Source: Desulfobacterales bacterium
GTDB taxonomy: Bacteria; Desulfobacterota; Desulfobacteria; Desulfobacterales; JAHDSC01
Direction: 5' to 3'
Length of the DNA: 64,000 bases
Assembly (NCBI GenBank): GCA_018432925.1
Contig: JAHDSC010000101.1
Coordinates: 1 to 64,000 of the forward strand
Part shown: positions 1 to 64,000 of the stretch, in pieces
How positions within the stretch are numbered: the stretch's first letter is position 1
How the letters are laid out: each line of letters opens with the position of its first letter
Made by a program: the position numbers and the translations under genes
The notes under the pieces: model-generated
The model's database searches: none
The model's input: only the letters and a program-made list of their open reading frames with translations
What the model was told of the DNA's origin: nothing

Positions 1-198
1 AGTGCTGTATCCCTCGTCTTGTTTTATTTTAGGGGAGCGTTTATCCAAATCATATTGAAAATCTTCTGCATTCTTGATCCGTTTAATCACTTTTTGCGAT
101 GTGAACCGGAGATAATCAGGGTCATGTTGTGGCCTGACAAGAAATTGGATTAAAAATGCCCATCCCAGATCTCTGACAGGATATATATCGTATCGCAT
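1..198 (-). CDS. partial hypothetical protein, runs off left edge
   Basis: An open frame reads leftward from a stop at 256-258 to position 1 without interruption; the first ATG is at 196-198. The translation has a protein-like composition, including the stretch YDIYPVRDLGWAFLIQFL, but I do not recognise it. No clear ribosome binding site precedes the ATG. In the same frame upstream of the stop there are 15 more open codons beginning with GTG at 301-303, next to a strong GGAGG, so the gene could start there and carry an in-frame TAA. It lies downstream of the oxidoreductase gene on the same strand. It may be a real partial gene, a pseudogene or chance. Confidence 0.25.
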   Translation of the reverse strand, partial: MRYDIYPVRDLGWAFLIQFLVRPQHDPDYLRFTSQKVIKRIKNAEDFQYDLDKRSPKIKQDEGYST

Positions 199-346
199 AT
201 ATGAATGAAAACTTGAACAGTAAAGTGATTTTTTTCCGCCCAGGCGAAAGAAAGGTTAATGCCGATTGCCCGTTTTGGTTTTTACAATCAGCGGTAGTCC
301 CACAACCTCCTTTTGTAACAGTCAAGGCAAAAGATCCGCTATCGGT

Positions 347-2257
347 TTATCCATTTTCTAATCGTACGTATTGATCATAAAAGGGGGCTCCGTTTCCGAT
401 ATCTGTCAATCCTTCCGAAACGAGCTGATTAACGCCTCCTCCGAGATTCATCCAATCGCCTCTGCGATAGAGAACAGTGTTCGGATGAAGCCCCGGAAGC
501 AATTCAAGTTTAACTTTAAGTTTTCCATTGCAAGAAACCATATATACATCTTTATTTGTGTCGATATCCACAAGGCATGGATTATCCGGCGCAATCTGTA
601 AAACCGGCGGTATTTGCTGCTTGTGAGGCAAAATCTGTGAATGAATCGCCTCCCTCCGAATAAGGGACAGCAAGCGAAGTGGGAAAGTCGGCCGGGAAGG
701 GGGTTCTTCATGAAGAATCGACGGGAAGCGGTGCTTCCCGTCCGGATGATCAAATCGTAGCCCGGCGTAGGCGATTTTAGGACGTTTTGCCCTGACGAAT
801 CCGCACTTTCGAAGTTCCTCCAAAGATACTTCGAGATAAGGGCTTTTAAGTGAAGTCCTCAGACACGTCTCGGAATCGGGAAGAACGACCGGCGGATTCA
901 GCCGTTTTCCAAGTTCGGAAAGAATCCGGAAATCGTCTTTTGCTTCATCCGGGGCTTTCAGCACGGGTCTGACATAATGGATGTAATCGTGCATGTAGGA
1001 AGAAATGATGTCTTCCTGCTCTAACATTAAGGTGCTTGGCAAGAGCAAATCGGCTCTTTCGGCAGTATCCGTCATAAATGCATCTACGACCACTTTAAAT
1101 TCAACTTTTTCAAACGCCCGGATTATTTGGCGGGAATCCGGTGCCTGGTTTATGACATTTGAGCCGTTGATCCAGATAAGTTTGACCGGAGGATTGCTTG
1201 CCTGAAGGATCTGTGAGCCGATAAGAGGCATTAGAAACGAACGGCACTTTGTTTGCGAAGTTTTCATCCAATCGAGATTCAAATTTCGCAAAGAGCTTAA
1301 ATGAAAATAGCTTCCCCCGCCGAGACGACCCATATTGCCTGAAATCATGGCCAATGCATTGATAAATCGAATATTTTCTCCTCCGTAGGCGTATCGCTGC
1401 AATCCAGCTCCCACTAAAGTGGCGGTGGAATCCGGATTTGCGTAAAGGCAAAAAATTTTTTTAATGTCATCCGGGCTGACATCACAAATTGCAGAAAGCT
1501 GATCCAATGAATGGCGAAAAACCGAATCGCGAAATTGACGCCAGTTTGAGGAGTGCGCGTAAATTCTGTCGTTAATCATGTCCCGTTCGATAAAAAGACG
1601 TATCAGGGCGGCTGCGAGGAACCGATCCGTGCCGGGACGGATTCGGACAACGGCATGGGAATAAAATTCATTTTGATCACCGCCCGGAGAGATGGAGATG
1701 ATGTTTGCTCCGTTCAAGCGTGCTTTGCGAAGAATTGCCGATAGATGAATGGAACTGCGAGACAGGTCCTTCCCCCAGTTTATAATTTTCCGGGCATTCA
1801 GCAGATCTTCGATATGGTTGTTATCACGGGAACCAAAATCCATGAGATAGGCAACATAACCGGCTGCATCGCACAGTGAACCCCGGACTCGGCTGGCTTC
1901 CAGAAGTGAAAAGAAAAGCCGGGTTGCCTCCTTCAAAACACCTTTTGCACCTTCACCGTGAAAATGAAGAATCGATGCCGGTTCCTTTCGGAAATTCTGA
2001 ATTTTTTCGGCGCATAAATCCAGGGCGGAATCCCAGGCAATGGTTTTCCATCGCTTGCCGGCACGGATCATTGGCCGGACAATACGGTGCGGGCTTTGTA
2101 AGCGCTGGATATGATCTTTGATTTTCGGGCAGACAAAACCCGATGTGAAGGGATGAAACGGATTGCCTCGGATCCGATAGCAGCCCGCTTCATCCTGAGA
2201 CAAGATCAGGGAACAGGCATCTGGACAATCCATAGTACATGCGGTGATTTTTTTCAT
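347..2257 (-). CDS. molybdopterin-dependent oxidoreductase
   Basis: A catalytic-subunit-like protein of the DMSO reductase/formate dehydrogenase superfamily, about 636 residues from the ATG at 2257; a TTG-type extension to 2281 is possible. The N-terminus has the iron-sulfur pattern C7-x3-C11-x3-C15-x27-C43 for one [4Fe-4S] cluster, starting in the stretch CTMDCPDACS. A molybdopterin-binding core follows, and a C-terminal beta-barrel-like domain ends near NLGGGVNQLVSE. The metal ligand is probably the cysteine in GSLCDAAG (inferred). No Tat signal is visible, so it is probably cytoplasmic. The substrate cannot be told. It sits 91 bp downstream of the AttH-like gene on the same strand, probably in the same transcript, but a functional link is unclear. 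Confidence 0.85.
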   Translation of the reverse strand: MKKITACTMDCPDACSLILSQDEAGCYRIRGNPFHPFTSGFVCPKIKDHIQRLQSPHRIVRPMIRAGKRWKTIAWDSALDLCAEKIQNFRKEPASILHFHGEGAKGVLKEATRLFFSLLEASRVRGSLCDAAGYVAYLMDFGSRDNNHIEDLLNARKIINWGKDLSRSSIHLSAILRKARLNGANIISISPGGDQNEFYSHAVVRIRPGTDRFLAAALIRLFIERDMINDRIYAHSSNWRQFRDSVFRHSLDQLSAICDVSPDDIKKIFCLYANPDSTATLVGAGLQRYAYGGENIRFINALAMISGNMGRLGGGSYFHLSSLRNLNLDWMKTSQTKCRSFLMPLIGSQILQASNPPVKLIWINGSNVINQAPDSRQIIRAFEKVEFKVVVDAFMTDTAERADLLLPSTLMLEQEDIISSYMHDYIHYVRPVLKAPDEAKDDFRILSELGKRLNPPVVLPDSETCLRTSLKSPYLEVSLEELRKCGFVRAKRPKIAYAGLRFDHPDGKHRFPSILHEEPPSRPTFPLRLLSLIRREAIHSQILPHKQQIPPVLQIAPDNPCLVDIDTNKDVYMVSCNGKLKVKLELLPGLHPNTVLYRRGDWMNLGGGVNQLVSEGLTDIGNGAPFYDQYVRLENG

Positions 2258-2348
2258 ACATAAATCCCGGCTGCAAACCACTTGGAATGCGCTTGCTGTT
2301 GCGGTTCAAAGATCCGGACCCGACCTTTCGAAAGGTTGAGCCGGGCCA

Positions 2349-3494
2349 TTACAGAGGGGCGTCAAACGGTTTTTCATAACCAGTCAGTTCCACGTAACCC
2401 TGTCCCTTAACCGGTTTTCCCTTGGAGTTACCGTGAAAGGAAATGCTGCCCTCCCAGTAAGTGACCCCTGTACTCTCCGATGTTCGCATCTCCTGGTCGG
2501 CCAGATTGGGGACAATCGTCAAATCCAGTGAGAGGGAAAAAACCCTGAGCCGCCATCGGGAAGGATAACATGCTCCCGACCGGACACTTTTCCAAGTTTC
2601 CAATTCGTCAACTTTGAATGAATTGAAAGGCAAATGAATGACCTTGCCGGAGATATCTACAAATGTACCGCTGGATACGCCGCTTAATGCGCCATCTTTT
2701 CGTCTTAAAAGATAGACCATCAATTCCGTGCCATCCGAAAGCTGAAGGCTGAACCAGTCCCAACCCGCCAAATCAGATTCCAAAGGGGCTGAGCTGAATT
2801 CATGATCCATCCAGCTTAAACCCGTAACTGAAAATGTTTTTCCATTCAAATTTATTTCTCCAAGGGTTTCAAGGCGGGTAAACGAATAATAACAGCTAGC
2901 ACTTTCGGGGAATTTCCCCTTGCGGCTGTATCCATTTTTTCCATGTAAAACCGGAGGCTTAAGCGGTATTAGAGTAAGGTTGAACGAAAAATCGTCGGTA
3001 GCAGCTATTAGTCGATGCATTGCGGGGGTTAATTCTAAAAGCCAGTTTTCGATTTTTACATTCGTATTATTATTGTTTTGGAAGGCGCCTGCAATCCCGG
3101 GAAACTCACGAGCGACTTTTTCGCTGTAAAGATGACGTTTCGATGTCAAATCCGATAATGCTGCATGGGCCAGATAAAGCTGTTTTGTCCGCCAGGCGGA
3201 TGAAGGTTCCGGCCAGTTTTTTTCAGCTTCCGGTGGAACGATTTGGGTTCGGAAAAAAGTCAATTGAAAGCCATAATTATCTTTCGTTTCAGATTGAACA
3301 TTTCCCGTGTAGTACCACCATTCCGTTCGGTACCCCGGATGTGGTCCATGGTCAATTGGAAATTGAAGACGGCAGGGACCCGTGACCGTAGAAAAAGCCC
3401 CGTTTTCTTCGCACAATATGACGGGTACTTTCAGCAGGCAGAACAAAAGAAAAGCCACGGCGAAAAATATTTTTTCTATCGAAAACCGTCTCAT
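2349..3494 (-). CDS. AttH/CrtC-like lipocalin-domain exported protein
   Basis: A 381-residue protein with an N-terminal hydrophobic signal segment (about residues 9-27), then the two-lobed lipocalin-like fold of the AttH / hydroxyneurosporene synthase family. The family-typical start TEWWYYTGNV and the mid-protein stretch SWMDHEFSS support this. Proteins of this family are often encoded beside LolD-like ATPases and FtsX-type permeases, exactly as here, where it lies 36 bp downstream of the permease. That context suggests envelope handling of a hydrophobic ligand or lipoprotein rather than carotenoid chemistry. The family is clear; the role is inference. Confidence 0.8.
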   Translation of the reverse strand: MRRFSIEKIFFAVAFLLFCLLKVPVILCEENGAFSTVTGPCRLQFPIDHGPHPGYRTEWWYYTGNVQSETKDNYGFQLTFFRTQIVPPEAEKNWPEPSSAWRTKQLYLAHAALSDLTSKRHLYSEKVAREFPGIAGAFQNNNNTNVKIENWLLELTPAMHRLIAATDDFSFNLTLIPLKPPVLHGKNGYSRKGKFPESASCYYSFTRLETLGEINLNGKTFSVTGLSWMDHEFSSAPLESDLAGWDWFSLQLSDGTELMVYLLRRKDGALSGVSSGTFVDISGKVIHLPFNSFKVDELETWKSVRSGACYPSRWRLRVFSLSLDLTIVPNLADQEMRTSESTGVTYWEGSISFHGNSKGKPVKGQGYVELTGYEKPFDAPL

Positions 3495-3530
3495 TCGAAA
3501 CGTCCTTTCAAATCGATGTGCGATATCGAC

Positions 3531-6139
3531 TCAACATTCCCTTAAAAGGTTTGATGGAGATTGTCTGAAAACCAAGTAAACGGCGGGAAGCGATGCAAAC
3601 AAAGCGGTAATCAAAATTAGCGGCAGAGAGATTCCGATAGCTCTCCAATCCACCCGATAGAGGAAAGTCCATCCGAACGATTGAAAGTTGATCACATAGA
3701 CCAGGAGATACGAAAGGAAAAATCCGCAAAGGAGACCTGCACATTCTCCTGTGACCACCATGATAAAGGCTTCCCAAAAAACCATGGAACGAATTTGCCG
3801 AAAGCTTCCTCCAACCGCAAGAATGGTATGTAACTGCCGGGAGCGTTCCAGCACAAGCATCGTGAGGGATATGGTGATACCCAGACCTGCAACAATCAAA
3901 GCGATAAGCAGAAGGACGCTGGTAATGGCAAAGGTTTCATCGAAGATCTGCATGATATTGTGACGCATTTTCTTGCCACTGATCATTTCCAAATTGTCCC
4001 CGCAATTATCAAAAAGCTGTCCACGCAGATTTGAAACAACGGCCTCCAGGTCTTGGGTCCTATCTCGAAAAAATATTCGAACACCTCCCCATATTTCTTC
4101 ATATGCCGGACCGTCGCGGTTTATTTTCTGCTGAAAATGTCCAAGAGAATAATAGACAAATCCCCCCCCTGAGTGCGATAGTCTCGAATGACTCCTAAAA
4201 TCGGAAGTTGTAATGCGGCCCCTTCAATCCGGGACTGATAAAAATCACCGACGGTCAAACCGGTTTGACTGGCAAATACTTCAGAAACCAGAACGCCTTC
4301 ACCTTCGATAAGTTTGGGCAGGCTTTGAGAAGGATTTCCTTTTATCCAGAAAAACTTGCCGTAGCGAGCGAAATTCTGGAAATCCATTGCTTCAAACTGA
4401 TAGAGCGCTTCATCGTAATTAAGATAAAACCGTCGATAAGGAACAAGATCTACCGGCGCCTTTATATTTTTGATCGTTCGGATAACTTCCGGGGGTAATG
4501 GATCTCGATGATGGTTGATGTCCGCCATCTTGGGCCGAAGAAACAAATCCCCACTGATGGTTTGATTGACCCAGATTTCAACCGTTTCTCGAAAACTGTG
4601 AACCATAATAACCAGCGCGGTGTAAAGCGCAACAGCGGTAATGAGCGCACCGACAGATATGGATGTGCGTGACCCGCTGTCTCGAACATAAAGCCCGGCA
4701 AGACGAGCGGGCTCCCCTCCCAGACGGCCGAGAAATAGTGCAAAGAAATTTCCCATCGCATGAAGGCCCCAAGGAGAAAGAAAAGAAAATCCTGTAAGCA
4801 GCAAGAAGATCGCAACATATCCAGCGAGCGGAAAACCAGAGATGACCGGAAGTCGTGAAAGGGGCCAGACAAAAAAAATGAAGAAAAAACCGATAACGGC
4901 AAGCTGAAATGGTGATTTTTTCAGTATTTTTTCTTGTCTGGATATGGAAAGAACCTCCTTGGGATCCACATGCATAGCCTTTCGAGCCGGATGATAGGCG
5001 GAAAGGGCCGAAATAAAAACCGTTATCCCGAAAGAGAGAAGAATTTCCCATCCACTTAAAACTAAATTTTCAACATGTACTCGGACAAATAAAACCGAAA
5101 TCGTTTTGCTCACCCCGTAAAGGAGATATTTGACCAAAAAAGAACTGATAGGGATTGCCATCAGCCAACCTGCGACCCCTAAAAAAAGGCCTTCACTTAG
5201 AAATAAAAGGAACAGAAGATGGGAAGAAGCGCCGATAGAGCGTAAAATTGCCAATTCATGGCGTCGGGAAGCGGCATTTAAAGCCACAATGCTGTAAACC
5301 AGAAACATCCCTACAAAGAGAGAAACAAAACTCAGAATGGAAAGATTAAGCTGATAGGCCTGGATCATCTGCTGTCCGCTTTTTCTGGTTTCAGTGGGCG
5401 ATTGTAGAAAAACCCCCTCCGGCAGCAACCGGCGAATGCCCTCCAGGTCATTTTCTGAAACAGCAGGCCTAAGACGAAGATCGATCCGATCAATCAGCCC
5501 GTGAAGATTTGTAAATTCTTGAAATGTTGCAATGTCCGTTATGGCGATTCGTCCTCCCTCGACTATCGCCGGACCTTCGGGAGCCAGTTTTCCCAAAACA
5601 CGAAAATCGGATTTTCGAAAGGTATGTTCAAGAGTCAAGAAATCCCCGGCCGCCAGTTCAAATTGTCTACTCAAGGGATGCCCGATAAACATGGTGTAAG
5701 GATATTTTAAAAGATCCAGCCAAAGCCCGGCATCCTCCTTGTTCAGCCGATCAATTTGCCAACTCCGAAGAGATCGGTCCATAATGGGATCCACACCAAC
5801 CAAGAGAAACGGTTCTGCTTCTTTTTGCACGGGTTTAACATAGGTGGAAAGTATTGGAGATGCAGCCCGTACGCATGGATGACGAAGCAGCAGTCCGACC
5901 AACGTATCCGAAACCCTTCCTCCAGGACGCACGACCGTCCAATCCGTCCGACCGGAAATAGAATTCATGCTTTTTGAAAAAGAGTCCAGAGAAGCATGGA
6001 TGGACAACCGAATGCTTGTAAAAACTGCCGCACCTAAAGCAATGCCCACCAAAACGGTTATCGTACGTCCACGATGTTTTAACATGTGTCGAATGCTGAA
6101 CCATGAAAACAGACGAAGAAATAACGCTACCTTTGGCAT
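3531..6139 (-). CDS. FtsX/MacB-type ABC permease, apparent frameshift
   Basis: A large two-module permease. The first part reads from the ATG at 6139 for 672 codons; the C-terminal part (to TGA at 3531-3533) is in another frame. The break coincides with a run of eight C at 4162-4169 (G on the coding strand). With nine G the frame continues through VYYSLGHFQQKINRDGP to the downstream part, giving one protein of about 869 residues. N- and C-terminal FtsX domains with several membrane segments each are visible, around a periplasmic loop. The start overlaps the ATPase gene by 13 bp. Likely partner of that ATPase in lipoprotein or lipid export. The frameshift may be sequencing error, phase variation or decay. 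Confidence 0.85.
4162..4169. repeat. C8 homopolymer at the permease frame break
   Basis: Eight consecutive C on the plus strand (eight G in the coding strand) lie exactly where the reading frame of the permease must shift by one base to join its two halves. Confidence 0.9.
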
Positions 6140-6831
6140 GTTTTTTTTGTTATTGTTCCGTCTCGAAGATAAATTTGAAGAGTGGCGTAAGGATCGGCAA
6201 GTTTACTGTGGGTTGCAATAATTACAGTTCTTCCCTGGTGCCGATTAAGATCGACAAGGAGGTCAATGACGATCTTTCCATTGCAGCTGTCCAGATTTCC
6301 GGTGGGTTCGTCGGCAAGAATAAGGGTCGGATCATTGATGAGTGCTCTGGCAATGGCGGTACGTTGCATCTCTCCGCCCGAAAGTTCGGACGGCCGGTGG
6401 TGAAGGCGTGACTTGAGTTCGAGCCATTCCAGCAGTTCGTTGGCTTTTGCCCTGACTCGACTATCCGGATGACCGGCGAGCAAACCCGGAAGGCACACAT
6501 TTTCCAGCACATTTAAAGTCGGAAGAAGATTGAATGACTGGAATACCATTCCTACCACGTCACGTCGGTATCGGGTCAGTGCGGTCGGAGTGGCTGTTTT
6601 AAGATCATGATTCGCAACTGTCAGTTCTCCTCGTGTTGGGTGATCCAGTCCGGCGATCAGAGATAAAAGGGTACTTTTCCCGGACCCGCTGTTTCCCTTG
6701 AGGACCACGATTTGGCCCGGAAAAACTTCCAGGTTGATTTCATTAATACCGATGATTGTGCTGGTTCCCGGGGAATAAGTACGGGTAAGCGCCTTTGCTG
6801 AAATTATAGGTGAAGTGGGATACATCGCCAT
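6127..6831 (-). CDS. LolD/MacB-type ABC transporter ATPase
   Basis: A 234-residue ATP-binding subunit that would power the FtsX-type permease encoded immediately downstream. Walker A is GNSGSGKST at residues 46-54, the ABC signature is LSGGEMQR, and Walker B with its continuation is LILADEPTGNLD; the switch histidine lies in IATHS. Length and motifs are typical of the LolD/MacB/FtsE group. It is the first gene of the set ATPase, permease, AttH-like protein. The stop overlaps the permease start by 13 bp, indicating translational coupling. Substrate is not evident; lipoprotein or lipid extraction from the inner membrane is the usual role of this group. Confidence 0.9.
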   Translation of the reverse strand: MAMYPTSPIISAKALTRTYSPGTSTIIGINEINLEVFPGQIVVLKGNSGSGKSTLLSLIAGLDHPTRGELTVANHDLKTATPTALTRYRRDVVGMVFQSFNLLPTLNVLENVCLPGLLAGHPDSRVRAKANELLEWLELKSRLHHRPSELSGGEMQRTAIARALINDPTLILADEPTGNLDSCNGKIVIDLLVDLNRHQGRTVIIATHSKLADPYATLQIYLRDGTITKKTCQR

Positions 6832-7359
6832 CCGTTTAATTATATATTTTTAAAATATGCCTATTAAAACGTGATGCATGGGAAAGAAGGTCTTTCTCAA
6901 CCTCCAGCCAAGCCGGCGGAAAACGTTCGGCGTATAGTTATGCCGGGAATGGTTCCGGAATTGTTCGATGTAAACTCTCTTTATGAAAAATTTTAACACG
7001 TGAAAGAAGATTTCGCAATTTTTTCGATCAATTTTTTATTCGGGAGAAACGGGTATATCGGCTTTCAAATTTTTATACAAAGTCTGGGTTGAATACGCAA
7101 AATCAATTCCTTCATGAAAAAAGCGATGGAAAGAAAAGGTTTTAAAACTGGTCCGTTGATTGATTGGATTCCACATGCGCCGGCATTGGATTTGATTGAC
7201 GATAAGTGTCTATGGATCATATGCATGCAAGGAGAGCGAAAGAATGTCCTTTATTATAAGGGGATGCACTAAGTTTATGGTATCAGAATTCGGTGGTAGG
7301 AATTTCTTGAAATGATGATAGGCTGGTAAGGTTCAAATTTGCTGAAAAAACAGATTTCG
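6832..7359. other. 528-bp intergenic region
   Basis: Between the ABC ATPase gene and the cold-shock gene, both on the minus strand. I see no convincing gene, RNA or repeat. It must hold the promoter of the ABC operon at its left side and the 3' end of the cold-shock transcript at its right side. Confidence 0.5.
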
Positions 7360-7569
7360 CTAACACTTGCTGACGTTTTTGGCAGATGCTCCCCTGTCGC
7401 TTTTTTGACTTTCGAACCATACATGATCGCCTTGAATAAGAGTCATGTAACCATCTGATTTAATATCAAATCTGTTAACATAAATCGACTGGCCGCTTTC
7501 ATCTTCGATAAAGCCGTAACCTCTTTTTTTATTGAACCACCTGACGATTCCTTTTGCCATCATACCCAT
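7360..7569 (-). CDS. cold-shock domain protein (CspA family)
   Basis: A single cold-shock domain of 66-69 residues that would bind single-stranded RNA/DNA. RNP1 is present as KRGYGFIE; RNP2 is degenerate (IYVNRF where VFVHF is usual), and the N-terminal KGIVRWFN strand is typical. Three closely spaced ATG codons (7567-7569, 7561-7563, 7558-7560) could start it. GGGAGAG lies upstream, about 4 nt from the first and 10 nt from the second, so the exact start is open. Monocistronic. A 12-bp perfect hairpin lies about 90 bp upstream. Confidence 0.85.
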   Translation of the reverse strand: MGMMAKGIVRWFNKKRGYGFIEDESGQSIYVNRFDIKSDGYMTLIQGDHVWFESQKSDRGASAKNVSKC

Positions 7570-8040
7570 ATCTCTCCCAAAAAATAATATATACTAATAA
7601 GTTGGGACTGGATTGATTTCACATAATATCCGCTGGGATTTGCCGGGATATTCGAAAAGATGGTAAATGAAAAAAGTTCATTTACCATTTCAAGCCGGCC
7701 CAATCGAACCGCCCCTGATTATTTACGCAATATTATAATTATCTTAGTATTGTTGTATATAGGGGGAACGGTTCATTTTTTCAGGAAAAATTCCCAAAAA
7801 GATAGGAATTCGTCCCATACAAGAAGAAAATCGGAATGTATTTTCCTGGGACTGATTTTGTTTTCAAACGAAATTCACGGGTGAAACCCGCAAATGGATA
7901 TCGAAATTACCTGGAGGAGAAAGATGGTTAACATATTTCGAATATATCGCTATCATCATAAAAACAAGATTGATTTGAAGCGCCGGCGGCCCATCTGCTG
8001 ATACGATCATAGTATAAACGAATTTTTTCATTCCATTTTG
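7570..8040. other. 471-bp intergenic region
   Basis: Between the cold-shock gene and corA. It contains the 12-bp inverted repeat and AT-rich sequence likely to hold the cold-shock promoter. Short open frames here lack ribosome binding sites and coding character. Confidence 0.5.
7660..7688. repeat. 12-bp perfect inverted repeat with 5-nt loop
   Basis: ATGGTAAATGAA at 7660-7671 is exactly complementary to 7677-7688, around a five-base loop. It is AT-rich, about 90 bp upstream of the cold-shock gene start. It could be an operator or an RNA hairpin. The flanking T tracts are too short for a confident terminator call. Confidence 0.7.
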
Positions 8041-9105
8041 TTAGAGCCATCTTTTTTTTCTGAAAAAAAACAGCATAATAACTGCCACCGCAATCATAAC
8101 CAGCCAAACCGCAAAATATCCCCAGCGCCAATCAAGTTCCGGCATGTATTTAAAATTCATGCCGTAAACCCCGGCCACAAAAGTGATCGGAATAAATAGG
8201 GTCGCAATAATTGTCAACACCTTCATTACTTCATTCATTTTGTTGCTAATCGTGGAAAGATAAATATCAAGCAGGCCGGCGAGTATATCCCGAAAAGACT
8301 CAATCGTATCCATTACCTGTATAGTATGATCATAAATATCTCTTAAATACATGCCGGTTGACTCTTGAATAAATGGCGATGCTCCTTTTTCCAATCTGCT
8401 GAGAATTTCCCGCACCGGCCAAACCTGCCTGCGTAAATAGATCATCTCTCCTCTCATTTCATAAATGCTTTCCAAAGCCCGCGGAGTGGGATTTTCAAGG
8501 ATTTCATCTTCCAGAAATTCTATTTTTTCTCCGAATATTTCGAGTATAAGGAAATAATGATCAACGACTGCGTCCATTAGGGTATATGCGAGATAGTCGC
8601 CTGACAATCTTCGGATCCGGCCTTTTCCGTTTCTAATTCTGTTTCTTACGCTCTCAAAAACATCCCCGGCCATCTCCTGAAAGGATATGAGGAAATCCGA
8701 ACCGATGATCAGACTCACTTGCTCAGACCGAACCTCCTGTTCCTTCTCTTCGTATCGAAGCATTTTAAAAACAATATACGTATAATCATCGAAGTCATCA
8801 CTTTTCGGTCGTTGTCCCGTGTTTAGAATATCTTCCAGCGTAAGAGGGTGAAGATTAAAATGTTTCCCGATTTTTCCAATCATCTCGACATCATGAAGCC
8901 CCTCGATGTTGATCCATTTGACGGGGGGTTTTCCATTGAAAGGAATCAATTCATCAATGTTTTTTATTTCTTTTTCCTGGAATTTTCCCTCATCATATTC
9001 GATAAGGGTGATCTTCACTTTCTCCGTCTTTTTTTCCCCGATATGGATGAGAGCCCCAGGAGGAAGCCCTGCTTTTTTCGATGCCCGTTTCATTGATCTC
9101 GGCAT
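8041..9105 (-). CDS. corA: CorA-family magnesium/cobalt transporter
   Basis: A 354-residue homologue of the pentameric CorA divalent-cation channel of the inner membrane. A large cytoplasmic domain occupies about residues 1-290, with two C-terminal membrane helices. The selectivity signature YGMN follows the first helix (YGMNFKYMPELDW), and basic residues (FFRKKRWL) end the protein. The N-terminal VKWINIEGLHD segment is also typical. The ATG at 9105 fits family length. It lies 134 bp downstream of the sulfur oxygenase reductase gene on the same strand, so co-transcription is possible but no functional link is known. Confidence 0.93.
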   Translation of the reverse strand: MPRSMKRASKKAGLPPGALIHIGEKKTEKVKITLIEYDEGKFQEKEIKNIDELIPFNGKPPVKWINIEGLHDVEMIGKIGKHFNLHPLTLEDILNTGQRPKSDDFDDYTYIVFKMLRYEEKEQEVRSEQVSLIIGSDFLISFQEMAGDVFESVRNRIRNGKGRIRRLSGDYLAYTLMDAVVDHYFLILEIFGEKIEFLEDEILENPTPRALESIYEMRGEMIYLRRQVWPVREILSRLEKGASPFIQESTGMYLRDIYDHTIQVMDTIESFRDILAGLLDIYLSTISNKMNEVMKVLTIIATLFIPITFVAGVYGMNFKYMPELDWRWGYFAVWLVMIAVAVIMLFFFRKKRWL

Positions 9106-9239
9106 GATTGATCACCTGTTGTTGGTGTTCACTCGGTTTTCTGCGAGGAAAACGGAATGACTGGATCTCAAAAAAGAGGCGGTTCGAACTTGTTGCTGTG
9201 AGAAAGTATTTTCGACTTTCCACTTCAATATCAGGCAAA

Positions 9240-10208
9240 TTATGAGAGCATTGCCCGCCAGCCCGGTTCCTCCATCATCGGCTGAAAAAACATGATATAT
9301 GGGCCTCGAATCAGGTGCGCCATAACGCCTGTATCATGGATTTTTCTGATATTATGGTTGACCAGTACCTTGGCAAAACCCAGCTGTGCCATTTCTGCTG
9401 CATCCCATTCGCTGTGAATTAAATACTCCGGCGGATTGGGCTTGGCATCGGGAGTCGAGAATAAGGGTTTGGGGTTTTTGGGAGGATTTGCTCCCAGCGT
9501 CTCCAGCGCCTCACCCGTGGATTTCGGATCCATCATGAAGCTGCCCAACGCGCAGACACCAATTTGTCTGAGTATCATATATCCCAAAAAGCCGGTGGAA
9601 TCGGAGATGGATTCCATGGTTTCAATGGCTCCCTGCTCGAAGCGTTTTTCTTTACCGGGCATGACCGTATGCTCGGCTATTGCCACACAACGCTGGGGCA
9701 TAGCGAAGCGAATGAATTCTTTTTTTTGCTGAATATCCATGCCAAGATCGGTGATCTGTCCCATCGATCGAATCGGAGGCATTTTGGCTTTTATTATCCG
9801 GTAAACAGGTTCCCATGGCCCCTCAATGACCATGGACATGCAGGAGCCGCACAATTCAAAAACCCGGTCAAACTGTTTTTGATGGAAATCGTCGTGGTCC
9901 TGCCAGGTTTTCCACATGGTATACTGATAATTACGAATCGGATTCAGTTCCTTTTCCATATGCAGTTTCCCGCCGCCATAACGACCTGCCAAAGGAAGGA
10001 TTCCGGTCTGAATGTTCGCCTGAAAACCTACGAAACCAGGATGCTCAGCGGTTGTAATACAAACCTTTGGTCCGACTTTATGCATCAGTTGGAAGCTTTC
10101 CTCGGTATTGGCAATTTTTGATGTATTCAGGGCAAGGTAAATCGGACTATCCGGTTCCGTATGCCCCATCGGTTTTTCGTTTGATGGTATTTTTTGATTT
10201 TTGGCCAT
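9240..10208 (-). CDS. sor: sulfur oxygenase reductase (SOR)
   Basis: A 322-residue homologue of the cytoplasmic 24-meric non-haem iron enzyme that, with O2, disproportionates elemental sulfur to sulfite/thiosulfate and sulfide. Compared from memory with the Acidianus ambivalens enzyme, every catalytic position is present at a constant offset of 19. C50 (in VGPKVC) matches the persulfide-forming C31; H105, H109 and E133 match iron ligands H86, H90 and E114; C120 and C123 match C101 and C104. HPGFVGFQ, GILP and GPWEP are also conserved. The N-terminus is about 20 residues longer. AAGGAGAG lies 6 nt before the ATG. No other sulfur genes are adjacent. An O2-dependent enzyme is unexpected in an apparently anaerobic genome. 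Confidence 0.92.
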   Translation of the reverse strand: MAKNQKIPSNEKPMGHTEPDSPIYLALNTSKIANTEESFQLMHKVGPKVCITTAEHPGFVGFQANIQTGILPLAGRYGGGKLHMEKELNPIRNYQYTMWKTWQDHDDFHQKQFDRVFELCGSCMSMVIEGPWEPVYRIIKAKMPPIRSMGQITDLGMDIQQKKEFIRFAMPQRCVAIAEHTVMPGKEKRFEQGAIETMESISDSTGFLGYMILRQIGVCALGSFMMDPKSTGEALETLGANPPKNPKPLFSTPDAKPNPPEYLIHSEWDAAEMAQLGFAKVLVNHNIRKIHDTGVMAHLIRGPYIMFFQPMMEEPGWRAMLS

Positions 10209-10556
10209 GTTTTTCTCTCCTTTTTAATTTTGGCCGATTTATAGATGACAAAGTCTCTAAAAAGACAACGGTACTTCGTGAGAATGTTCAGGGTTTTTGA
10301 GAGTAAAAAAACAGATAAAAAAAAAGATAAAAATCGATACTGGAAATTATTCGTTCCGAATCAATGATGGCGCATGTCGAGAAAGAAGCAGGAATGTCGT
10401 TTCAACTAATAAAATATATTATTCTTACTGAATAATCAAATAGCTTTTGGTGCCGATCGGATCTTATGATAAAATTATAATAATGATTTTGTTTGATTTT
10501 GTTATTAATTTCCAATCGTTGAAAAAAAGTTGGATCAAATGATCGCAGGCTTTTAA
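10209..10556. other. 348-bp divergent intergenic region
   Basis: Separates the sulfur oxygenase reductase gene (minus) from the tamB-like gene (plus) and should hold both promoters. TTGGTG followed after 17 bp by TAAAAT near 10446-10474 is a possible sigma70-type promoter for tamB. No gene is visible. Confidence 0.4.
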
Positions 10557-13500
10557 ATGAAAATAATGACGCGACGAATAAAAATTATTCTTTTCGCAAT
10601 CGCAATCGCATCGCTAATGATAGGGCTTGTGCTTGCTGGATTTCTTTTTTATTTGCACACAAATCATGCCCAATCCATCATCCAAACGAAAATCAACGAA
10701 GCAATCCCCGGCACAATCTCATGGGATCGGTTTCGAATTTCATTGTTTACAGGGAGCTTGGATCTAATGAATTTTCAATTAAAGGCTTCGGACAACGATC
10801 GCCTCGCAGGTTTTGATCGCCTTTTTGTTAATATTTCCTGGGCTTCACTTGTACGAGGCGAACTTTCGGTTTCAGAATTGATCCTTGAAAAACCCTGGGT
10901 CACTTTATGTGCGGACAATCAAGGAAGGCTCAACCTGGCGAGTGCCTTTCCTGCCCCGGAATCGCAAAGCCCGGCATCAAAAAAAAAAAACAAGAAGATG
11001 GTGGCCGATTCACTTTACGCTCCAGTCGGCCCGGATTTCCAATGTATCGGTTGGTTATGAAACGGCAAATGAGAACCACCTTGCCGAGATTCAACACATC
11101 GACCTCGCCGTAGACGCGAATCTTTTGAAAAAAACCGGAAATTTCGAGCTTGAAATGACAGGGGGATGCTTGAACAGCCCGAAAATTAATGGAGAATTCG
11201 AACAATTCAAAATAGCGGGGACACTCAAGGAAAACCGCATCCACCTTCGGGTTTTTACAGCCGCCACTTCCGTCTCCGAGCTGACGGTATCCGGATATAT
11301 TCATCATGTTTTTACACAGCCGCTGTTAGATCTTGAAATCGGTTTGAATGCCTCGCTACCAGAAATTCAGAAAGTTCTCTACCTGAAGACGCCGATGACC
11401 GGGCGGATTATCGCACAACTGAACATACAGGGAGAGCTGGAGAATCCCGATGCTGTTCTGCGACTCGATTATGGAGGTGGTGAAATTTTAAAGAACCGCA
11501 TCGATAATATCCATCTCGACCTTAAGCTCAAAGATCGGTTGATGAATCTTAACACCTTGCACATAGCCGCCGCTTCCGGAAATTTGAGGCTACAGGGATC
11601 GATCAATCTTCAAAAAGCTTTTGCTGTCGGCTTATTGGCGCCTAAAAGAGATTTAGAAGCTATATCCTATAAATTCAATCTGATTCAAGAAGGGATTCGG
11701 TTGGAGCAACTGATTTCCGATGCCGTCAATTTAAAGGGCACGCTATCCTCCGATATTGATTTTTATGGAAAAGGAATTACCGCTCAAAGGTTGCAAGCAA
11801 AGCTCTCGCTGAATGTTTTTGCGTCACAGATGGTCACCGATCAAATCGCAAGGCCTGTTGACTTGCATTTGAATGCCGGAGTTAATTTTAGTGAGGGGAT
11901 TTTATCTGTTGAAAATTTTGCCGTTGTTGCCGACGATCTAAAAATTCAATCTAGTGGCGATTTTGATTTATTGTCCGAGGAATTTCGCGCAGAGCTTTCG
12001 CTGGATGCGGCTCGTCTTGACCAAACCATGTCGTTGCTCGGGATTAAGGATGTTCAGGGAGATTTAAAACTTAAAACCGATGTAAGCGGTTCCTTAAAAC
12101 GGCCGATCTTTGATTTTGTCCTCCAGGGAAATAAGCTTCGTTTTCAAGAATTAACCATCGGAAATATCCGGGTAAATGCCGACTTAAATCCATCGGGCAT
12201 CTTGAACGTTTCCCAACTTTCACTTGACAATCAGGATTCCTCCATAAAAGGCGGAGGGACGGTCCGGCTCTTTAGAGATTCATTTGATTTTGATCCGACA
12301 TTTCCCATGAACTTTTATGCTGATTTCCGAAACATTGACTTCAAAAATTTTCTGAATCAATCGCGTGCAAGTGGAACCATTGATGGGAAGATGACCCTTT
12401 CCGGTGATTCCAAATCATTACAGGCAAAGTTGTCTTTACAGGGGAAAAACGTCGCTGCTGAGGATATCCGGTTCGGCGATTTCATTACGAATGCTCGATT
12501 TTCAAAAGGCAATCTTTATCTTGATCAGATGGAAGTAACAAATCGAAAATCAGTTCTCCGTATCTCCGGAATTTTCGGTTTGCTGGACCCAATGACAATG
12601 AATCCGCTCGAGGACCCTTCTTTTGAGTTTGAACTTGAGGGGGACACCATTTTTATCGAAGATTTTGTCGATACTCTCAAAGGAAAACTCGCTCTGAACG
12701 CCCATCTTGAAGGAAGTGTAGCACAACCGAGGGGAACGATCCGACTGATTGGGACTAACCTTGATCTCGACGCACAGAAACTTGAAAAAGTTGATCTGTT
12801 GTCAAAGCTTGATGGAAAAAGAATCTGGATTGATCCAATTAAAATAACAGTTGCAAAGGATGAATCGATTGAAGGCAGGGGATGGTTTTCCTATGAAAAA
12901 GCGTATCAATTTGGCCTGGTTTCAAAAGGAATTTCTTTCACTAATATTGATAAAATCCTTGATCAGAAAGCGGTAAGCGGAAAAATTGCTTTCGATATTT
13001 CAGGAATTGGTACATTTGAGGATCCTGGAATCAAGGGGGAAATCGCCCTTAAAAACCTTTTTATTCAGGGTAAACCGGCAAATGATGTGAATCTACATCT
13101 GGATGTCCATGACCAACTGGCCAGTGTTTCGGCAAACTCCAATTTCGACTTTAACGCATCTTTCCATTTAAAGAAAAAAGATTTTTGGTTATCCGTTCTG
13201 TTTGATGAAACCGATTTATCGCCTTATTTAAAAATCACAGGCAGGGACGATTTTAGCGGATCCCTCACCGGAAAGATGGAGGCCAAAGGCAATACCGAAG
13301 CAGTCGAGCGGATTGAGGGATTTGTCGATTTCTCCCAATTGGATCTTTTTTTTGATCAAAAACAAATACTTCATTCACGTAATTTTAAAATATTTTTCAG
13401 AAACGAAGAGATCTTTATTCCGGGAATACGACTCGATTTGCTGACGGAAGGATATATTGAAATCAGCGGCAGTGGTGAACTTTCGGGCCCTCTTGGCTTT

Positions 13501-14775
13501 ACATTGAACGGAAACCTTCCGCTGCAAGGAATTAGTTTTTTCGTCAAAGACCCCACCGATTTTGTCGGCAACATTTCTTTTTCCGCCAATTTGAATGGGA
13601 CTCTCCCTCATCCGGATATCCAGGCCGATGTATTCCTTGAAAAAATTGGGTTAACCGTTCCTGCCCTTTCACAAAAGCTTCATGATACAAGCGGCAGGAT
13701 TCGGATTACCCCGCAAACAATAACGATTGACGAGATAAAAGGGCAATTGGATACGGGTCGATTCGACCTGGCAGGAACGATCGATCTTGAAGCGTTTGAG
13801 CCTGTCAGGATGCTTTTATCGATAAATGCAAACGCGCTTCCCATACAAATTCCAGAAACCATGAATATGCTTCTGAATGCTCGTCTGAGGGTTGAAGGCA
13901 CATCGGATGAATCGACGATTCGCGGCGAGACGATCATTCTTGAAGGAACCTATTACAAAGATGTTAACCTAAGCCTTTTGCAAGCCGTTGGGCAAAAAAA
14001 ACGGGAAGCGGTTTTACCGCCTTCGGAGATAGATCTGCCATTTTTTAAAAATATGAACTTGGATATTTCCATAAGCCGAAGGTATCCTTTTATCATAGAT
14101 AATAATCTCGCTCAGCTGGAAATAACCCCTGATCTTCACGTCAAGGGAAATCTGCAGAACCCGATTGTTTCCGGCCGTCTGAATATCGAATCCGGAACGA
14201 TCGAATATCAGAAAAAAACTTTCATTGTCAAAAAAGGCATCATTGATTTTATAAATCCCTATAAAACCGAGCCGCTTCTTGATATACAAAGTGAAGTGAA
14301 TGTAAGGAACTGGATTATATTTCTGGAAATATCAGGTACGATCGATCAGCTCGTATTTACGCTCCGTTCCGATCCTCCCGAAACGAATGGAGATATTCTA
14401 TCGATTCTGGCACTTGGAAGAACGAGTCGGGAAATGATTGAAGGCGCGGGGGGAAAAACCCAGTCTACAGAGCAGATGCTGGCTGAAATTATTGCCTCCA
14501 CTTTTGAAAAGGATATCAAAAAATTTACCGGAATTGATACTTTGGAAGTGGAAAGCGGGGCAAACGGGGATGACCCCGAGCGCATAAAAGTTACCGTTGG
14601 TAAGGAGTTGTCCAAACGGATGGCTGTTAAATACTCGACGGAATCCAAGCAAGGGGAGTTCAGTCAGAGAGCGATCGCGGAATATAAATTCCATGAAAAT
14701 GTGCTGCTGAGTGGGTTTCAGGACAGCGATGGAACATTCGGCGGGGCGTTGAAGTACCGGCTTGAATTTCGTTGA
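10557..14775 (+). CDS. tamB: TamB/DUF490-like translocation protein, apparent frameshift
   Basis: A giant AsmA/TamB-family protein spanning the periplasm, about 1405 residues if one base is removed. The N-terminus has one membrane anchor (about residues 8-32). A very long beta-rich repetitive region follows, and the C-terminal TamB domain ends in ALKYRLEFR. The frame from 10557 and the frame ending at 14775 meet in a run of twelve A at 10979-10990. With eleven A (or fourteen) they join, continuing through IHFTLQSARISNVSVGYE. The Omp85 gene starts 157 bp downstream, the TamA-TamB type of pairing used for outer-membrane protein or lipid transport. The break may be a sequencing error or a transcriptional-slippage site; see findings. 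Confidence 0.88.
10979..10990. repeat. A12 homopolymer at the tamB frame break
   Basis: Twelve consecutive A within the coding strand of tamB. Runs this long are known to allow RNA polymerase slippage and are also error-prone in sequencing. Confidence 0.92.
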
Positions 14776-14932
14776 TTTTTTATCGGGATTCAAATCGTTT
14801 TTTCAGGAACCCTTCATGAGCCGCAACGGCAGGCGCCAACTCCCGGCTTGTCGCGGAAGACCTCCATTATGAGAACTTTTTCGGATTTTTAAAAGATTTC
14901 AGCCGGGCTCTTGCAAGAAAATACGACAAAAC

Positions 14933-17740
14933 GTGATACCGACAAAACCGATTATTTGGATTTGGTTATCCATCGCACTTCTGCTGCAAAGTACTGCAGT
15001 CAACGCCGAATTTCAAGGCGACGATCCTTCTGTTGTTTCTCCCACAGTTTCAAAAATAGTGATCGACATTCAAACCATCCGGGGTCCGGAAATTGATTGG
15101 TACGAACTGGCCGAGGATCTGATTTTTCTTAAAGAAGGGGACACTTTTTCTTCCACCTTGTTGGAAGAATCGCTATCCGCGTTAAAACAATCCGGATGGT
15201 TCCAGGAAATCAACGTGGATTCCAAAACGGAGAATCAACAGATCGCCCTTTTTTTTCATTTAAAACCGTTTCAACTGATCAAGGATATAAAGATCACGGG
15301 GGAATCCCCGCTTTTTGAGCGTGATATTCTTAATGTAATGACGATTTACACCGGTGATGCGTTTATATGGGAGGAGCTTTCCAAACAATCCGCATTGATT
15401 GCGGAAATTTACCGGAGAGAAGGCTTCTTTGCTCCGAAGATTGAAGTAACGGCTCAAGAGGATTCCGATGACGGAAGTTTTGTCATTTACGTAAAAATCA
15501 ACAAAGGTCCCTACCTGATGCTGGATCTGCTTGAAATCGGCGGAAACCGGGTATTTTCCGAGCCCCGGATCAAATCCAGGATGAAAATCTGGCGCTCATC
15601 GGTGCTTCCCGGAAGTTCGGGAAGGTTTGTTGAAAAAGACCTTCAAAAGGATAGCGAGAATTTAATACTTCGATACAGACAAAAAGGGTATGTGGATGCT
15701 GGTGTTGAAACTGCGGTTAAAAAAGATTGGAAGTCGAACCGGGTTTCGGTTTTTATAAAAATTGATGAAGGTCCTCAATATGAGGTTCAATTTTCCGGCA
15801 ATGAAAAGTTTCTGGATAGAACATTAAAAAAAGATTTGGTGATTTTCACCGAGGGCAACCAGATGGGTCGCGGAGTCAGGTCCAGCATCCGAAAAATCAA
15901 AGAGCGATATACAACGGCCGGATATTCAGAGATCCGTGTAACTGCCGAAGAAATGAAAGGATCTGAAGATGAACAAAAAACCCGGATCATCCGTTTCATT
16001 ATTGATGAAGGCCCCCGCTCCATTGTTGAATCCATCCGGATCTCCGGGAACCGATTCTTCAGTGACGAAAAAATAAAAAATGAGATGCTTACCAAAGCGC
16101 CTGGATTTCGTGAAAAAGGTGTTTTTGTTCATAAAGACCTGGAAACCGATCTCATGGCGATCGAATCGCTTTACCTCATGTACGGTTTCATGGATACGGA
16201 AGTAAAGAAAAAGCTCCGATGGAGCCGGGATAAATCCAGAGTCGGTATTACCATAGATATCGAGGAGAAGTCGCAAACAATCGTTTCTTCGGCAATGATC
16301 ACAGGCATAACCGCTGTTGAAAAGGAGGAAGCGCTTCAATCAATCCTGATGAAAACCGGAGAGCCCTTTCAAAAATACCTGATTCAAAGTGATGAAAATG
16401 CTCTGTCTGCCTTAGTTTCAGAAAAAGGGTATCCGCACGTAAAGGTAAAAGGCCATGTTGACATCAGCGAGAATCGGACCAGAGCGAATGTGGTATATCA
16501 TGTTGATGAAGGACCTTTCGTGCGACTGGGGCGGATTTACTTCAAAGGCAATTTTAGAACCAAAGATAAAATTCTGAAAAAGGAACTCGGAATGAAACCG
16601 GGTGATACTTTTTCTTTGGAAAAGATGCTGAAGGGGCAACGAGGCATTCGAAATCTTGAAATATTCGACTCTGTCCGGTTCAAGACAATCGGGCTCCAGG
16701 AAAAACAGGAAAAGGCTCATCTTTTAATCGAAGTCGAAGAAAAAAAGCCTTACTTTTTTGAACTTGAGGGTGGATATGAAACGAAGACCGGTTTTTTTGC
16801 AAATACCAAAACCGGCGATCATAATCTGTTTGGAGCGAACAAGATCGGCCGCATCGGAGGGGGTGTCAGTCAGATCGGCCATCGGGTTGATATGGAAATC
16901 ATCGAAAAAAGGCTTTTCGGTTATCCAATTACATCAAATATGGCGCTTTATGCAGAACGAAGAGAAGAATTTAATCAGGAATTTGGAACGAAAACAATCG
17001 GTGCGGCTGTCGGATTCAGCGGAAAACCATTTCAAAATATCACTGCCGGATTGAACTTCGGGTTTGAACGCAGAGATCAGTTTAGAACCGATATCGGAGA
17101 AGAAGAAAACAGCCAATCCATAAGGGAGGCGCTCGAGCCGAGAACGGTTTTTACAGTTACTCCTTCGATTATCTATGACACACGGGATTCTTTTATTCGT
17201 CCTCGAAAGGGAATTTTTTCATCGCTGACAGTCGCCCTTTCCAAAGGCATGGAAGACTCTTCGGATGATTTTGTAAAATACCGCTATGACATGAGCTTTT
17301 ATTGGACGCCGGTCCACCGCTTGACCCTTGCCTGGCTCGGCCGGATCGGTTATATCGATCCCTATGGCTCGGAGGATAAGGTTCCGGACGATCAGCTCTT
17401 TTTTTTGGGAGGCATCTCGGATGTGAGAGGATTTGACGAGAACCTGCTTGCCTTTGATGCCAGGGGGAAACCCGTCGGTGGTCGTAGTGCCATCTCGGGA
17501 AGCATGGAGACAAGGATTGACGTAGGATATAATTTTGAAGTGACTCTCTTTTTTGATATCGGAAGGGTGAGCAATACATATTACGAAATTGTTTCCGATG
17601 GATTCCGTCCTTCCGCCGGTTTAGGTCTAAGGTATATCACTCCGATCGGGCCCGTCGGTTTTTTATATGGGATAAATCTTGATAGAGAAAAAGGCGAAGA
17701 AAGTGGAATATTTCATTTTTCATTCGGTTATACATTTTAG
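14933..17740 (+). CDS. Omp85/BamA-TamA family outer-membrane protein with seven POTRA domains
   Basis: A 935-residue outer-membrane assembly protein. A signal peptide (hydrophobic residues about 8-21, cleavage near VNA) precedes what I read as seven POTRA repeats, each ending in a strand such as INKGP, IDEGP, VDEGP or EEKKP (roughly residues 35-605). The C-terminal 16-stranded barrel has the Omp85 GGISDVRGF motif, an IGPVGF segment and a terminal phenylalanine (FGYTF). BamA usually has five POTRA domains and TamA three. The GTG at 14933 fits the signal peptide. Placed after tamB, it is most likely the TamA-like partner, although a BamA role cannot be excluded. Confidence 0.9.
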   Translation: MIPTKPIIWIWLSIALLLQSTAVNAEFQGDDPSVVSPTVSKIVIDIQTIRGPEIDWYELAEDLIFLKEGDTFSSTLLEESLSALKQSGWFQEINVDSKTENQQIALFFHLKPFQLIKDIKITGESPLFERDILNVMTIYTGDAFIWEELSKQSALIAEIYRREGFFAPKIEVTAQEDSDDGSFVIYVKINKGPYLMLDLLEIGGNRVFSEPRIKSRMKIWRSSVLPGSSGRFVEKDLQKDSENLILRYRQKGYVDAGVETAVKKDWKSNRVSVFIKIDEGPQYEVQFSGNEKFLDRTLKKDLVIFTEGNQMGRGVRSSIRKIKERYTTAGYSEIRVTAEEMKGSEDEQKTRIIRFIIDEGPRSIVESIRISGNRFFSDEKIKNEMLTKAPGFREKGVFVHKDLETDLMAIESLYLMYGFMDTEVKKKLRWSRDKSRVGITIDIEEKSQTIVSSAMITGITAVEKEEALQSILMKTGEPFQKYLIQSDENALSALVSEKGYPHVKVKGHVDISENRTRANVVYHVDEGPFVRLGRIYFKGNFRTKDKILKKELGMKPGDTFSLEKMLKGQRGIRNLEIFDSVRFKTIGLQEKQEKAHLLIEVEEKKPYFFELEGGYETKTGFFANTKTGDHNLFGANKIGRIGGGVSQIGHRVDMEIIEKRLFGYPITSNMALYAERREEFNQEFGTKTIGAAVGFSGKPFQNITAGLNFGFERRDQFRTDIGEEENSQSIREALEPRTVFTVTPSIIYDTRDSFIRPRKGIFSSLTVALSKGMEDSSDDFVKYRYDMSFYWTPVHRLTLAWLGRIGYIDPYGSEDKVPDDQLFFLGGISDVRGFDENLLAFDARGKPVGGRSAISGSMETRIDVGYNFEVTLFFDIGRVSNTYYEIVSDGFRPSAGLGLRYITPIGPVGFLYGINLDREKGEESGIFHFSFGYTF

Positions 17741-18250
17741 ATCCGGATGGGAAATAAACCTCTGATGGGTTTTCATTTTCTCGAAAACTACCGAAGTGAC
17801 CGATGGGATCCGGTTTCTCCGGAGGGGAACCGCACCAATCGGGCGGAACGCTCACTTCCTTCGGTCACTAACACGATCCGCCCGATCACCAGCTGTTGAG
17901 CTTCTGCTTTCCACGCCCTTTCAGGCTTCGCTCACGCTCCTCCTATCAAGGGCGTTCGAATCGCCAACGGGTTGAGAAGTTCCTTGAATAAGCGCTAAAT
18001 TCTTGAAATCTTTGGCTTGAAACAAATTCAAAGGTTTGTTAAGGTTTCTGGACATATTTTTCGAATCTTATGTTTGGATGATAGAGGAATCCTTGAAAAA
18101 TGCTCAATTTCGTTTGTTTCAAGGAAAACAGGTTTTATACCGAATGAAAACATGCGTATTTCGAAGATTACAATTGAAATCATCCGAAATCCGAAGTGGT
18201 GAGATACAGACGTTTATACTTCAGCCTCTTAGAGAAAGGACAGACAAGTC
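17741..18250. other. 510-bp intergenic region with nested inverted repeats
   Basis: No gene seen. It contains three perfect inverted repeats: AGTGACCGA at 17795-17803 with 17861-17869; ATCGGGCGGA at 17838-17847 with 17877-17886; and ACGCCCTT at 17913-17920 with 17948-17955. The first two are interleaved, so they are mutually exclusive in a single strand. This resembles a REP-like intergenic element or the 3' end of the Omp85 transcript. Confidence 0.6.
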
Positions 18251-20104
18251 ATGATATATCATGACCGATCGAAATGTGGATTTTTGAATTTGAAAGATGT
18301 GGGTCGCCAGGTGCACATGGCGGGTTGGGTGGATGCACGAAGAGATCATGGAGAAGTGCTCTTCATCCATCTGCGAGATCGAAGTGGGATTGTCCAGGTA
18401 GTTTTCAGTCCGGAATTTGCACCTTCCAATGTCTGTCAGTTGGCTGTCTCTCTGCGAAATGAATTTTGTGTTCGCCTGACCGGTCGTGTGATGAAACGTG
18501 AAGAGGGAACCGAAAATCCTAGCCTTAAGACCGGTGCCATTGAAATCATGGCGCAGAATTTGGAAATCTTAAGCCGGAGTAAAAAGCTTCCGTTTCCCAT
18601 TTCAGAAAAGGCGATGGTTGCGGGTGCCGGTATCGGCGGGATTGAATCGGTGGCGGAAGATCTCAGGCTTCAATACCGTTACCTGGACCTTCGTCGCCCA
18701 ACCATGCAGGACCGTTTGATCCGACGTCATCGGATCAACAAATGCGTCCGCGATTATCTTGATGAACGAGGATTTATCGAGATTGAAACTCCTATCCTGA
18801 CAAAAAGTACGCCGGAAGGAGCCAGAGATTACCTTGTTCCCAGTCGACTCCATCCGGGCCGTTTTTACGCCCTTCCTCAGTCTCCGCAACTTTTTAAACA
18901 GTTGCTGATGGTAAGCGGATTTGAACGGTACTACCAGATTGCGAGATGCTTTCGGGATGAAGATCTGCGTCCGAACCGTCAACCCGAATTCACCCAACTG
19001 GACCTGGAAGCATCTTTTATCGAAGAGGAGTTCATCTATGAAATGATCGAAAATTTGCTGGTTCAGATGTTCGAGATCGGTGGTATTAAACTGGATCGAC
19101 CGTTTCCTCGGATGACCTACCAAGAGGCGATGGACAGCATGGGGTCAGACAGACCGGATATTCGTTTCGGCCTCCGTTTTACAGATGCGACGGATATTTT
19201 TAAGTATACGTCATATGGGATCTTCAAACAGATTTTGCAGAGAGGCGGATGCATCAAGGGTATTAACGCAAAAGGTCAGTCGGAAAAACTGAGTAAGAAC
19301 ATTCTTCAAAATGAATACGCCAAACAGATTGTCCCTGGTTTTGGAGCCAAAGGAATGACATGGATGCGAATGATCGAAGGCCGGCTGGAATCAAACATTG
19401 TGCAATTTTTCAGCAGGGAAGAGCAACAGGCGATTATCGGTTGCTTCGATGCAGAAAACGGGGATGTAATTATGATGATCGCTGATCCGTCATACGAGAT
19501 GGTCGTCTCGGCGCTGGGGCAGCTTCGGTTGCACGTGGCGAATCAATTGAATTTGATCCCGAAAAACGCATTCTGTCCGGTTTGGGTCACCGATTTTCCG
19601 CTTTTCAAAATGACGGAAGAAGGGATTTCATCAAACCATCATCCATTGACCGCACCCGCACAGATGGAATTTGATCCGACGGATGAGCAGCAGTTGCTTT
19701 CGCTGAAATCCCGGGCGTTTGATATTGTGATAAACGGAGAGGAACTTGGTGGCGGAAGTATTCGTATCCATGATAGTAAAATGCAGGAAAGGATTTTTAT
19801 GATACTCGGCTTGTCCGAAAATGAGATTGAGGAAAAATTTGGTTTTTTCCTGCGGGCGCTCGAATACGGCGCCCCGCCGCATGGTGGGATTGCACTTGGG
19901 ATGGACCGGACGGCGGCTATGATTCTGGGTAGCGAATCGATTCGAGAGGTCACAGCGTTTCCTAAAAATCGAAGTGCCTATTGCCCTTTGACTCAAGCGC
20001 CGTCTTCTGTTTCAGCCAAGCAGTTAATCGAACTGGAGCTGACGGATTTAAGAAGAGGCGTGAAAAAATTTCGAAAAAGCAATCTGGATATTCGCTGTGC
20101 CTAA
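18251..20104 (+). CDS. aspS: aspartyl-tRNA synthetase
   Basis: A class II aminoacyl-tRNA synthetase of 617 residues that charges tRNA-Asp (or tRNA-Asn too if non-discriminating). An N-terminal OB-fold anticodon-binding domain (GWVDARRDHGEVLFIHLRDR) is followed by the catalytic core with motif 1 (FIEIETPILTKSTPEGARD), motif 2 (RCFRDEDLRPNRQPEFTQLD) and motif 3 near GIALGMDRTAAMI. The bacterial GAD insertion lies between motifs 2 and 3. AAAGGA stands 10 nt before the ATG. The gene ends just before a strong bidirectional terminator. Confidence 0.97.
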   Translation: MIYHDRSKCGFLNLKDVGRQVHMAGWVDARRDHGEVLFIHLRDRSGIVQVVFSPEFAPSNVCQLAVSLRNEFCVRLTGRVMKREEGTENPSLKTGAIEIMAQNLEILSRSKKLPFPISEKAMVAGAGIGGIESVAEDLRLQYRYLDLRRPTMQDRLIRRHRINKCVRDYLDERGFIEIETPILTKSTPEGARDYLVPSRLHPGRFYALPQSPQLFKQLLMVSGFERYYQIARCFRDEDLRPNRQPEFTQLDLEASFIEEEFIYEMIENLLVQMFEIGGIKLDRPFPRMTYQEAMDSMGSDRPDIRFGLRFTDATDIFKYTSYGIFKQILQRGGCIKGINAKGQSEKLSKNILQNEYAKQIVPGFGAKGMTWMRMIEGRLESNIVQFFSREEQQAIIGCFDAENGDVIMMIADPSYEMVVSALGQLRLHVANQLNLIPKNAFCPVWVTDFPLFKMTEEGISSNHHPLTAPAQMEFDPTDEQQLLSLKSRAFDIVINGEELGGGSIRIHDSKMQERIFMILGLSENEIEEKFGFFLRALEYGAPPHGGIALGMDRTAAMILGSESIREVTAFPKNRSAYCPLTQAPSSVSAKQLIELELTDLRRGVKKFRKSNLDIRCA

Positions 20105-20116
20105 GCTGTGAAGCAT

Positions 20117-20163
20117 AAAAGCCTGCCTGTCATAGCAAATGCATGATAGAGGCAGGCTTTTAT
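20117..20163. terminator. bidirectional rho-independent terminator
   Basis: An 11-bp stem AAAGCCTGCCT (20118-20128) pairs with AGGCAGGCTTT (20150-20160), flanked by A and T runs on either side. It lies between the convergent aspS and sodB genes and can serve both. Confidence 0.85.
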
Positions 20164-20177
20164 CGTTTCGCAAAAAA

Positions 20178-20771
20178 TCAACCGATACACCGATTGACAA
20201 AATCCCAGTTTATGAGATGATCAACAAAAGCGCTCACGTAATCAGGTCTTTTATTTTGATAGTCCAGATAGTAGGCATGCTCCCAAACATCCACAGTTAA
20301 AAGTGGTTTTAAACCATGGACAAAAGGAGTATCCGCGTTTGAAGTCTTGATGACCTCCAAATTGCCGTTTTTTAAAATCAACCATGCCCACCCGCTTCCA
20401 AATTGGCCGATGGCTGCAGTTTTGAACTCCTCTACAAATTTATCATAGCTTCCGAAATCCGCATCGATTTTCTCCTTGATCATACCCCTCGGAGAACCGC
20501 CTCCATTTGGTTTCATGCACTGCCAGTAAAAAGAATGGTTCCAAACCTGAGCGGCGTTATTAAAAATGCCGATTCTGGAGGCATCACCTGACGTTTCTTT
20601 GATAATGGTTTCTAAACTCTTTTTTTCTAAATCCGTTCCTCCGATAAGCCGGTTGGTGTTTGCGATATATCCGCTATGATGTTTTCCATGATGAAATTCC
20701 AAGGTTCTTGAGCTGATATACGGTTCCAAAGCAGTTTTTGGATACGGCAAATCAAGCAATGATAGAGCCAT
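20178..20771 (-). CDS. sodB: iron superoxide dismutase
   Basis: A 197-residue Fe/Mn-family superoxide dismutase. The ATG at 20771 is chosen because AGGAG lies 5 nt upstream; an upstream ATG at 20786 has no such site. Metal ligands are in EFHHGKHH, in QVWNHSFYW and in DVWEHAYY (Asp and His). The NNAAQVWNH segment, with glutamine in the second sphere, points to the iron form. No signal peptide, so cytoplasmic. It is monocistronic and shares a terminator with aspS. It indicates that the host meets oxygen. Confidence 0.95.
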   Translation of the reverse strand: MALSLLDLPYPKTALEPYISSRTLEFHHGKHHSGYIANTNRLIGGTDLEKKSLETIIKETSGDASRIGIFNNAAQVWNHSFYWQCMKPNGGGSPRGMIKEKIDADFGSYDKFVEEFKTAAIGQFGSGWAWLILKNGNLEVIKTSNADTPFVHGLKPLLTVDVWEHAYYLDYQNKRPDYVSAFVDHLINWDFVNRCIG

Positions 20772-20960
20772 AATTTCTCCTTTCATTTTTTAAACCGAAG
20801 TTCATTTGAAATTATCTAAATGTCTTCGGTAGGTATGAAATGCAAATATTCGCAGAAAAGGAAAAAAACATAGGAAGGATTAACCAGATTCGTTGTACAC
20901 AAGTTGAATTTGAATAAAATGATCCACAATCCGAAATATCCATCGAAAGAGCAACAACCA

Positions 20961-21488
20961 TTACGGCATGATTTTTACCACGGTACCATCCGGCACAGTC
21001 TGCCAGATCTCTTCGATTTCTTCGTTTGTCACCGCGATACATCCCTCCGTCCAATCATAGAGGCGATGAAACTTTCCGACTCTGCCGAACCCGTTGCGTA
21101 TCCCATGGATCATAATTCCACCTCCTGGATCCACACCGAGGGCTCTTGCCCGCTTCATATCCAGGCTGTTTGGATACGATATATGTAAAGCTCGATGAAA
21201 ACGGCTGTCTGAAACTCGATAATCGATTTTATAAGTTCCCTCCGGAGTCCTGCCGTCTCCGTCTTTGATTTTCGGGCCTCTTGGACACCGGCCGAGCGCA
21301 ATATCGTAAATTTTAACGATATGGTCTTCAGAAATCAAAACCAGACACCGTTTTTTTTTCAACACCACCACTTTGTCCACTTTTACGTTTTCAGAAAGAG
21401 TGGTTGCGCGGCAGTTTGAAAAATAGTTAATGATCGGAACGTTTAATAAAAGAATTGCGGCCAGTATGTGGAAAGTGTTTTTTGCCAT
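20961..21488 (-). CDS. L,D-transpeptidase (YkuD domain), exported
   Basis: A 175-residue periplasmic protein with an N-terminal signal or anchor (residues about 5-22) and one YkuD catalytic domain. The catalytic His128 (IMIHGI) and Cys150 (TEGCIAV) are present in the expected HG-x-GC arrangement. Such enzymes make 3-3 peptidoglycan cross-links or attach proteins to the wall. A weak 71-codon open frame ends immediately upstream and is probably not a gene. Another L,D-transpeptidase and a MepK-like peptidase follow within 3 kb, suggesting a wall-remodelling group. Confidence 0.88.
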   Translation of the reverse strand: MAKNTFHILAAILLLNVPIINYFSNCRATTLSENVKVDKVVVLKKKRCLVLISEDHIVKIYDIALGRCPRGPKIKDGDGRTPEGTYKIDYRVSDSRFHRALHISYPNSLDMKRARALGVDPGGGIMIHGIRNGFGRVGKFHRLYDWTEGCIAVTNEEIEEIWQTVPDGTVVKIMP

Positions 21489-22060
21489 TTACTCTTTATT
21501 CGAACAATGAAGAAACGGATTTATTCCTGGTGCAAGGATATCGCTGAAAGTCTGCCGTTTCAAACATGAGAAAGCTATCATTACACATTCAAACATAGAG
21601 ACAGCAAAAGGATTTTTTAGGATTAGATAGACAATTTGATACAAAATCTTCAACCCGATGTAAAGGATTAATTTTTTTTCCAGAAAGCCGCCGGAAACAG
21701 GCATGTTTTTCTGATCCTCCGTCTTTTCACCTCACCATCGACTTATTTTTATCGAAAACCGATCCATGAAATTCAATTGATCGACTTGGTCAATATGCTA
21801 TTCATCAGGCCCAATCTTTTCTTTATGACAGGAGGATACCTTCTCCATAGTAAATGCAGGCAAATGCGTTCCTACGGTAAACCTTGGCGAACCTTTTCAA
21901 CGGAGCTGCCTCAACAAAAATTTTGACGAAAAAAGTTGCCTCTGATATAAATTTATATTTTCGCTTTTATTATGCTGCGGAAAAATTTGAGTTTTTTCAT
22001 CTTCGCCTATATTCCCTTGCGAAAGGCCAATGGTTTGCCTTAAGAAGAGCAGAGATTTAT
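21489..22060. other. 572-bp divergent intergenic region
   Basis: Separates two divergent L,D-transpeptidase genes. An open frame of 71 codons on the minus strand (21489-21704) stops next to the start of the downstream gene, but its composition is not convincing. Otherwise nothing recognised; promoters of both genes should be here. Confidence 0.4.
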
Positions 22061-23812
22061 ATGCATATCAGATTTATTGTCGCGCTTATTTTCATATTTC
22101 GTGTTTCTGCAATTCAAGCATCCCCACCGGTTGCTGATATCGGCGATTCTCTTCGCTCGATTTTGGCTCAAGCGAAGAAGGATCGTAGCATGTGTATCGG
22201 GTGTGAGGGGATTCATGCCGGATCCGACCTGATAGATTTTTATCAAAAACGATTCTTTGAACCGTTTTGGGTCGATCCTGATGGCCTCAACAGGATCGGC
22301 AAAGCGTTTGCCAACGCTCTGGCCAGTATCAAATCTCACGGACTTTGTCCGGAAGATTACCATTACTCCTGTATCAATCAATGGATTGACCACATTCGGA
22401 GTGTTTCCCAGAAGGGGGTACCGGCAGAACCAAGCCAGCTGGCGGCTATCGATATTGTCATGACGGACGCATTCATGATTTTCGGTTCCCATCTTGCGGG
22501 GGGAAAGGTGGATCCGGAGCGCCTATATCCGCATTGGCTGTCGGAAAAACGCAAATCGGATGTTTTCTCCGTTTTAACCCATTTGCCGGACGGAGGCACA
22601 CTCGACATGGCACTCAAACAACTGGCGCCGTCTTATGATGATTATTGGCGCTTGGTAAATGCCGCCCAACGACTGAAATTAATTGTACAGAACGGCGGAT
22701 GGCCTATGTTGACCGTTTCGAAGAGACTGCGAAAAGGTGATAGAGAGCCGAATATTTTCCTGCTTCGAGAACGTCTGAGAAATAGCGGAGATTTAATAAC
22801 CGGAAAAACCGCGGATGAAGTAAGCTTTGATGAAGATGTGGAATTAGGCGTCAAAAATTTCCAGGCCCGCCACGGTTTGGAGATTGACGGGATTGTCGGC
22901 CGCGAAACGAGAGAGGCACTCAATGTATCCGCCATGAAAAGATTACAACAGGTTCTATTAAACCTGGAGCGATGGAGATGGCTTCCTCACAATTTGGGGA
23001 ATCGTTACATACTCGTGAATCCCCCCGCTTTCACGCTTGAAGCATACAACGATGAGCAGAAGCAATTAACCATGAAAGTTATTGTGGGTGAAGCCTATAA
23101 AAAGACCCCGGTTTTCAGCGAAAAAATCAGTTATCTGGAAATCAATCCTTACTGGAATGTACCGAGCAGTATAACCCTCTTCGAAATATTGCCTCAAATT
23201 AAAAAAGACCCGAATTATCTGACAAAAAATCATTATCGGTTGGTTTCAGGGCAGGAAGAGTCAAGTGCAATCTTAGATCCCATCTTGATTGACTGGGACA
23301 GCATCGGTATCGAAAATTTTCCGGGCCATCTCCGGCAGATACCCGGTCCGTGGAACAGCTTGGGACGCATTAAATTCATGTTCCCAAATCGTTTTAACGT
23401 ATATCTACACGACACACCCTATCGGGATTTGTTCAATAAGAACAATCGGGCGCTTAGTCACGGGTGTATTCGGGTCGGAAACCCTATGGAACTCGCCCTG
23501 TTTGTCCTGCAGAATGATGCCTCTTGGACACGGGAACGCATTCAAGCTCTAATAGACATTGGCCAACGACATATTGTTGGCATTAAAGACCCCTGCATGG
23601 TTCATCTGCTGTATTGGACATGCTGGGTTGGTGAGGACGGAAGAATTAATTTTCGAAAAGATATCTATCACCGCGATCAAGTGTTATGGGATGCGTTGAA
23701 CAAGGTTCCCGAAGACAGGAAACAATTACGGAATGTGGTTTCATCTGAAAATCGCTGTGATTTTCAAGCGGCATCTACCAATAGCGTACCGGTCCGACAT
23801 CAAGATGAATAA
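22061..23812 (+). CDS. YcbB-like L,D-transpeptidase
   Basis: A 583-residue murein L,D-transpeptidase of the YcbB/LdtD type. The ATG at 22061 starts a good signal peptide (FIVALIFIF, cleavage near IQA); the open frame extends 59 codons further upstream without a signal. A scaffold domain is followed by a peptidoglycan-binding motif (FQARHGLEIDGIVGRETREAL) and a YkuD catalytic domain. The catalytic segments are YLHDTP and SHGCIRVGNP, with the nucleophilic cysteine in the latter. It is convergent with the MepK-like gene and overlaps it by 38 bp. In E. coli ycbB and ycbK (mepK) are also neighbours. Confidence 0.93.
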   Translation: MHIRFIVALIFIFRVSAIQASPPVADIGDSLRSILAQAKKDRSMCIGCEGIHAGSDLIDFYQKRFFEPFWVDPDGLNRIGKAFANALASIKSHGLCPEDYHYSCINQWIDHIRSVSQKGVPAEPSQLAAIDIVMTDAFMIFGSHLAGGKVDPERLYPHWLSEKRKSDVFSVLTHLPDGGTLDMALKQLAPSYDDYWRLVNAAQRLKLIVQNGGWPMLTVSKRLRKGDREPNIFLLRERLRNSGDLITGKTADEVSFDEDVELGVKNFQARHGLEIDGIVGRETREALNVSAMKRLQQVLLNLERWRWLPHNLGNRYILVNPPAFTLEAYNDEQKQLTMKVIVGEAYKKTPVFSEKISYLEINPYWNVPSSITLFEILPQIKKDPNYLTKNHYRLVSGQEESSAILDPILIDWDSIGIENFPGHLRQIPGPWNSLGRIKFMFPNRFNVYLHDTPYRDLFNKNNRALSHGCIRVGNPMELALFVLQNDASWTRERIQALIDIGQRHIVGIKDPCMVHLLYWTCWVGEDGRINFRKDIYHRDQVLWDALNKVPEDRKQLRNVVSSENRCDFQAASTNSVPVRHQDE

Positions 23813-24323
23813 ACTGATCATAGGTTCCAACCCCTCCCATATTTAAACACTTTGCCGCATCTCGAACAGCCGGCAATTCGACTCCCTCTAATTGAATGTC
23901 CGCAGCCATCCCTCTGAGGTGGTAACTTTTTCTCGCCACCTGGCGGCTTCTATTCCGTAACAACCGGTTGTATTCCGGCGATCGATACCCTGAAACCAGT
24001 TGGAAGGGCCGCTCATTAGCACCAAGATGAGATCGAACCATATCTAAAAGCAGAAAGAGCTCCGGCTGAATATGATGGACTTTCCCGGTATAGTGGCATC
24101 TGAAGAGATGGTTGAGCTGATTTAAGGCCGATGGATCGAATCTTTTGTTCTTCTTTAGATAGCATACCGTTAATGATTCATCGGTATGCATGTTATGAAC
24201 CGAAAGCCGCCCGGAATACCGGGATTTCAACGGATATGCCGTTGCCAGCGGATACCATAGAGGAGTAAGGGAAGAAGCAATCCCTCCGGCAAGGATTATT
24301 TTTAACGCTTCTCTACGGTTCAT
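23775..24323 (-). CDS. MepK/YcbK-like M15 peptidase, Tat-exported
   Basis: A 182-residue DUF882/M15-family murein endopeptidase. The ATG at 24323 has AAGGAG 7 nt upstream and gives an N-terminus NRREALK followed by a hydrophobic segment, a twin-arginine-type signal. Zinc-site elements are visible: VSGYRSPEYN, YHLRGMAADIQ (His and Asp) and the C-terminal HLDVG histidine. E. coli MepK cleaves 3-3 cross-links made by L,D-transpeptidases, which fits the adjacent transpeptidases. The 3' end overlaps the convergent transpeptidase gene. Confidence 0.9.
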   Translation of the reverse strand: MNRREALKIILAGGIASSLTPLWYPLATAYPLKSRYSGRLSVHNMHTDESLTVCYLKKNKRFDPSALNQLNHLFRCHYTGKVHHIQPELFLLLDMVRSHLGANERPFQLVSGYRSPEYNRLLRNRSRQVARKSYHLRGMAADIQLEGVELPAVRDAAKCLNMGGVGTYDQFIHLDVGPVRYW

Positions 24324-24663
24324 TGTTTTTCTCCTTAAAAACAGTTTTGGCATCCAAAAGACTTTTGATGTTTTGTTTCCCTTGGAAGTCGCCACGGAAC
24401 CGAGTTTCTGTTTCCGTTATCGTTGTTTTAAAAATTCCCGAATAAAAATATGGCCTGAAGATAGCACTCAATGTAAAATATGCATACTTTTGAAAAGCCG
24501 TTATTTTTTCATCCCACTAAAATTTTCCAGATAAAATCGCCGTTCCCGGCAAACAATTCAGACCCGAAAGGAATCATCTGTAAGATATTGTAAATGTATT
24601 CCTTCGGTTGTACTTCTCCCGCCGCCTTGGCCGTAAACCCGATGGAAGATTTTAAAACCATTT
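24324..24663. other. 340-bp intergenic region
   Basis: Between the purF-like gene and the MepK-like gene, both on the minus strand. It should hold the promoter of the peptidase gene. No gene, RNA or clear repeat seen. Confidence 0.4.
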
Positions 24664-26067
24664 TTAATAATAACTGCTTCCGTCCCAGCAGTGGGTGCAG
24701 AGTTTTTCCTTTGGAAGTCCGATTGCTGCGACCAGATCTTCTATTTTCTGGTATCTCAGCGTGCTAAAGCCGAGTTTTTGCCTTATTTTTTCAACCATCG
24801 CGCGGTTTTTTGCCGAATCTCCATTCGCATATTCATCCAGGAATTTATCATTTCTGCCCTCTATCTCTTTTATGGCTCTTCTGGCCGCCAGTTCGGAAGT
24901 CGATCGCGATGCGGAAAAATGCAGGAATTTGCATGGATAAATCAGGGCGGGACATGCGACACGCATATGAACCTCTTTTGCTCCATCCTCGTATAGGATT
25001 TGAACATTATCCTGCAACTGGGTTCCTCTGACGATGGAATCATCACAAAAAAGGATTTTTTTGTCTTCTATCAGCGCCCGGATGGGAATCAGTTTCATCC
25101 TTGCAACAAGATTTCTTATATTTTGTCGGTGGGGCATAAAACTTCTCGGCCAGGTGGGGGTATATTTTATAAAGGGCCTTTTATATGGGATGTTTTTCTC
25201 ATTGGCATAACCTATGGCATGACCGGTTCCTGAATCTGGAATTCCCGCAACGATATCGATTTTTAGATCGTCTTTTTTTGCAAGCGCCGCGCCGCATCGG
25301 TAACGCACGAATTCGACATTGATGCCTTCGTAATCGGAGGCGGGAAAACCGTAGTAAACCCATAGGAAGGCGCAGATCTGCATTTTTGTCCCTGGCTGCC
25401 TTCGCTGTTCGTAGCCGTCCGGGGTCAGAAAAACTATTTCACCGGCTCCCAGATATTTTTCTATTTGAAAACCCAGGTTGGGGAAGGCGCATGTTTCAGA
25501 GGATGCTGCATAGGCGCCACCTTTTTTTCCGATAGCAATCGGCGTTCTCCCCAATCTGTCTCTTGCCGCGTAAATTCCGCTTTGTGTCAGGATCAGAATG
25601 GAACAAGATCCGTGGATGGCTTCCTGGGCTTTCGCTATTCCACACTCGAACGAATCTTCTCCGGCGATCAGCATTGCAACAAGTTCTGTCGGGTTTGTGA
25701 CTCCTCCACTCATCTCGGAAAAATGTTTTTTTTCTCGAGATGCTTTTTGGGCGAGATCCTCTATGTTGTTAATTCTGCCAACCGTAACGATCGCAAAAGT
25801 TCCAAGGTGGGAACCGATGATCAAAGGTTGAGCGTCATAATCGCTGATAACCCCGATGCCTTTATCGCCGTGTAACTTAGGCAGGTCCGACTCGAATTTG
25901 GATCTGAAATAATCGTTTTCTATATTATGAATGGATCGCGTGTATCCCTGATGATTTCTGACAGCAAGTCCACCTCGTTTCGTGCCGAGGTGAGAATGAT
26001 AATCTGTTCCGTAAAACAGATCCTCAACGCAATCTTTTTTTGAAACGACTCCGAACAATCCTCCCAT
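24664..26067 (-). CDS. PurF-like amidophosphoribosyltransferase homologue lacking the catalytic Cys
   Basis: A 467-residue homologue of glutamine PRPP amidotransferase. The phosphoribosyltransferase half keeps the PRPP loop KILFCDDSIVRGTQ. All four cysteines expected for the Bacillus-type [4Fe-4S] cluster appear in place: QICAFLWVYY, IYPCKFLHF and the C-terminal CTHC. The glutaminase half is degenerate. The protein starts MGGLFGVV where PurF has the nucleophile Cys1 (MCGI...), and the oxyanion motif reads TVGRINN instead of HNGNLTN. It should not hydrolyse glutamine. It may use ammonia or have a different role. AGGGG lies before the ATG at 26067. Monocistronic. Confidence 0.88.
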   Translation of the reverse strand: MGGLFGVVSKKDCVEDLFYGTDYHSHLGTKRGGLAVRNHQGYTRSIHNIENDYFRSKFESDLPKLHGDKGIGVISDYDAQPLIIGSHLGTFAIVTVGRINNIEDLAQKASREKKHFSEMSGGVTNPTELVAMLIAGEDSFECGIAKAQEAIHGSCSILILTQSGIYAARDRLGRTPIAIGKKGGAYAASSETCAFPNLGFQIEKYLGAGEIVFLTPDGYEQRRQPGTKMQICAFLWVYYGFPASDYEGINVEFVRYRCGAALAKKDDLKIDIVAGIPDSGTGHAIGYANEKNIPYKRPFIKYTPTWPRSFMPHRQNIRNLVARMKLIPIRALIEDKKILFCDDSIVRGTQLQDNVQILYEDGAKEVHMRVACPALIYPCKFLHFSASRSTSELAARRAIKEIEGRNDKFLDEYANGDSAKNRAMVEKIRQKLGFSTLRYQKIEDLVAAIGLPKEKLCTHCWDGSSYY

Positions 26068-26247
26068 AAAAATCCCCTAAAACTGTTATTAGATTTTGGC
26101 TTATAATTATTTTTGAATTTCAAATCAACCATTTTATCGGATTTATAGAAAACCGTCTTAAAGAGAGAAAATACTTTTCACGTTCTGGTGGAACCGATTT
26201 CTCGCGCATGTGTTGTCCTATGCATTGCAATGTTTCTCCGTTTATCA

Positions 26248-26862
26248 TCAAATACGTAGTGCCAGGCACAATCCGTCCTTTTCGGGAGAATGAAGGGGAA
26301 GAAAAGTCAGCAAGTGAACCGATTTCCAGTCGGGATGATTGAAAATTGCCTGGTTGAAACCATCTGACTCCACGAATCCGACATTATCGATTACCAGAAG
26401 TCCTCCCTTTCTGAGAAGTCTACGACATTGCCTCAAGACAGATGCGTAGTCTGCTTTGTCAATGTCCATGAAGATTAAATCGAAAGGTCCTTTCATTTTC
26501 ATCAACTCATCCCGGGCATCACCCAAGCGTATTTCTATTCGGTCGTTGAGTCCGGCTTTTCGAAAATTTATTTGAGCCCTCTCCGTCAATTTTGGATTCT
26601 TTTCTATGCTAACAACCCGTGCCTTCGAAGACGAGCAGGCGCTGGCAAGATAAATGGTTGAATATCCTGTCGCAGTTCCCAATTCAAGGATTTTATCTGC
26701 ACGCATTGCCCTGACCAGCAGGAACAGCAACTCACCAGCGACCGGACCAACAATTGGTATAGCCTCAAGCCGGGCTTCCGCTTCCAGTTCCAGCAATAAA
26801 TCGTTTCTTTCGGGAATAAATTGTCTGAAATACGTCTCTGGATTCTCAATCATTCTTGACAT
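26248..26862 (-). CDS. SAM-dependent O-methyltransferase, COMT-like
   Basis: A 204-residue class I methyltransferase of the bacterial catechol/caffeoyl-CoA O-methyltransferase family. SAM-binding motifs: LELGTATGYSTIYLA (motif I), VVSIEKNP with the acidic end of beta 2, and DLIFMDIDKADY with the metal-binding aspartate, then NVGFVE. The ATG at 26862 with GGGGG 6 nt upstream is preferred; an in-frame TTG at 26883 is possible. Substrate unknown, likely a diol or catechol-type compound. It stands alone, upstream of and divergent from the aro operon. Confidence 0.88.
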   Translation of the reverse strand: MSRMIENPETYFRQFIPERNDLLLELEAEARLEAIPIVGPVAGELLFLLVRAMRADKILELGTATGYSTIYLASACSSSKARVVSIEKNPKLTERAQINFRKAGLNDRIEIRLGDARDELMKMKGPFDLIFMDIDKADYASVLRQCRRLLRKGGLLVIDNVGFVESDGFNQAIFNHPDWKSVHLLTFLPLHSPEKDGLCLALRI

Positions 26863-27086
26863 GGAGTGCCCCCGATATTTCAAATGAACGACATCGACAA
26901 GGATTTCGTGGTTTTTACCTTAAATAAATTAAAGCCCTATGGGCCGCCGAAATCACTGAAATGAACAGCCGTAAAAGATTTATACCAAAACGGATCGGAA
27001 AGAGTTCACCGCGATTTATAAAACAAAAGAAGTTGCTTATAAAGCAATTTGAAAGACCCACCTGACTTATAATCTATAAAATATCC

Positions 27087-27113
27087 TTGACATATAGGGT
27101 TCAATCGTATAAT
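27087..27113 (+). promoter_or_regulatory. sigma70-type promoter of the aro operon
   Basis: TTGACA at 27087-27092 and TATAAT at 27108-27113 both match consensus; the 15-bp spacer is shorter than ideal. It lies 37 bp upstream of the leader-peptide start. Confidence 0.7.
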
Positions 27114-27149
27114 TAATGGTAAAAATAATCAAACGAAGGAAAATATAAC

Positions 27150-27221
27150 GTGACGAAGTACTTTTCAGGCAGCAACTATTGGTATTTTTATTCCAGAAGT
27201 CTGCCTGGGGTGCGCTGTTAA
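27150..27221 (+). CDS. aromatic-rich leader peptide of the aro operon
   Basis: A 23-codon open frame starting with GTG, with AAGGA 9 nt upstream. Its translation contains Tyr4-Phe5 and then the cluster Tyr10-Trp11-Tyr12-Phe13-Tyr14; seven of 23 residues are aromatic. It is followed by competing hairpins and two terminator-like stems before the ADH synthase gene. This is the arrangement of classical attenuation (as in the enteric pheA, trp and pheST leaders): stalling at Tyr/Trp/Phe codons would let the operon be read. No such short peptide would be expected by chance exactly here. Function is inference from architecture. Confidence 0.82.
   Translation: MTKYFSGSNYWYFYSRSLPGVRC
27165..27208 (+). 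promoter_or_regulatory. attenuator pause hairpin (regions 1:2)
   Basis: CAGGCAG at 27166-27172, inside the leader-peptide codons, pairs perfectly with CTGCCTG at 27201-27207. The second arm can alternatively pair with GGGCAG at 27252-27257, the left arm of the terminator, which would form an antiterminator when a ribosome covers the first arm. Confidence 0.6.
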
Positions 27222-27241
27222 ACTAATTTCATAGAAAGCGC

Positions 27242-27287
27242 AAAAAGCCGTGGGCAGATTGAAAAGCCCACGGCTTTTTTTGTTTTT
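27242..27287 (+). terminator. attenuator terminator 1 of the aro operon
   Basis: A 14-bp stem, AAAAAGCCGTGGGC (27242-27255) with its complement at 27266-27279, has a 10-nt loop and a T-rich tail. It is a very strong intrinsic terminator located after the leader peptide and before the first enzyme gene. Confidence 0.88.
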
Positions 27288-27319
27288 AAGGCCGTGGAGA
27301 AAAAACTGCACGGCTTTTT
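27288..27319 (+). terminator. second terminator-like hairpin before the ADH synthase gene
   Basis: GCCGTG (27291-27296) pairs with CACGGC (27309-27314), extended by three weaker pairs and followed by TTTTT. Its arms share sequence with terminator 1, so the two hairpins can exchange strands. It ends about 10 nt before the ribosome binding site at 27326 and might also affect translation. Confidence 0.6.
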
Positions 27320-27336
27320 GGCAAAAGGAGGATGAA

Positions 27337-28170
27337 ATGCCCATAGGCAAACAGATTCGAATGGAACGAATTATCAATCGGAATACAGGAAAAACCATTG
27401 TTGTTCCAATGGATCATGGTATTTCGATGGGTCCGATTGATGGCCTGAGGGATATGAAGCAGGCCATTCAAAATGTGGCCGAAGGCGGTGCCAATGCAAT
27501 CGTTGAACATAAAGGACTTGTGGCCGAGGGCCATCGAGGATGAGGGATGGATATCGGTCTGATTATCAAGCTATCCGCTTCGACGAGTCTTTCACTTTAT
27601 CCCAACGCCAAGACGCTGGTCTGTTCGGTTGAAGAAGCGATCAAACTCGGAGCAGACGCCGTCTCCATTCATGTAAATCTTGGAAACGGCGGAGAAAAAG
27701 AAATGCTGAAAGATTTTGGCAAGGTCAGCTATGATGCCCGGACATGGGGTATGCCGCTTCTTGCCATGATGTATCCAAGGGGGGAGAAAATAACCGACGA
27801 ATTCGATGTGAATGTTGTCAAGCATGCAGCCCGGGTTGGATATGAAATGGGGGCGGATATCGTCAAGGTGTCTTACACCGGTTCTGTTGAAACGTTTAAA
27901 GAGGTGATATCCGGATGCCCCATTCCTGTGATTATTGCCGGTGGCGCCAAGATGGATTCAGACAGGGAAATACTTGAAATGGTGAAGGGTTCGATCGATG
28001 CCGGAGGTTCGGGTGTTTCCATCGGCCGAAACGTATTTCAACATTACGATCCGAAAAGTATGGTTCAAGCCATCTCCTGCATTGTCAATGACGGATTCAG
28101 TGTGAATGAAGCATTGAAGATTCTGCCGGCCAGCAGCCGACAGGAAATCGCTTATTCAAAAGTTGTCTGA
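27337..28170 (+). CDS. ADH synthase / class I aldolase-like (AroA'), interrupted by in-frame TGA
   Basis: A homologue of archaeal 2-amino-3,7-dideoxy-D-threo-hept-6-ulosonate (ADH) synthase, a class I aldolase that starts the alternative shikimate route from aspartate semialdehyde and a ketose-phosphate-derived unit. The ATG at 27337 follows AAGGAGG. Conserved segments are [24 protein letters not shown], the Schiff-base lysine in DIVKVSYTG, and [13 protein letters not shown] at 27541-27543 interrupts the frame inside the conserved stretch HRG[12 protein letters not shown] and the same frame resumes directly. Full readthrough gives 277 residues, the family length. In Methanocaldococcus I recall tyrosine at this position. 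First gene of the attenuator-controlled aro operon. Confidence 0.88.
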
Positions 28171-28333
28171 GCCTGGACCAAGCCCATCCTGCCAAGCGGT
28201 GATGGTTTTTCTCGAGCGCTCCTTTCGCCCTTCAGTCGGCGATCATGCAGACAGGCAACCCCAAAAAACAGACTCGCCGGGCATGTTCGGCTGAAAATAT
28301 TGAAGCGTTTTAACTTCTACCGGAGCATAAACA

Positions 28334-29326
28334 ATGCGAAAAATTTGGGTACGGGTTGACCCGTGGAACAAACAACTGGTAACCACTGCAATCGAAGGCG
28401 GTGCCGATGGTATTATGGTACCGAAGGGATTTTCTGAAAAAGTTAAAGAATTGGGAAAGATACAAACGATTTCAGAGGACGGCGATCTCGTAATCGGAAA
28501 AGATGTAGACTTTTTCACAATAAAAAGCAAAGAGGACGAAGAAGAAATTGCCAAGCGTACCAAAAAACAACAGCTTATTCTTCAATGCAGCGACTGGACA
28601 ATCATTCCGCTTGAGAATCTGATTGCAAAAGGCGCTCCTGTTATTGCGCAAGTCAGGAACCTTGAGGAAGCGAAAACCGCGTTCGGAATTCTGGAAAAAG
28701 GGGTGGATCATATTCTTCTGCATACGCCGGATCCGATAGAGTTGAAAAAGGTACTTTCCTTGATTGTCTCCGTCGAAGGAAACATAAGGCTGGAAGCTGC
28801 TGAAACACTCAAAGTCGTCCCGGTTGGAATGGGGGACAGGGTTTGTGTGGATACCTGCACGGCCATGACGATGGGTCAGGGAATGCTTGTAGGAAACAGC
28901 AGCAGCGCCATGTTCCTGGTCCATTCGGAAAGCATAGCCAATCCTTATGTTGCTCCCAGGCCGTTTAGGGTAAATGCGGGTGCCGTTCACGCCTACACCA
29001 GGACTCCCGGCGGCAAGACACGTTATCTTTCGGAACTATCGGCCGGTGATCCGATTTTAATTGTCGACTTCAAAGGAACGACAACCATTGGAACGGTGGG
29101 ACGCATCAAGATCGAAAAACGTCCATTGATGCTGGTAACGGCTGCCGTCGGAGACAGAAAAATCACGACTATTCTTCAGAATGCAGAAACGATTCGATTG
29201 ACCAATCCCGAAGGCAAACCGGTGTCCATCGTTAACCTTGAACCCGGAGATCGGATTCTTGTCGCGACGGAGGAATCCGGTCGGCATTTTGGCCATAAAA
29301 TTGAAGAGGCGATTACGGAAAGGTAG
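28334..29326 (+). CDS. 3-dehydroquinate synthase II (archaeal type)
   Basis: A 330-residue homologue of Methanocaldococcus MJ1249. It makes 3-dehydroquinate from ADH by oxidative deamination and cyclisation (NAD-dependent), the second step of the alternative route, and replaces AroB. The N-terminus (KIWVRVDPWNKQLVTTAIEGGADG) and the long conserved block GDRVCVDTCTAMTMGQGMLVGNSS followed by RPFRVNAGAVHAY are hallmarks. CCGGAGC precedes the ATG. It follows the ADH synthase gene by 163 bp and precedes pheA by 12 bp. The pair of archaeal-type enzymes is known in some bacteria, including Desulfobacterota. Confidence 0.95.
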   Translation: MRKIWVRVDPWNKQLVTTAIEGGADGIMVPKGFSEKVKELGKIQTISEDGDLVIGKDVDFFTIKSKEDEEEIAKRTKKQQLILQCSDWTIIPLENLIAKGAPVIAQVRNLEEAKTAFGILEKGVDHILLHTPDPIELKKVLSLIVSVEGNIRLEAAETLKVVPVGMGDRVCVDTCTAMTMGQGMLVGNSSSAMFLVHSESIANPYVAPRPFRVNAGAVHAYTRTPGGKTRYLSELSAGDPILIVDFKGTTTIGTVGRIKIEKRPLMLVTAAVGDRKITTILQNAETIRLTNPEGKPVSIVNLEPGDRILVATEESGRHFGHKIEEAITER

Positions 29327-29338
29327 AAAAAAACATCT

Positions 29339-30460
29339 ATGGGAGATCCGGAAAAAAGAATAAAAGGAGAATCGGATGCTTTAATCGCCAAGCTTCGAAT
29401 GTCGATTGATGAAATCGACGAGAAAATTCTTGATTTGATAAATCGCCGACTTCGCTTTGCTGAGGAAATCGGTAAAGTAAAGGAGCAAAACGGTTCTCAA
29501 ATTCTTGATATCTCGCGTGAGGGAAAAATTCTTCAGCAACTCATCTTATTAAACAAAGGCCCCTTGAACAGGAGCGCGCTTACCTGCATTTTTAAAGAGA
29601 TTTTTGCCGTTTCCCGCCAGATTCAAAAACCTTTCTGCGTTGCCTATCTCGGCCCTGAGGCCACCTTTACCCATGCAGCCGCCACGGATTTTTTCGGGCA
29701 TTCGACGACCTATATGCCTCAATTGAGTATCCGTGATATATTTGAACAGGTTGAAAAAGGAGCATGCCATTACGGGGTTGCGCCGGTTGAAAACTCGATT
29801 GAGGGCGCGGTCAATTACACGCTCGATCTTCTTTTTGAATCGGATCTGAAAATTTGTGCAGAGATATACCGGGCCGTCTCTCACGATTTACTATCAAAAT
29901 CGGGAAGCAGCCTTGGGATCCAAGTGATTTATTCTCATCCACACGCCTTTGCGCAATGTCGAAAATGGCTCGAAAAACATTTCCCCGATGTTGTTCTCAA
30001 GGAATGCGCCAGCACGGCCGAAGCTGCCCGAAAAGCGGCAGACGGACAGGGAACGGCTGCCATTGCCAGCAAAGAAGCCGCACGGATTTACGGTCTGCAG
30101 GTTGCGGCGTCCGGAATTGAGGATACCTATCGAAATATAACGAGGTTTCTGGTTATCGGCAGGAATGAAGTTCACCGGACGGGTGACGACAAGACCTCGA
30201 TCATGTTTGTCACGGCACATGTCCCCGGTGCTTTGTACAGGGTTTTAAAACCGGTCGGCGAAGCAGGTATCAACATGGTTAAACTGGAGTCCCGACCGGC
30301 CAGGTTTGAAAATTGGAGCTATTGTTTCTTTGTAGATCTGGAAGGGCATATGGAGGATGCCCGGGTAAGGGAAACCGTAGATCGGATGAAAAGTCTGTGC
30401 CTGCATCTCAAACACCTCGGTTCCTATCCAAGAGCGCGAGAACAGGCGCCTGAATCGTGA
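29339..30460 (+). CDS. pheA: bifunctional chorismate mutase / prephenate dehydratase
   Basis: A 373-residue protein that converts chorismate to phenylpyruvate. An N-terminal AroQ-type chorismate mutase (residues about 15-100; RMSIDEIDEKILDLINRR) is followed by prephenate dehydratase (YLGPEATFTHAAA, APVENSIEGAV, NITRFLVIG with the catalytic Thr-Arg-Phe) and a C-terminal ACT domain. The ACT domain has GALYRVLKPVGEAGINM and the ESRP motif, which usually mediate feedback inhibition by phenylalanine. It lies 12 bp after the dehydroquinate synthase gene. A MITE follows 22 bp after the stop. Confidence 0.96.
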   Translation: MGDPEKRIKGESDALIAKLRMSIDEIDEKILDLINRRLRFAEEIGKVKEQNGSQILDISREGKILQQLILLNKGPLNRSALTCIFKEIFAVSRQIQKPFCVAYLGPEATFTHAAATDFFGHSTTYMPQLSIRDIFEQVEKGACHYGVAPVENSIEGAVNYTLDLLFESDLKICAEIYRAVSHDLLSKSGSSLGIQVIYSHPHAFAQCRKWLEKHFPDVVLKECASTAEAARKAADGQGTAAIASKEAARIYGLQVAASGIEDTYRNITRFLVIGRNEVHRTGDDKTSIMFVTAHVPGALYRVLKPVGEAGINMVKLESRPARFENWSYCFFVDLEGHMEDARVRETVDRMKSLCLHLKHLGSYPRAREQAPES

Positions 30461-30482
30461 GGCGATGAAACGATCCGTTTAA

Positions 30483-30625
30483 CAGGGTGTTGAAAAATTG
30501 CGCCTGAGGCCGCCATTCAGCGTTGCGGGGCTCTCGCCAATGCTCACATATGCTTGAATATGCTGCGCTTGTCGTATCGCCGCGCGCCTTGCCTGACGGC
30601 CTGATTCTTGTTTTTCAACACCCTG
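30483..30625. mobile_element. MITE copy 1 (143 bp) inside the aro operon
   Basis: Perfect 15-bp terminal inverted repeats (CAGGGTGTTGAAAAA and its complement) bound a 143-bp non-coding element. TTAA flanks it on both sides (30479-30482 and 30626-30629) as a likely 4-bp target-site duplication. An inverted copy lies at 45567-45711 and differs by only two substitutions and one 2-nt indel. No transposase is encoded, so it would depend on one elsewhere. It sits between pheA and aroE. Confidence 0.9.
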
Positions 30626-30671
30626 TTAAAGGGAAAAATTAACAACAATAAAAGGCTCAAAACGGAAATCG

Positions 30672-31496
30672 ATGGAAATCGATGCAAATACTTCTCTATA
30701 TGCCGTCTTCGGGGATCCGGTATCTCACAGCTTGAGCCCGATCATGCATAACGAAGCTTTTTCTCATGTAGGGCACAATGGAATTTATCTGGCTTTCCGG
30801 GTTAAAGAAATCGGCCATGCAATTTCTGCGGTGAGGGCACTTGATATCCAAGGGATCAGCATTACTTTGCCTCACAAGGTTAGTGTAATGGCGTTTCTTG
30901 ATGAATTGGATGAAACGGCCGAAAAAGTCGGAGCCGTAAACACCATAATAAACCAGGAGGGAATTCTGAAGGGATACAATTCAGACGGAATGGGCGCAAT
31001 CCGGGCCCTGTCCGAAAAAACATCCATCCGGGGTAAGGAAATCATCATTATCGGCGCCGGCGGGGCTGCACGTGCAATCGGATTCGGTATCATCGCTCAC
31101 GGTGGGAATTTGACGGTTACCAATCGATCCAGAGACAGGGGAGAACTTCTGGCCAAAGACCTCGGAGTTGGATTTTGCCCCTTTTCCGAAATCAGTAAAC
31201 GAAAATATCAGATTCTGATAAACGCGACACCGCTTGGGATGTTTCCCGGCACAGACGTGATGCCGATACGCAGAAAAGATCTTGGAAAAGAAATGGTTGT
31301 CATGGACATCGTTTATAATCCTTTAAAGACCCGTCTCTTAAAAGAGGCCGAAGATATCGGTTGCGTTACGGTAGACGGCGTATCCATGTTTATATATCAG
31401 GGAGCGTTTCAATTTGAGTTGTGGACCGGAAAAGAAGCCCCTGTCGGAGTAATGAAAAAAGTCGTTCTGGACGCCTTGACGGGCAATCGATGTTGA
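30672..31496 (+). CDS. aroE: shikimate dehydrogenase
   Basis: A 274-residue NADP-dependent shikimate dehydrogenase. The substrate site shows SHSLSPIMHN and the catalytic lysine in ISITLPHK. The Rossmann motif is IIIGAGGAARA, followed by NRSRDRG (NADP preference) and NATPLGMFPG. It acts between dehydroquinate dehydratase and shikimate kinase. It follows the MITE by 46 bp and is separated from aroA by 30 bp. Confidence 0.96.
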   Translation: MEIDANTSLYAVFGDPVSHSLSPIMHNEAFSHVGHNGIYLAFRVKEIGHAISAVRALDIQGISITLPHKVSVMAFLDELDETAEKVGAVNTIINQEGILKGYNSDGMGAIRALSEKTSIRGKEIIIIGAGGAARAIGFGIIAHGGNLTVTNRSRDRGELLAKDLGVGFCPFSEISKRKYQILINATPLGMFPGTDVMPIRRKDLGKEMVVMDIVYNPLKTRLLKEAEDIGCVTVDGVSMFIYQGAFQFELWTGKEAPVGVMKKVVLDALTGNRC

Positions 31497-31526
31497 AAAA
31501 GAAATATTTTCAATTGAGGCGTTATA

Positions 31527-32792
31527 ATGATTGAAATCATTGTACCCCTAAAAATAAAAGATGCCGAGGTAACCGTTCCCGGTTCAAAATCTTATACCCA
31601 CCGAATTTTAATTGCCGCGGCATTGTCGGATGGAATCTGTACATTACACAATTGCCTGGAAAGCGAGGATACACGACTTACGCTCGAAGCCTTAAAAAAA
31701 ATGGGGGTGAAAATTGAGGCGATCAATGATCGATGGGTCGTACACGGTACAAAAGGCCGATTGACCGCTTGCGCGGATTCCTTTCATTTGGGCAATTCAG
31801 GCACTTCGATGCGGTTTCTGACAGCCGTCGCTTCTATCGGAAATGGCATATACACACTGACGGGAACAAAACGTCTGCAAGAGCGACCGATTCAGGACCT
31901 GATCGACGGCTTGAGCCAGATCGGGGTTAAGGTCCGTGCGCTGAAAAACAATGGATGCCCGCCTGTAGAAATTGAAGGGGGGAAGATAAAAGGCGGAAAC
32001 GTTGCGTTGAAATGCAAAACAAGCAGCCAGTATCTTTCCGCACTTCTCCTGATTTCACCATACACCGAAAACGGCCTCGATATTCGGGTTATCGAGGGGC
32101 CGGTATCGAAACCCTATATAGACATGACGATTGAGGTGATGACAAGGTTCGGCATAGATGTTAAACGAAGCGGTTATAACCAATTCACAATCTCCGGAAA
32201 GCAGACTTACAAGGCAGGCATCTATACGATTGAACCGGATGCCTCGCAGGCGGGCTACTTCTGGGCCGCAGCTGCAATAACCGGAGCTGCGATAAAGGTT
32301 AAAGGAATCACCAGGGAATCATGTCAGGGGGACGTCCGTTTTACTGCACTCCTTGAGGCCATGGGATGTAAAATCCTTCAGGAAAAGGACGGGATAAAGG
32401 TATGCGGCAACACGCTCTCAGCCATTGAGACCGATATGGCCGACATCCCGGATATGGTGCCGACAATGGCGGTTGTCGCCGCCTTTGCCAAAGGGACCAC
32501 GGTTATTAAAAATGTGGCACATCTAAGAGCAAAGGAAAGCGATCGTCTGGCTTCGGTAGCAGATGAACTCGTAAAAATTGGAATCGATGCACGTTGCAAC
32601 GAAACCGGTCTGATGATTAAGGGGGGCGCCGCTCACGGAGCTACGATCGATACGCATGGAGACCATCGGATCGCAATGAGCTTTTCCCTGGCCGGACTTA
32701 AAATCCCGGGCATTTTCATTCAGGACGAAAGCTGCGTCGAGAAATCTTTTCCAAATTTCTGGAAGGTCTTCGGAGAATTGTATCAAGGATGA
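31527..32792 (+). CDS. aroA: 3-phosphoshikimate 1-carboxyvinyltransferase (EPSP synthase)
   Basis: A 421-residue enzyme that transfers enolpyruvate from PEP to shikimate 3-phosphate. Motifs: PGSKSYTHR with catalytic lysine and arginine, LGNSGTSMRFL, SSQYLSALLL, RAKESDRL and GDHRIAMS. GAGG is placed 7 nt before the ATG. The stop overlaps the start of aroK by 4 bp, indicating translational coupling. The PEP loop reads GNSGTS, and I make no claim on inhibitor sensitivity. Confidence 0.97.
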   Translation: MIEIIVPLKIKDAEVTVPGSKSYTHRILIAAALSDGICTLHNCLESEDTRLTLEALKKMGVKIEAINDRWVVHGTKGRLTACADSFHLGNSGTSMRFLTAVASIGNGIYTLTGTKRLQERPIQDLIDGLSQIGVKVRALKNNGCPPVEIEGGKIKGGNVALKCKTSSQYLSALLLISPYTENGLDIRVIEGPVSKPYIDMTIEVMTRFGIDVKRSGYNQFTISGKQTYKAGIYTIEPDASQAGYFWAAAAITGAAIKVKGITRESCQGDVRFTALLEAMGCKILQEKDGIKVCGNTLSAIETDMADIPDMVPTMAVVAAFAKGTTVIKNVAHLRAKESDRLASVADELVKIGIDARCNETGLMIKGGAAHGATIDTHGDHRIAMSFSLAGLKIPGIFIQDESCVEKSFPNFWKVFGELYQG

Positions 32793-33358
32793 ATCTGTTT
32801 TTGATCGGATACCGGTGTACCGGAAAAACTTCTGTGGGAAGGTTCCTCGCAGGAGTACTCGGATGGGGATTTATTGACGCGGATTCGGAACTGGTCAAAG
32901 AGCATGACATGACGATTCGGGAGATTGTCGCCAGATGGGGTTGGAATGACTTTCGTGAGAAAGAGCGGATAATCATTAAAAAATTGTGTACACTTGACAG
33001 ATATGTGGTGGCCACCGGTGGAGGGGCGGTTCTAGACGACGAGAATGTTGAAGGTATGAAAAAAAGCGGGGTGATCGTATGGCTGAAAGCAACTCCTGTT
33101 ACCATAAAGGAACGTATCCTGCGGGACAAGAATACGGAAGAGGGGCGACCCGCTCTAACCGACAAGGGATTTCTGGAAGAAATTGAAGAAACGCTCTTGT
33201 CCCGGAATTCCCATTATCACCACGCGATGGATTTTTTTGTCGATACAAATCATCGTAGCATTGATGAGATCGGCCGAACGGTAATAAAAAAACTGAATGC
33301 GTTGGGAATAGAAGAAGGGAAAGAGCCTCGGTTTAAGAGGACGGGAGGATCGGAATAG
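32789..33358 (+). CDS. aroK: shikimate kinase
   Basis: A 189-residue P-loop kinase that phosphorylates shikimate with ATP. Walker A is GYRCTGKTSVG; DADSELVKEHDMTIREIV matches the shikimate-binding DxD region; GGGAV is the third shikimate-binding element; the lid arginine lies in EEGRPAL. It overlaps aroA by 4 bp and precedes aroC by about 110 bp. Length is slightly above the usual 170-175 because of a C-terminal tail. Confidence 0.95.
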   Translation: MNLFLIGYRCTGKTSVGRFLAGVLGWGFIDADSELVKEHDMTIREIVARWGWNDFREKERIIIKKLCTLDRYVVATGGGAVLDDENVEGMKKSGVIVWLKATPVTIKERILRDKNTEEGRPALTDKGFLEEIEETLLSRNSHYHHAMDFFVDTNHRSIDEIGRTVIKKLNALGIEEGKEPRFKRTGGSE

Positions 33359-33468
33359 CGTTCGGTTCAGCCTCTCCGGGTTGAATGTGAAAGGAAACGG
33401 TTCCATCATCGAATTTTCTGTTTCAATCCATGCGTTTTTCATGAATTGATCGGATCAGGGAAAGAATC

Positions 33469-34521
33469 ATGCCCGGCAATACTTTCGGAAAATTATTCAA
33501 AATTACCACCTGGGGTGAATCTCACGGAAAAGGAATCGGTGTGGTCATTGACGGTTGTCCCCCTAAAATCCCTCTGAATGAGGAAATTATCCAGTCGATG
33601 CTCGATCGCAGACGACCGGGGACATCGGTTGCGAGCACCCTTCGTAAAGAGCCGGACCATGCGATCATCATGTCCGGCGTCTTTGATGGCGTGACAACCG
33701 GTACGCCGATTATGATTATGATTTACAACAAGGATGCCGATTCAAAAGCCTATGAGCCGTATGCGGATATTTTTCGTCCGGGTCACGGGGATTTTACATA
33801 CATGGCCAAATACGGGATACGAGACTGGAGAGGCGGCGGCCGGTCTTCCGCCCGCGAGACGGCCGCGAGAGTGGCAGCCGGCGCGGTGGCCGGTAAAATT
33901 TTAGAAAAACACAATATCAAGGTTCGCGCATATACGATCGCACTTGGTGGTATCCATGCCCGAAAACGGGACCTGCGTGCGGTTGATCAAAACATGTTTT
34001 TTTGCCCGGACATGGATGTAGTAAAAAAGATGGAAAAACGTGTTGAGAATATTAAAAAAGAAGGGGATTCAATAGGAGGCGTCGTTGAGATTCTCGCAAG
34101 CGGTGTTCCGGCCGGATTGGGAGAACCGGTTTTCGACAAGCTCGATGCAGACTTGGCGAAAGCGCTGATGAGTATTGGGGCGGTCAAGGGCGTTGAGATC
34201 GGTTCCGGGTTTGAAGCAGCCGAAAAACGAGGCTCTGAAAACAATGACCCCCTGACGTCACAAGGCTTTTCCACCAACCATGCCGGCGGTATTCTGGCCG
34301 GGATTTCCAACGGGGAAGATATCATTATACGCGTCGCAGTGAAACCGATTCCTTCCATTTCCATCGAACAGCACACCATCGACCGGTCAGGGAATCAAAG
34401 AAGCATTCAAGTAAAAGGGCGTCACGATGTTTCTGCAATACCGAGAATCAATGTCGTATGCGAGGCCATGGTTTGTATTGTTTGTGTCGATCATTTATTG
34501 AGGCAGAAAGCGATCTTATGA
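33469..34521 (+). CDS. aroC: chorismate synthase
   Basis: A 350-residue FMN-dependent enzyme that eliminates phosphate from EPSP to form chorismate, the branch point to Phe, Tyr and Trp. The N-terminal FGKLFKITTWGESHGKGIG signature, the RPGHGDFTY segment, GGGRSSARETAARVAAGA and GISNGEDI are all family motifs. AGGGAAAG precedes the ATG. The stop overlaps tyrA by 4 bp (ATGA). Confidence 0.97.
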   Translation: MPGNTFGKLFKITTWGESHGKGIGVVIDGCPPKIPLNEEIIQSMLDRRRPGTSVASTLRKEPDHAIIMSGVFDGVTTGTPIMIMIYNKDADSKAYEPYADIFRPGHGDFTYMAKYGIRDWRGGGRSSARETAARVAAGAVAGKILEKHNIKVRAYTIALGGIHARKRDLRAVDQNMFFCPDMDVVKKMEKRVENIKKEGDSIGGVVEILASGVPAGLGEPVFDKLDADLAKALMSIGAVKGVEIGSGFEAAEKRGSENNDPLTSQGFSTNHAGGILAGISNGEDIIIRVAVKPIPSISIEQHTIDRSGNQRSIQVKGRHDVSAIPRINVVCEAMVCIVCVDHLLRQKAIL

Positions 34522-35351
34522 GCGGATTTACCATTGGAATCATCGGTGGGACAGGAAGCATGGGACGCTGGTTTGAGCGGTTTTTTTCCGAGGCCGGCCA
34601 TACCGTTCGGATTGCCGGTCGACGAACGTCACTTTCTCCGGAACACCTTGCCAAGAAAAGCGAGGTGGTAATTCTCAGTGTGCCGATGGGTGCCGCGTTA
34701 TCCCTGAGCAAAAAAATCGGCCCTCTTATGAGTCGGGATCAGCTTCTGATGGATTTCTGTTCATTGAAGGAAACTATTCTAAAAGCAATGCTCTGCCATT
34801 CCTCTGCACAGGTTGTCGGCACTCACCCGCTATTCGGGCCTTTTACCCGTTCCCTGCATGGGCAAAACGTTATTGTTTGCCCCGGCAGAGGCAAGAACTG
34901 GTTGGAGTGGCTGGAAAGGGAGCTTCGAGAAAGAGGAGGAATCGTCACACGGATGGATCCGGCGGCGCATGACAGAAACATGGCGGTAATCCAAGGTTTG
35001 ACACACCTGTTAACCATCTGCATGGGCCGAACGCTTCAAAAGATGAATATGACACTGGATGAAACAATTCCTTGCTCAACGCCTGTATTTCGTATTCATG
35101 CGGATCTGATCGGACGTCTTTTTGCCCAGGATTTGAACCTTTATGCGGATTTAATCGCCGAAAACGGATATGTCGGTGAAGCGGTTGAGACTTTTTTCTC
35201 CGCCTTGGAAGAAGGTAGAAAATTTCTTTTGTCCGATCAAAAAGAAAAGGCTGCAATTTTTCTGGATGATATCCGTCGCTTTCTCGGAAACTTCTGTCAG
35301 ACAGGTCTGAAAGAAAGCAACATCATAATCGATGCCGTTTTTTCGGAATAA
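34518..35351 (+). CDS. tyrA: prephenate dehydrogenase
   Basis: A 277-residue enzyme converting prephenate to 4-hydroxyphenylpyruvate. The ATG at 34518 overlaps the aroC stop; the open frame extends further upstream only inside aroC. The Rossmann motif GIIGGTGSMGRWF starts the protein, followed by VVILSVPMGAA, the catalytic region GTHPLFGP and an all-helical C-terminal half (QGLTHLLTICMG). No chorismate mutase domain is attached. Last gene of the aro operon as read here; an inverted-repeat terminator was not obvious. Confidence 0.94.
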   Translation: MSGFTIGIIGGTGSMGRWFERFFSEAGHTVRIAGRRTSLSPEHLAKKSEVVILSVPMGAALSLSKKIGPLMSRDQLLMDFCSLKETILKAMLCHSSAQVVGTHPLFGPFTRSLHGQNVIVCPGRGKNWLEWLERELRERGGIVTRMDPAAHDRNMAVIQGLTHLLTICMGRTLQKMNMTLDETIPCSTPVFRIHADLIGRLFAQDLNLYADLIAENGYVGEAVETFFSALEEGRKFLLSDQKEKAAIFLDDIRRFLGNFCQTGLKESNIIIDAVFSE

Positions 35352-35559
35352 CCGAAGAGCATGATTTAAAAACACATCGTCAAGTCACACGGGCGGTCTT
35401 GCAGAAAACGGTGACATTTATGCCATGTTGAAACGTCCGTTTCAAAATCGGCTGTGTCGATATCGAAACTCCTATGGAAATATTTTTCCCTAAAAAATTT
35501 ATTCAATGCATGTCTTCCGACGTTTCATTGTGAAAAGGGGATGGGAAACCTTGAATCGT

Positions 35560-35880
35560 TTAATAGTGTACCGCCAGCCAGATGGTTTCTTCCTCCGAAT
35601 CCGTCCATTCGACCCGGTGTTCGCAATGGGCGGGGATATTGATATAGTCTCCCGGCTGCATTTCAATAATATTTTCGTTTTGTTTGAATTGCAGACCCGC
35701 TCGTCCCTTGAGTACCATTACCCATTCATTTTTTTCCTGGTTATACCAATGACCTTCCGGAGAACAGTGCCCCTTTGACAGGATCCTTTCAATTTTGATT
35801 CCGCCTGTTAGAATGATATTTTCAAAAATTTCATCCGGCAGATGATGCGGAATGTTTAAATAAATATTGCCCGAATTCAT
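35560..35880 (-). CDS. small cupin-domain protein
   Basis: A 106-residue single cupin. Motif 1 is partly kept (EGHWYNQEKNEWVMVLKG) and motif 2 is MQPGDYINIPAHCEHRV. Metal-ligand candidates are His, Glu and His in these stretches. AGGAG lies about 10 nt upstream of the ATG. Family members include small mannose-isomerase-like and unknown-function cupins, so the substrate cannot be given. It is 150 bp from the LhgO-like gene on the same strand. Confidence 0.85.
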   Translation of the reverse strand: MNSGNIYLNIPHHLPDEIFENIILTGGIKIERILSKGHCSPEGHWYNQEKNEWVMVLKGRAGLQFKQNENIIEMQPGDYINIPAHCEHRVEWTDSEEETIWLAVHY

Positions 35881-36030
35881 TTGTCTCTTTCTCCTGAAAG
35901 GTGAAATCTTTTATTGACGGCAAGCCTCTCGTTTTATAACCATTAATTGCTTAATCCGATAACGGTTCCGTTTCTCCGGTTAAAAATATGGAATGAAAAT
36001 CCTCTCGTTTGATTCCTCCGCTGTGGTTGA

Positions 36031-37227
36031 TTATACACTGAAATTTTTTTCCGACTCGGTCACGATGAATTCTGCGAAGGGAAATCCCGTGGTAAAAGCC
36101 GGGGATACGGAATTTAAAACATGCGTTGAATTTTTTCCGTTTTCAACAACAAAATCCATCACCAATTCGCCGGTCAGTTTGTTTAAAAGCTGTGCCCGGA
36201 TGCCGGGTGTCAAATAATCTCCGAAGTTATTAACATCCAAGTGTTTCAGCAGGTTGGCCGATTCCCGGATGAAATATTTTCGGCTGTATTTCCTTGCTTC
36301 GGTGAAGGCTAACGACCGGAAATTAAAATTATTATTCCAAAAAAGTCTGGCCTGCCATGCAATGATTTCCAGAAATTCATTACCCCGAAATCGGTTTTTG
36401 AAATCATAGTTTTCTCGCCAAAAGGCCGGAATGGCGGTTGGCCCGATTTTAACATGATGGTCCACCGTTTTGGTAAAATGGACGCCGAGAAAGGGATTTT
36501 TCAGGTTGGGAACCGGATAAACATGCCTTTTCAACAGGTTGTTGTCGTTATACGCCAGGTAGATCCCTTTAAAAGGTAATAGAGTAAACTCTTTGCCCAC
36601 ATCAAAGAAATGAGCGATCCTGTCCGCGTATAATCCAGAGGCATTATACAGATATTGGAACTTGATTTTTTCTTTATTGGTAATCGCAATGCGGTCATTT
36701 AATTTCAGGAATTCCCGGTTGAACAGAATATGAACATTCGGGGGGTAACCGGCAGCAATGTGCTGACATACCTCTTTCGGATTAACCGACGAAGTTGTCG
36801 GGGAGAACAAAGCTTTTTCAAAGGTTTTCGCATTCGGCTCAATTTCACTCAGTTCTTTTTCATCGATCAGTTGGAGATCCACGCCGTTTTCGTCACCCCG
36901 ACGCTTCAACTCATAGATGCCGGACAATTCGTCTTCATTTTTTGCCACTACGACCTTGCCGCATGGATTGATCTTCAGCCCGTTTTCCATGCAATATTGC
37001 GTCAGCGCCTTATTGCCGGCAACTGTAAATTTGGCTTTCAAGCTGCTGGAATGGTAATAAAACCCCGCATGCACCACCCCGCTGTTTCGACCGCTGGCAT
37101 GAAAGGCCGCCATGTTTTCTTTTTCGATAATGATTATTTTGCTTTCGTGGTATTGTCGTGCCAGTTCCCTGCCGATACCCAATCCCACGATACCGGCTCC
37201 CACAATCAAAAAATCTGTTTCAAGCAT
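36031..37227 (-). CDS. lhgO: FAD-dependent L-2-hydroxyglutarate oxidase-like protein
   Basis: A 398-residue DAO-fold flavoprotein that would oxidise L-2-hydroxyglutarate to 2-oxoglutarate. The FAD-binding dinucleotide motif is FLIVGAGIVGLGIGRELA at residues 6-23, then IIIEKENMAAFHASGRNSGVVHAG, the typical LhgO segment. LLPFKGIYL, HFTKTVDHHVKIGPTA and a C-terminal GIRAQL follow family order. The electron acceptor may be the quinone pool instead of O2. No operon partner is obvious; a related 2-hydroxyacid oxidase role is the main alternative. Confidence 0.85.
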   Translation of the reverse strand: MLETDFLIVGAGIVGLGIGRELARQYHESKIIIIEKENMAAFHASGRNSGVVHAGFYYHSSSLKAKFTVAGNKALTQYCMENGLKINPCGKVVVAKNEDELSGIYELKRRGDENGVDLQLIDEKELSEIEPNAKTFEKALFSPTTSSVNPKEVCQHIAAGYPPNVHILFNREFLKLNDRIAITNKEKIKFQYLYNASGLYADRIAHFFDVGKEFTLLPFKGIYLAYNDNNLLKRHVYPVPNLKNPFLGVHFTKTVDHHVKIGPTAIPAFWRENYDFKNRFRGNEFLEIIAWQARLFWNNNFNFRSLAFTEARKYSRKYFIRESANLLKHLDVNNFGDYLTPGIRAQLLNKLTGELVMDFVVENGKNSTHVLNSVSPAFTTGFPFAEFIVTESEKNFSV

Positions 37228-37431
37228 ACTCTTTATTTAAACCTTTTGACTTGCCTGGATGGCTCTTGCATTTGTTTGCCGGATCGAATCCAATTATCCT
37301 AGCCGTTGTTGCCTTATGACATCGAAAGCCTTCATCAATTGATCGAATATCCGTGCGGTCAACAATTCCTCGATGGATGCAAGGCGAAGCTTCAACTTTT
37401 ACCAGGGCGATTTCCATTTTTCAACTCTGAA

Positions 37432-37893
37432 TCACTTTTCCTCGATCCCTCCGGCGTCCAACCGGTTGCCAACGAAGGTCGACTGAACAATTGTAAGGAT
37501 CTGATCCTTGGAATATAAATTGCCTCGGCCTATGCCGGGACACTGCCTGGATATCCGATACCAGTTTTCTTCGGAGCGCAAGATCGTAAACCAAAACGGA
37601 AATGTTCGGCACTGAATAGGACGGACGGAATATATGGTGCAGCCGCCTTCTTCGTCATAAAAAGGGCACCAACCATTGGGTTTTTCGAGAATTCGATATC
37701 CATTACGAAAAGGGCGGAGGTATTTTTCAATAAAACATGGCGGTGAGATGTCGAGGTATTGAGCGATCCGCGGGCACTCTTTTTTATCGATGGAAACGAC
37801 TCCGGGACTCCATTTGCAGCATTTACCGCATCGAATACATTCAAAACGAAGGCCATGATCAAAAAAATAGGATCGATCGTATAGTTCTTTCAT
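37432..37893 (-). CDS. YkgJ-family cysteine-cluster protein
   Basis: A 153-residue protein of the zinc/iron-chelating CxxCxxxC family. Cysteines: FECIRCGKCCKW near residue 20, ECPRIA, WCPFYDEEGGCTIYSVRPIQCRTFPFW and QCPGIG. The RPxxCRxFPFW stretch is diagnostic. The family is broadly linked to metal binding or protein modification, but no precise activity is established. It is the last ordinary gene before the repeat-rich island. Confidence 0.85.
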   Translation of the reverse strand: MKELYDRSYFFDHGLRFECIRCGKCCKWSPGVVSIDKKECPRIAQYLDISPPCFIEKYLRPFRNGYRILEKPNGWCPFYDEEGGCTIYSVRPIQCRTFPFWFTILRSEENWYRISRQCPGIGRGNLYSKDQILTIVQSTFVGNRLDAGGIEEK

Positions 37894-38070
37894 GGAATTT
37901 TATCTTGCACGCCATTCGCAGGGAGGAATTGCCATCCCGCCCCGACTCGATTGAGGTCCAAAGAACTCCGAAGATGACATTTCCTCTTGATCAGAAGGCG
38001 TCGGGAAAAATTCCACCCTTTCGGTATTTTTGTGTTCCTTTTCGGAAACTGTGGACGGGTTGCTTGGAAT

Positions 38071-38200
38071 GAAAAATCCTCCGCCTGTTGCCTATATGAA
38101 ACGGAAAATATTTTCCCCGCTTTCATCCTCGTCGCCGCTCGCAATCGTCCCGGCATTACTTTTCATATCGATCACACTTTAAAAAATGAGGAAATGACAG
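38071..38200. repeat. island repeat copy A
   Basis: Shares the core ATGAAACGGAAAATA...CGCTTTCATCC...CGCCGCTC and TTTTCATATCGATCACAC with copies at 40930-41001 and 44144-44240, all in the same orientation. It contains the 14-bp palindrome GGAAAATATTTTCC. It lies 3' of the histidine-kinase module. Confidence 0.8.
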
Positions 38201-38210
38201 ATTTGATCAC

Positions 38211-38337
38211 TATTCAAGATGTGACCCCCGTCTCCCTATTCAAGATGTGACCCCCGTCTCCTATTCAAGATGTGACCCCCGTCTCCTATTCCAAGATGTG
38301 ACCCCCGTCTCCTATTCAAGATGTGACCCCCGTCTCC
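38211..38337. repeat. tandem array of five 25-26-bp units
   Basis: Units start at 38211, 38237, 38262, 38287 and 38313, each with core TATTCAAGATGTGACCCCCG. They are nearly identical and directly abutting, without spacers. Degenerate units lie at 38376-38399 and 40461-40484. The sequence resembles REP-type elements linked to IS200-like transposases (recalled similarity). Confidence 0.9.
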
Positions 38338-38378
38338 CTTTCTTTAAAAAATGAGGAAATGACAGATTTGATATCTAT

Positions 38379-39602
38379 TCAGGATGTGACCCTGTCTTCG
38401 GTCCCCAAAAAAGTAGGGATGTATATTTTAAATGTAGTACCGGAATCTACAATGCTATCAACGTCAACAAGGCCATTTAACCCCGCTATTATCTGCTTGA
38501 CATTTGACAAGCCTAATCCGGTTCCTTTTGCCTTTGTTGTAAAAAAAGGCTGAAAAAGCCGTGGCAAATCCTCCTGCGGAATCCATTTGCCATTGTCGGA
38601 GATTGAAATAATGATATAAGGGCCTTCCGTAACAGAAAAGCCATAGATATTACTATATGGTTCTTTAAGGACAATATTTGAAGTGGTCAGATCGATATTC
38701 CCTCCTGATGGCAATGCGTCCTTTGCATTTAAAATTAAGTTTATAAGAGCATTCAGAAATTGGCTTTTGATGCATGATACTCTGGGTTCAAACGCATCGA
38801 AGTGATATGAAAGCGATACATCAGAGGAACACATTGACGAACGAAGAAGATCGATGGTGTCTATGCATAGCTCATGTAAGTTAACAACCTCCGCAGAAAC
38901 GAGTACATTCGATGGCCTTGATATCGAAAGGAGGGAAACAAGCAGTTCGGTGCATTGAGTAACAGAAGATAATATTTCTTCAAGATGTTGGCGAGCATCC
39001 GAATCATGCTTTTTAGAAGGATCGTTATCAAACTCAAGTAAAGCGAGTTCAGCGTGTGCTATTATTGCTGCCCCGAGAAGATTTTTCGCATCGTGTGCAA
39101 TACCTGCGGAAATCTGTCCTACAGTAGCCATTTTCTCAAGCGAAGCAATTTTATCAGAAAATGGGTTTGAAAAATGTGAAATATTTTGCTGTTTCTCAGG
39201 CAATTTGCAGAAGCTGCTGAATAGAGCGGAACAAATGTCGATACCTTGTTTACATAGAGTAGTAATCAGAAAAGAAGTTTCGATAAGACCTAACGGCTCT
39301 CCGTCTTCATCCTTGACAACGATATGCCTGTTTCCACCTTCATGGAAGATATCCTTGATGGTGGACAAGGGTTCGTTGTCACTAACGGAAACGAAAGAAG
39401 AGCAAGGACAGTCCATAAGAAGACGGGTGAGTGGATAACCGGATAAATTGCCACGGCAAATCGGGCCTTTAAACATGTTGTCATCATAGAGAAATAGCGT
39501 CGTTGTATCGCTTCTTAGCATCAATCGGAGAGCATCAACAACGGCACTGTCGGATTCAATGCGCGGGATGTTTTTAACAGCGAGGTCAATAACTTTGGGC
39601 AT
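38379..39602 (-). CDS. CBS-domain histidine kinase
   Basis: A 407-residue soluble kinase without membrane segments. An N-terminal CBS pair (residues about 1-120; GGNRHIVVKDEDGEPLGLIE) may sense a nucleotide. A dimerisation domain has the H-box GIAHDAKNLLGA. The ATPase has the N-box LILNAKDALPSGG, the G1 box SISDNGKWIP and FFTTKAKGTGLGLSNVKQI. AGGA is 8 nt before the ATG. It follows the 116-residue gene by 10 bp. No response regulator is adjacent. The last seven codons and the stop lie in a degenerate unit of the tandem repeat, so the C-terminal tail was shaped by repeat insertion. Confidence 0.88.
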   Translation of the reverse strand: MPKVIDLAVKNIPRIESDSAVVDALRLMLRSDTTTLFLYDDNMFKGPICRGNLSGYPLTRLLMDCPCSSFVSVSDNEPLSTIKDIFHEGGNRHIVVKDEDGEPLGLIETSFLITTLCKQGIDICSALFSSFCKLPEKQQNISHFSNPFSDKIASLEKMATVGQISAGIAHDAKNLLGAAIIAHAELALLEFDNDPSKKHDSDARQHLEEILSSVTQCTELLVSLLSISRPSNVLVSAEVVNLHELCIDTIDLLRSSMCSSDVSLSYHFDAFEPRVSCIKSQFLNALINLILNAKDALPSGGNIDLTTSNIVLKEPYSNIYGFSVTEGPYIIISISDNGKWIPQEDLPRLFQPFFTTKAKGTGLGLSNVKQIIAGLNGLVDVDSIVDSGTTFKIYIPTFLGTEDRVTS

Positions 39603-39612
39603 AATTTTATTC

Positions 39613-39963
39613 CTATATGGATTTTGAAACCATTATCTTAATGTCTAAATCGACCTTTACCATTAGTTGTGGAGCCATAAAAGTTTTTGTTTCTTCAAGG
39701 ACCGCGTTAACTATCGATTGTTTGTCAGCCATAAGGAACAGTTGACGTTTAACGATAAGCGCCTCAACGATATCATCATCTATCTCCACGAGTTCAAATA
39801 ACTCCGGACATATTGTGTCCATCATCTTCTGAGCGGCTTTTGGGCCAACAGGGGCATGCTTTGCGAGAACCAAAACGTCACCACATGGTGGAACGTTAAA
39901 AACTGAAATTTCCATATCCAAATACACTTTTCTTGATTTTGTTAGTTCCTTATCGTTTTGCAT
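39613..39963 (-). CDS. hypothetical protein paired with the CBS kinase
   Basis: A 116-residue soluble protein with no domain I recognise. AGGAGG lies 6 nt upstream of the ATG, and the stop is 10 bp before the histidine kinase, so the two are co-translated. It has an N-terminal beta-rich part (VYLDMEISVFNVPPCG) and a C-terminal helix-strand part (VKVDLDIKIMV). It may be a regulator or target of the kinase; this is inference from position only. Confidence 0.7.
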   Translation of the reverse strand: MQNDKELTKSRKVYLDMEISVFNVPPCGDVLVLAKHAPVGPKAAQKMMDTICPELFELVEIDDDIVEALIVKRQLFLMADKQSIVNAVLEETKTFMAPQLMVKVDLDIKIMVSKSI

Positions 39964-40600
39964 TTATTTCCTCCTGAAATGGGCAAATGGAAAAGATGGG
40001 TGTAGGGGTCATTATACCCGCCGAAATTCCACGTGTAAGGTGCCATACATGACCTGGAAGATAATGCCGTTTTGATCATGCCATCCGCCCGCCTTGTTTT
40101 TTCTTAAATGGGTGTTTTTGGCACTGAAAATGCTTTTTAAGCCATTTGGGCGTGTTTATTAGTGGACATAAACGAATCCATTCATCAAGCAATCCGGTTT
40201 TTGAATCTTTTTCGTCCTGCATTTTTTCACCTCGTTGCAAACGGGTAACGCCTTTCCCCCTGAAGTGGCAGGACAGGGGGGGTGTTGATGATTTTATTTA
40301 AATTGCCGGCTATTTCCCATAAAAGGAAAAAATTCCTCTGATTTCCTTTCCGCCGCCATTCCTGATCTTCCTGGACGGTACAATGCTCCATCATATTATT
40401 TGATTCGTCATGCGCCTGCCATGATCGAGGCGAACGGCCGGAAATGACAGATTTGATCACTATTCAAGGCGTGACCTCGTCTCCTTCCTTCGATGGCTAT
40501 CGAACCCGAATCAACATCCTGTATCGAAAAAGCAATTCCATGGATAAGAAATGAAATTTCGACAATGGATAATTACCGGATGTAAAGCAACGGTTCGTAT
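39964..40600. other. 637-bp region with decayed mobile-element sequence
   Basis: No intact gene of standard size. It contains a RAYT-like fragment (40005-40075), a possible 46-codon frame on the minus strand (about 40081-40221), a seven-G run and a degenerate tandem-repeat unit at 40461-40484 preceded by the GAAATGACAGATTTGAT block. Confidence 0.6.
40005..40075 (-). pseudogene. remnant of a REP-associated tyrosine transposase
   Basis: The minus-strand frame from 40075 reads RHYLPGHVWHLT, which matches the N-terminal motif of IS200-like REP-associated transposases (from memory, such proteins continue HRCHKKEFLLKF). After WHLT the similarity stops. The rest of the protein is absent, so this is a short truncated relic. 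Confidence 0.55.
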
Positions 40601-40908
40601 TTAGACAACAACGACCGAGTTCTCGCAATTCCCAAACGAGCCCGGCACATATTTGTCGGCATTCCAATCGTTTTCCCATACGGTCTCGTCGATTAGGTAA
40701 CGAAACTGATATTCCCTGCCCGCATCCAGGTCCAAGGTCACTGCAAATGTTCCATCTTTCAACTTTTTCATCGGCGTCCGGTAAACATCCCAGCCGTTAA
40801 ACTCGCCGACGACGTGAACAGTCCGGGCCAATCCTGCAGCTTCCTTGGAGAGTTTGAAAGTGACTTTGCAAATCGGTTTGTTTTTAGATATTGTTTTTTT
40901 AAACTCAT
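40601..40908 (-). CDS. stand-alone glycogen-binding (CBM48/AMPK-type) domain protein, frameshifted
   Basis: A carbohydrate-binding module protein of about 102 residues after correction. The domain body is KVTFKLSKEAA, VHVVGEFNGWD, GTFAVTLDLDAGREYQFRYLID and WENDWNADKYVPG. The best start is ATG 40908 with GGAGG 5 nt upstream, giving MSLKKQYLK. To continue into the domain, one A must be added to the A5 run (TTTTT at 40881-40885 on the plus strand). Uncorrected, the frame only starts upstream at 40939 without a ribosome binding site. Such lone domains probably bind glycogen or regulate a kinase. Confidence 0.8.
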
Positions 40909-40929
40909 CCGATCCTCCAAAATATAGAT

Positions 40930-41001
40930 GGAAAATCATCCGCCTGTTGCCAATATGAAACGGAAAATACTCCTCCCGCTTTCATCCTCGTCGCCGCTCC
41001 C
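40930..41001. repeat. island repeat copy B (partial)
   Basis: A 72-bp copy in the same orientation as copy A; it lacks the TTTTCATATCGATC half. It lies 3' of the vsr gene. Confidence 0.75.
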
Positions 41002-41086
41002 GGCCAAAGACACTCACCGGAGCCAGCGAATCACTTGTCAGGAAATCCGATTTAAAGACGGAAAATATTTTCATTCATATTTCCGA

Positions 41087-41560
41087 TCAACTGGAGGAGT
41101 TTTTCCTTGACGCCTGAAAGCCATATAGACGTTGGCCATTCGTTTTATTTCTTCTATTGCAAATATTTTTGACAAGCTTGTCTGCAACACTCTCAATATT
41201 AGAAAGTTCACATTCCCAGATGACAAGTACTTTCCATCCGATGGATTCCAAAGCAGTTCGGGTCTTTTCGTCTCGTTCTATATTTTTTTGAAATTTTGTT
41301 TCCCAGAAATCTACACGTGATTTCGGTGTATACGCATATTGACAATCCGCGTGACGATGCCAGAAGCAACCATGAACAAACACGACTGTTTTGTATTTTG
41401 GTAAAACAATATCTGGTTTTCCGGGGAGATCTTTACGGTGGAGTCTGAATCTGTAACCCATTCGGTGCAGAAGCGACCGGACTGTTAATTCCGGTTTTGT
41501 ATTAGCGGAATGAATTCTGCCCATGTTCCAGCTTCTGCGTTCGGGTGTTATTTTATCCAT
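41087..41560 (-). CDS. vsr: very short patch repair endonuclease
   Basis: A 157-residue Vsr nickase that cuts 5' of T in T:G mismatches formed by deamination of 5-methylcytosine. Family motifs are complete: MGRIHSANTKPEL, KDLPGKPDIVLPKY with the active aspartate, FVHGCFWHRHADC, DFWETKFQKNIERD and VLVIWECEL. It overlaps the 3' end of the restriction gene by 13 bp. Vsr typically accompanies Dcm-type methylases, as here. Confidence 0.95.
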   Translation of the reverse strand: MDKITPERRSWNMGRIHSANTKPELTVRSLLHRMGYRFRLHRKDLPGKPDIVLPKYKTVVFVHGCFWHRHADCQYAYTPKSRVDFWETKFQKNIERDEKTRTALESIGWKVLVIWECELSNIESVADKLVKNICNRRNKTNGQRLYGFQASRKNSSS

Positions 41561-42792
41561 TTTTCCAATCCAGGAATGCTGGCTTGTTGCGACCTGATAT
41601 ACCCGGTAAAACCTTCAAGGGTCAGTAGTGAGTCTCTCCATTCTTCTGGAAAGGATGTTAGAAAAGGAGCTGGTACGACCAGTTGAACTTTGTTGTCCCG
41701 CATTTCCTGAAGCTGATGGCCTGATACACCCTGTTGCAGTGTGAACAAATGCTTGGGCGTAATTCTGTTTGCTTCATTCAAAACCTGACGCCATCGATCC
41801 TTGCAGCATGTTTTTGACGCGAGCATATGCAGTTTGATGGCAGGAAATTTATCGTCGTGATATGCACGACCAGAGGGGAACAGGAAATCGGGCTTTTTGC
41901 GATTCTCCGTAATTGCCTGTGTCTCAAATGCTATCTTCTCATCATAAAATATAGCTTCCAGATTCAACTCAAGCGATGTTCCGGTTCTTGATTTTCGGCG
42001 GTTGGAAATGGAGTGCGCATATTTAATAAATGCTTCGACTGAATCAAATCCATTCCGGATATTAGGAAGAACCTCCCGCTGTTCGATTATTTCAAAAATT
42101 TGAAATTCAAGATCCCGGCGTTTCATTAAAAGATCATCAATTGAACGATGCCAGGTTGAACGGGGCAAGAGGCTAGTAATATGCTGAAAAATATCCCGAC
42201 CGGAAGGAAATGTGGTCATCCAGTCGGCAGGTATTTTGAAATCAGTCAAGTCAGGCAGCTTTGCCTTTTCAACTAATTGCATCTTGAAGCGACCAGGCTC
42301 AACATCATCCCCAAGCCAACCCTCAATGATGTTTTCTTCCTCAATTGAAGAAGCAACCCAGGCAACAGCTGCAGATTTTGACGGTAATACTGCAAAAATG
42401 CATATACTTCCTGTGTTTTCAGTATCCTGGAGTGGGTTTGAGCTTCCGCCCCATCTTGTTAGCCTGAACTCATCATATTTCTTTTTAAGGCCCTTTTCCG
42501 GAAAATACTTGGAGTTGTAGTAAATAGCCCGCAGTCCCTCTATCGCAATATCAGCATTCGGTATGTAACATTCGTTTATAAAAACATCTGGATTATACTT
42601 GTCTGTGGTACAAATTTCAGGAAATGTCCTTTCAAAATAAACTTTTGGGAGATATAGCCCTGCTTGATGGCCACCCGTTAGACCAGTGTCATTACCGGAC
42701 AGTCGTTTTACAATCCAGATAAAATTGAGACTGTCAATTTCTTCAAGAAATCTTGTGAGTGACAGCCCTCTAAAATATTTTTTTACATCCAT
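41548..42792 (-). CDS. EcoRII-like type IIE restriction endonuclease
   Basis: A 414-residue orthologue of R.EcoRII, which cuts before CCWGG and needs two sites. The N-terminal effector-binding domain matches (IVKRLSGNDTGLTGGHQAGLY, then LRAIYYNSKYF and RLTRWGGSSNPLQDTENTG). The C-terminal catalytic domain shows SNRRKSRTGTSLELNLE, TQAITENRKKPDFLFP and SKTCCKDRWRQVLNEANRI. Both parts recall the EcoRII sequence closely. The ATG directly follows the methylase stop, with GAGG 8 nt upstream. Confidence 0.93.
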   Translation of the reverse strand: MDVKKYFRGLSLTRFLEEIDSLNFIWIVKRLSGNDTGLTGGHQAGLYLPKVYFERTFPEICTTDKYNPDVFINECYIPNADIAIEGLRAIYYNSKYFPEKGLKKKYDEFRLTRWGGSSNPLQDTENTGSICIFAVLPSKSAAVAWVASSIEEENIIEGWLGDDVEPGRFKMQLVEKAKLPDLTDFKIPADWMTTFPSGRDIFQHITSLLPRSTWHRSIDDLLMKRRDLEFQIFEIIEQREVLPNIRNGFDSVEAFIKYAHSISNRRKSRTGTSLELNLEAIFYDEKIAFETQAITENRKKPDFLFPSGRAYHDDKFPAIKLHMLASKTCCKDRWRQVLNEANRITPKHLFTLQQGVSGHQLQEMRDNKVQLVVPAPFLTSFPEEWRDSLLTLEGFTGYIRSQQASIPGLEKWIK

Positions 42793-44109
42793 TTATTTTT
42801 TCCTCAAGATGCCCGCAATAAATTCAGCAGAAGCCGTCACCGCAGGAACGACAACGCTATTACCGATTTGTTTATAAGCCTGTGTATTTGATACAGGAAT
42901 AATAAATTTATCAGGGTTGTAACCTTGGAGTTGCATGGCTTCATTTATTGACAAACGCCGTGGCCTGTCATTTTTCTGCTCAACTAAAATTTCAGCACCG
43001 TCCTTGTGATAACGAGCTGAAATTGTTCTTGTAACTTCGCCCCTCTTTATTGGCAGATGATGAATGCCATAACCAAATCCGTTACCTCGCTCTGCGTGAT
43101 GCGCTTTATGTCTCTGCAGCGTATCCCATGTCCCCGGTCCTAAAGTATGTCCATCAACGTTATTTTTTATTATTGTTTTCAATTCTGGATATAAATAGTC
43201 GGATGCGGGTGAATCAGGAATTAATATTTCTTCTTTTTTAATTTTTATCTGCATTGGATCAAAGCCGATAATGAATATTCTCTCCCTGTGCTGCGGTACC
43301 CATTTTGCGCCGTCCACAATTTTCCATGCGATTGTATATCCAAGCTCATCTTCAAGGGAATGCCGAATTGTTGCAAATGTTTTTCCCTTGTCATGAGATA
43401 AAAGGTTTTTGACATTTTCAAGCAGGAATGCTTTGGGTCTTTTAACGCGCAGAATCTCTTTTATTTCAAAAAACAGTGTCCCCTGTGTTTCGTCTTTAAA
43501 GCCATGTTTTCTGCCCAGTGAGTTTTTCTTTGATACTCCGGCCAGGGAAAATGGCTGACACGGAAAACCGGCGCACAATATATCATGATCGGGAATTTCT
43601 GATTTTACAATATTTCTGATATCGCCATAAGGCACTTCGCCAAAATTTGCTTCATAGGTCTGTTTTGCATACTTATCCCATTCACTTGTAAAGACGCATT
43701 TTCCACCAGCACTCTGGAACGCAAGGCGAAAACCGCCGATTCCGGCAAACAGATCGATAAAGGTAAAATCCCAAGTGACTGGCGGGGGGTACGGCAAATC
43801 ATCAAACAAAAAATCAAGTCTCAACTCGTAGGGCTTTTGTGGCTCGCAAACACAAAATTCATGTGCTTTTTCAGTATCTTCTTTCCCATAACGACACATG
43901 AATGAAACACATTCATTCCGCATGGTATTGGTAAATAATGGCACATTAAGGTCCGGATTTTGAAACCAGTGACTTAACGATGCGTTTATTTCTGCAGTCT
44001 CCTCTTTCCTTATCCAAGGTTGAGAAAGGAGATATGCGGTCAATTCCTGAAAAATATTGTTTCTGTTCAATTTGTATTCCTGTTTAAGTCCATCTCGTTT
44101 TGTGAACAT
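42793..44109 (-). CDS. dcm: DNA (cytosine-5) methyltransferase, Dcm/M.EcoRII type
   Basis: A 438-residue C5-methyltransferase expected to modify the inner C of CCWGG and protect against the downstream nuclease. An N-terminal extension of about 110 residues, as in Dcm, is followed by FIDLFAGIGGFRLAF (motif I), GFPCQPFSLAG (motif IV with the catalytic Cys), LLENVKNL (motif VI) and QHRERIFIIGF (motif VIII). The target region ends GNGFGYG; RTISARYHKDGAEIL, RRLSINEAMQLQGY and QIGNSVVVP (motifs IX-X) follow. First gene of the methylase-nuclease-vsr set; no strong ribosome binding site at the ATG. Confidence 0.95.
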   Translation of the reverse strand: MFTKRDGLKQEYKLNRNNIFQELTAYLLSQPWIRKEETAEINASLSHWFQNPDLNVPLFTNTMRNECVSFMCRYGKEDTEKAHEFCVCEPQKPYELRLDFLFDDLPYPPPVTWDFTFIDLFAGIGGFRLAFQSAGGKCVFTSEWDKYAKQTYEANFGEVPYGDIRNIVKSEIPDHDILCAGFPCQPFSLAGVSKKNSLGRKHGFKDETQGTLFFEIKEILRVKRPKAFLLENVKNLLSHDKGKTFATIRHSLEDELGYTIAWKIVDGAKWVPQHRERIFIIGFDPMQIKIKKEEILIPDSPASDYLYPELKTIIKNNVDGHTLGPGTWDTLQRHKAHHAERGNGFGYGIHHLPIKRGEVTRTISARYHKDGAEILVEQKNDRPRRLSINEAMQLQGYNPDKFIIPVSNTQAYKQIGNSVVVPAVTASAEFIAGILRKK

Positions 44110-44143
44110 GGTTTTTATCTGGCTAACAATAATTATACAGTTT

Positions 44144-44240
44144 ATATAAAACGGAAAATATTCCTTCCGCTTTGATTCCCGTAGCCGCTCCTGATCGTCC
44201 CGGCATGGCTTTTCATATCGATCACACTTTAAAAAATATG
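44144..44240. repeat. island repeat copy C
   Basis: A copy in the same orientation as A and B, including the TTTTCATATCGATCACAC half shared with copy A. It lies between the HNH gene stop and the methylase start. Confidence 0.8.
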
Positions 44241-44292
44241 GAAACGCAAAATTTCATGGGATTCAGATATGCCCGGATAAAGGTTAGTGGTT

Positions 44293-45123
44293 TCACCAGT
44301 GACTTCTATACGGACGAGGAAAACCGGGGGGAATTACACCGGCCTCTTTTGCAATTTCAGAGAACATCTGCGTGATTTGTGCACGCGTACTATCCATCCA
44401 TTTGGCAAGGAATGGATCGTTGATACTGTAAGAGCTTGATCCATCTTGATGTTCAGAAACATGAATCAATTTCATTTTACGTGCAATATCATACCTGGAA
44501 CGAATTGCGCGAAGGAGATCAACAATTGCGTCCATTCGATCACGCCAATTTTTTTTGCGTAAGAATGCTTTGCCTTTAGCTTGAGCCAGAATCGTTCCAT
44601 CGCGTGAACGAAGACACCCTGTATTAATTGCAGTAATGGTATCTTCAATAGCTTTGTCGAAGGCCTCCATAGATCCCTCTTGCATAAAAGGATCTTGAAA
44701 AGCGGGACGATCAAAACACTGGGCAAAGAACCTGATTAATTCTTCATCGGAGATGCCCGTTTTGGATTCAACTGACGGACTATCAATAGCCAATCGCGCA
44801 GCATCCTCAGACAATTTTTTCCAACGCTGCAATAGATCAACAGTATAAAGCTTAGGGTCATTATCAATTAACTTGGCACAATTTTGGCACAACCAAATTG
44901 CATTCTCTATCGATCGCCGTTCTCTTGATGTGAGTTTTGCATTGTATCTTGGGCCGCCTTTGGCTGCTGCAGTAATGTGTGCAGCAACTCCAATGTTAAT
45001 TACTTTTTCAGGGTCTTCCCTTGGCCCACTTGTAGATTGCCTGCAGTTCGGGTTAGAACAACGCATACCAACACGGCGAGCAATAATATCCTTAACCTCA
45101 GGTGAAAAATCATCACGTGACAT
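44293..45123 (-). CDS. HNH-type zinc-finger nuclease domain protein, probable defence gene
   Basis: A 276-residue protein. The N-terminal 100 residues form an HNH-like module: CSNPNC near residue 22, AHITAAAKGGPRYN, then NAIWLCQNCAKLIDND and LLQRWK. The final HNH histidine position reads Ala (CQNCAK), which I recall as common in this subgroup. The C-terminal 170 residues are helical and unrecognised. AAGGA precedes the ATG by 4 nt. This N-terminal module is often joined to different effector domains near defence genes. It flanks the EcoRII-like system and is bounded by repeat copy C. Confidence 0.75.
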   Translation of the reverse strand: MSRDDFSPEVKDIIARRVGMRCSNPNCRQSTSGPREDPEKVINIGVAAHITAAAKGGPRYNAKLTSRERRSIENAIWLCQNCAKLIDNDPKLYTVDLLQRWKKLSEDAARLAIDSPSVESKTGISDEELIRFFAQCFDRPAFQDPFMQEGSMEAFDKAIEDTITAINTGCLRSRDGTILAQAKGKAFLRKKNWRDRMDAIVDLLRAIRSRYDIARKMKLIHVSEHQDGSSSYSINDPFLAKWMDSTRAQITQMFSEIAKEAGVIPPGFPRPYRSHW

Positions 45124-45185
45124 ATATCCTTTATTAACGCTAATGGATTATTAGCCAGTTGCCGGATATCATGTAGCCCCCCCCT

Positions 45186-45272
45186 TCATGTGTCCTTCGG
45201 AAGCGGCAGTGTGGGGAATTCGTTGGCGGTTTTGCGGTGGAAGTCGAGGTCCGTGTGGCGGTAAACCTTCAT
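45186..45272 (-). CDS. possible small or truncated open frame
   Basis: 28 codons with a good GGAGG at 5 nt from the ATG. I do not recognise the peptide. It could be the preserved beginning of a gene lost when the island formed. Confidence 0.25.
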   Translation of the reverse strand: MKVYRHTDLDFHRKTANEFPTLPLPKDT

Positions 45273-45566
45273 GAGTGCCTCCTTATTATAGGCAGGTCAT
45301 CAAAAATTCATGAAAATTATATCTTGCAAATTACCTCCCGGTTGGCAGATCGAGCCTGACGCCGAAATGATCTTCACTTAGGAGGCCTGAATTCCCATAT
45401 CCACACCCATGCGAATGTACGGCCGTATCGATCGGTACCAACCGGGTCCACTTCAACACTTCTGCCCGCCACCAGGTCCGTCGTGAATCGCTTTGCCACA
45501 TTGCCGAACGCCTGGCGCTTCTCCGGGCAGTCGCTCCCATAAATCGATGTTTTGAAACAGCCTTAG

Positions 45567-45711
45567 CAGGGTGTTGAAAAACAAGAATCAGGCCTTCAGG
45601 CAAGGCGCGCGGCGATACGACAAGCGCAGCATATTCAAGCGCATATGTGAGCATTGGCGAGAGCCCCGCAACGCTGAATGGCGGCCTCAGGCGCAGTTTT
45701 TCAACACCCTG
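45567..45711. mobile_element. MITE copy 2 (145 bp), inverted relative to copy 1
   Basis: Same 15-bp perfect terminal inverted repeats as the copy at 30483-30625. Direct TTAG flanks at 45563-45566 and 45712-45715 mark a 4-bp target duplication. It lies at the right border of the accessory island, 51 bp from the 3' end of thyX. Confidence 0.9.
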
Positions 45712-45762
45712 TTAGAAAGGACAACGCAGAGATTTCCAAAAATAAAATGCGCGCCGCGTTAT

Positions 45763-46419
45763 TTACGATAAAGATTTACACGAATCCATGCAATACATCT
45801 CATACAGGTCGTCGAAAACAACCGGGATTTTTTCCTTAAATTCGTTCAGCAGCGGGAGCATGATTTCTCGGATTTGCGGATGAGCGGCATTGGAACATCT
45901 CAAGGAGAAAACGTTTCGCCACTCTCTCAAATTACAGGTCATGACCACCTCGGTTTTGAGACTGTTCGGCAATACGGTTCGAGCCTGTTCGGGACGTGCG
46001 CCAAGTTCGATCAATTTCATATATGCGCTTTCCGCATTCTCCATGGCCGCCAGCCATTGATGATATTGCGGAGAATCTTCATCCCAGAACAGCGGCCGGA
46101 TAACCGTTATTTCCTTTCCGAATTTATTTTTCGAATAGTTCGCGTATCGGGTGCTTTCCTGGCTGTAGGAGGCGAGTCGATGGCGGACCAGTTCATGGGA
46201 TATTCCTCTGTCACATATAAATCGGACCGTTACACTGATATGTTCAATCACACTATGATGACCGGAATTCAGCAAACGCCGCACAAACTGCTTTGAAGAG
46301 TCTTCGGTAATTTTATTTTCGGACTTGTAACAGGTGCGACCGGCCTCCTCAATCAGTCGCAAAACCAGATGCGCTTCCGGTATAAACATGATCTCGTAGG
46401 ATGATGACACGATTTTCAC
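45763..46419 (-). CDS. thyX: flavin-dependent thymidylate synthase
   Basis: A 218-residue FAD-dependent enzyme making dTMP from dUMP with methylene-THF. The ThyX signature RHRLASYSQESTRY is complete; VIEHISVTVRFICDRGISHELVRHR precedes it and NLREWRNVFSLRCS with the C-terminal Arg cluster follows. I prefer the GTG at 46419 because GGAGG lies 5 nt before it and the protein then begins VKIVSSSYEI like its homologues; the in-frame ATG at 46431 would place GGAGG inside the gene. Confidence 0.95.
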   Translation of the reverse strand: MKIVSSSYEIMFIPEAHLVLRLIEEAGRTCYKSENKITEDSSKQFVRRLLNSGHHSVIEHISVTVRFICDRGISHELVRHRLASYSQESTRYANYSKNKFGKEITVIRPLFWDEDSPQYHQWLAAMENAESAYMKLIELGARPEQARTVLPNSLKTEVVMTCNLREWRNVFSLRCSNAAHPQIREIMLPLLNEFKEKIPVVFDDLYEMYCMDSCKSLS

Positions 46420-46586
46420 AAAAACCTCCATTGCTTGGGGAATACCCGAGTCTATCGAAACCGGCGGTTTAATTTTCGTAGTATATTACGATCTGGGATG
46501 CAAGAAAGAAAAATCAAAATCTATTCTACTCCGGCATCACCTGCGGTGCAGGACCTTTTGGGCGGGCGGAAACAAATTTCAGAGAC

Positions 46587-48971
46587 TCATTGTTTCCTGG
46601 CGCTGATAAACGCAAAGAAATAAGCTGAAACGGCGCAGGCCATTAATAAATTGATTCCCATGCTGAGGGCGATTGGAACCGACAGGATCGAGGTTAAAAC
46701 GGAGGCACATCCGTTTACGGCCCATGCATAGGCCCGCTGGATCGGGCTTTCCAATAAATATCGCATGCCGATGGGAAAGGGAAGGCCCATCATAATTCCT
46801 AAGGGAAAAAGGATCAGGATCGCCGCAATCAATCGTGGAATATCGGAAAACCCGAGCATGCGGTACATCATGGAATCCAGGCTGAAAAATACGAGAAGCA
46901 GGATGGCAATCAAAAGAAGCGTTGCATTTCGAAGACCTCGTTTTCCGATGCGGTTGGCCCCGAGACCTCCGATGGCGGAAAAAACAAGGATTCCTGAAAG
47001 AACGACCGTGAGACTGATCACCGGGTCTCCGAAAAGAATGACATATTTCTTAATGAAGAACAGTTCAACAAACATGAAACCCGCTCCCACTGAAAAAAAA
47101 TAGAAAATCTGGGGCAGGGAAGGCTTTTTCAGTCTCTTTGAAATCGCAAGCAGCGGAATTGCCAAAAGAAGAATGGAGACCAGGAGGGCTTCAATAAAAA
47201 CGACGGAAACGACGATTTCTCCTGAAAGGAGAAGAGTGTATAGCCTGCTTCCCGTGCTTTTGTACAGCTCGTCAAGCCGAGTCCATTTTAAAAACCGGCT
47301 GGGAAACGGCCGATCATCGGATTGAGGGGCGACATCAAGGAAGTAGGTTTTGAAAAAGCTTTTTTCAGCGCCGGTGCGGTATGCCTCCAGTAAGCGGTTG
47401 ATTTCCATAAAATGATAGGGTTCATCGAATATGTTGAATCGGTTCACCATGTCAGGACGGATATCCCGGATAAAAACGAGATCGAAGTTTTGCTTCCGGG
47501 CAAATTCTTTTATCGTTTCCGTATTCTCCAAAGGCTGTCGGGACACAAAAAAACTAAAGGTGTCCCAATTGCGCAGAACCGCGATATGGTGTTCAGGATT
47601 TTCAATTCCGAGAGTTTTTAAACTTTGGTATACAGTCGCCCATATACGGATTGAATCGGCCGGCGGGAGAAGAAGTTTGCGAGAGAGGATAAGAATGCCG
47701 TCTTCCGTCAGATGGTTTAGATATTCAATGAACGCTTCGATTGTAAAATCGTATTCCTGGCTTAGAGCGGCTGCGCCGGGAAGAGAAGTTCCCCAGTTTT
47801 CAATGTGGATAACGGCAAATCGCTCATCCGTGCGGGTCAGAAACGCTCTGTGGTTTTCGTTTACTACAGAAAGCCCGTATTGTTTGCCGACCATCCGGGC
47901 AATTCCCGGGTCTTGTTCGATAACGCTGATTTTCTTCGCTCCGGATGCAACGGCGCATGGGATACCGGATCCGCCGCCGCGCTGAATTAACAGGACGTGA
48001 TCGGGATTGGGAGACAATCGGTATCCGGCAAAAGCGAGTGTTTCCTCACAAAATTTCAGATCCTTTTGCGTATTTAAACGGTAAAAAACAAACTGATCGT
48101 CGCCGTCCCGGTAGGCAGCCCACTGACTCGGAAGAGCATCCGTGAAACGAAGGCTCAATCCGGGTGCAAAACGGATATAAGGGCTCTTTACACTGTCAAT
48201 CCTGCCTCTTAAGCGGGTTTCGGTTTCGGAAAGAGAGGTGTCGGGAAATCTAAGAATCTGGCTCAGGGATTTATAGGGAGACGGTTGAACTTCGATTATT
48301 GATTCGGCACCGAACACAAGAACCGCCGCGACTGCGGTAATCGCAATTCCTGCTGTGGCGCAGACTCCTTTTCCAATATCCCTGCCTTTTGCCAACCTCT
48401 TTTTTCCAGTTGATTTCGATACGGGAAGGATCAAAATTACCAGGGGCAGGATAGCGGATGAGATGATCAGTTTCCCCTCGCCAAGCAATGGAAGGAGAGG
48501 CGCGGGAAAAATTGCTCCGAAAGCCGAACCCGCCATACTGGCAAAATAGATGAACGCTGTTTTTTCAGGAATGAATGAATAAGCGATGGAAACGATTAAT
48601 CCGGCAAAAAAGAAAGGGATCGACAGAAGAACATAAGCAATCAGGAGATAAATAATCTGTGCGGGTTCAATCGGAAGCCTGAAATAGTCCAGGGGCATAT
48701 GGTTCAGAACAAGAAAGGATGTAATCGCGCTCAACGAATAGAAGGTAACCAGTATTCTTACCGTTCCGGCGGCGGAAAGTCGCTCCCTCCATCCTTTTGT
48801 CCGGGCATCGAGGATACTCAATAAGATTCCGCTTGCCGCAAACCCAAAAAGCGCAATGCTGATTACCATAAAGGAAAGATGGTTCCACTGGCTGATCGAA
48901 AAGATCCGGGTCAGAAGCACCTCAAAGATCAGGGAAGAAAACGACAGCAGGAAGACCGCTGCATGGATCAT
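46587..48971 (-). CDS. membrane-bound spermidine synthase-like protein
   Basis: A 794-residue inner-membrane protein. About seven N-terminal membrane helices (residues 1-220) precede a soluble Rossmann domain resembling spermine/spermidine synthase (LLIQRGGGSGIPCAVASGAKKISVIEQDP around residues 320-350), and a further block of helices (about 590-790) follows. The usual catalytic GGGDG and downstream acidic motif are only partly kept, so aminopropyl transfer is doubtful. Its start overlaps the pcm stop by 4 bp, so both are co-translated. Exact function unknown. Confidence 0.8.
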   Translation of the reverse strand: MIHAAVFLLSFSSLIFEVLLTRIFSISQWNHLSFMVISIALFGFAASGILLSILDARTKGWRERLSAAGTVRILVTFYSLSAITSFLVLNHMPLDYFRLPIEPAQIIYLLIAYVLLSIPFFFAGLIVSIAYSFIPEKTAFIYFASMAGSAFGAIFPAPLLPLLGEGKLIISSAILPLVILILPVSKSTGKKRLAKGRDIGKGVCATAGIAITAVAAVLVFGAESIIEVQPSPYKSLSQILRFPDTSLSETETRLRGRIDSVKSPYIRFAPGLSLRFTDALPSQWAAYRDGDDQFVFYRLNTQKDLKFCEETLAFAGYRLSPNPDHVLLIQRGGGSGIPCAVASGAKKISVIEQDPGIARMVGKQYGLSVVNENHRAFLTRTDERFAVIHIENWGTSLPGAAALSQEYDFTIEAFIEYLNHLTEDGILILSRKLLLPPADSIRIWATVYQSLKTLGIENPEHHIAVLRNWDTFSFFVSRQPLENTETIKEFARKQNFDLVFIRDIRPDMVNRFNIFDEPYHFMEINRLLEAYRTGAEKSFFKTYFLDVAPQSDDRPFPSRFLKWTRLDELYKSTGSRLYTLLLSGEIVVSVVFIEALLVSILLLAIPLLAISKRLKKPSLPQIFYFFSVGAGFMFVELFFIKKYVILFGDPVISLTVVLSGILVFSAIGGLGANRIGKRGLRNATLLLIAILLLVFFSLDSMMYRMLGFSDIPRLIAAILILFPLGIMMGLPFPIGMRYLLESPIQRAYAWAVNGCASVLTSILSVPIALSMGINLLMACAVSAYFFAFISARKQ

Positions 48972-49714
48972 TGCATGTCACCCGACGGTTTGGTGAATCG
49001 GTCAAGCGCATATCCGGTCATCGGAACAAAGAGGACACCGGTGATCTGTCTCACCCGATAGTTTTCCTCCTGTTTGGTAACAAGCACAAGGTTCTGGTAA
49101 CTGAAAGGATTTCCAAGTGGAAGAATGAGCTTTCCGCCATTTTTAAGCTGCTTCAGCAAAGGGGGAGGGATATGGTCGATCGCTGCGGTGATCATGATGC
49201 AATCGAAAGGAGCGGATTCTTCCCATCCGAAATACCCGTCGCCATGCCTTGTTTTAATATTTTTAATCTTTAATATATTTAGTATGTTGATCGATTTTTT
49301 ATAAAGGGATTCTTTAATTTCAATTGTAAACACTTCCTTCACAATGGCAGCGAGAATCGCCGCCTGATAGCCCGAGCCGGTTCCAATTTCAAGAACCCGC
49401 TCATCGCCTTCGAGGTTTAAGCTTTCGGTCATCAATGCGACAATATAAGGTTGAGAAATGGTTTGCCCTTCGCCGATGGGAAGCGGGCGGTCCGAATAGG
49501 CTTTGCCGGTCAGTTCTTCGGGAACGAAAAGATGACGGGGTACCTCGGACATCGCTCGTATCACCTTTTTGTCCGCGATTCCCCGCTGAATGATCTGATC
49601 GGAGATCATTTGCGTTCTTTTGGCTTTTTGTGCGGGGGAATCAAGCGGTATTTCACCCGCGGACATTGCCGGAATCAAGATAAAAGCAAAAAATACGGAA
49701 AAAATTGTTTTCAT
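48968..49714 (-). CDS. pcm: protein-L-isoaspartate O-methyltransferase, probably exported
   Basis: A 248-residue repair enzyme that methylates isoaspartyl residues in damaged proteins using SAM. Family motifs: SEVPRHLFVPEEL, PLPIGEGQTISQPYIVA, VLEIGTGSGYQAA (motif I) and IMITAAIDHIPPPLL. An N-terminal hydrophobic signal (IFSVFFAFILIPAMSA) suggests export to the periplasm, unlike the E. coli enzyme; SAM supply there would be a problem, so membrane anchoring is an alternative. First gene of a two-gene unit with the spermidine-synthase-like protein. Confidence 0.92.
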   Translation of the reverse strand: MKTIFSVFFAFILIPAMSAGEIPLDSPAQKAKRTQMISDQIIQRGIADKKVIRAMSEVPRHLFVPEELTGKAYSDRPLPIGEGQTISQPYIVALMTESLNLEGDERVLEIGTGSGYQAAILAAIVKEVFTIEIKESLYKKSINILNILKIKNIKTRHGDGYFGWEESAPFDCIMITAAIDHIPPPLLKQLKNGGKLILPLGNPFSYQNLVLVTKQEENYRVRQITGVLFVPMTGYALDRFTKPSGDMQ

Positions 49715-49934
49715 TGAAGTCGTTCCCTGGGGTTTTAACTTGGCAGCCGGTTCAAGACCGTAAAAATATTGTCGTAAGTAAATCGGGTAATTTTGCTGAA
49801 TGAGGCGATACGCAAGAATTTGAAATGGAATTTTAAACCAACAATATGATAAAGAGACGAAAACCTCAATCCTTTTAACGATGAATATCCTTACGATTCA
49901 AGCGGATCGTTCCCTTGCGATCATTTTCATTGAA

Positions 49935-51014
49935 ATGAAAGATATCGATCAATTTGGTAAACAACTGATTCAATGGTACATAAAAAACCATCGTCGGTTG
50001 CCATGGCGTGAAACGGATAATCCGTATTATATTTGGGTTTCCGAGGTGATGCTTCAACAGACCAGGGTCAAGGCCGTTTTGCCTTATTACCAAAAATTTC
50101 TGGAACGATTCCCGGACTTGCGGCGTCTGGCTCAAGCTCGTTTACAGTCCGTGCTCAAAATGTGGGAGGGGATGGGATATTATGCCCGCGCGCGACATTT
50201 GCATCAGGCGGCGAAACTGGTTCTGAAAAGATATGATGGAAAGATCCCTGATAACTGGGAGAGTTTTCGAGATTTGCCGGGGGTGGGCGAATACATTGCA
50301 TCTGCGGTGTTAAGTTTCGCTTTCAATCAACCTTACTGCGTAGTAGACGGTAATGTCAAGCGGGTTCTGGCCCGTTTTTTTCTGATTGACGCACCCGTCA
50401 ATCGATCCGCTTCTCTCAAGATTTTCAAGGAGGCTGCCGGCAGGTTGATGAAACCATGCCGACCGGGGATTTTTAACCAGGCAATCATGGAGTTGGGGGC
50501 TACCATCTGCAGACCACGAAATCCGGGATGCGGCTCCTGCCCGGTTCAATCCCTATGCTCTGCTTGTCAAAGCCGAAAGGTCGCCACTTATCCAATACGA
50601 ATCCCCAAAAAAATAATTCCGGAATATCATATGGCTGTCGGTGTGATTTTGAAAAACGATCGCATTTTAATTGCCCGGCGTAAAAGGGAAGGGCTGCTGG
50701 GAGGCTTATGGGAGTTTCCAGGGGATAAAGTGAAGGAAAAGGAAGATCCGCGGCAAGCCTGTGTCAGAGGAATCAAGGAAACGGTGAATCTTTCCGTTGA
50801 GATTGATTCTTTTATCACCCGTATCAAGTATTCCTTTACGCATTTCAAAGTCGTTAAAGATGTATTCCGGTGCAGGCATGTATTCGGCGAAGTCGAATTA
50901 AATGGTCCGGACGATCGATTCCGCTGGACGACTCCTCGGCAGATTGAACGGTATCCCTTCCCAAAAGCCGATCACAAGGTTATCCGGTTAATTAAAGGAA
51001 TGAACTTCTCTTAA
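49935..51014 (+). CDS. mutY: A/G-specific adenine DNA glycosylase
   Basis: A 359-residue base-excision enzyme removing adenine opposite 8-oxoguanine. HhH core: RRLPWRETDNPYYIWVSEVMLQQTRV with the catalytic Glu, LPGVGEYIASAVLSF and VVDGNVKRVLARF with the catalytic Asp. A C-x6-C-x2-C-x5-C cluster (CRPRNPGCGSCPVQSLC) binds [4Fe-4S]. A C-terminal NUDIX-like domain (GGLWEFPGDK) reads 8-oxoG. The ATG at 49935 gives the usual N-terminal length; an in-frame ATG at 49881 would add 18 residues. Neither has a strong ribosome binding site. Confidence 0.94.
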   Translation: MKDIDQFGKQLIQWYIKNHRRLPWRETDNPYYIWVSEVMLQQTRVKAVLPYYQKFLERFPDLRRLAQARLQSVLKMWEGMGYYARARHLHQAAKLVLKRYDGKIPDNWESFRDLPGVGEYIASAVLSFAFNQPYCVVDGNVKRVLARFFLIDAPVNRSASLKIFKEAAGRLMKPCRPGIFNQAIMELGATICRPRNPGCGSCPVQSLCSACQSRKVATYPIRIPKKIIPEYHMAVGVILKNDRILIARRKREGLLGGLWEFPGDKVKEKEDPRQACVRGIKETVNLSVEIDSFITRIKYSFTHFKVVKDVFRCRHVFGEVELNGPDDRFRWTTPRQIERYPFPKADHKVIRLIKGMNFS

Positions 51015-51233
51015 GAAACCATTCAAGGATTCCGGGGTATGATGATTTTCGGCCGGCCTAAAAAATTAGAATTCATTTTGATTTTACGCCTTGATTTCAC
51101 AAGTAAAAGCATTTATAAGGCGTCAATGATCTTTTAAAGGATAGAAATCGTCAAAGCAATTGATCCATGTCGAGATGCCCGGTTCGGCAAATTTTTGGAA
51201 ATCTTTTTCGCTCATATGCATCGGAGGGAAATT

Positions 51234-51626
51234 ATGAAAGGAGATTCCACCACCCAAAACCCAACGGAGAGAAGGTCTGAACCCAGAACCATAACCGATC
51301 GATATTATAGCGTTGAATTTTCCAAAAGCGGCCTTGAATTTGTTTATCAATTTAAGATCTGGAACATTTCATCCAGAGGAATGTGCATTCTGGTGAAAGA
51401 AGATTCCGTTGTTCTCGATCATTTGAAAGTCGGCGATGTATTAAAAATGAAATACTATACAACGGAATCGTCAAGCCCCACGAAATATATGAAAACAAAA
51501 ATCAAGCATATCACAAAAGACGAAAAAGGACGCTTTGGCGGGCATTTTTGGGTCGGTCTATCTATTGAAGCGGAACAAGATGAAAGTAAAAGCGTTACGA
51601 CCAGCGAAGAACAGCAGTTGGGGTAA
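51234..51626 (+). CDS. PilZ-domain protein
   Basis: A 130-residue cytoplasmic single-domain protein. The ATG at 51234 has GGAGG 7 nt upstream. The PilZ motif is present as RRSEPR followed about 40 residues later by NISSRG, close to the RxxxR and D/NxSxxG consensus for cyclic-di-GMP binding. It would act as a c-di-GMP effector. The HD-GYP regulator encoded convergently next door would be a suitable phosphodiesterase partner. Confidence 0.8.
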   Translation: MKGDSTTQNPTERRSEPRTITDRYYSVEFSKSGLEFVYQFKIWNISSRGMCILVKEDSVVLDHLKVGDVLKMKYYTTESSSPTKYMKTKIKHITKDEKGRFGGHFWVGLSIEAEQDESKSVTTSEEQQLG

Positions 51627-51971
51627 GCGGGCAATACCGCAGGCTCGATCCGCCGGTAAAATCTCATTGCCGTGTATTTTTCGCAACGATCGAAAATGAT
51701 TAATCTTCGATTGAAAAAGCATTTGCCCTTTCTTTTTGTTACATCATTCAAGCTTCATACTTCATTTCGTTACTTTTGTTGCCATTCTTTTTGAAGACGT
51801 TCCATTGAAAAACTAATTTTTCAAACAGACCGATAACGTTCCGGAACCCATCCAATCATTTGGAAAGTTGTTTTGTTGCCGTTATAAATTTCATGGAGAG
51901 CGACAAGGCTTATTTTCAGTAAATGATTTATGATTCTCCCGGTATCCGGAGAGAAGATAAAATTTCCAGAT
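51627..51971. other. 345-bp convergent intergenic region
   Basis: Between the convergent PilZ and HD-GYP genes. It contains a short imperfect dyad around ATCGAAAATGATTAATCTTCGAT... near 51690-51712 that might end transcription. No gene seen. Confidence 0.4.
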
Positions 51972-52994
51972 TTATTTAAATCCAAAACCTTCTTCCCGGA
52001 AAAGTTTCAAACAAATATCAACGACGTCCGGATCGTAAAGTTTTCCTTTGTTCTTCTCGATTTCCGCCAGTGCAACATCGATTCCCAAAGATGGACGATA
52101 AGGTCGGTAAGAGCTTTCTGCTTCCGTCACATCGGAAACCCCCATTATTTTCGCTTCCAGAAGAATCTTGTCGCCGGTTAATCCATGAGGATACCCGGAG
52201 CCATCCAGCCGCTCATGGTGTTGGAGGATAATCTCCGCAAGCGGCCATGGCGATGGAATGTTCTTTATCAGGTCAAATCCGATTTTCGGATGGGTTTTGA
52301 TCAATTGAAATTCTGCATCAAGTAATTTCCCCGGCCGGGAAAGAATCGACACCGGCACCCGGATTTTTCCGATGTCATGAAGAAGTCCCGCAAAACGAAT
52401 CGTCGTGATGCGATCATCGGAAAGCCTCATTTTTCCGGCTATAGAACATGCCAATTGGGTTACTCGTTCCTGGTGGCCGGCGGTGTATGGATCTCTGATT
52501 TCAACCGCCAGGGCCATGGTTTTAATCGTGGACTCCAGCATTTCCTGAAGCTGCGCCGTTTTTTTTTCGACCTTCTGTTCAAGGATGATATTTTGAGTAT
52601 TGAGCTCCTCTCTCATTTGTTTTAGAGACAGGTGAGTTCGAACCCTTGCCTTGACCTCCGCCGCGTGGAACGGTTTGGTTACATAATCCAGTCCTCCGAC
52701 TTCAAATCCTCTGGTTTTATGCGCCGCTTCGCCAAGGGCGGTAATAAAAATCACCGGAATATCTTTTGTTCGAGGATTCTCTTTCAGTCGGCTACACACC
52801 TCGTATCCATTCATCTCGGGCATCATGATATCCAGAAGGATCAGATCGGGCGCATATTTATCTGCATAATCAAGCGCTTTTGGACCGTTTTTGACGGCAC
52901 CCAAGTCATAATCATTTCTTAATGTATTCACCAATAAATCGATATTGGTCGAGTTATCGTCAACGATCAAAACCAATGGCTTCGTTCTATTCAC
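51972..52994 (-). CDS. response regulator with HD-GYP phosphodiesterase domain
   Basis: A 340-residue regulator. A receiver domain (residues 6-122) has the acidic pair VDDN, the phospho-acceptor Asp in LILLDIMMPEMNG, Thr in FITA and Lys in TKPF. A coiled coil (about 128-160) leads to an HD-GYP domain with the HD pair in LLHDIGKI and HHERLDGSGYP. It should hydrolyse c-di-GMP when phosphorylated. The start overlaps the hybrid kinase gene by 8 bp, so it is the likely output partner. Confidence 0.93.
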   Translation of the reverse strand: MNRTKPLVLIVDDNSTNIDLLVNTLRNDYDLGAVKNGPKALDYADKYAPDLILLDIMMPEMNGYEVCSRLKENPRTKDIPVIFITALGEAAHKTRGFEVGGLDYVTKPFHAAEVKARVRTHLSLKQMREELNTQNIILEQKVEKKTAQLQEMLESTIKTMALAVEIRDPYTAGHQERVTQLACSIAGKMRLSDDRITTIRFAGLLHDIGKIRVPVSILSRPGKLLDAEFQLIKTHPKIGFDLIKNIPSPWPLAEIILQHHERLDGSGYPHGLTGDKILLEAKIMGVSDVTEAESSYRPYRPSLGIDVALAEIEKNKGKLYDPDVVDICLKLFREEGFGFK

Positions 52995-55900
52995 GGCCGT
53001 CCCCTTTTTTATCCGTTTGACCTTCGATGCTTTTTTGAATCTGCTCTATGGTTTCCAGCGCTTCGTCATAATCATAGGCATCCACCTGGCTTGCAAGAAG
53101 CTTGAGAGTCGGTGCACTGAGATGTTCTCTGACCGCCTCCATTTTCTCTTCGATTTCTTCCGGATTGGCCATTTCAAGCGCATGAGCCAACTCCTGGAGC
53201 ATCGGGACGAGTTTTGAGTGGTCCGGGCGAATCTCGGTTTCTTCCGACTTTTCAATCTTGGGAGTTTCACTGAGGGACTGTAACGATCTCAGCACCTCAT
53301 TCAGCTTCGTTTCCAAGTTATTGATTATAGCGGAAGAAGGGGGTTTCTCGATTTCCGCCCTGGTCTCGGTTTCAAGGAGAAGCGCCGCCTCTCGCAGATC
53401 ATCGGCGCCGATATTCGCCGCACTTCCTTTAAGACTGTGTACCAGCATCTGCAGGGATTTCCAGTCCTTTTTTACGAGGCATTCTTTAATTTTATCCATG
53501 GTTTTTTCATTGGTCTTTAAAAACCCGATCAGGATGCGTTTAAAAACATCCTCTTCAATATTCAAGGCATTCAGCGCATTTTGAATGTTAATTCCCGGAA
53601 GCCTCGACGGTAGTTCTCCGCCTCCGCCTTCTTCCACCTGTTTATCCGCCGCGGCCGGTGCAACACAGACAGCTTCCGCTTCCGTGGCGGTCGGGATTTT
53701 CCTTATCGGTTCGATTAATTTCCAGATAACGTGAAATAGTCGGTCTTGGTCAATGGGCTTGGATACATAACCATCCATTCCGGCATCCAGACACTTCTCT
53801 TCGTCTCCTTTCATTGCATGGGCGGTCATGGCGATGATGGGAAGCGACTTGAATCGAGAATCCTTTCGGATCTCCCTGGTTGCTTCGTATCCATCCATCT
53901 CCGGCATCTGAATGTCCATAAGGACGGCATCGAACTTCCTTCTTCGTACCGCGTTTACCGCCTCTTTACCGTTTTTAGCGATTTCCGCGCATATTCCCGC
54001 TCCCTCCAGAATGGCCAGTGCAATTTCCTGATTGGTAAAATTATCTTCAGCCACAAGGATTCGAGTTCCTTTGAGACGGTTTTTGTAAAGCGTGGCCTTG
54101 GTAATGATAGCTTTTTTCTTTATTCCGGTTTTCATGGCCGCCTTTCCGAAAGCATCCATAATTGCATCAAAAAGGGTTGAAGGAAATATTGGTTTCGTTA
54201 GAAAAACATTAATTCCCGCCTTTTCCGCATTTAGTTTCTCGGTTTCCTTTCCGAAAGCCGTCATTAAAATAATCGGCAGGGGCAACTTCAGGTTCTTGCG
54301 AATTTTTCGAGAGGTGCCGATTCCATCCAGTTTCGGCATCATCCAATCAATGATAACCAGTTCAAAGGGATCTTGGCGTTTCCGGCCATTTTCCAATTTG
54401 CCGATAACCTCGTCACCGGAAACAGCCGTTTCTACTCGAAAGCCAAAAGATTCCAGCATCTTTTGAATAATCAGCCTGCTATCGGCGCAATCGTCGGCGA
54501 CCAGAACCTTCATGCCGGAAATATCGGGAGGCGCCACTAGTTTTCGCTCCTCAACCGCCGCCTGGAGTCCGAAACGGACGGTGAAATAAAACGTGCTTCC
54601 TTTTCCCAATTCGCTCTCGGCCCATATTCTTCCGTCCATCATCTCCACCAGTTGCTTTGAGATGGCTAAGCCAAGTCCGGTACCCCCATATTTTCGAGTG
54701 GTGGATGCATCCGCCTGAGTGAAAGGCCGAAAAAGAATGCGCAGATGTTCGGGTGCAATTCCCACGCCGGTGTCGCTGACGAAAATCTCAAGCGTCACCT
54801 GGTCCGAAAATTTTTCCAAAATTTTCACTCCGACGAGAATGACGCCCCCTTTTTCGGTAAATTTGACGGCATTGCTTAACAGATTGGTAAGAATCTGCTG
54901 AAAACGAAAGGCATCTCCGATCAGGGCCTTGGGTGTTTCAATGTCGATATCCACGAGCAGCTCGATTTTTTTTTCGGCCGCCCTGCTGATAAAAACCTCG
55001 ATCACCCGATCCATCACCTGATCGAGCCAAAATGGATTCTTTTCCGAAACCAGTTTGCCGGCCTCGATTTTTGAAAAGTCCAGTATGTCATTGATAAGCC
55101 CCAGAAGAGAATAAGCGGAAGAGTGTATAATTTGAATATAGTGCTTGATTTTGGGCGGAAGCTCTTCTCCCATCGCCAAGTCTGAAGCTGCAATCACAGC
55201 GTTCATGGGGGTTCTGATTTCATGGCTCATGTTGGCCAGGAATTCGCTCTTGGATCGGGTGGCTGCCTCGGCGGCTGCCTTTGCCTTCAGAAGTTCCTCA
55301 TTGGCTGCCCGAAGTTCAGCCGTACGCTGCTCCACACGATTTTCCAGGTCCTTGTAAGCGTTTTGCAAAGCTTCTTCGGCCCGTTTTCGTTCCGAAATGT
55401 CTTGATTAAAGCCTTCGATGGCAATCAGGTTGCCGTTTTGATCCCGAATGGCACGGGCTTGAATGGATATCCAGATTTTGCTGCCGTCTTTACGGTAAAA
55501 CTGGCATTCGAAATTTTTGACCGTCCCCTGCTCCCGCAACAGACGTAAAAATTCCTCTCTTTTTCCGGGAACCACATGGACTTGCGTGCCGATGTCGCTG
55601 ACTGTTTCAATCAAATCAACTGCGGAGTCATAACCTAAAATACGCGCAAGCGAAGGGCTGGCACTGATAAAACGGCCTTGCGGCGTACTCTGAAAAATTC
55701 CTTCCGGGGCGTTTTCAAAAATACTGCGATATTTTTTTTCTGATATCGCCAAGGCCTTTTCGGCTTCTTCCTGTTCCGCGATTCGCAATTCCAGCGCTTC
55801 GTTAAGATTCTCCAGTTCCTTGAAATGATCGGTCAGCAATTTTTCCTTTTCCTGATAGTAATCGATCTTTTCGTGAAGTTCTTCGGGAGAAACCCTCAGT

Positions 55901-57834
55901 TTGGCAAAAACTTCACGATACATTTCCATCAGATCTTTGGTTTCCCTGGGAGTAAAACACACCCCTTGAGTTAACACCTTGTGGGCGGCCGCGGCTCCAA
56001 CGGACCCCGCCAGATGTTTTTCCACTTCGTTATGCAGTTTGACCAGCTCGGTAATGGAAATCTGGCTTTTTTCATGAAGCCCCAGAGCCCGATAGCATTT
56101 GCTCATTATGGCGGAAACCTCTTCGGAGGTAAAGTACCGAGCGAGCAGGTTCTCCAGGCATGATTTTTTGGATTTTAAATCGATATTGGCTTCTTTTCGA
56201 ACAACGGGACCAATACGTGGAATGGCGCTCATAGTGGCCATGAATTCATCGGCGAGACTCTTTTCCAGATTCGTATGCCGAAAATATAAAGAACCTAAAA
56301 TATAGAAACCGATATTAAACAACATGCTCCAAAAAACGGTGTGGGTCAGGCTGTTGAGTTCTCCCAGGCCGAATATTTTTTCAGGGTTCAAAAATTCGAT
56401 TCCCCATGGTCCTTTCGTCAGGAGACTGTCCGGCAACCAGCCGATCGTAACGAACACGGGTAAAAGTAAAGTATAAAACCACACAAGAAAACCTGAACCC
56501 AATCCGAGGAAGGCTCCCGTCTTGTTTCCCCGGGGCCAGAAGATGCCTCCCAGCAAGGCGGGTGCGAACTGCAGAACTGCGGCAAATGAAATCATGCCGA
56601 TATTAACGAGCATGAAAGCCTTGCCGACCAAGAGTTCAAACCCGTATCCAAATAAAATAACAAGCGCCACGGCAGCCCATTTGCACTTTAAAAGATGCCG
56701 CTGTAAAAAGGACAGCCACTTGATCCACCTCATCATGGGCAGAAGAAAATGATTGGTAATCATGGTGGACAACGTCATGGCGCTGATCATGATCATACCG
56801 GTTGCCGCAGAGAACCCCCCCATGAAAACCAGCATTGCCAACCAGGGTTTTCCATGATAAAGCGGCAATTCAAGTACGAACATATCGGCCTCTTTAACCG
56901 GAAGTCCCTTTAATAACCCTCCCATCGCAACCGGAAAAACGAAAATATTGATCAGGATCAGATAAAGCGGGAAAAGCCACATGGCGGTAAGAATATGTTT
57001 CTCATTGGAATTTTCTACAACAGCCACGTGGAATTGTCTCGGCAGGAACATGACGGCAAACATGGAAAGAATCAGATACGTGACCCACATGAGGTAGGGA
57101 GAGGTTTCCGATCCCCCGATGCTCATCAGATGACTGAACGGACTTTCCAACAGGCGTTGAAAAATATCACCGAATCCGTCATATATGAAATAAGTAACGA
57201 AGATTCCCGCCACGCAAAAGCCAATTAACTTTACCATGCATTCCACGGCCAAAGCCATGACCATTCCTTCGTGGCGTTCGGTGGGATCCAATTTTCTTAC
57301 ACCGATCATAATGGTAAACAGGATCATCATGACAACGACGATGGAACCAACATGATCTGCAATCCAGGATGTTGATGCAACCTCTTTGGAGGTCGTAATG
57401 ATTGCCAATGTGTTATGAACCGAAACTAACTGGAGAGCAATGTATGGGATAATACCTGCAAGCGCCACTAAAGTAACTAGTGCCGCGAGACCCTCGGATT
57501 TGTTGTAGCGGGCGGAGATAAAATCCGCGATACTTGTGATTCGGTAAGCATTTTTGACTCGTACCATTTTCCGGAGCACCGTCCACCAAAGGACAACGGC
57601 AATCGTCGGGCCTAAAAAGTAAGTAAGAAAAAGCATCCCGGAAGTGGCGGCATTTCCGACGCTTCCATAGTAAGTCCATGATGTGCAATAAACCGCTATG
57701 GAAAGCGAGTAGACAACCGCATTGTTGACCAGACTTTTACCCTCGGCGCTTTTCCGTTCCACCCACAAAGCAATTAAAAACAGGCACCCGATATAAAGAA
57801 TAAAAATAATTATGGCTGTTATAGGATTATACAT
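52987..57834 (-). CDS. sodium:solute symporter-hybrid histidine kinase (CbrA-like)
   Basis: A 1615-residue membrane kinase. Residues about 1-540 form a PutP-like SSF transporter domain with about 13 helices. A coiled linker, a PAS domain (about 710-830) and a histidine kinase follow (phospho-His in [14 protein letters not shown] near residue 870; [16 protein letters not shown]). Next come two receiver domains (Asp in [11 protein letters not shown] and in [11 protein letters not shown]) and a C-terminal HPt domain ([14 protein letters not shown]). The layout suggests that transport or binding of a solute controls a phosphorelay. Genes on both sides overlap it by 8 bp: a two-TM protein upstream and the HD-GYP regulator downstream. 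Confidence 0.93.
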
Positions 57835-58072
57835 CCGCGACTTCTCCTTTTTTCACCTCCTTATATTCCGACTTCTCGGCTTTATGGCTCTGCGCAATAC
57901 AAAACAATAAAAAGATGATGAAACCCCAGGAAAGATAAAGGCTGATAAATACGGTTTCCGTACCCTTTTTTTCGAAAATGGTTACGAACGGCCAATTGAA
58001 TACAATGATGCCTATAAAAAACAAAAACTTATGGAAACCATCGCTTTGGAGTAAATTCCTAAGATTTTCCAT
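57827..58072 (-). CDS. small two-helix membrane protein coupled to the symporter-kinase
   Basis: An 81-residue protein with two hydrophobic segments (about 15-32 and 41-60) and a charged C-terminus. AAAGGAG precedes the ATG at 58072 by 8 nt. It overlaps the start of the symporter-kinase by 8 bp. Its size, topology and place resemble the small subunit (DUF4212-type) encoded with some SSF transporters, but the family assignment is by position only. Confidence 0.75.
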   Translation of the reverse strand: MENLRNLLQSDGFHKFLFFIGIIVFNWPFVTIFEKKGTETVFISLYLSWGFIIFLLFCIAQSHKAEKSEYKEVKKGEVADV

Positions 58073-58322
58073 GAAAAATGCTCCTTTGGTTAACTGCTTT
58101 GAGAAACATAATAACGAATCTCGGACGAACAGATCCCAAAAAATAAGGTAAAACGAGTACTTATGAAGGCGTGGGACTCCCGGTTGTTCCGATCGGATAA
58201 CTGTTATTTCGCAAAGCGATCGATTGTGTTCCGCAGGTGGAAATTTATTGTCGACATTAATAAAATATAAAAAAAACGGTTGCTTGTCAAGCATTGGGGT
58301 TCGTTCAAAAGGATCGTGCGGT

Positions 58323-58775
58323 TCACCCTATCATCTTAACGATGCCTTCCAAAGCCATGGTATATCCATCCGGACCAAAACCGGTAATCTGGGCCGTTGA
58401 AATGTCGGCGATCATGGATTTGTGGCGAAAAGGTTCTCTTTTGTAAATATTGGAAAGGTGAATTTCGACAATCGGAATATCCAGCAAAAGAAGCGCATCC
58501 CGAATGGCGATGCTTGTGTGTGTAAAAGCGGCCGGATTGATGATGATGCCGGAGCAGGTTCCCGCAACCTCCTGAATCTTATCAACGATATTTCCTTCAT
58601 GATTGGATTGAAACACTTCTACAGTCAATCCCTGTTTTTTCCCGAGTTCCAGAAGCTGTGCATTAATTACCTCAAGCGTCATGTCACCATATATGTCAGG
58701 CTCTCTTTTCCCGAGCATATTCAAATTTGGGCCATGAATGACAAGAACATTGCGAGGTTTTTTCTGATTCGCCAT
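58323..58775 (-). CDS. aroQ: type II 3-dehydroquinate dehydratase
   Basis: A 150-residue dodecameric dehydratase converting 3-dehydroquinate to 3-dehydroshikimate. It supplies the step not found in the aro operon at 27-35 kb. Motifs: VIHGPNLNMLGKREP, catalytic Tyr in PDIYG, FQSNHEG, INPAAFTHTS and EIHLSNIYKREPFRHKS. The ATG at 58775 is chosen for its AAGGAG at 6 nt; a TTG lies one codon earlier. It is 77 bp downstream of rpe on the same strand. Confidence 0.96.
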   Translation of the reverse strand: MANQKKPRNVLVIHGPNLNMLGKREPDIYGDMTLEVINAQLLELGKKQGLTVEVFQSNHEGNIVDKIQEVAGTCSGIIINPAAFTHTSIAIRDALLLLDIPIVEIHLSNIYKREPFRHKSMIADISTAQITGFGPDGYTMALEGIVKMIG

Positions 58776-58852
58776 CAAAATCTCCTTCGTTATGAATTTA
58801 AGGAAAAGAGAGGAAAATTTAGAGATGAAAGGGAAGAAAGCGGTATCGTTTA

Positions 58853-59512
58853 TTAGCCTTCTTCTATTTTTTTTCTAAAAGCATCAATCGTTTTTTTATA
58901 ATCCTTGCTTCCAAAAATAGCCGATCCGGCCACGAATACGTCCGCTCCTGCGCTGGATACTTCCGCAATGTTTTTTTCACTGATACCGCCATCGATCTCA
59001 ATCAGGGTGGAAAGATCTCTGTCTTGAATCATCTTCCGAAGGTCTCTAAGCTTATCCAGGCTGTTGCGTATAAAAACCTGGCCGCCGAATCCAGGGTTTA
59101 CACTCATTATCAGGACATAATCCGCATATTCCAGAACGAACTCAAGAGAACACAAAGCGGTTGAAGGATTCAGGACAACTCCCGCCTGTACCCGGCATTC
59201 TTTTATCATCTGAAGCGTTCGGTTCAGATGCAAACAGGTCTCTACCTGGACGGAAATCATCGATGCTCCCGCATTTACAAAATCCGGAATGTAACAGTCC
59301 GGATTTTCGATCATCAAGTGAACGTCGATCGGCAATGAGGTTACCCGTCTTACAGCACTTACAATGAATGGCCCCATGGTAATATTCGGCACGAAATGAC
59401 CATCCATCACGTCGACATGGATCCAGTCCGCACCCGCATTTTCAACAGCTTTGATCTCATTGCCGAGTATTGTAAAATCTGCGGATAAAATCGAAGGCGC
59501 AATCAGTTTCAT
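58853..59512 (-). CDS. rpe: ribulose-phosphate 3-epimerase
   Basis: A 219-residue TIM-barrel enzyme interconverting ribulose-5-P and xylulose-5-P in the pentose phosphate route. Motifs: [25 protein letters not shown] with metal-binding residues, [20 protein letters not shown] and IDGGI. GGAGG lies 6 nt before the ATG. It follows the PASTA gene by 51 bp in the def-to-aroQ gene string. Confidence 0.96.
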
Positions 59513-59563
59513 AGTTTTCCTCCACTAATTTTCTGTTACGGGCTAAAGTTGCGGGAAAGGTCG

Positions 59564-60520
59564 TCAATCGAAAACTTCCGATCGGATGATTACGCCATCC
59601 CGGTAAAGCATTACCGTAGTATCATTATTTTTTGGCACCAAAACCCAGATTTCTTCCCCCGGTTTCATGAAGTCATCGAAGAGATCGATGAAAATACCGA
59701 AACTGTTCAAACGAACCTTGATTCGTCTTTTCAGAAATCCCGCCTCGAGTCTGTAGCTGAAAAGCCCGACACCGTTCGAATATCGTTGATCGTTCTTTTT
59801 GGGCTCCCGGTTAATTACAACATGAACCATGCTTCCCTCGATCACGCGGTGGCCGGAGAGTGGTTCTTGCCGGGCGACAACATTTTTAGGCTGGTCTTCA
59901 TAAAAAAAAGATCGGATTTCCCCCACCGTCAAATTGCTTCTTTCAATCAAGAGTATGGCATCCTCAATGGAAAGCCCTAGAAGATCAGGCATTTTATAAG
60001 CCTTTGGGGACGGCCCCATACTCACCAGCAAATTGACGTTCTCTCCCCGTTTTATCATTGAGCCCGAAGACGGCAGCTGTTCAACGATACGATCTTTTCC
60101 AATTTCACTATGAAAAGATAAAGATTGTTCTCCGAGACGCAACCCGTTTTCTTCCAGAATGATTAGCGCCTGCTGAATCGGCAGCCTTCTTAAATTCGGC
60201 ATTAAAATAGTTTTGGTTCCCTTTGAAATGACGATTCGTACATCGCGCCCTTTTTTTATTTCAGATCCCGGAGTTGGATCTTGAAAAATTACATGATTCT
60301 TGGGAATGTCGGAATTGAATTCAGATCCTTTTATTTTTGTGTTGAGCCCGATTTCGGTTAAAATTTCAAGTGCGTAAACCACATCTGTTTCAACGAGATC
60401 CGGAACAACGACGGTATCCTCGCTTTTTACAATACAGGTGAGGGTGAAATAGGCGCTGATACCGAATAAAAGTGCAGTAACGATAAACAGCGCAGCAATT
60501 TTAAAAATTCGTTTGATCAA
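59564..60520 (-). CDS. membrane-anchored PASTA-repeat protein
   Basis: A 318-residue protein with one N-terminal membrane anchor (residues about 8-30) and three PASTA domains (about 36-102, 103-170 and 171-238), each with the P-D/N-L start and a closing VVIS/LLVS/VVIN strand. It has no kinase or penicillin-binding domain. A C-terminal region of about 80 residues (RYSNGVGLFSYRL...) is unassigned. It starts 4 bp inside the end of rsmB. Such proteins may bind peptidoglycan fragments; the role here is unknown. Confidence 0.85.
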   Translation of the reverse strand: MIKRIFKIAALFIVTALLFGISAYFTLTCIVKSEDTVVVPDLVETDVVYALEILTEIGLNTKIKGSEFNSDIPKNHVIFQDPTPGSEIKKGRDVRIVISKGTKTILMPNLRRLPIQQALIILEENGLRLGEQSLSFHSEIGKDRIVEQLPSSGSMIKRGENVNLLVSMGPSPKAYKMPDLLGLSIEDAILLIERSNLTVGEIRSFFYEDQPKNVVARQEPLSGHRVIEGSMVHVVINREPKKNDQRYSNGVGLFSYRLEAGFLKRRIKVRLNSFGIFIDLFDDFMKPGEEIWVLVPKNNDTTVMLYRDGVIIRSEVFD

Positions 60521-61932
60521 TTTTTCCTTTTAAAACAGACCACAAAAAAACCGTCCATGTGATTTCGATGCGGGAAAGTTTTCAAGTATCCCTCTTGATT
60601 CATCAGACGGCATATCTGAAGAGGTAGTTTTTCCGAACCGATCTCCGTGTTTTTCCAATATTCGGTATCATTCCCATCAATCGGTTTCGAGCACAAACCA
60701 TGTATAACAAACTCCGGATGTTTCTTCAAAAACGTTTTTACAACATCTTCATTTTCTTCGGGTTCCGTGCTGCAGACCGAATAAACCAAAACACCGGAAG
60801 GTTTGACGACACCGGCAAGATGATCCAGAAATTTAACCTGTCGTTTGCTTAAACAGTCTAATTTATTTTTTGACATCCGCCATTTTATGTCTGGATTTCT
60901 TCGCAAAACACCCAAACCGGAACAAGGCGCGTCCAGCAAGACACGATCAAAAAATGGAAAAGAACCTACGTCGAAAGGGACTTCCAAATTGTGGATACGG
61001 GTCTTAACGTTCGAAATTCCAAGCTGAAACATTACGGATTCAAGACGTAAAAGTTTTTTTTCATCTTTATCCATGGCCATAATAGATCCCCTGTTTTGCA
61101 TCAACTGGGCAATGTGCCCGGTTTTTCCGCCCAGGCCTGCACATGCATCCAAAACGGTTTCACCGGCTTTTGGTCTGAGCATGTAGGATACGATCTGGGC
61201 GGCCTCATCCTGAACCTGGAAAAATCCGTTTTTAAAGGCCTCCAATTCCCGAATCGGTTTCTTTGACTTGAAAAAAAATATTCCATCCGGCGAATACGTT
61301 GTCGGTTCTGGTTTTCCCACGACACCCTTCATGGTTTGAATCAAATTTTCGCGGGTGGTTATCAGAGTGTTGGTTCGCAAGGTTATAGGGGGAATTGAGT
61401 TTATAGAATCACAGAGTTTTTCGGTTTCTTCAAAACCGAAACGTTGGTGCCATCTTTTGACCAGCCACTGAGGGAATGATTTTTTTGCAGCCAGAGCGGA
61501 TATCGGATTTTCATCAGGATTCGGGAATGGAACCGATTTATGCCCGGCGGCGCTTTTTCGAAGTAAAGCATTCACAAACCGCACGGTCCAGGGAGCGGCA
61601 AATGATTTGGCCATCTCGACCGATGTGTTAACCGCAGCGGAAACAGGAATTCTGTTTAAAAAAATTATTTGAAAAAGCCCGATACGCAAGATGTTTAAAA
61701 TCCTCGGATCGATTCTGTTTAAACGGGTTTTACTAAAATGATCTAATATCCAGTCCAGTCGCCCCCTCCACCGTAATACGCCATAAACCAGAGCATGGAG
61801 TAACGCACGATCATTTCGGGGCAGGGAAGTGATCGTGGAATCGGTATCTTCCAAAACCATATCCAGCGTTTTACGGCCTTTATCCAGAATGTTTAATATT
61901 AATATTGCGGTTGAACGAGCATCAGAAGACAT
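60517..61932 (-). CDS. rsmB: 16S rRNA m5C967 methyltransferase
   Basis: A 471-residue RNA cytosine-5 methyltransferase (Sun/Fmu). An N-terminal NusB-like RNA-binding domain (residues about 1-140) precedes a PUA-like linker and the SAM domain with VLDACAGLGGKTGHIA, LLDAPCSGLGVLRRNPD (Cys of motif IV) and VYSVCSTEPEENE (catalytic Cys of motif VI). It lies 75 bp downstream of fmt, the common def-fmt-rsmB order. Confidence 0.95.
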   Translation of the reverse strand: MSSDARSTAILILNILDKGRKTLDMVLEDTDSTITSLPRNDRALLHALVYGVLRWRGRLDWILDHFSKTRLNRIDPRILNILRIGLFQIIFLNRIPVSAAVNTSVEMAKSFAAPWTVRFVNALLRKSAAGHKSVPFPNPDENPISALAAKKSFPQWLVKRWHQRFGFEETEKLCDSINSIPPITLRTNTLITTRENLIQTMKGVVGKPEPTTYSPDGIFFFKSKKPIRELEAFKNGFFQVQDEAAQIVSYMLRPKAGETVLDACAGLGGKTGHIAQLMQNRGSIMAMDKDEKKLLRLESVMFQLGISNVKTRIHNLEVPFDVGSFPFFDRVLLDAPCSGLGVLRRNPDIKWRMSKNKLDCLSKRQVKFLDHLAGVVKPSGVLVYSVCSTEPEENEDVVKTFLKKHPEFVIHGLCSKPIDGNDTEYWKNTEIGSEKLPLQICRLMNQEGYLKTFPHRNHMDGFFVVCFKRKN

Positions 61933-62007
61933 AATTTAGAAATTCCCGGTTTTTTAGATGAGTATTGAAAAAAATAAGGAAAGCTTTGGAATACGTGCGG
62001 TGGAGAA

Positions 62008-62949
62008 TTAACTCAAAACGGTTCCGGGAGGAATTTTATATCCATGGAGAAAATTTTTTATCATAAGCCGCTTCCCGGATGCTGCCTGAATTTCCAGAAT
62101 CGACAGTACACCCTTGCCGGTTGTGATCCGCATTTCGTCTGGAAACCCATCAAGTACGGTACCCGGTGTTTTTTCGGCGTTGATCGGCAGAGGCTTTGTT
62201 TTGAAAATTTTAAGCTGCTTATCCCCATGGAAAGTAAATGCTCCGGGCCATGGCGTAACGCCACGGATAAATGACTCAAGTTTTTCGGCAGGTTTACTCC
62301 AATCGATATGCCCGTCACCTTTTTTAAGCAAGGGGGCATGGGTGGCTTGGGAATGATCTTGAGAAACAGGGTGGATATCGTCGGTTTCAAAGTCACCTAA
62401 GGTCCTGATCAGAAGATCTGCACCAATCGACGCCAAACGATCATGAAGGGTTGCCGATGTGTCGTCGGGTCTAATTGCGACCTTTGAACATAAAAGGATA
62501 TCACCGGTATCCATCCCCTCATCCATTAACATGGCGGTAACACCCGTTTCCTTTTCTCCATTAATGATGGCCCACTGAATCGGTGCGGCTCCGCGATATT
62601 TCGGGAGAAGCGATGCATGAATATTGATGGCCGCTGTTTTCGGAATAGCAAGTATGTTTTTCGGCAGAATGTGACCAAACGCGACCACAACAAAGAAGTC
62701 CGGTTCAAGCTCCGACAGACGCTCTTCCACCGCCTTTGTTTTCATCGAATCGGGTTGTATTACCTTATAACCCAGTTCGATCGCCGTTTTTTTGACTGGA
62801 GAAAGGGTAATGATTTTTCCTCGCCCCATTGGTTGATCCGGCCGCGTAATCACTAAATCCACTTTGTGGCCGCTTTTATGGAGTGCTTTTAAGGCGGGAA
62901 CCGAAAAATCCGGGGTACCCATGAAGATGATTCTGAATTGTTTTTTCAC
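62008..62949 (-). CDS. fmt: methionyl-tRNA formyltransferase
   Basis: A 313-residue enzyme that formylates initiator Met-tRNA with 10-formyl-THF. [12 protein letters not shown] starts the N-terminal formyltransferase fold. The active-site stretch is [24 protein letters not shown] and [17 protein letters not shown] follows. A C-terminal OB-like domain binds tRNA. Its start overlaps the def stop by 4 bp. Confidence 0.97.
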
Positions 62950-63455
62950 TCTCTTTTTAATTTCTTTTTTATTCTTCGTTTGTATAATTCCCTTTTTAAA
63001 GGGCTGATGCGGTCTATAAATAAAGTTCCGTTCAAATGATCGATCTCATGCTGCAAAACAATTGCCAGAAGTCCTTCGGCCTCGATTCGTATCGGCTTGC
63101 CTGTCCTGTCAAGGCCTTCAACCAGAACAGAGGCCGCACGCCCGACATCCGCCCGAAAATCGGGCACGCTGAGACAGCCTTCATTTTCCGAAATTATTGT
63201 TCCTTCGCTGGTAATGATTCGCGGATTGATCAGAACCTGCAACGATCGTTTTTCTTCTTTGGGTGAAATATCATAGATCAGAAGACTTTTGTCATATCCC
63301 ACCTGTATTGCGGCCAACCCGACTCCGGGTGCATTATACATGGTTTCGGTCATGCGATCGATCAACTTCTGTATGGTCCCATCTATTTCTTCCACCGGTT
63401 TTGTCGGCTGTTTTAGAAATTTATCCGGATAGGTTAGGACTTCAAGTTCTGCCAT
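62946..63455 (-). CDS. def: peptide deformylase
   Basis: A 169-residue Fe/Zn hydrolase that removes N-formyl groups from nascent proteins. All three motifs are intact: [19 protein letters not shown] with the metal-binding Cys, and [13 protein letters not shown] with the two metal-binding His and the catalytic Glu. First of the coupled pair def-fmt, and 96 bp after ribF. Confidence 0.97.
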
Positions 63456-63551
63456 GATTTAGAATCCTGTTATATGAATAAGGTTAACGATAAGGTTTGC
63501 CGCCCGATGAAATAACGGATGTTTCTTTTTTAAAAAAAGGAATCCGCATGT

Positions 63552-64000
63552 TCACTGACCGACCAATATTTCGCGAGCCTTGCTAATGTCTTTTTTAATC
63601 TGTCGTGATAGTTGTTCGATATTTGAGAATTTTTTTTCATTCCGTATCCGCTTGATAAAATTGACACGGATTTTATCGCCGTATATATCTTGATTGAAAT
63701 CGAGAATATGCACCTCGACAGTAAATATACGGTCGTTAAAGGTGGGGCTATATCCGATATTGGCAACGCCGTTATATGTCCTGTCGCCGAGTTCCACGGT
63801 AACGGCATAAACGCCCATCTTTGGACATAATTCATCATTCAGCTTAATGTTGGCGGTAGGGAATCCAAGAGATTTAGCGCCACGATTTCGACCGGTTACA
63901 ACACTACCCCGGATCTGATAATGCCGCCCCAGAAGCTTGGATGCATCCTCCACTTTTCCATCGATGATAAGCCCTCGGATTTTGGTACTGCTGATTCTTC
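63552..64000 (-). CDS. ribF: riboflavin kinase / FAD synthetase, partial at right edge
   Basis: The C-terminal half of the bifunctional RibF protein, whose N-terminal part lies beyond the window. The frame is open to position 64000 and begins ISSTKIRGLIIDGKVEDASKLLGR, the end of the nucleotidyltransferase domain. The flavokinase domain follows: RGSVVTGRNRGAKSLGFPTANI, PKMGVYAV, GVANIGYSPTF and VEVHILDF. A GTG at 63953 also begins an open frame but is internal. Confidence 0.93.
   Translation of the reverse strand, partial: RISSTKIRGLIIDGKVEDASKLLGRHYQIRGSVVTGRNRGAKSLGFPTANIKLNDELCPKMGVYAVTVELGDRTYNGVANIGYSPTFNDRIFTVEVHILDFNQDIYGDKIRVNFIKRIRNEKKFSNIEQLSRQIKKDISKAREILVGQ

Follow-up and report, generated by a model that had tools for sequence, protein, structure and literature searches.

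As currently known, sulfur oxygenase reductase (SOR) belongs to aerobic sulfur oxidisers, where it is cytoplasmic; that strict anaerobes also have it has been noted as a puzzle since Desulfomicrobium. In the Sulfurisphaera enzyme, iron is bound by His86, His90 and Glu114, and Cys31 is essential (PMC7398979). Within Desulfobacterota, SOR genes are on record in Desulfomicrobium baculatum and in a Desulfomicrobium metagenome-assembled genome (MAG) from Olkiluoto (PMC6137086, PMC5023260); the protein was not seen in the proteome of the Olkiluoto organism, and its role in strict anaerobes was called unclear (PMC6137086). In the Bohai Sea, 33 of 39 SOR-bearing MAGs were Desulfobacterota (PMC12345210), and their SORs probably belong to the same branch as the one described here. 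Described SORs are cytoplasmic, as stated for example in the accessible part of the Bohai Sea report, which gives no export signals, gene neighbours or oxidase content of the hosts. The occurrence of SOR in anaerobic Desulfobacterota as such is thus already known, and the opinion of a preliminary description of our locus, that SOR in such an anaerobe was essentially unknown, does not hold against these records.

Here we analysed a sor gene in a contig stretch of 64,000 nucleotides (the window) from a Desulfobacterales MAG. The Halothiobacillus neapolitanus SOR (6qpa) shares with the window protein ~48% identity over 300 residues, the six catalytic residues and the fold, but it comes from an aerobic sulfur oxidiser, has no N-terminal tail and carries V/L/F in the chimney where the window protein has I/L/I. 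The SORs of Acidianus ambivalens and Sulfurisphaera tokodaii (2cb2, 6m35) are 39-42% identical, with identical iron ligands and pocket cysteines and a colinear fold; unlike the window protein they are archaeal and thermoacidophilic, with F/V/F in the chimney and E87 and Y102 where the window has D and G. The two Desulfomicrobium records resemble our case in being SOR genes of anaerobes of the same phylum, in their case sulfate reducers. What appears to be new is a branch of SORs tagged for Tat export in oxidase-poor anaerobes. Full-text searches covering the literature outside subscription returned no paper with an exported SOR in its title or abstract, and one candidate paper that was opened does not report one. 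It is the grouping of this putatively exported branch with the window copy that makes the latter a variant; taken alone, the window copy would only add one more member to a family already known.

Identity and active site of the window SOR

The window contains the only SOR copy that a Pfam profile search found in the host genome (Table 1). The protein, whose gene starts with an ATG at 10208, matched the Pfam SOR profile PF07682 with 473 bits (E 2.7e-142; curated cut-off 25 bits) over profile positions 2-300 of 300, and this was the sole Pfam match of the ORF. A phmmer search of PDB sequences returned SORs exclusively, the best being 6qpa (E 8e-95), named as the Halothiobacillus neapolitanus SOR by the structure search. 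An AlphaFold2 model built from 20 sequences reached modest confidence (pLDDT 61, pTM 0.64); compared with known structures it found SOR chains on top at Z 20-21 over 265 residues, against Z 10.7 for the next fold, and Foldseek against SOR structures gave E 7e-25. Around residues 41-92 the model is not reliable enough for distances to be measured, and therefore the evidence for the active-site residues comes from the alignment to solved SORs.

Table 1. Features of the sor locus in the window.
Feature	Position	Strand	Evidence
corA, Mg/Co transporter, downstream of sor	8041..9105	-	TIGR00383, 333 bits
sor, sulfur oxygenase reductase, 322 aa	9240..10208	-	PF07682, 473 bits; PDB phmmer; model Z 20-21
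Glu133 (= Glu114), iron ligand	9810..9812	-	Alignment
Cys120 and Cys123 (= Cys101, Cys104), pocket cysteines within LCGSC	9840..9851	-	Alignment
His105 and His109 (= His86, His90), iron ligands	9882..9896	-	Alignment; role from PMC7398979
Cys50 (= Acidianus/Sulfurisphaera Cys31), essential cysteine	10059..10061	-	Alignment; essentiality from PMC7398979
N-terminal tail MAKNQKIPSNEKPMGHTEPD, residues 1-20, at the site of the relatives' Tat signal and spacer	10149..10208	-	Alignment
Ribosome-binding site AAAAAGGAGAG, 5' of the sor ATG	10215..10225	-	Direct sequence reading
Fe/Mn superoxide dismutase (Fe-SOD), ~10 kb from sor	20178..20786	-	Pfam/NCBIfam profile matches

In this alignment, the three iron ligands (H105, H109, E133), the equivalent of the essential Cys31 (C50) and the two pocket cysteines (C120, C123) are all present, and the catalytic set C, H, H, C, C, E is retained in all complete homologues aligned. 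The preliminary description had assigned the protein to the SOR family and placed these six residues at a constant, ungapped offset of 19 from the Acidianus numbering throughout the active-site half; the profile and structural results bear out the family, and the alignment bears out the placement of the residues. Differences lie elsewhere. The chimney, the channel of the tetramer, has I/L/I at the positions of F133/V137/F141 and is thus hydrophobic and non-aromatic, and in the pocket E87 is replaced by D106 and Y102 by G121, two positions that were mutated in Acidianus SOR crystal structures.

With the NCBIfam equivalog NF047630 the window protein scored 320 bits and the solved Halothiobacillus SOR 289, both under the 400-bit cut-off. 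As a solved SOR itself falls below this threshold, the score of the window protein is no argument against membership; the cut-off suits the Acidianus type and does not part SORs from non-SORs. We are nearly certain that the window gene is a true SOR.

Predicted Tat signals in the SOR branch

The window protein (starting with MAKNQKIPSNEKPMGHTEPDSPIYLALN) has a real N-terminal extension of 19-20 residues compared with the solved SORs. The preliminary description had pointed to this extension as unusual, which proved its best lead, but had left it unexplained; close relatives have a Tat signal exactly at this site. Such a signal was recognised in eight complete relatives (L002, L004, L017, L018, L019, L030, L010 and L043; for example MSEKVNGIDRRQFLKLAALTAGSTAFARNLPTALA at the start of L004) and on the contig-edge fragment L025, all of them 67-88% identical to the window SOR. 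The NCBIfam profile TIGR01409 (TAT_signal_seq; cut-off 16.7 bits) gave 18.7-26.3 bits for L002, L004, L017, L018, L019, L030, L010 and the L025 fragment, and L043 is almost identical to the Tat-bearing L010. The same profile matched neither the window SOR nor one untagged relative taken as control, and no Tat signal was found in L005, L006, L007, L008, L009, L020 or the more distant SORs. When the 1369 ORFs in the loci were scanned with a simple pattern for Tat-like starts, 8 matched, among them 4 SORs; this is a rough background only, as the pattern missed several SOR signals that TIGR01409 accepts. L010 comes from an Ectothiorhodospiraceae record (G775), so that the Tat form spans more than one phylum.

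How the window copy relates to these forms is suggested by fragment L025, whose N-terminus reads MGKN-SRGLDRRDFMKMAALTAGGVAFGA-KMPFARAGQTAEEPSSPIYLALN: in the alignment the window protein resembles this same N-terminus minus ~24 residues, in frame. A Tat signal hidden upstream of the window ATG was considered and rejected, since the frame is open for a few codons only and the ATG has its own ribosome-binding site. Comparison of the upstream DNA showed no clear homology outside the coding region. A group of 10 sequences in the tree unites the Tat forms with the window sequence and L007 (support 88/89); the Tat forms with the window alone have support 63/35, and the order inside the group is weakly supported. 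On the best tree the occurrence of the signal takes two changes, and a single origin is not rejected (p-AU 0.45). These observations suggest that the Tat signal may have been lost in the window lineage.

Judged from their signals, the SORs of part of this branch should be periplasmic. The host genome has TatC, as found by family search. The Tat-tagged SOR L004 (G769) sits in a 2.5 Mb genome, yet TatC was not found there, which points either to gaps in this record or to a signal without use in that organism.

Hosts, gene neighbours and proposed role of SOR

The host (G000) is a 3.38 Mb MAG of 198 contigs, 97.8% complete with a contamination estimate of 3.7%, and its gene content was assessed by family searches and on a few stretches. 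Its order also contains MAGs titled Desulfobacterales or Desulfobacteria, which supports the placement in Desulfobacterota first proposed. The family searches of this 97.8% complete genome found neither haem-copper oxidase subunit I (COX1) nor cytochrome bd subunit I (CydA), in keeping with the apparently anaerobic character read earlier from the window. Neither oxidase was found in 13 of the 19 SOR-bearing genomes tested for both; some of the 13 are incomplete, while G000, G231, G373 and G368 (the last taken to be G768, having an identical SOR) are 95-99% complete. As the remaining 6 carry a bd oxidase, a haem-copper oxidase or both, SOR does not depend on the absence of oxidases. DsrA was not found over the cut-off in the host, where the only candidate is a sulfite reductase-like ORF of 238 aa (41 bits), although its order is rich in sulfate reducers.

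At several loci of relatives, the neighbours of sor are more telling than those in the window. At five loci (L002, L005, L013, L014 and L030) sor has a split YeeE/YedE pair (PF04143) next to it; four of these (L002, L013, L014, L030) stem from a single genus or its near relatives, and in L005 the pair lies on the opposite side of sor and comes from a different YeeE subgroup. Multihaem cytochromes are found near sor in L030/L061, L017 and L013, and a ferritin-like gene in L017 and L013. The genes of the L061 locus in G532 are arranged as flavodiiron-type protein, Fe-SOD, ion channel, multihaem cytochrome, Tll0287-like protein, Tat-SOR and YeeE pair, and in L002 a 21-residue remnant of a SOD C-terminus, 71% identical to the window SOD, directly follows sor (L002:8944-9006, + strand). 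Such neighbours suggest a part in defence against oxygen and in the handling of sulfur, on evidence drawn mostly from one genus (g283), L005 and L017 being outside g283 or of unplaced group. In the window, a divergent tamB/bamA-like pair lies upstream of sor, and no sulfur or redox gene neighbours it apart from the SOD 10 kb away. The corA and Fe-SOD genes named in the preliminary description are both real by profile matches; the adjacency of corA has little meaning, as no other SOR locus compared has a counterpart. We thus rejected CorA as a functional partner, and it is probably irrelevant to sor.

Some YeeE/YedE-type genes (L002:9620, + strand; L030, L051, L052, L056) have an in-frame TGA at the signature cysteine (GG-TGA-PSGHG), and in L002 and L030 these genes adjoin sor directly. 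The TGA very probably encodes selenocysteine; a selenocysteine class of PF04143 has been listed before (PMC13188914).

We lean towards the reading that this SOR is retained for defence, dealing with oxygen and sulfur where oxic and anoxic zones meet, and that it is exported in part of the branch; the earlier suggestion of sulfur chemistry at oxic-anoxic interfaces would then be right. The enzyme is expected to be a mononuclear non-haem iron protein assembled in a hollow 24-mer, which would use O2 to turn S0 or polysulfide into sulfite, thiosulfate and sulfide with no external cofactor. Where O2 meets sulfide, zero-valent sulfur would form, and SOR would then consume both this sulfur and O2, its soluble products being taken up by sulfur transporters. 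The reaction would conserve no energy, so that no terminal oxidase would be needed. In part of the branch the Tat-exported enzyme would act in the periplasm, while the window copy, having lost the signal or never had it, would act in the cytoplasm. A more specific version is put forward tentatively: in oxidase-free anaerobes, Tat-exported SOR may serve as a periplasmic sink for O2 and zero-valent sulfur, which would be a means of O2 defence not described so far, and the window lineage may have become cytoplasmic secondarily, by in-frame loss of the twin-arginine and hydrophobic parts.

The export tag on the relatives hints that anaerobes may use SOR to mop up oxygen. Two claims can now be tested, namely that a sulfur enzyme consuming O2 is retained in active form by oxidase-free anaerobes, and that part of them place it outside the cytoplasm. 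If true, sulfidic habitats would have an additional non-respiratory route of O2 removal, and SOR genes in metagenomes could not be used as a marker of aerobic sulfur oxidation.

Alternative explanations

The main rival to defence is a catabolic role, in which SOR would feed an energy-yielding microaerobic sulfur oxidation or disproportionation, sulfite and thiosulfate going to Apr/Sat/Dsr or to thiosulfate reductases as proposed for Acidianus. This would agree with the presence of DsrA over the cut-off in 15 of 24 SOR genomes and with the YeeE/YedE-type transporters and multihaem cytochromes adjoining sor at several loci. However, the host has neither dsrA over the cut-off nor an oxidase, which weakens this explanation for the host, and DsrA is also lacking in at least five other SOR genomes (G769, G770, G771, G773, G774). 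On balance, we consider a catabolic role rather unlikely.

A changed, O2-independent activity, such as plain disproportionation of sulfur or the reduction of polysulfide, would fit a strictly anaerobic life and could be reconciled with the lack of O2-respiration genes in the host and with the natural pocket substitutions at D106 and G121. It appears improbable, given that every complete homologue keeps the six catalytic residues and that L010, closely related and with these residues unchanged, comes from a gammaproteobacterial genome that has both oxidase types (G775).

Equally improbable is a passenger or decaying gene, acquired by transfer and with no present role in the host, an explanation that draws on the distribution of sor. 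In an even sample of 395 genomes across the phylum, 9 had SOR over the cut-off, as did 10 of 389 from the order, counts that include fragments, remnants and the host genome itself; the gene is thus rare (~2-3% of the genomes sampled) and patchily distributed. N-terminally truncated copies with differing break points occur in L013, L014, L015 and L016, and a stop-bearing remnant (L024/L065) in G161, a genome from the host's order that is 99% complete and consists of one contig. The differing break points suggest repeated recent decay. On the contrary, the window ORF is intact, with a ribosome-binding site and a complete active site, and four close pairs of intact genes gave dN/dS of 0.032, 0.068, 0.076 and 0.057. 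By these ratios, intact copies are under strong purifying selection, which indicates that function is retained wherever the gene survives; being rare and often broken, the gene is also dispensable. It is of use in some circumstances and can be done without in others. Carriage of sor by a plasmid or virus was rejected, as neither plasmid nor viral-contig matches were found.

A second, deep SOR lineage is present in the order of the host, in L032 (G495) and L035 (G549), ~30-33% identical to the window SOR; L032 has a close counterpart in 9rdn, a structure solved recently.

Finally, contamination or misbinning of a contig from an aerobic sulfur oxidiser, conceivable for a MAG of 198 contigs with the contamination estimate given above, can be dismissed, as the 64 kb contig has fairly even G+C (sor 48.1%, window 44.9%), the nearest SORs occur in many independent Desulfobacterota MAGs, L004 lies in a 2.5 Mb chromosome record (CP070704) and G161 holds its SOR remnant in a single contig.

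Other genes of the window

Elsewhere, the window encodes a 3-dehydroquinate synthase II, the archaeal-type entry to the shikimate pathway (28334-29326, + strand), near an EPSP synthase (31527-32792). It also contains a C5-cytosine DNA methylase (42793-44109) and, nearby, an ORF of 794 aa without Pfam match (46587-48971), both on the - strand, a region that is possibly a restriction or defence island.
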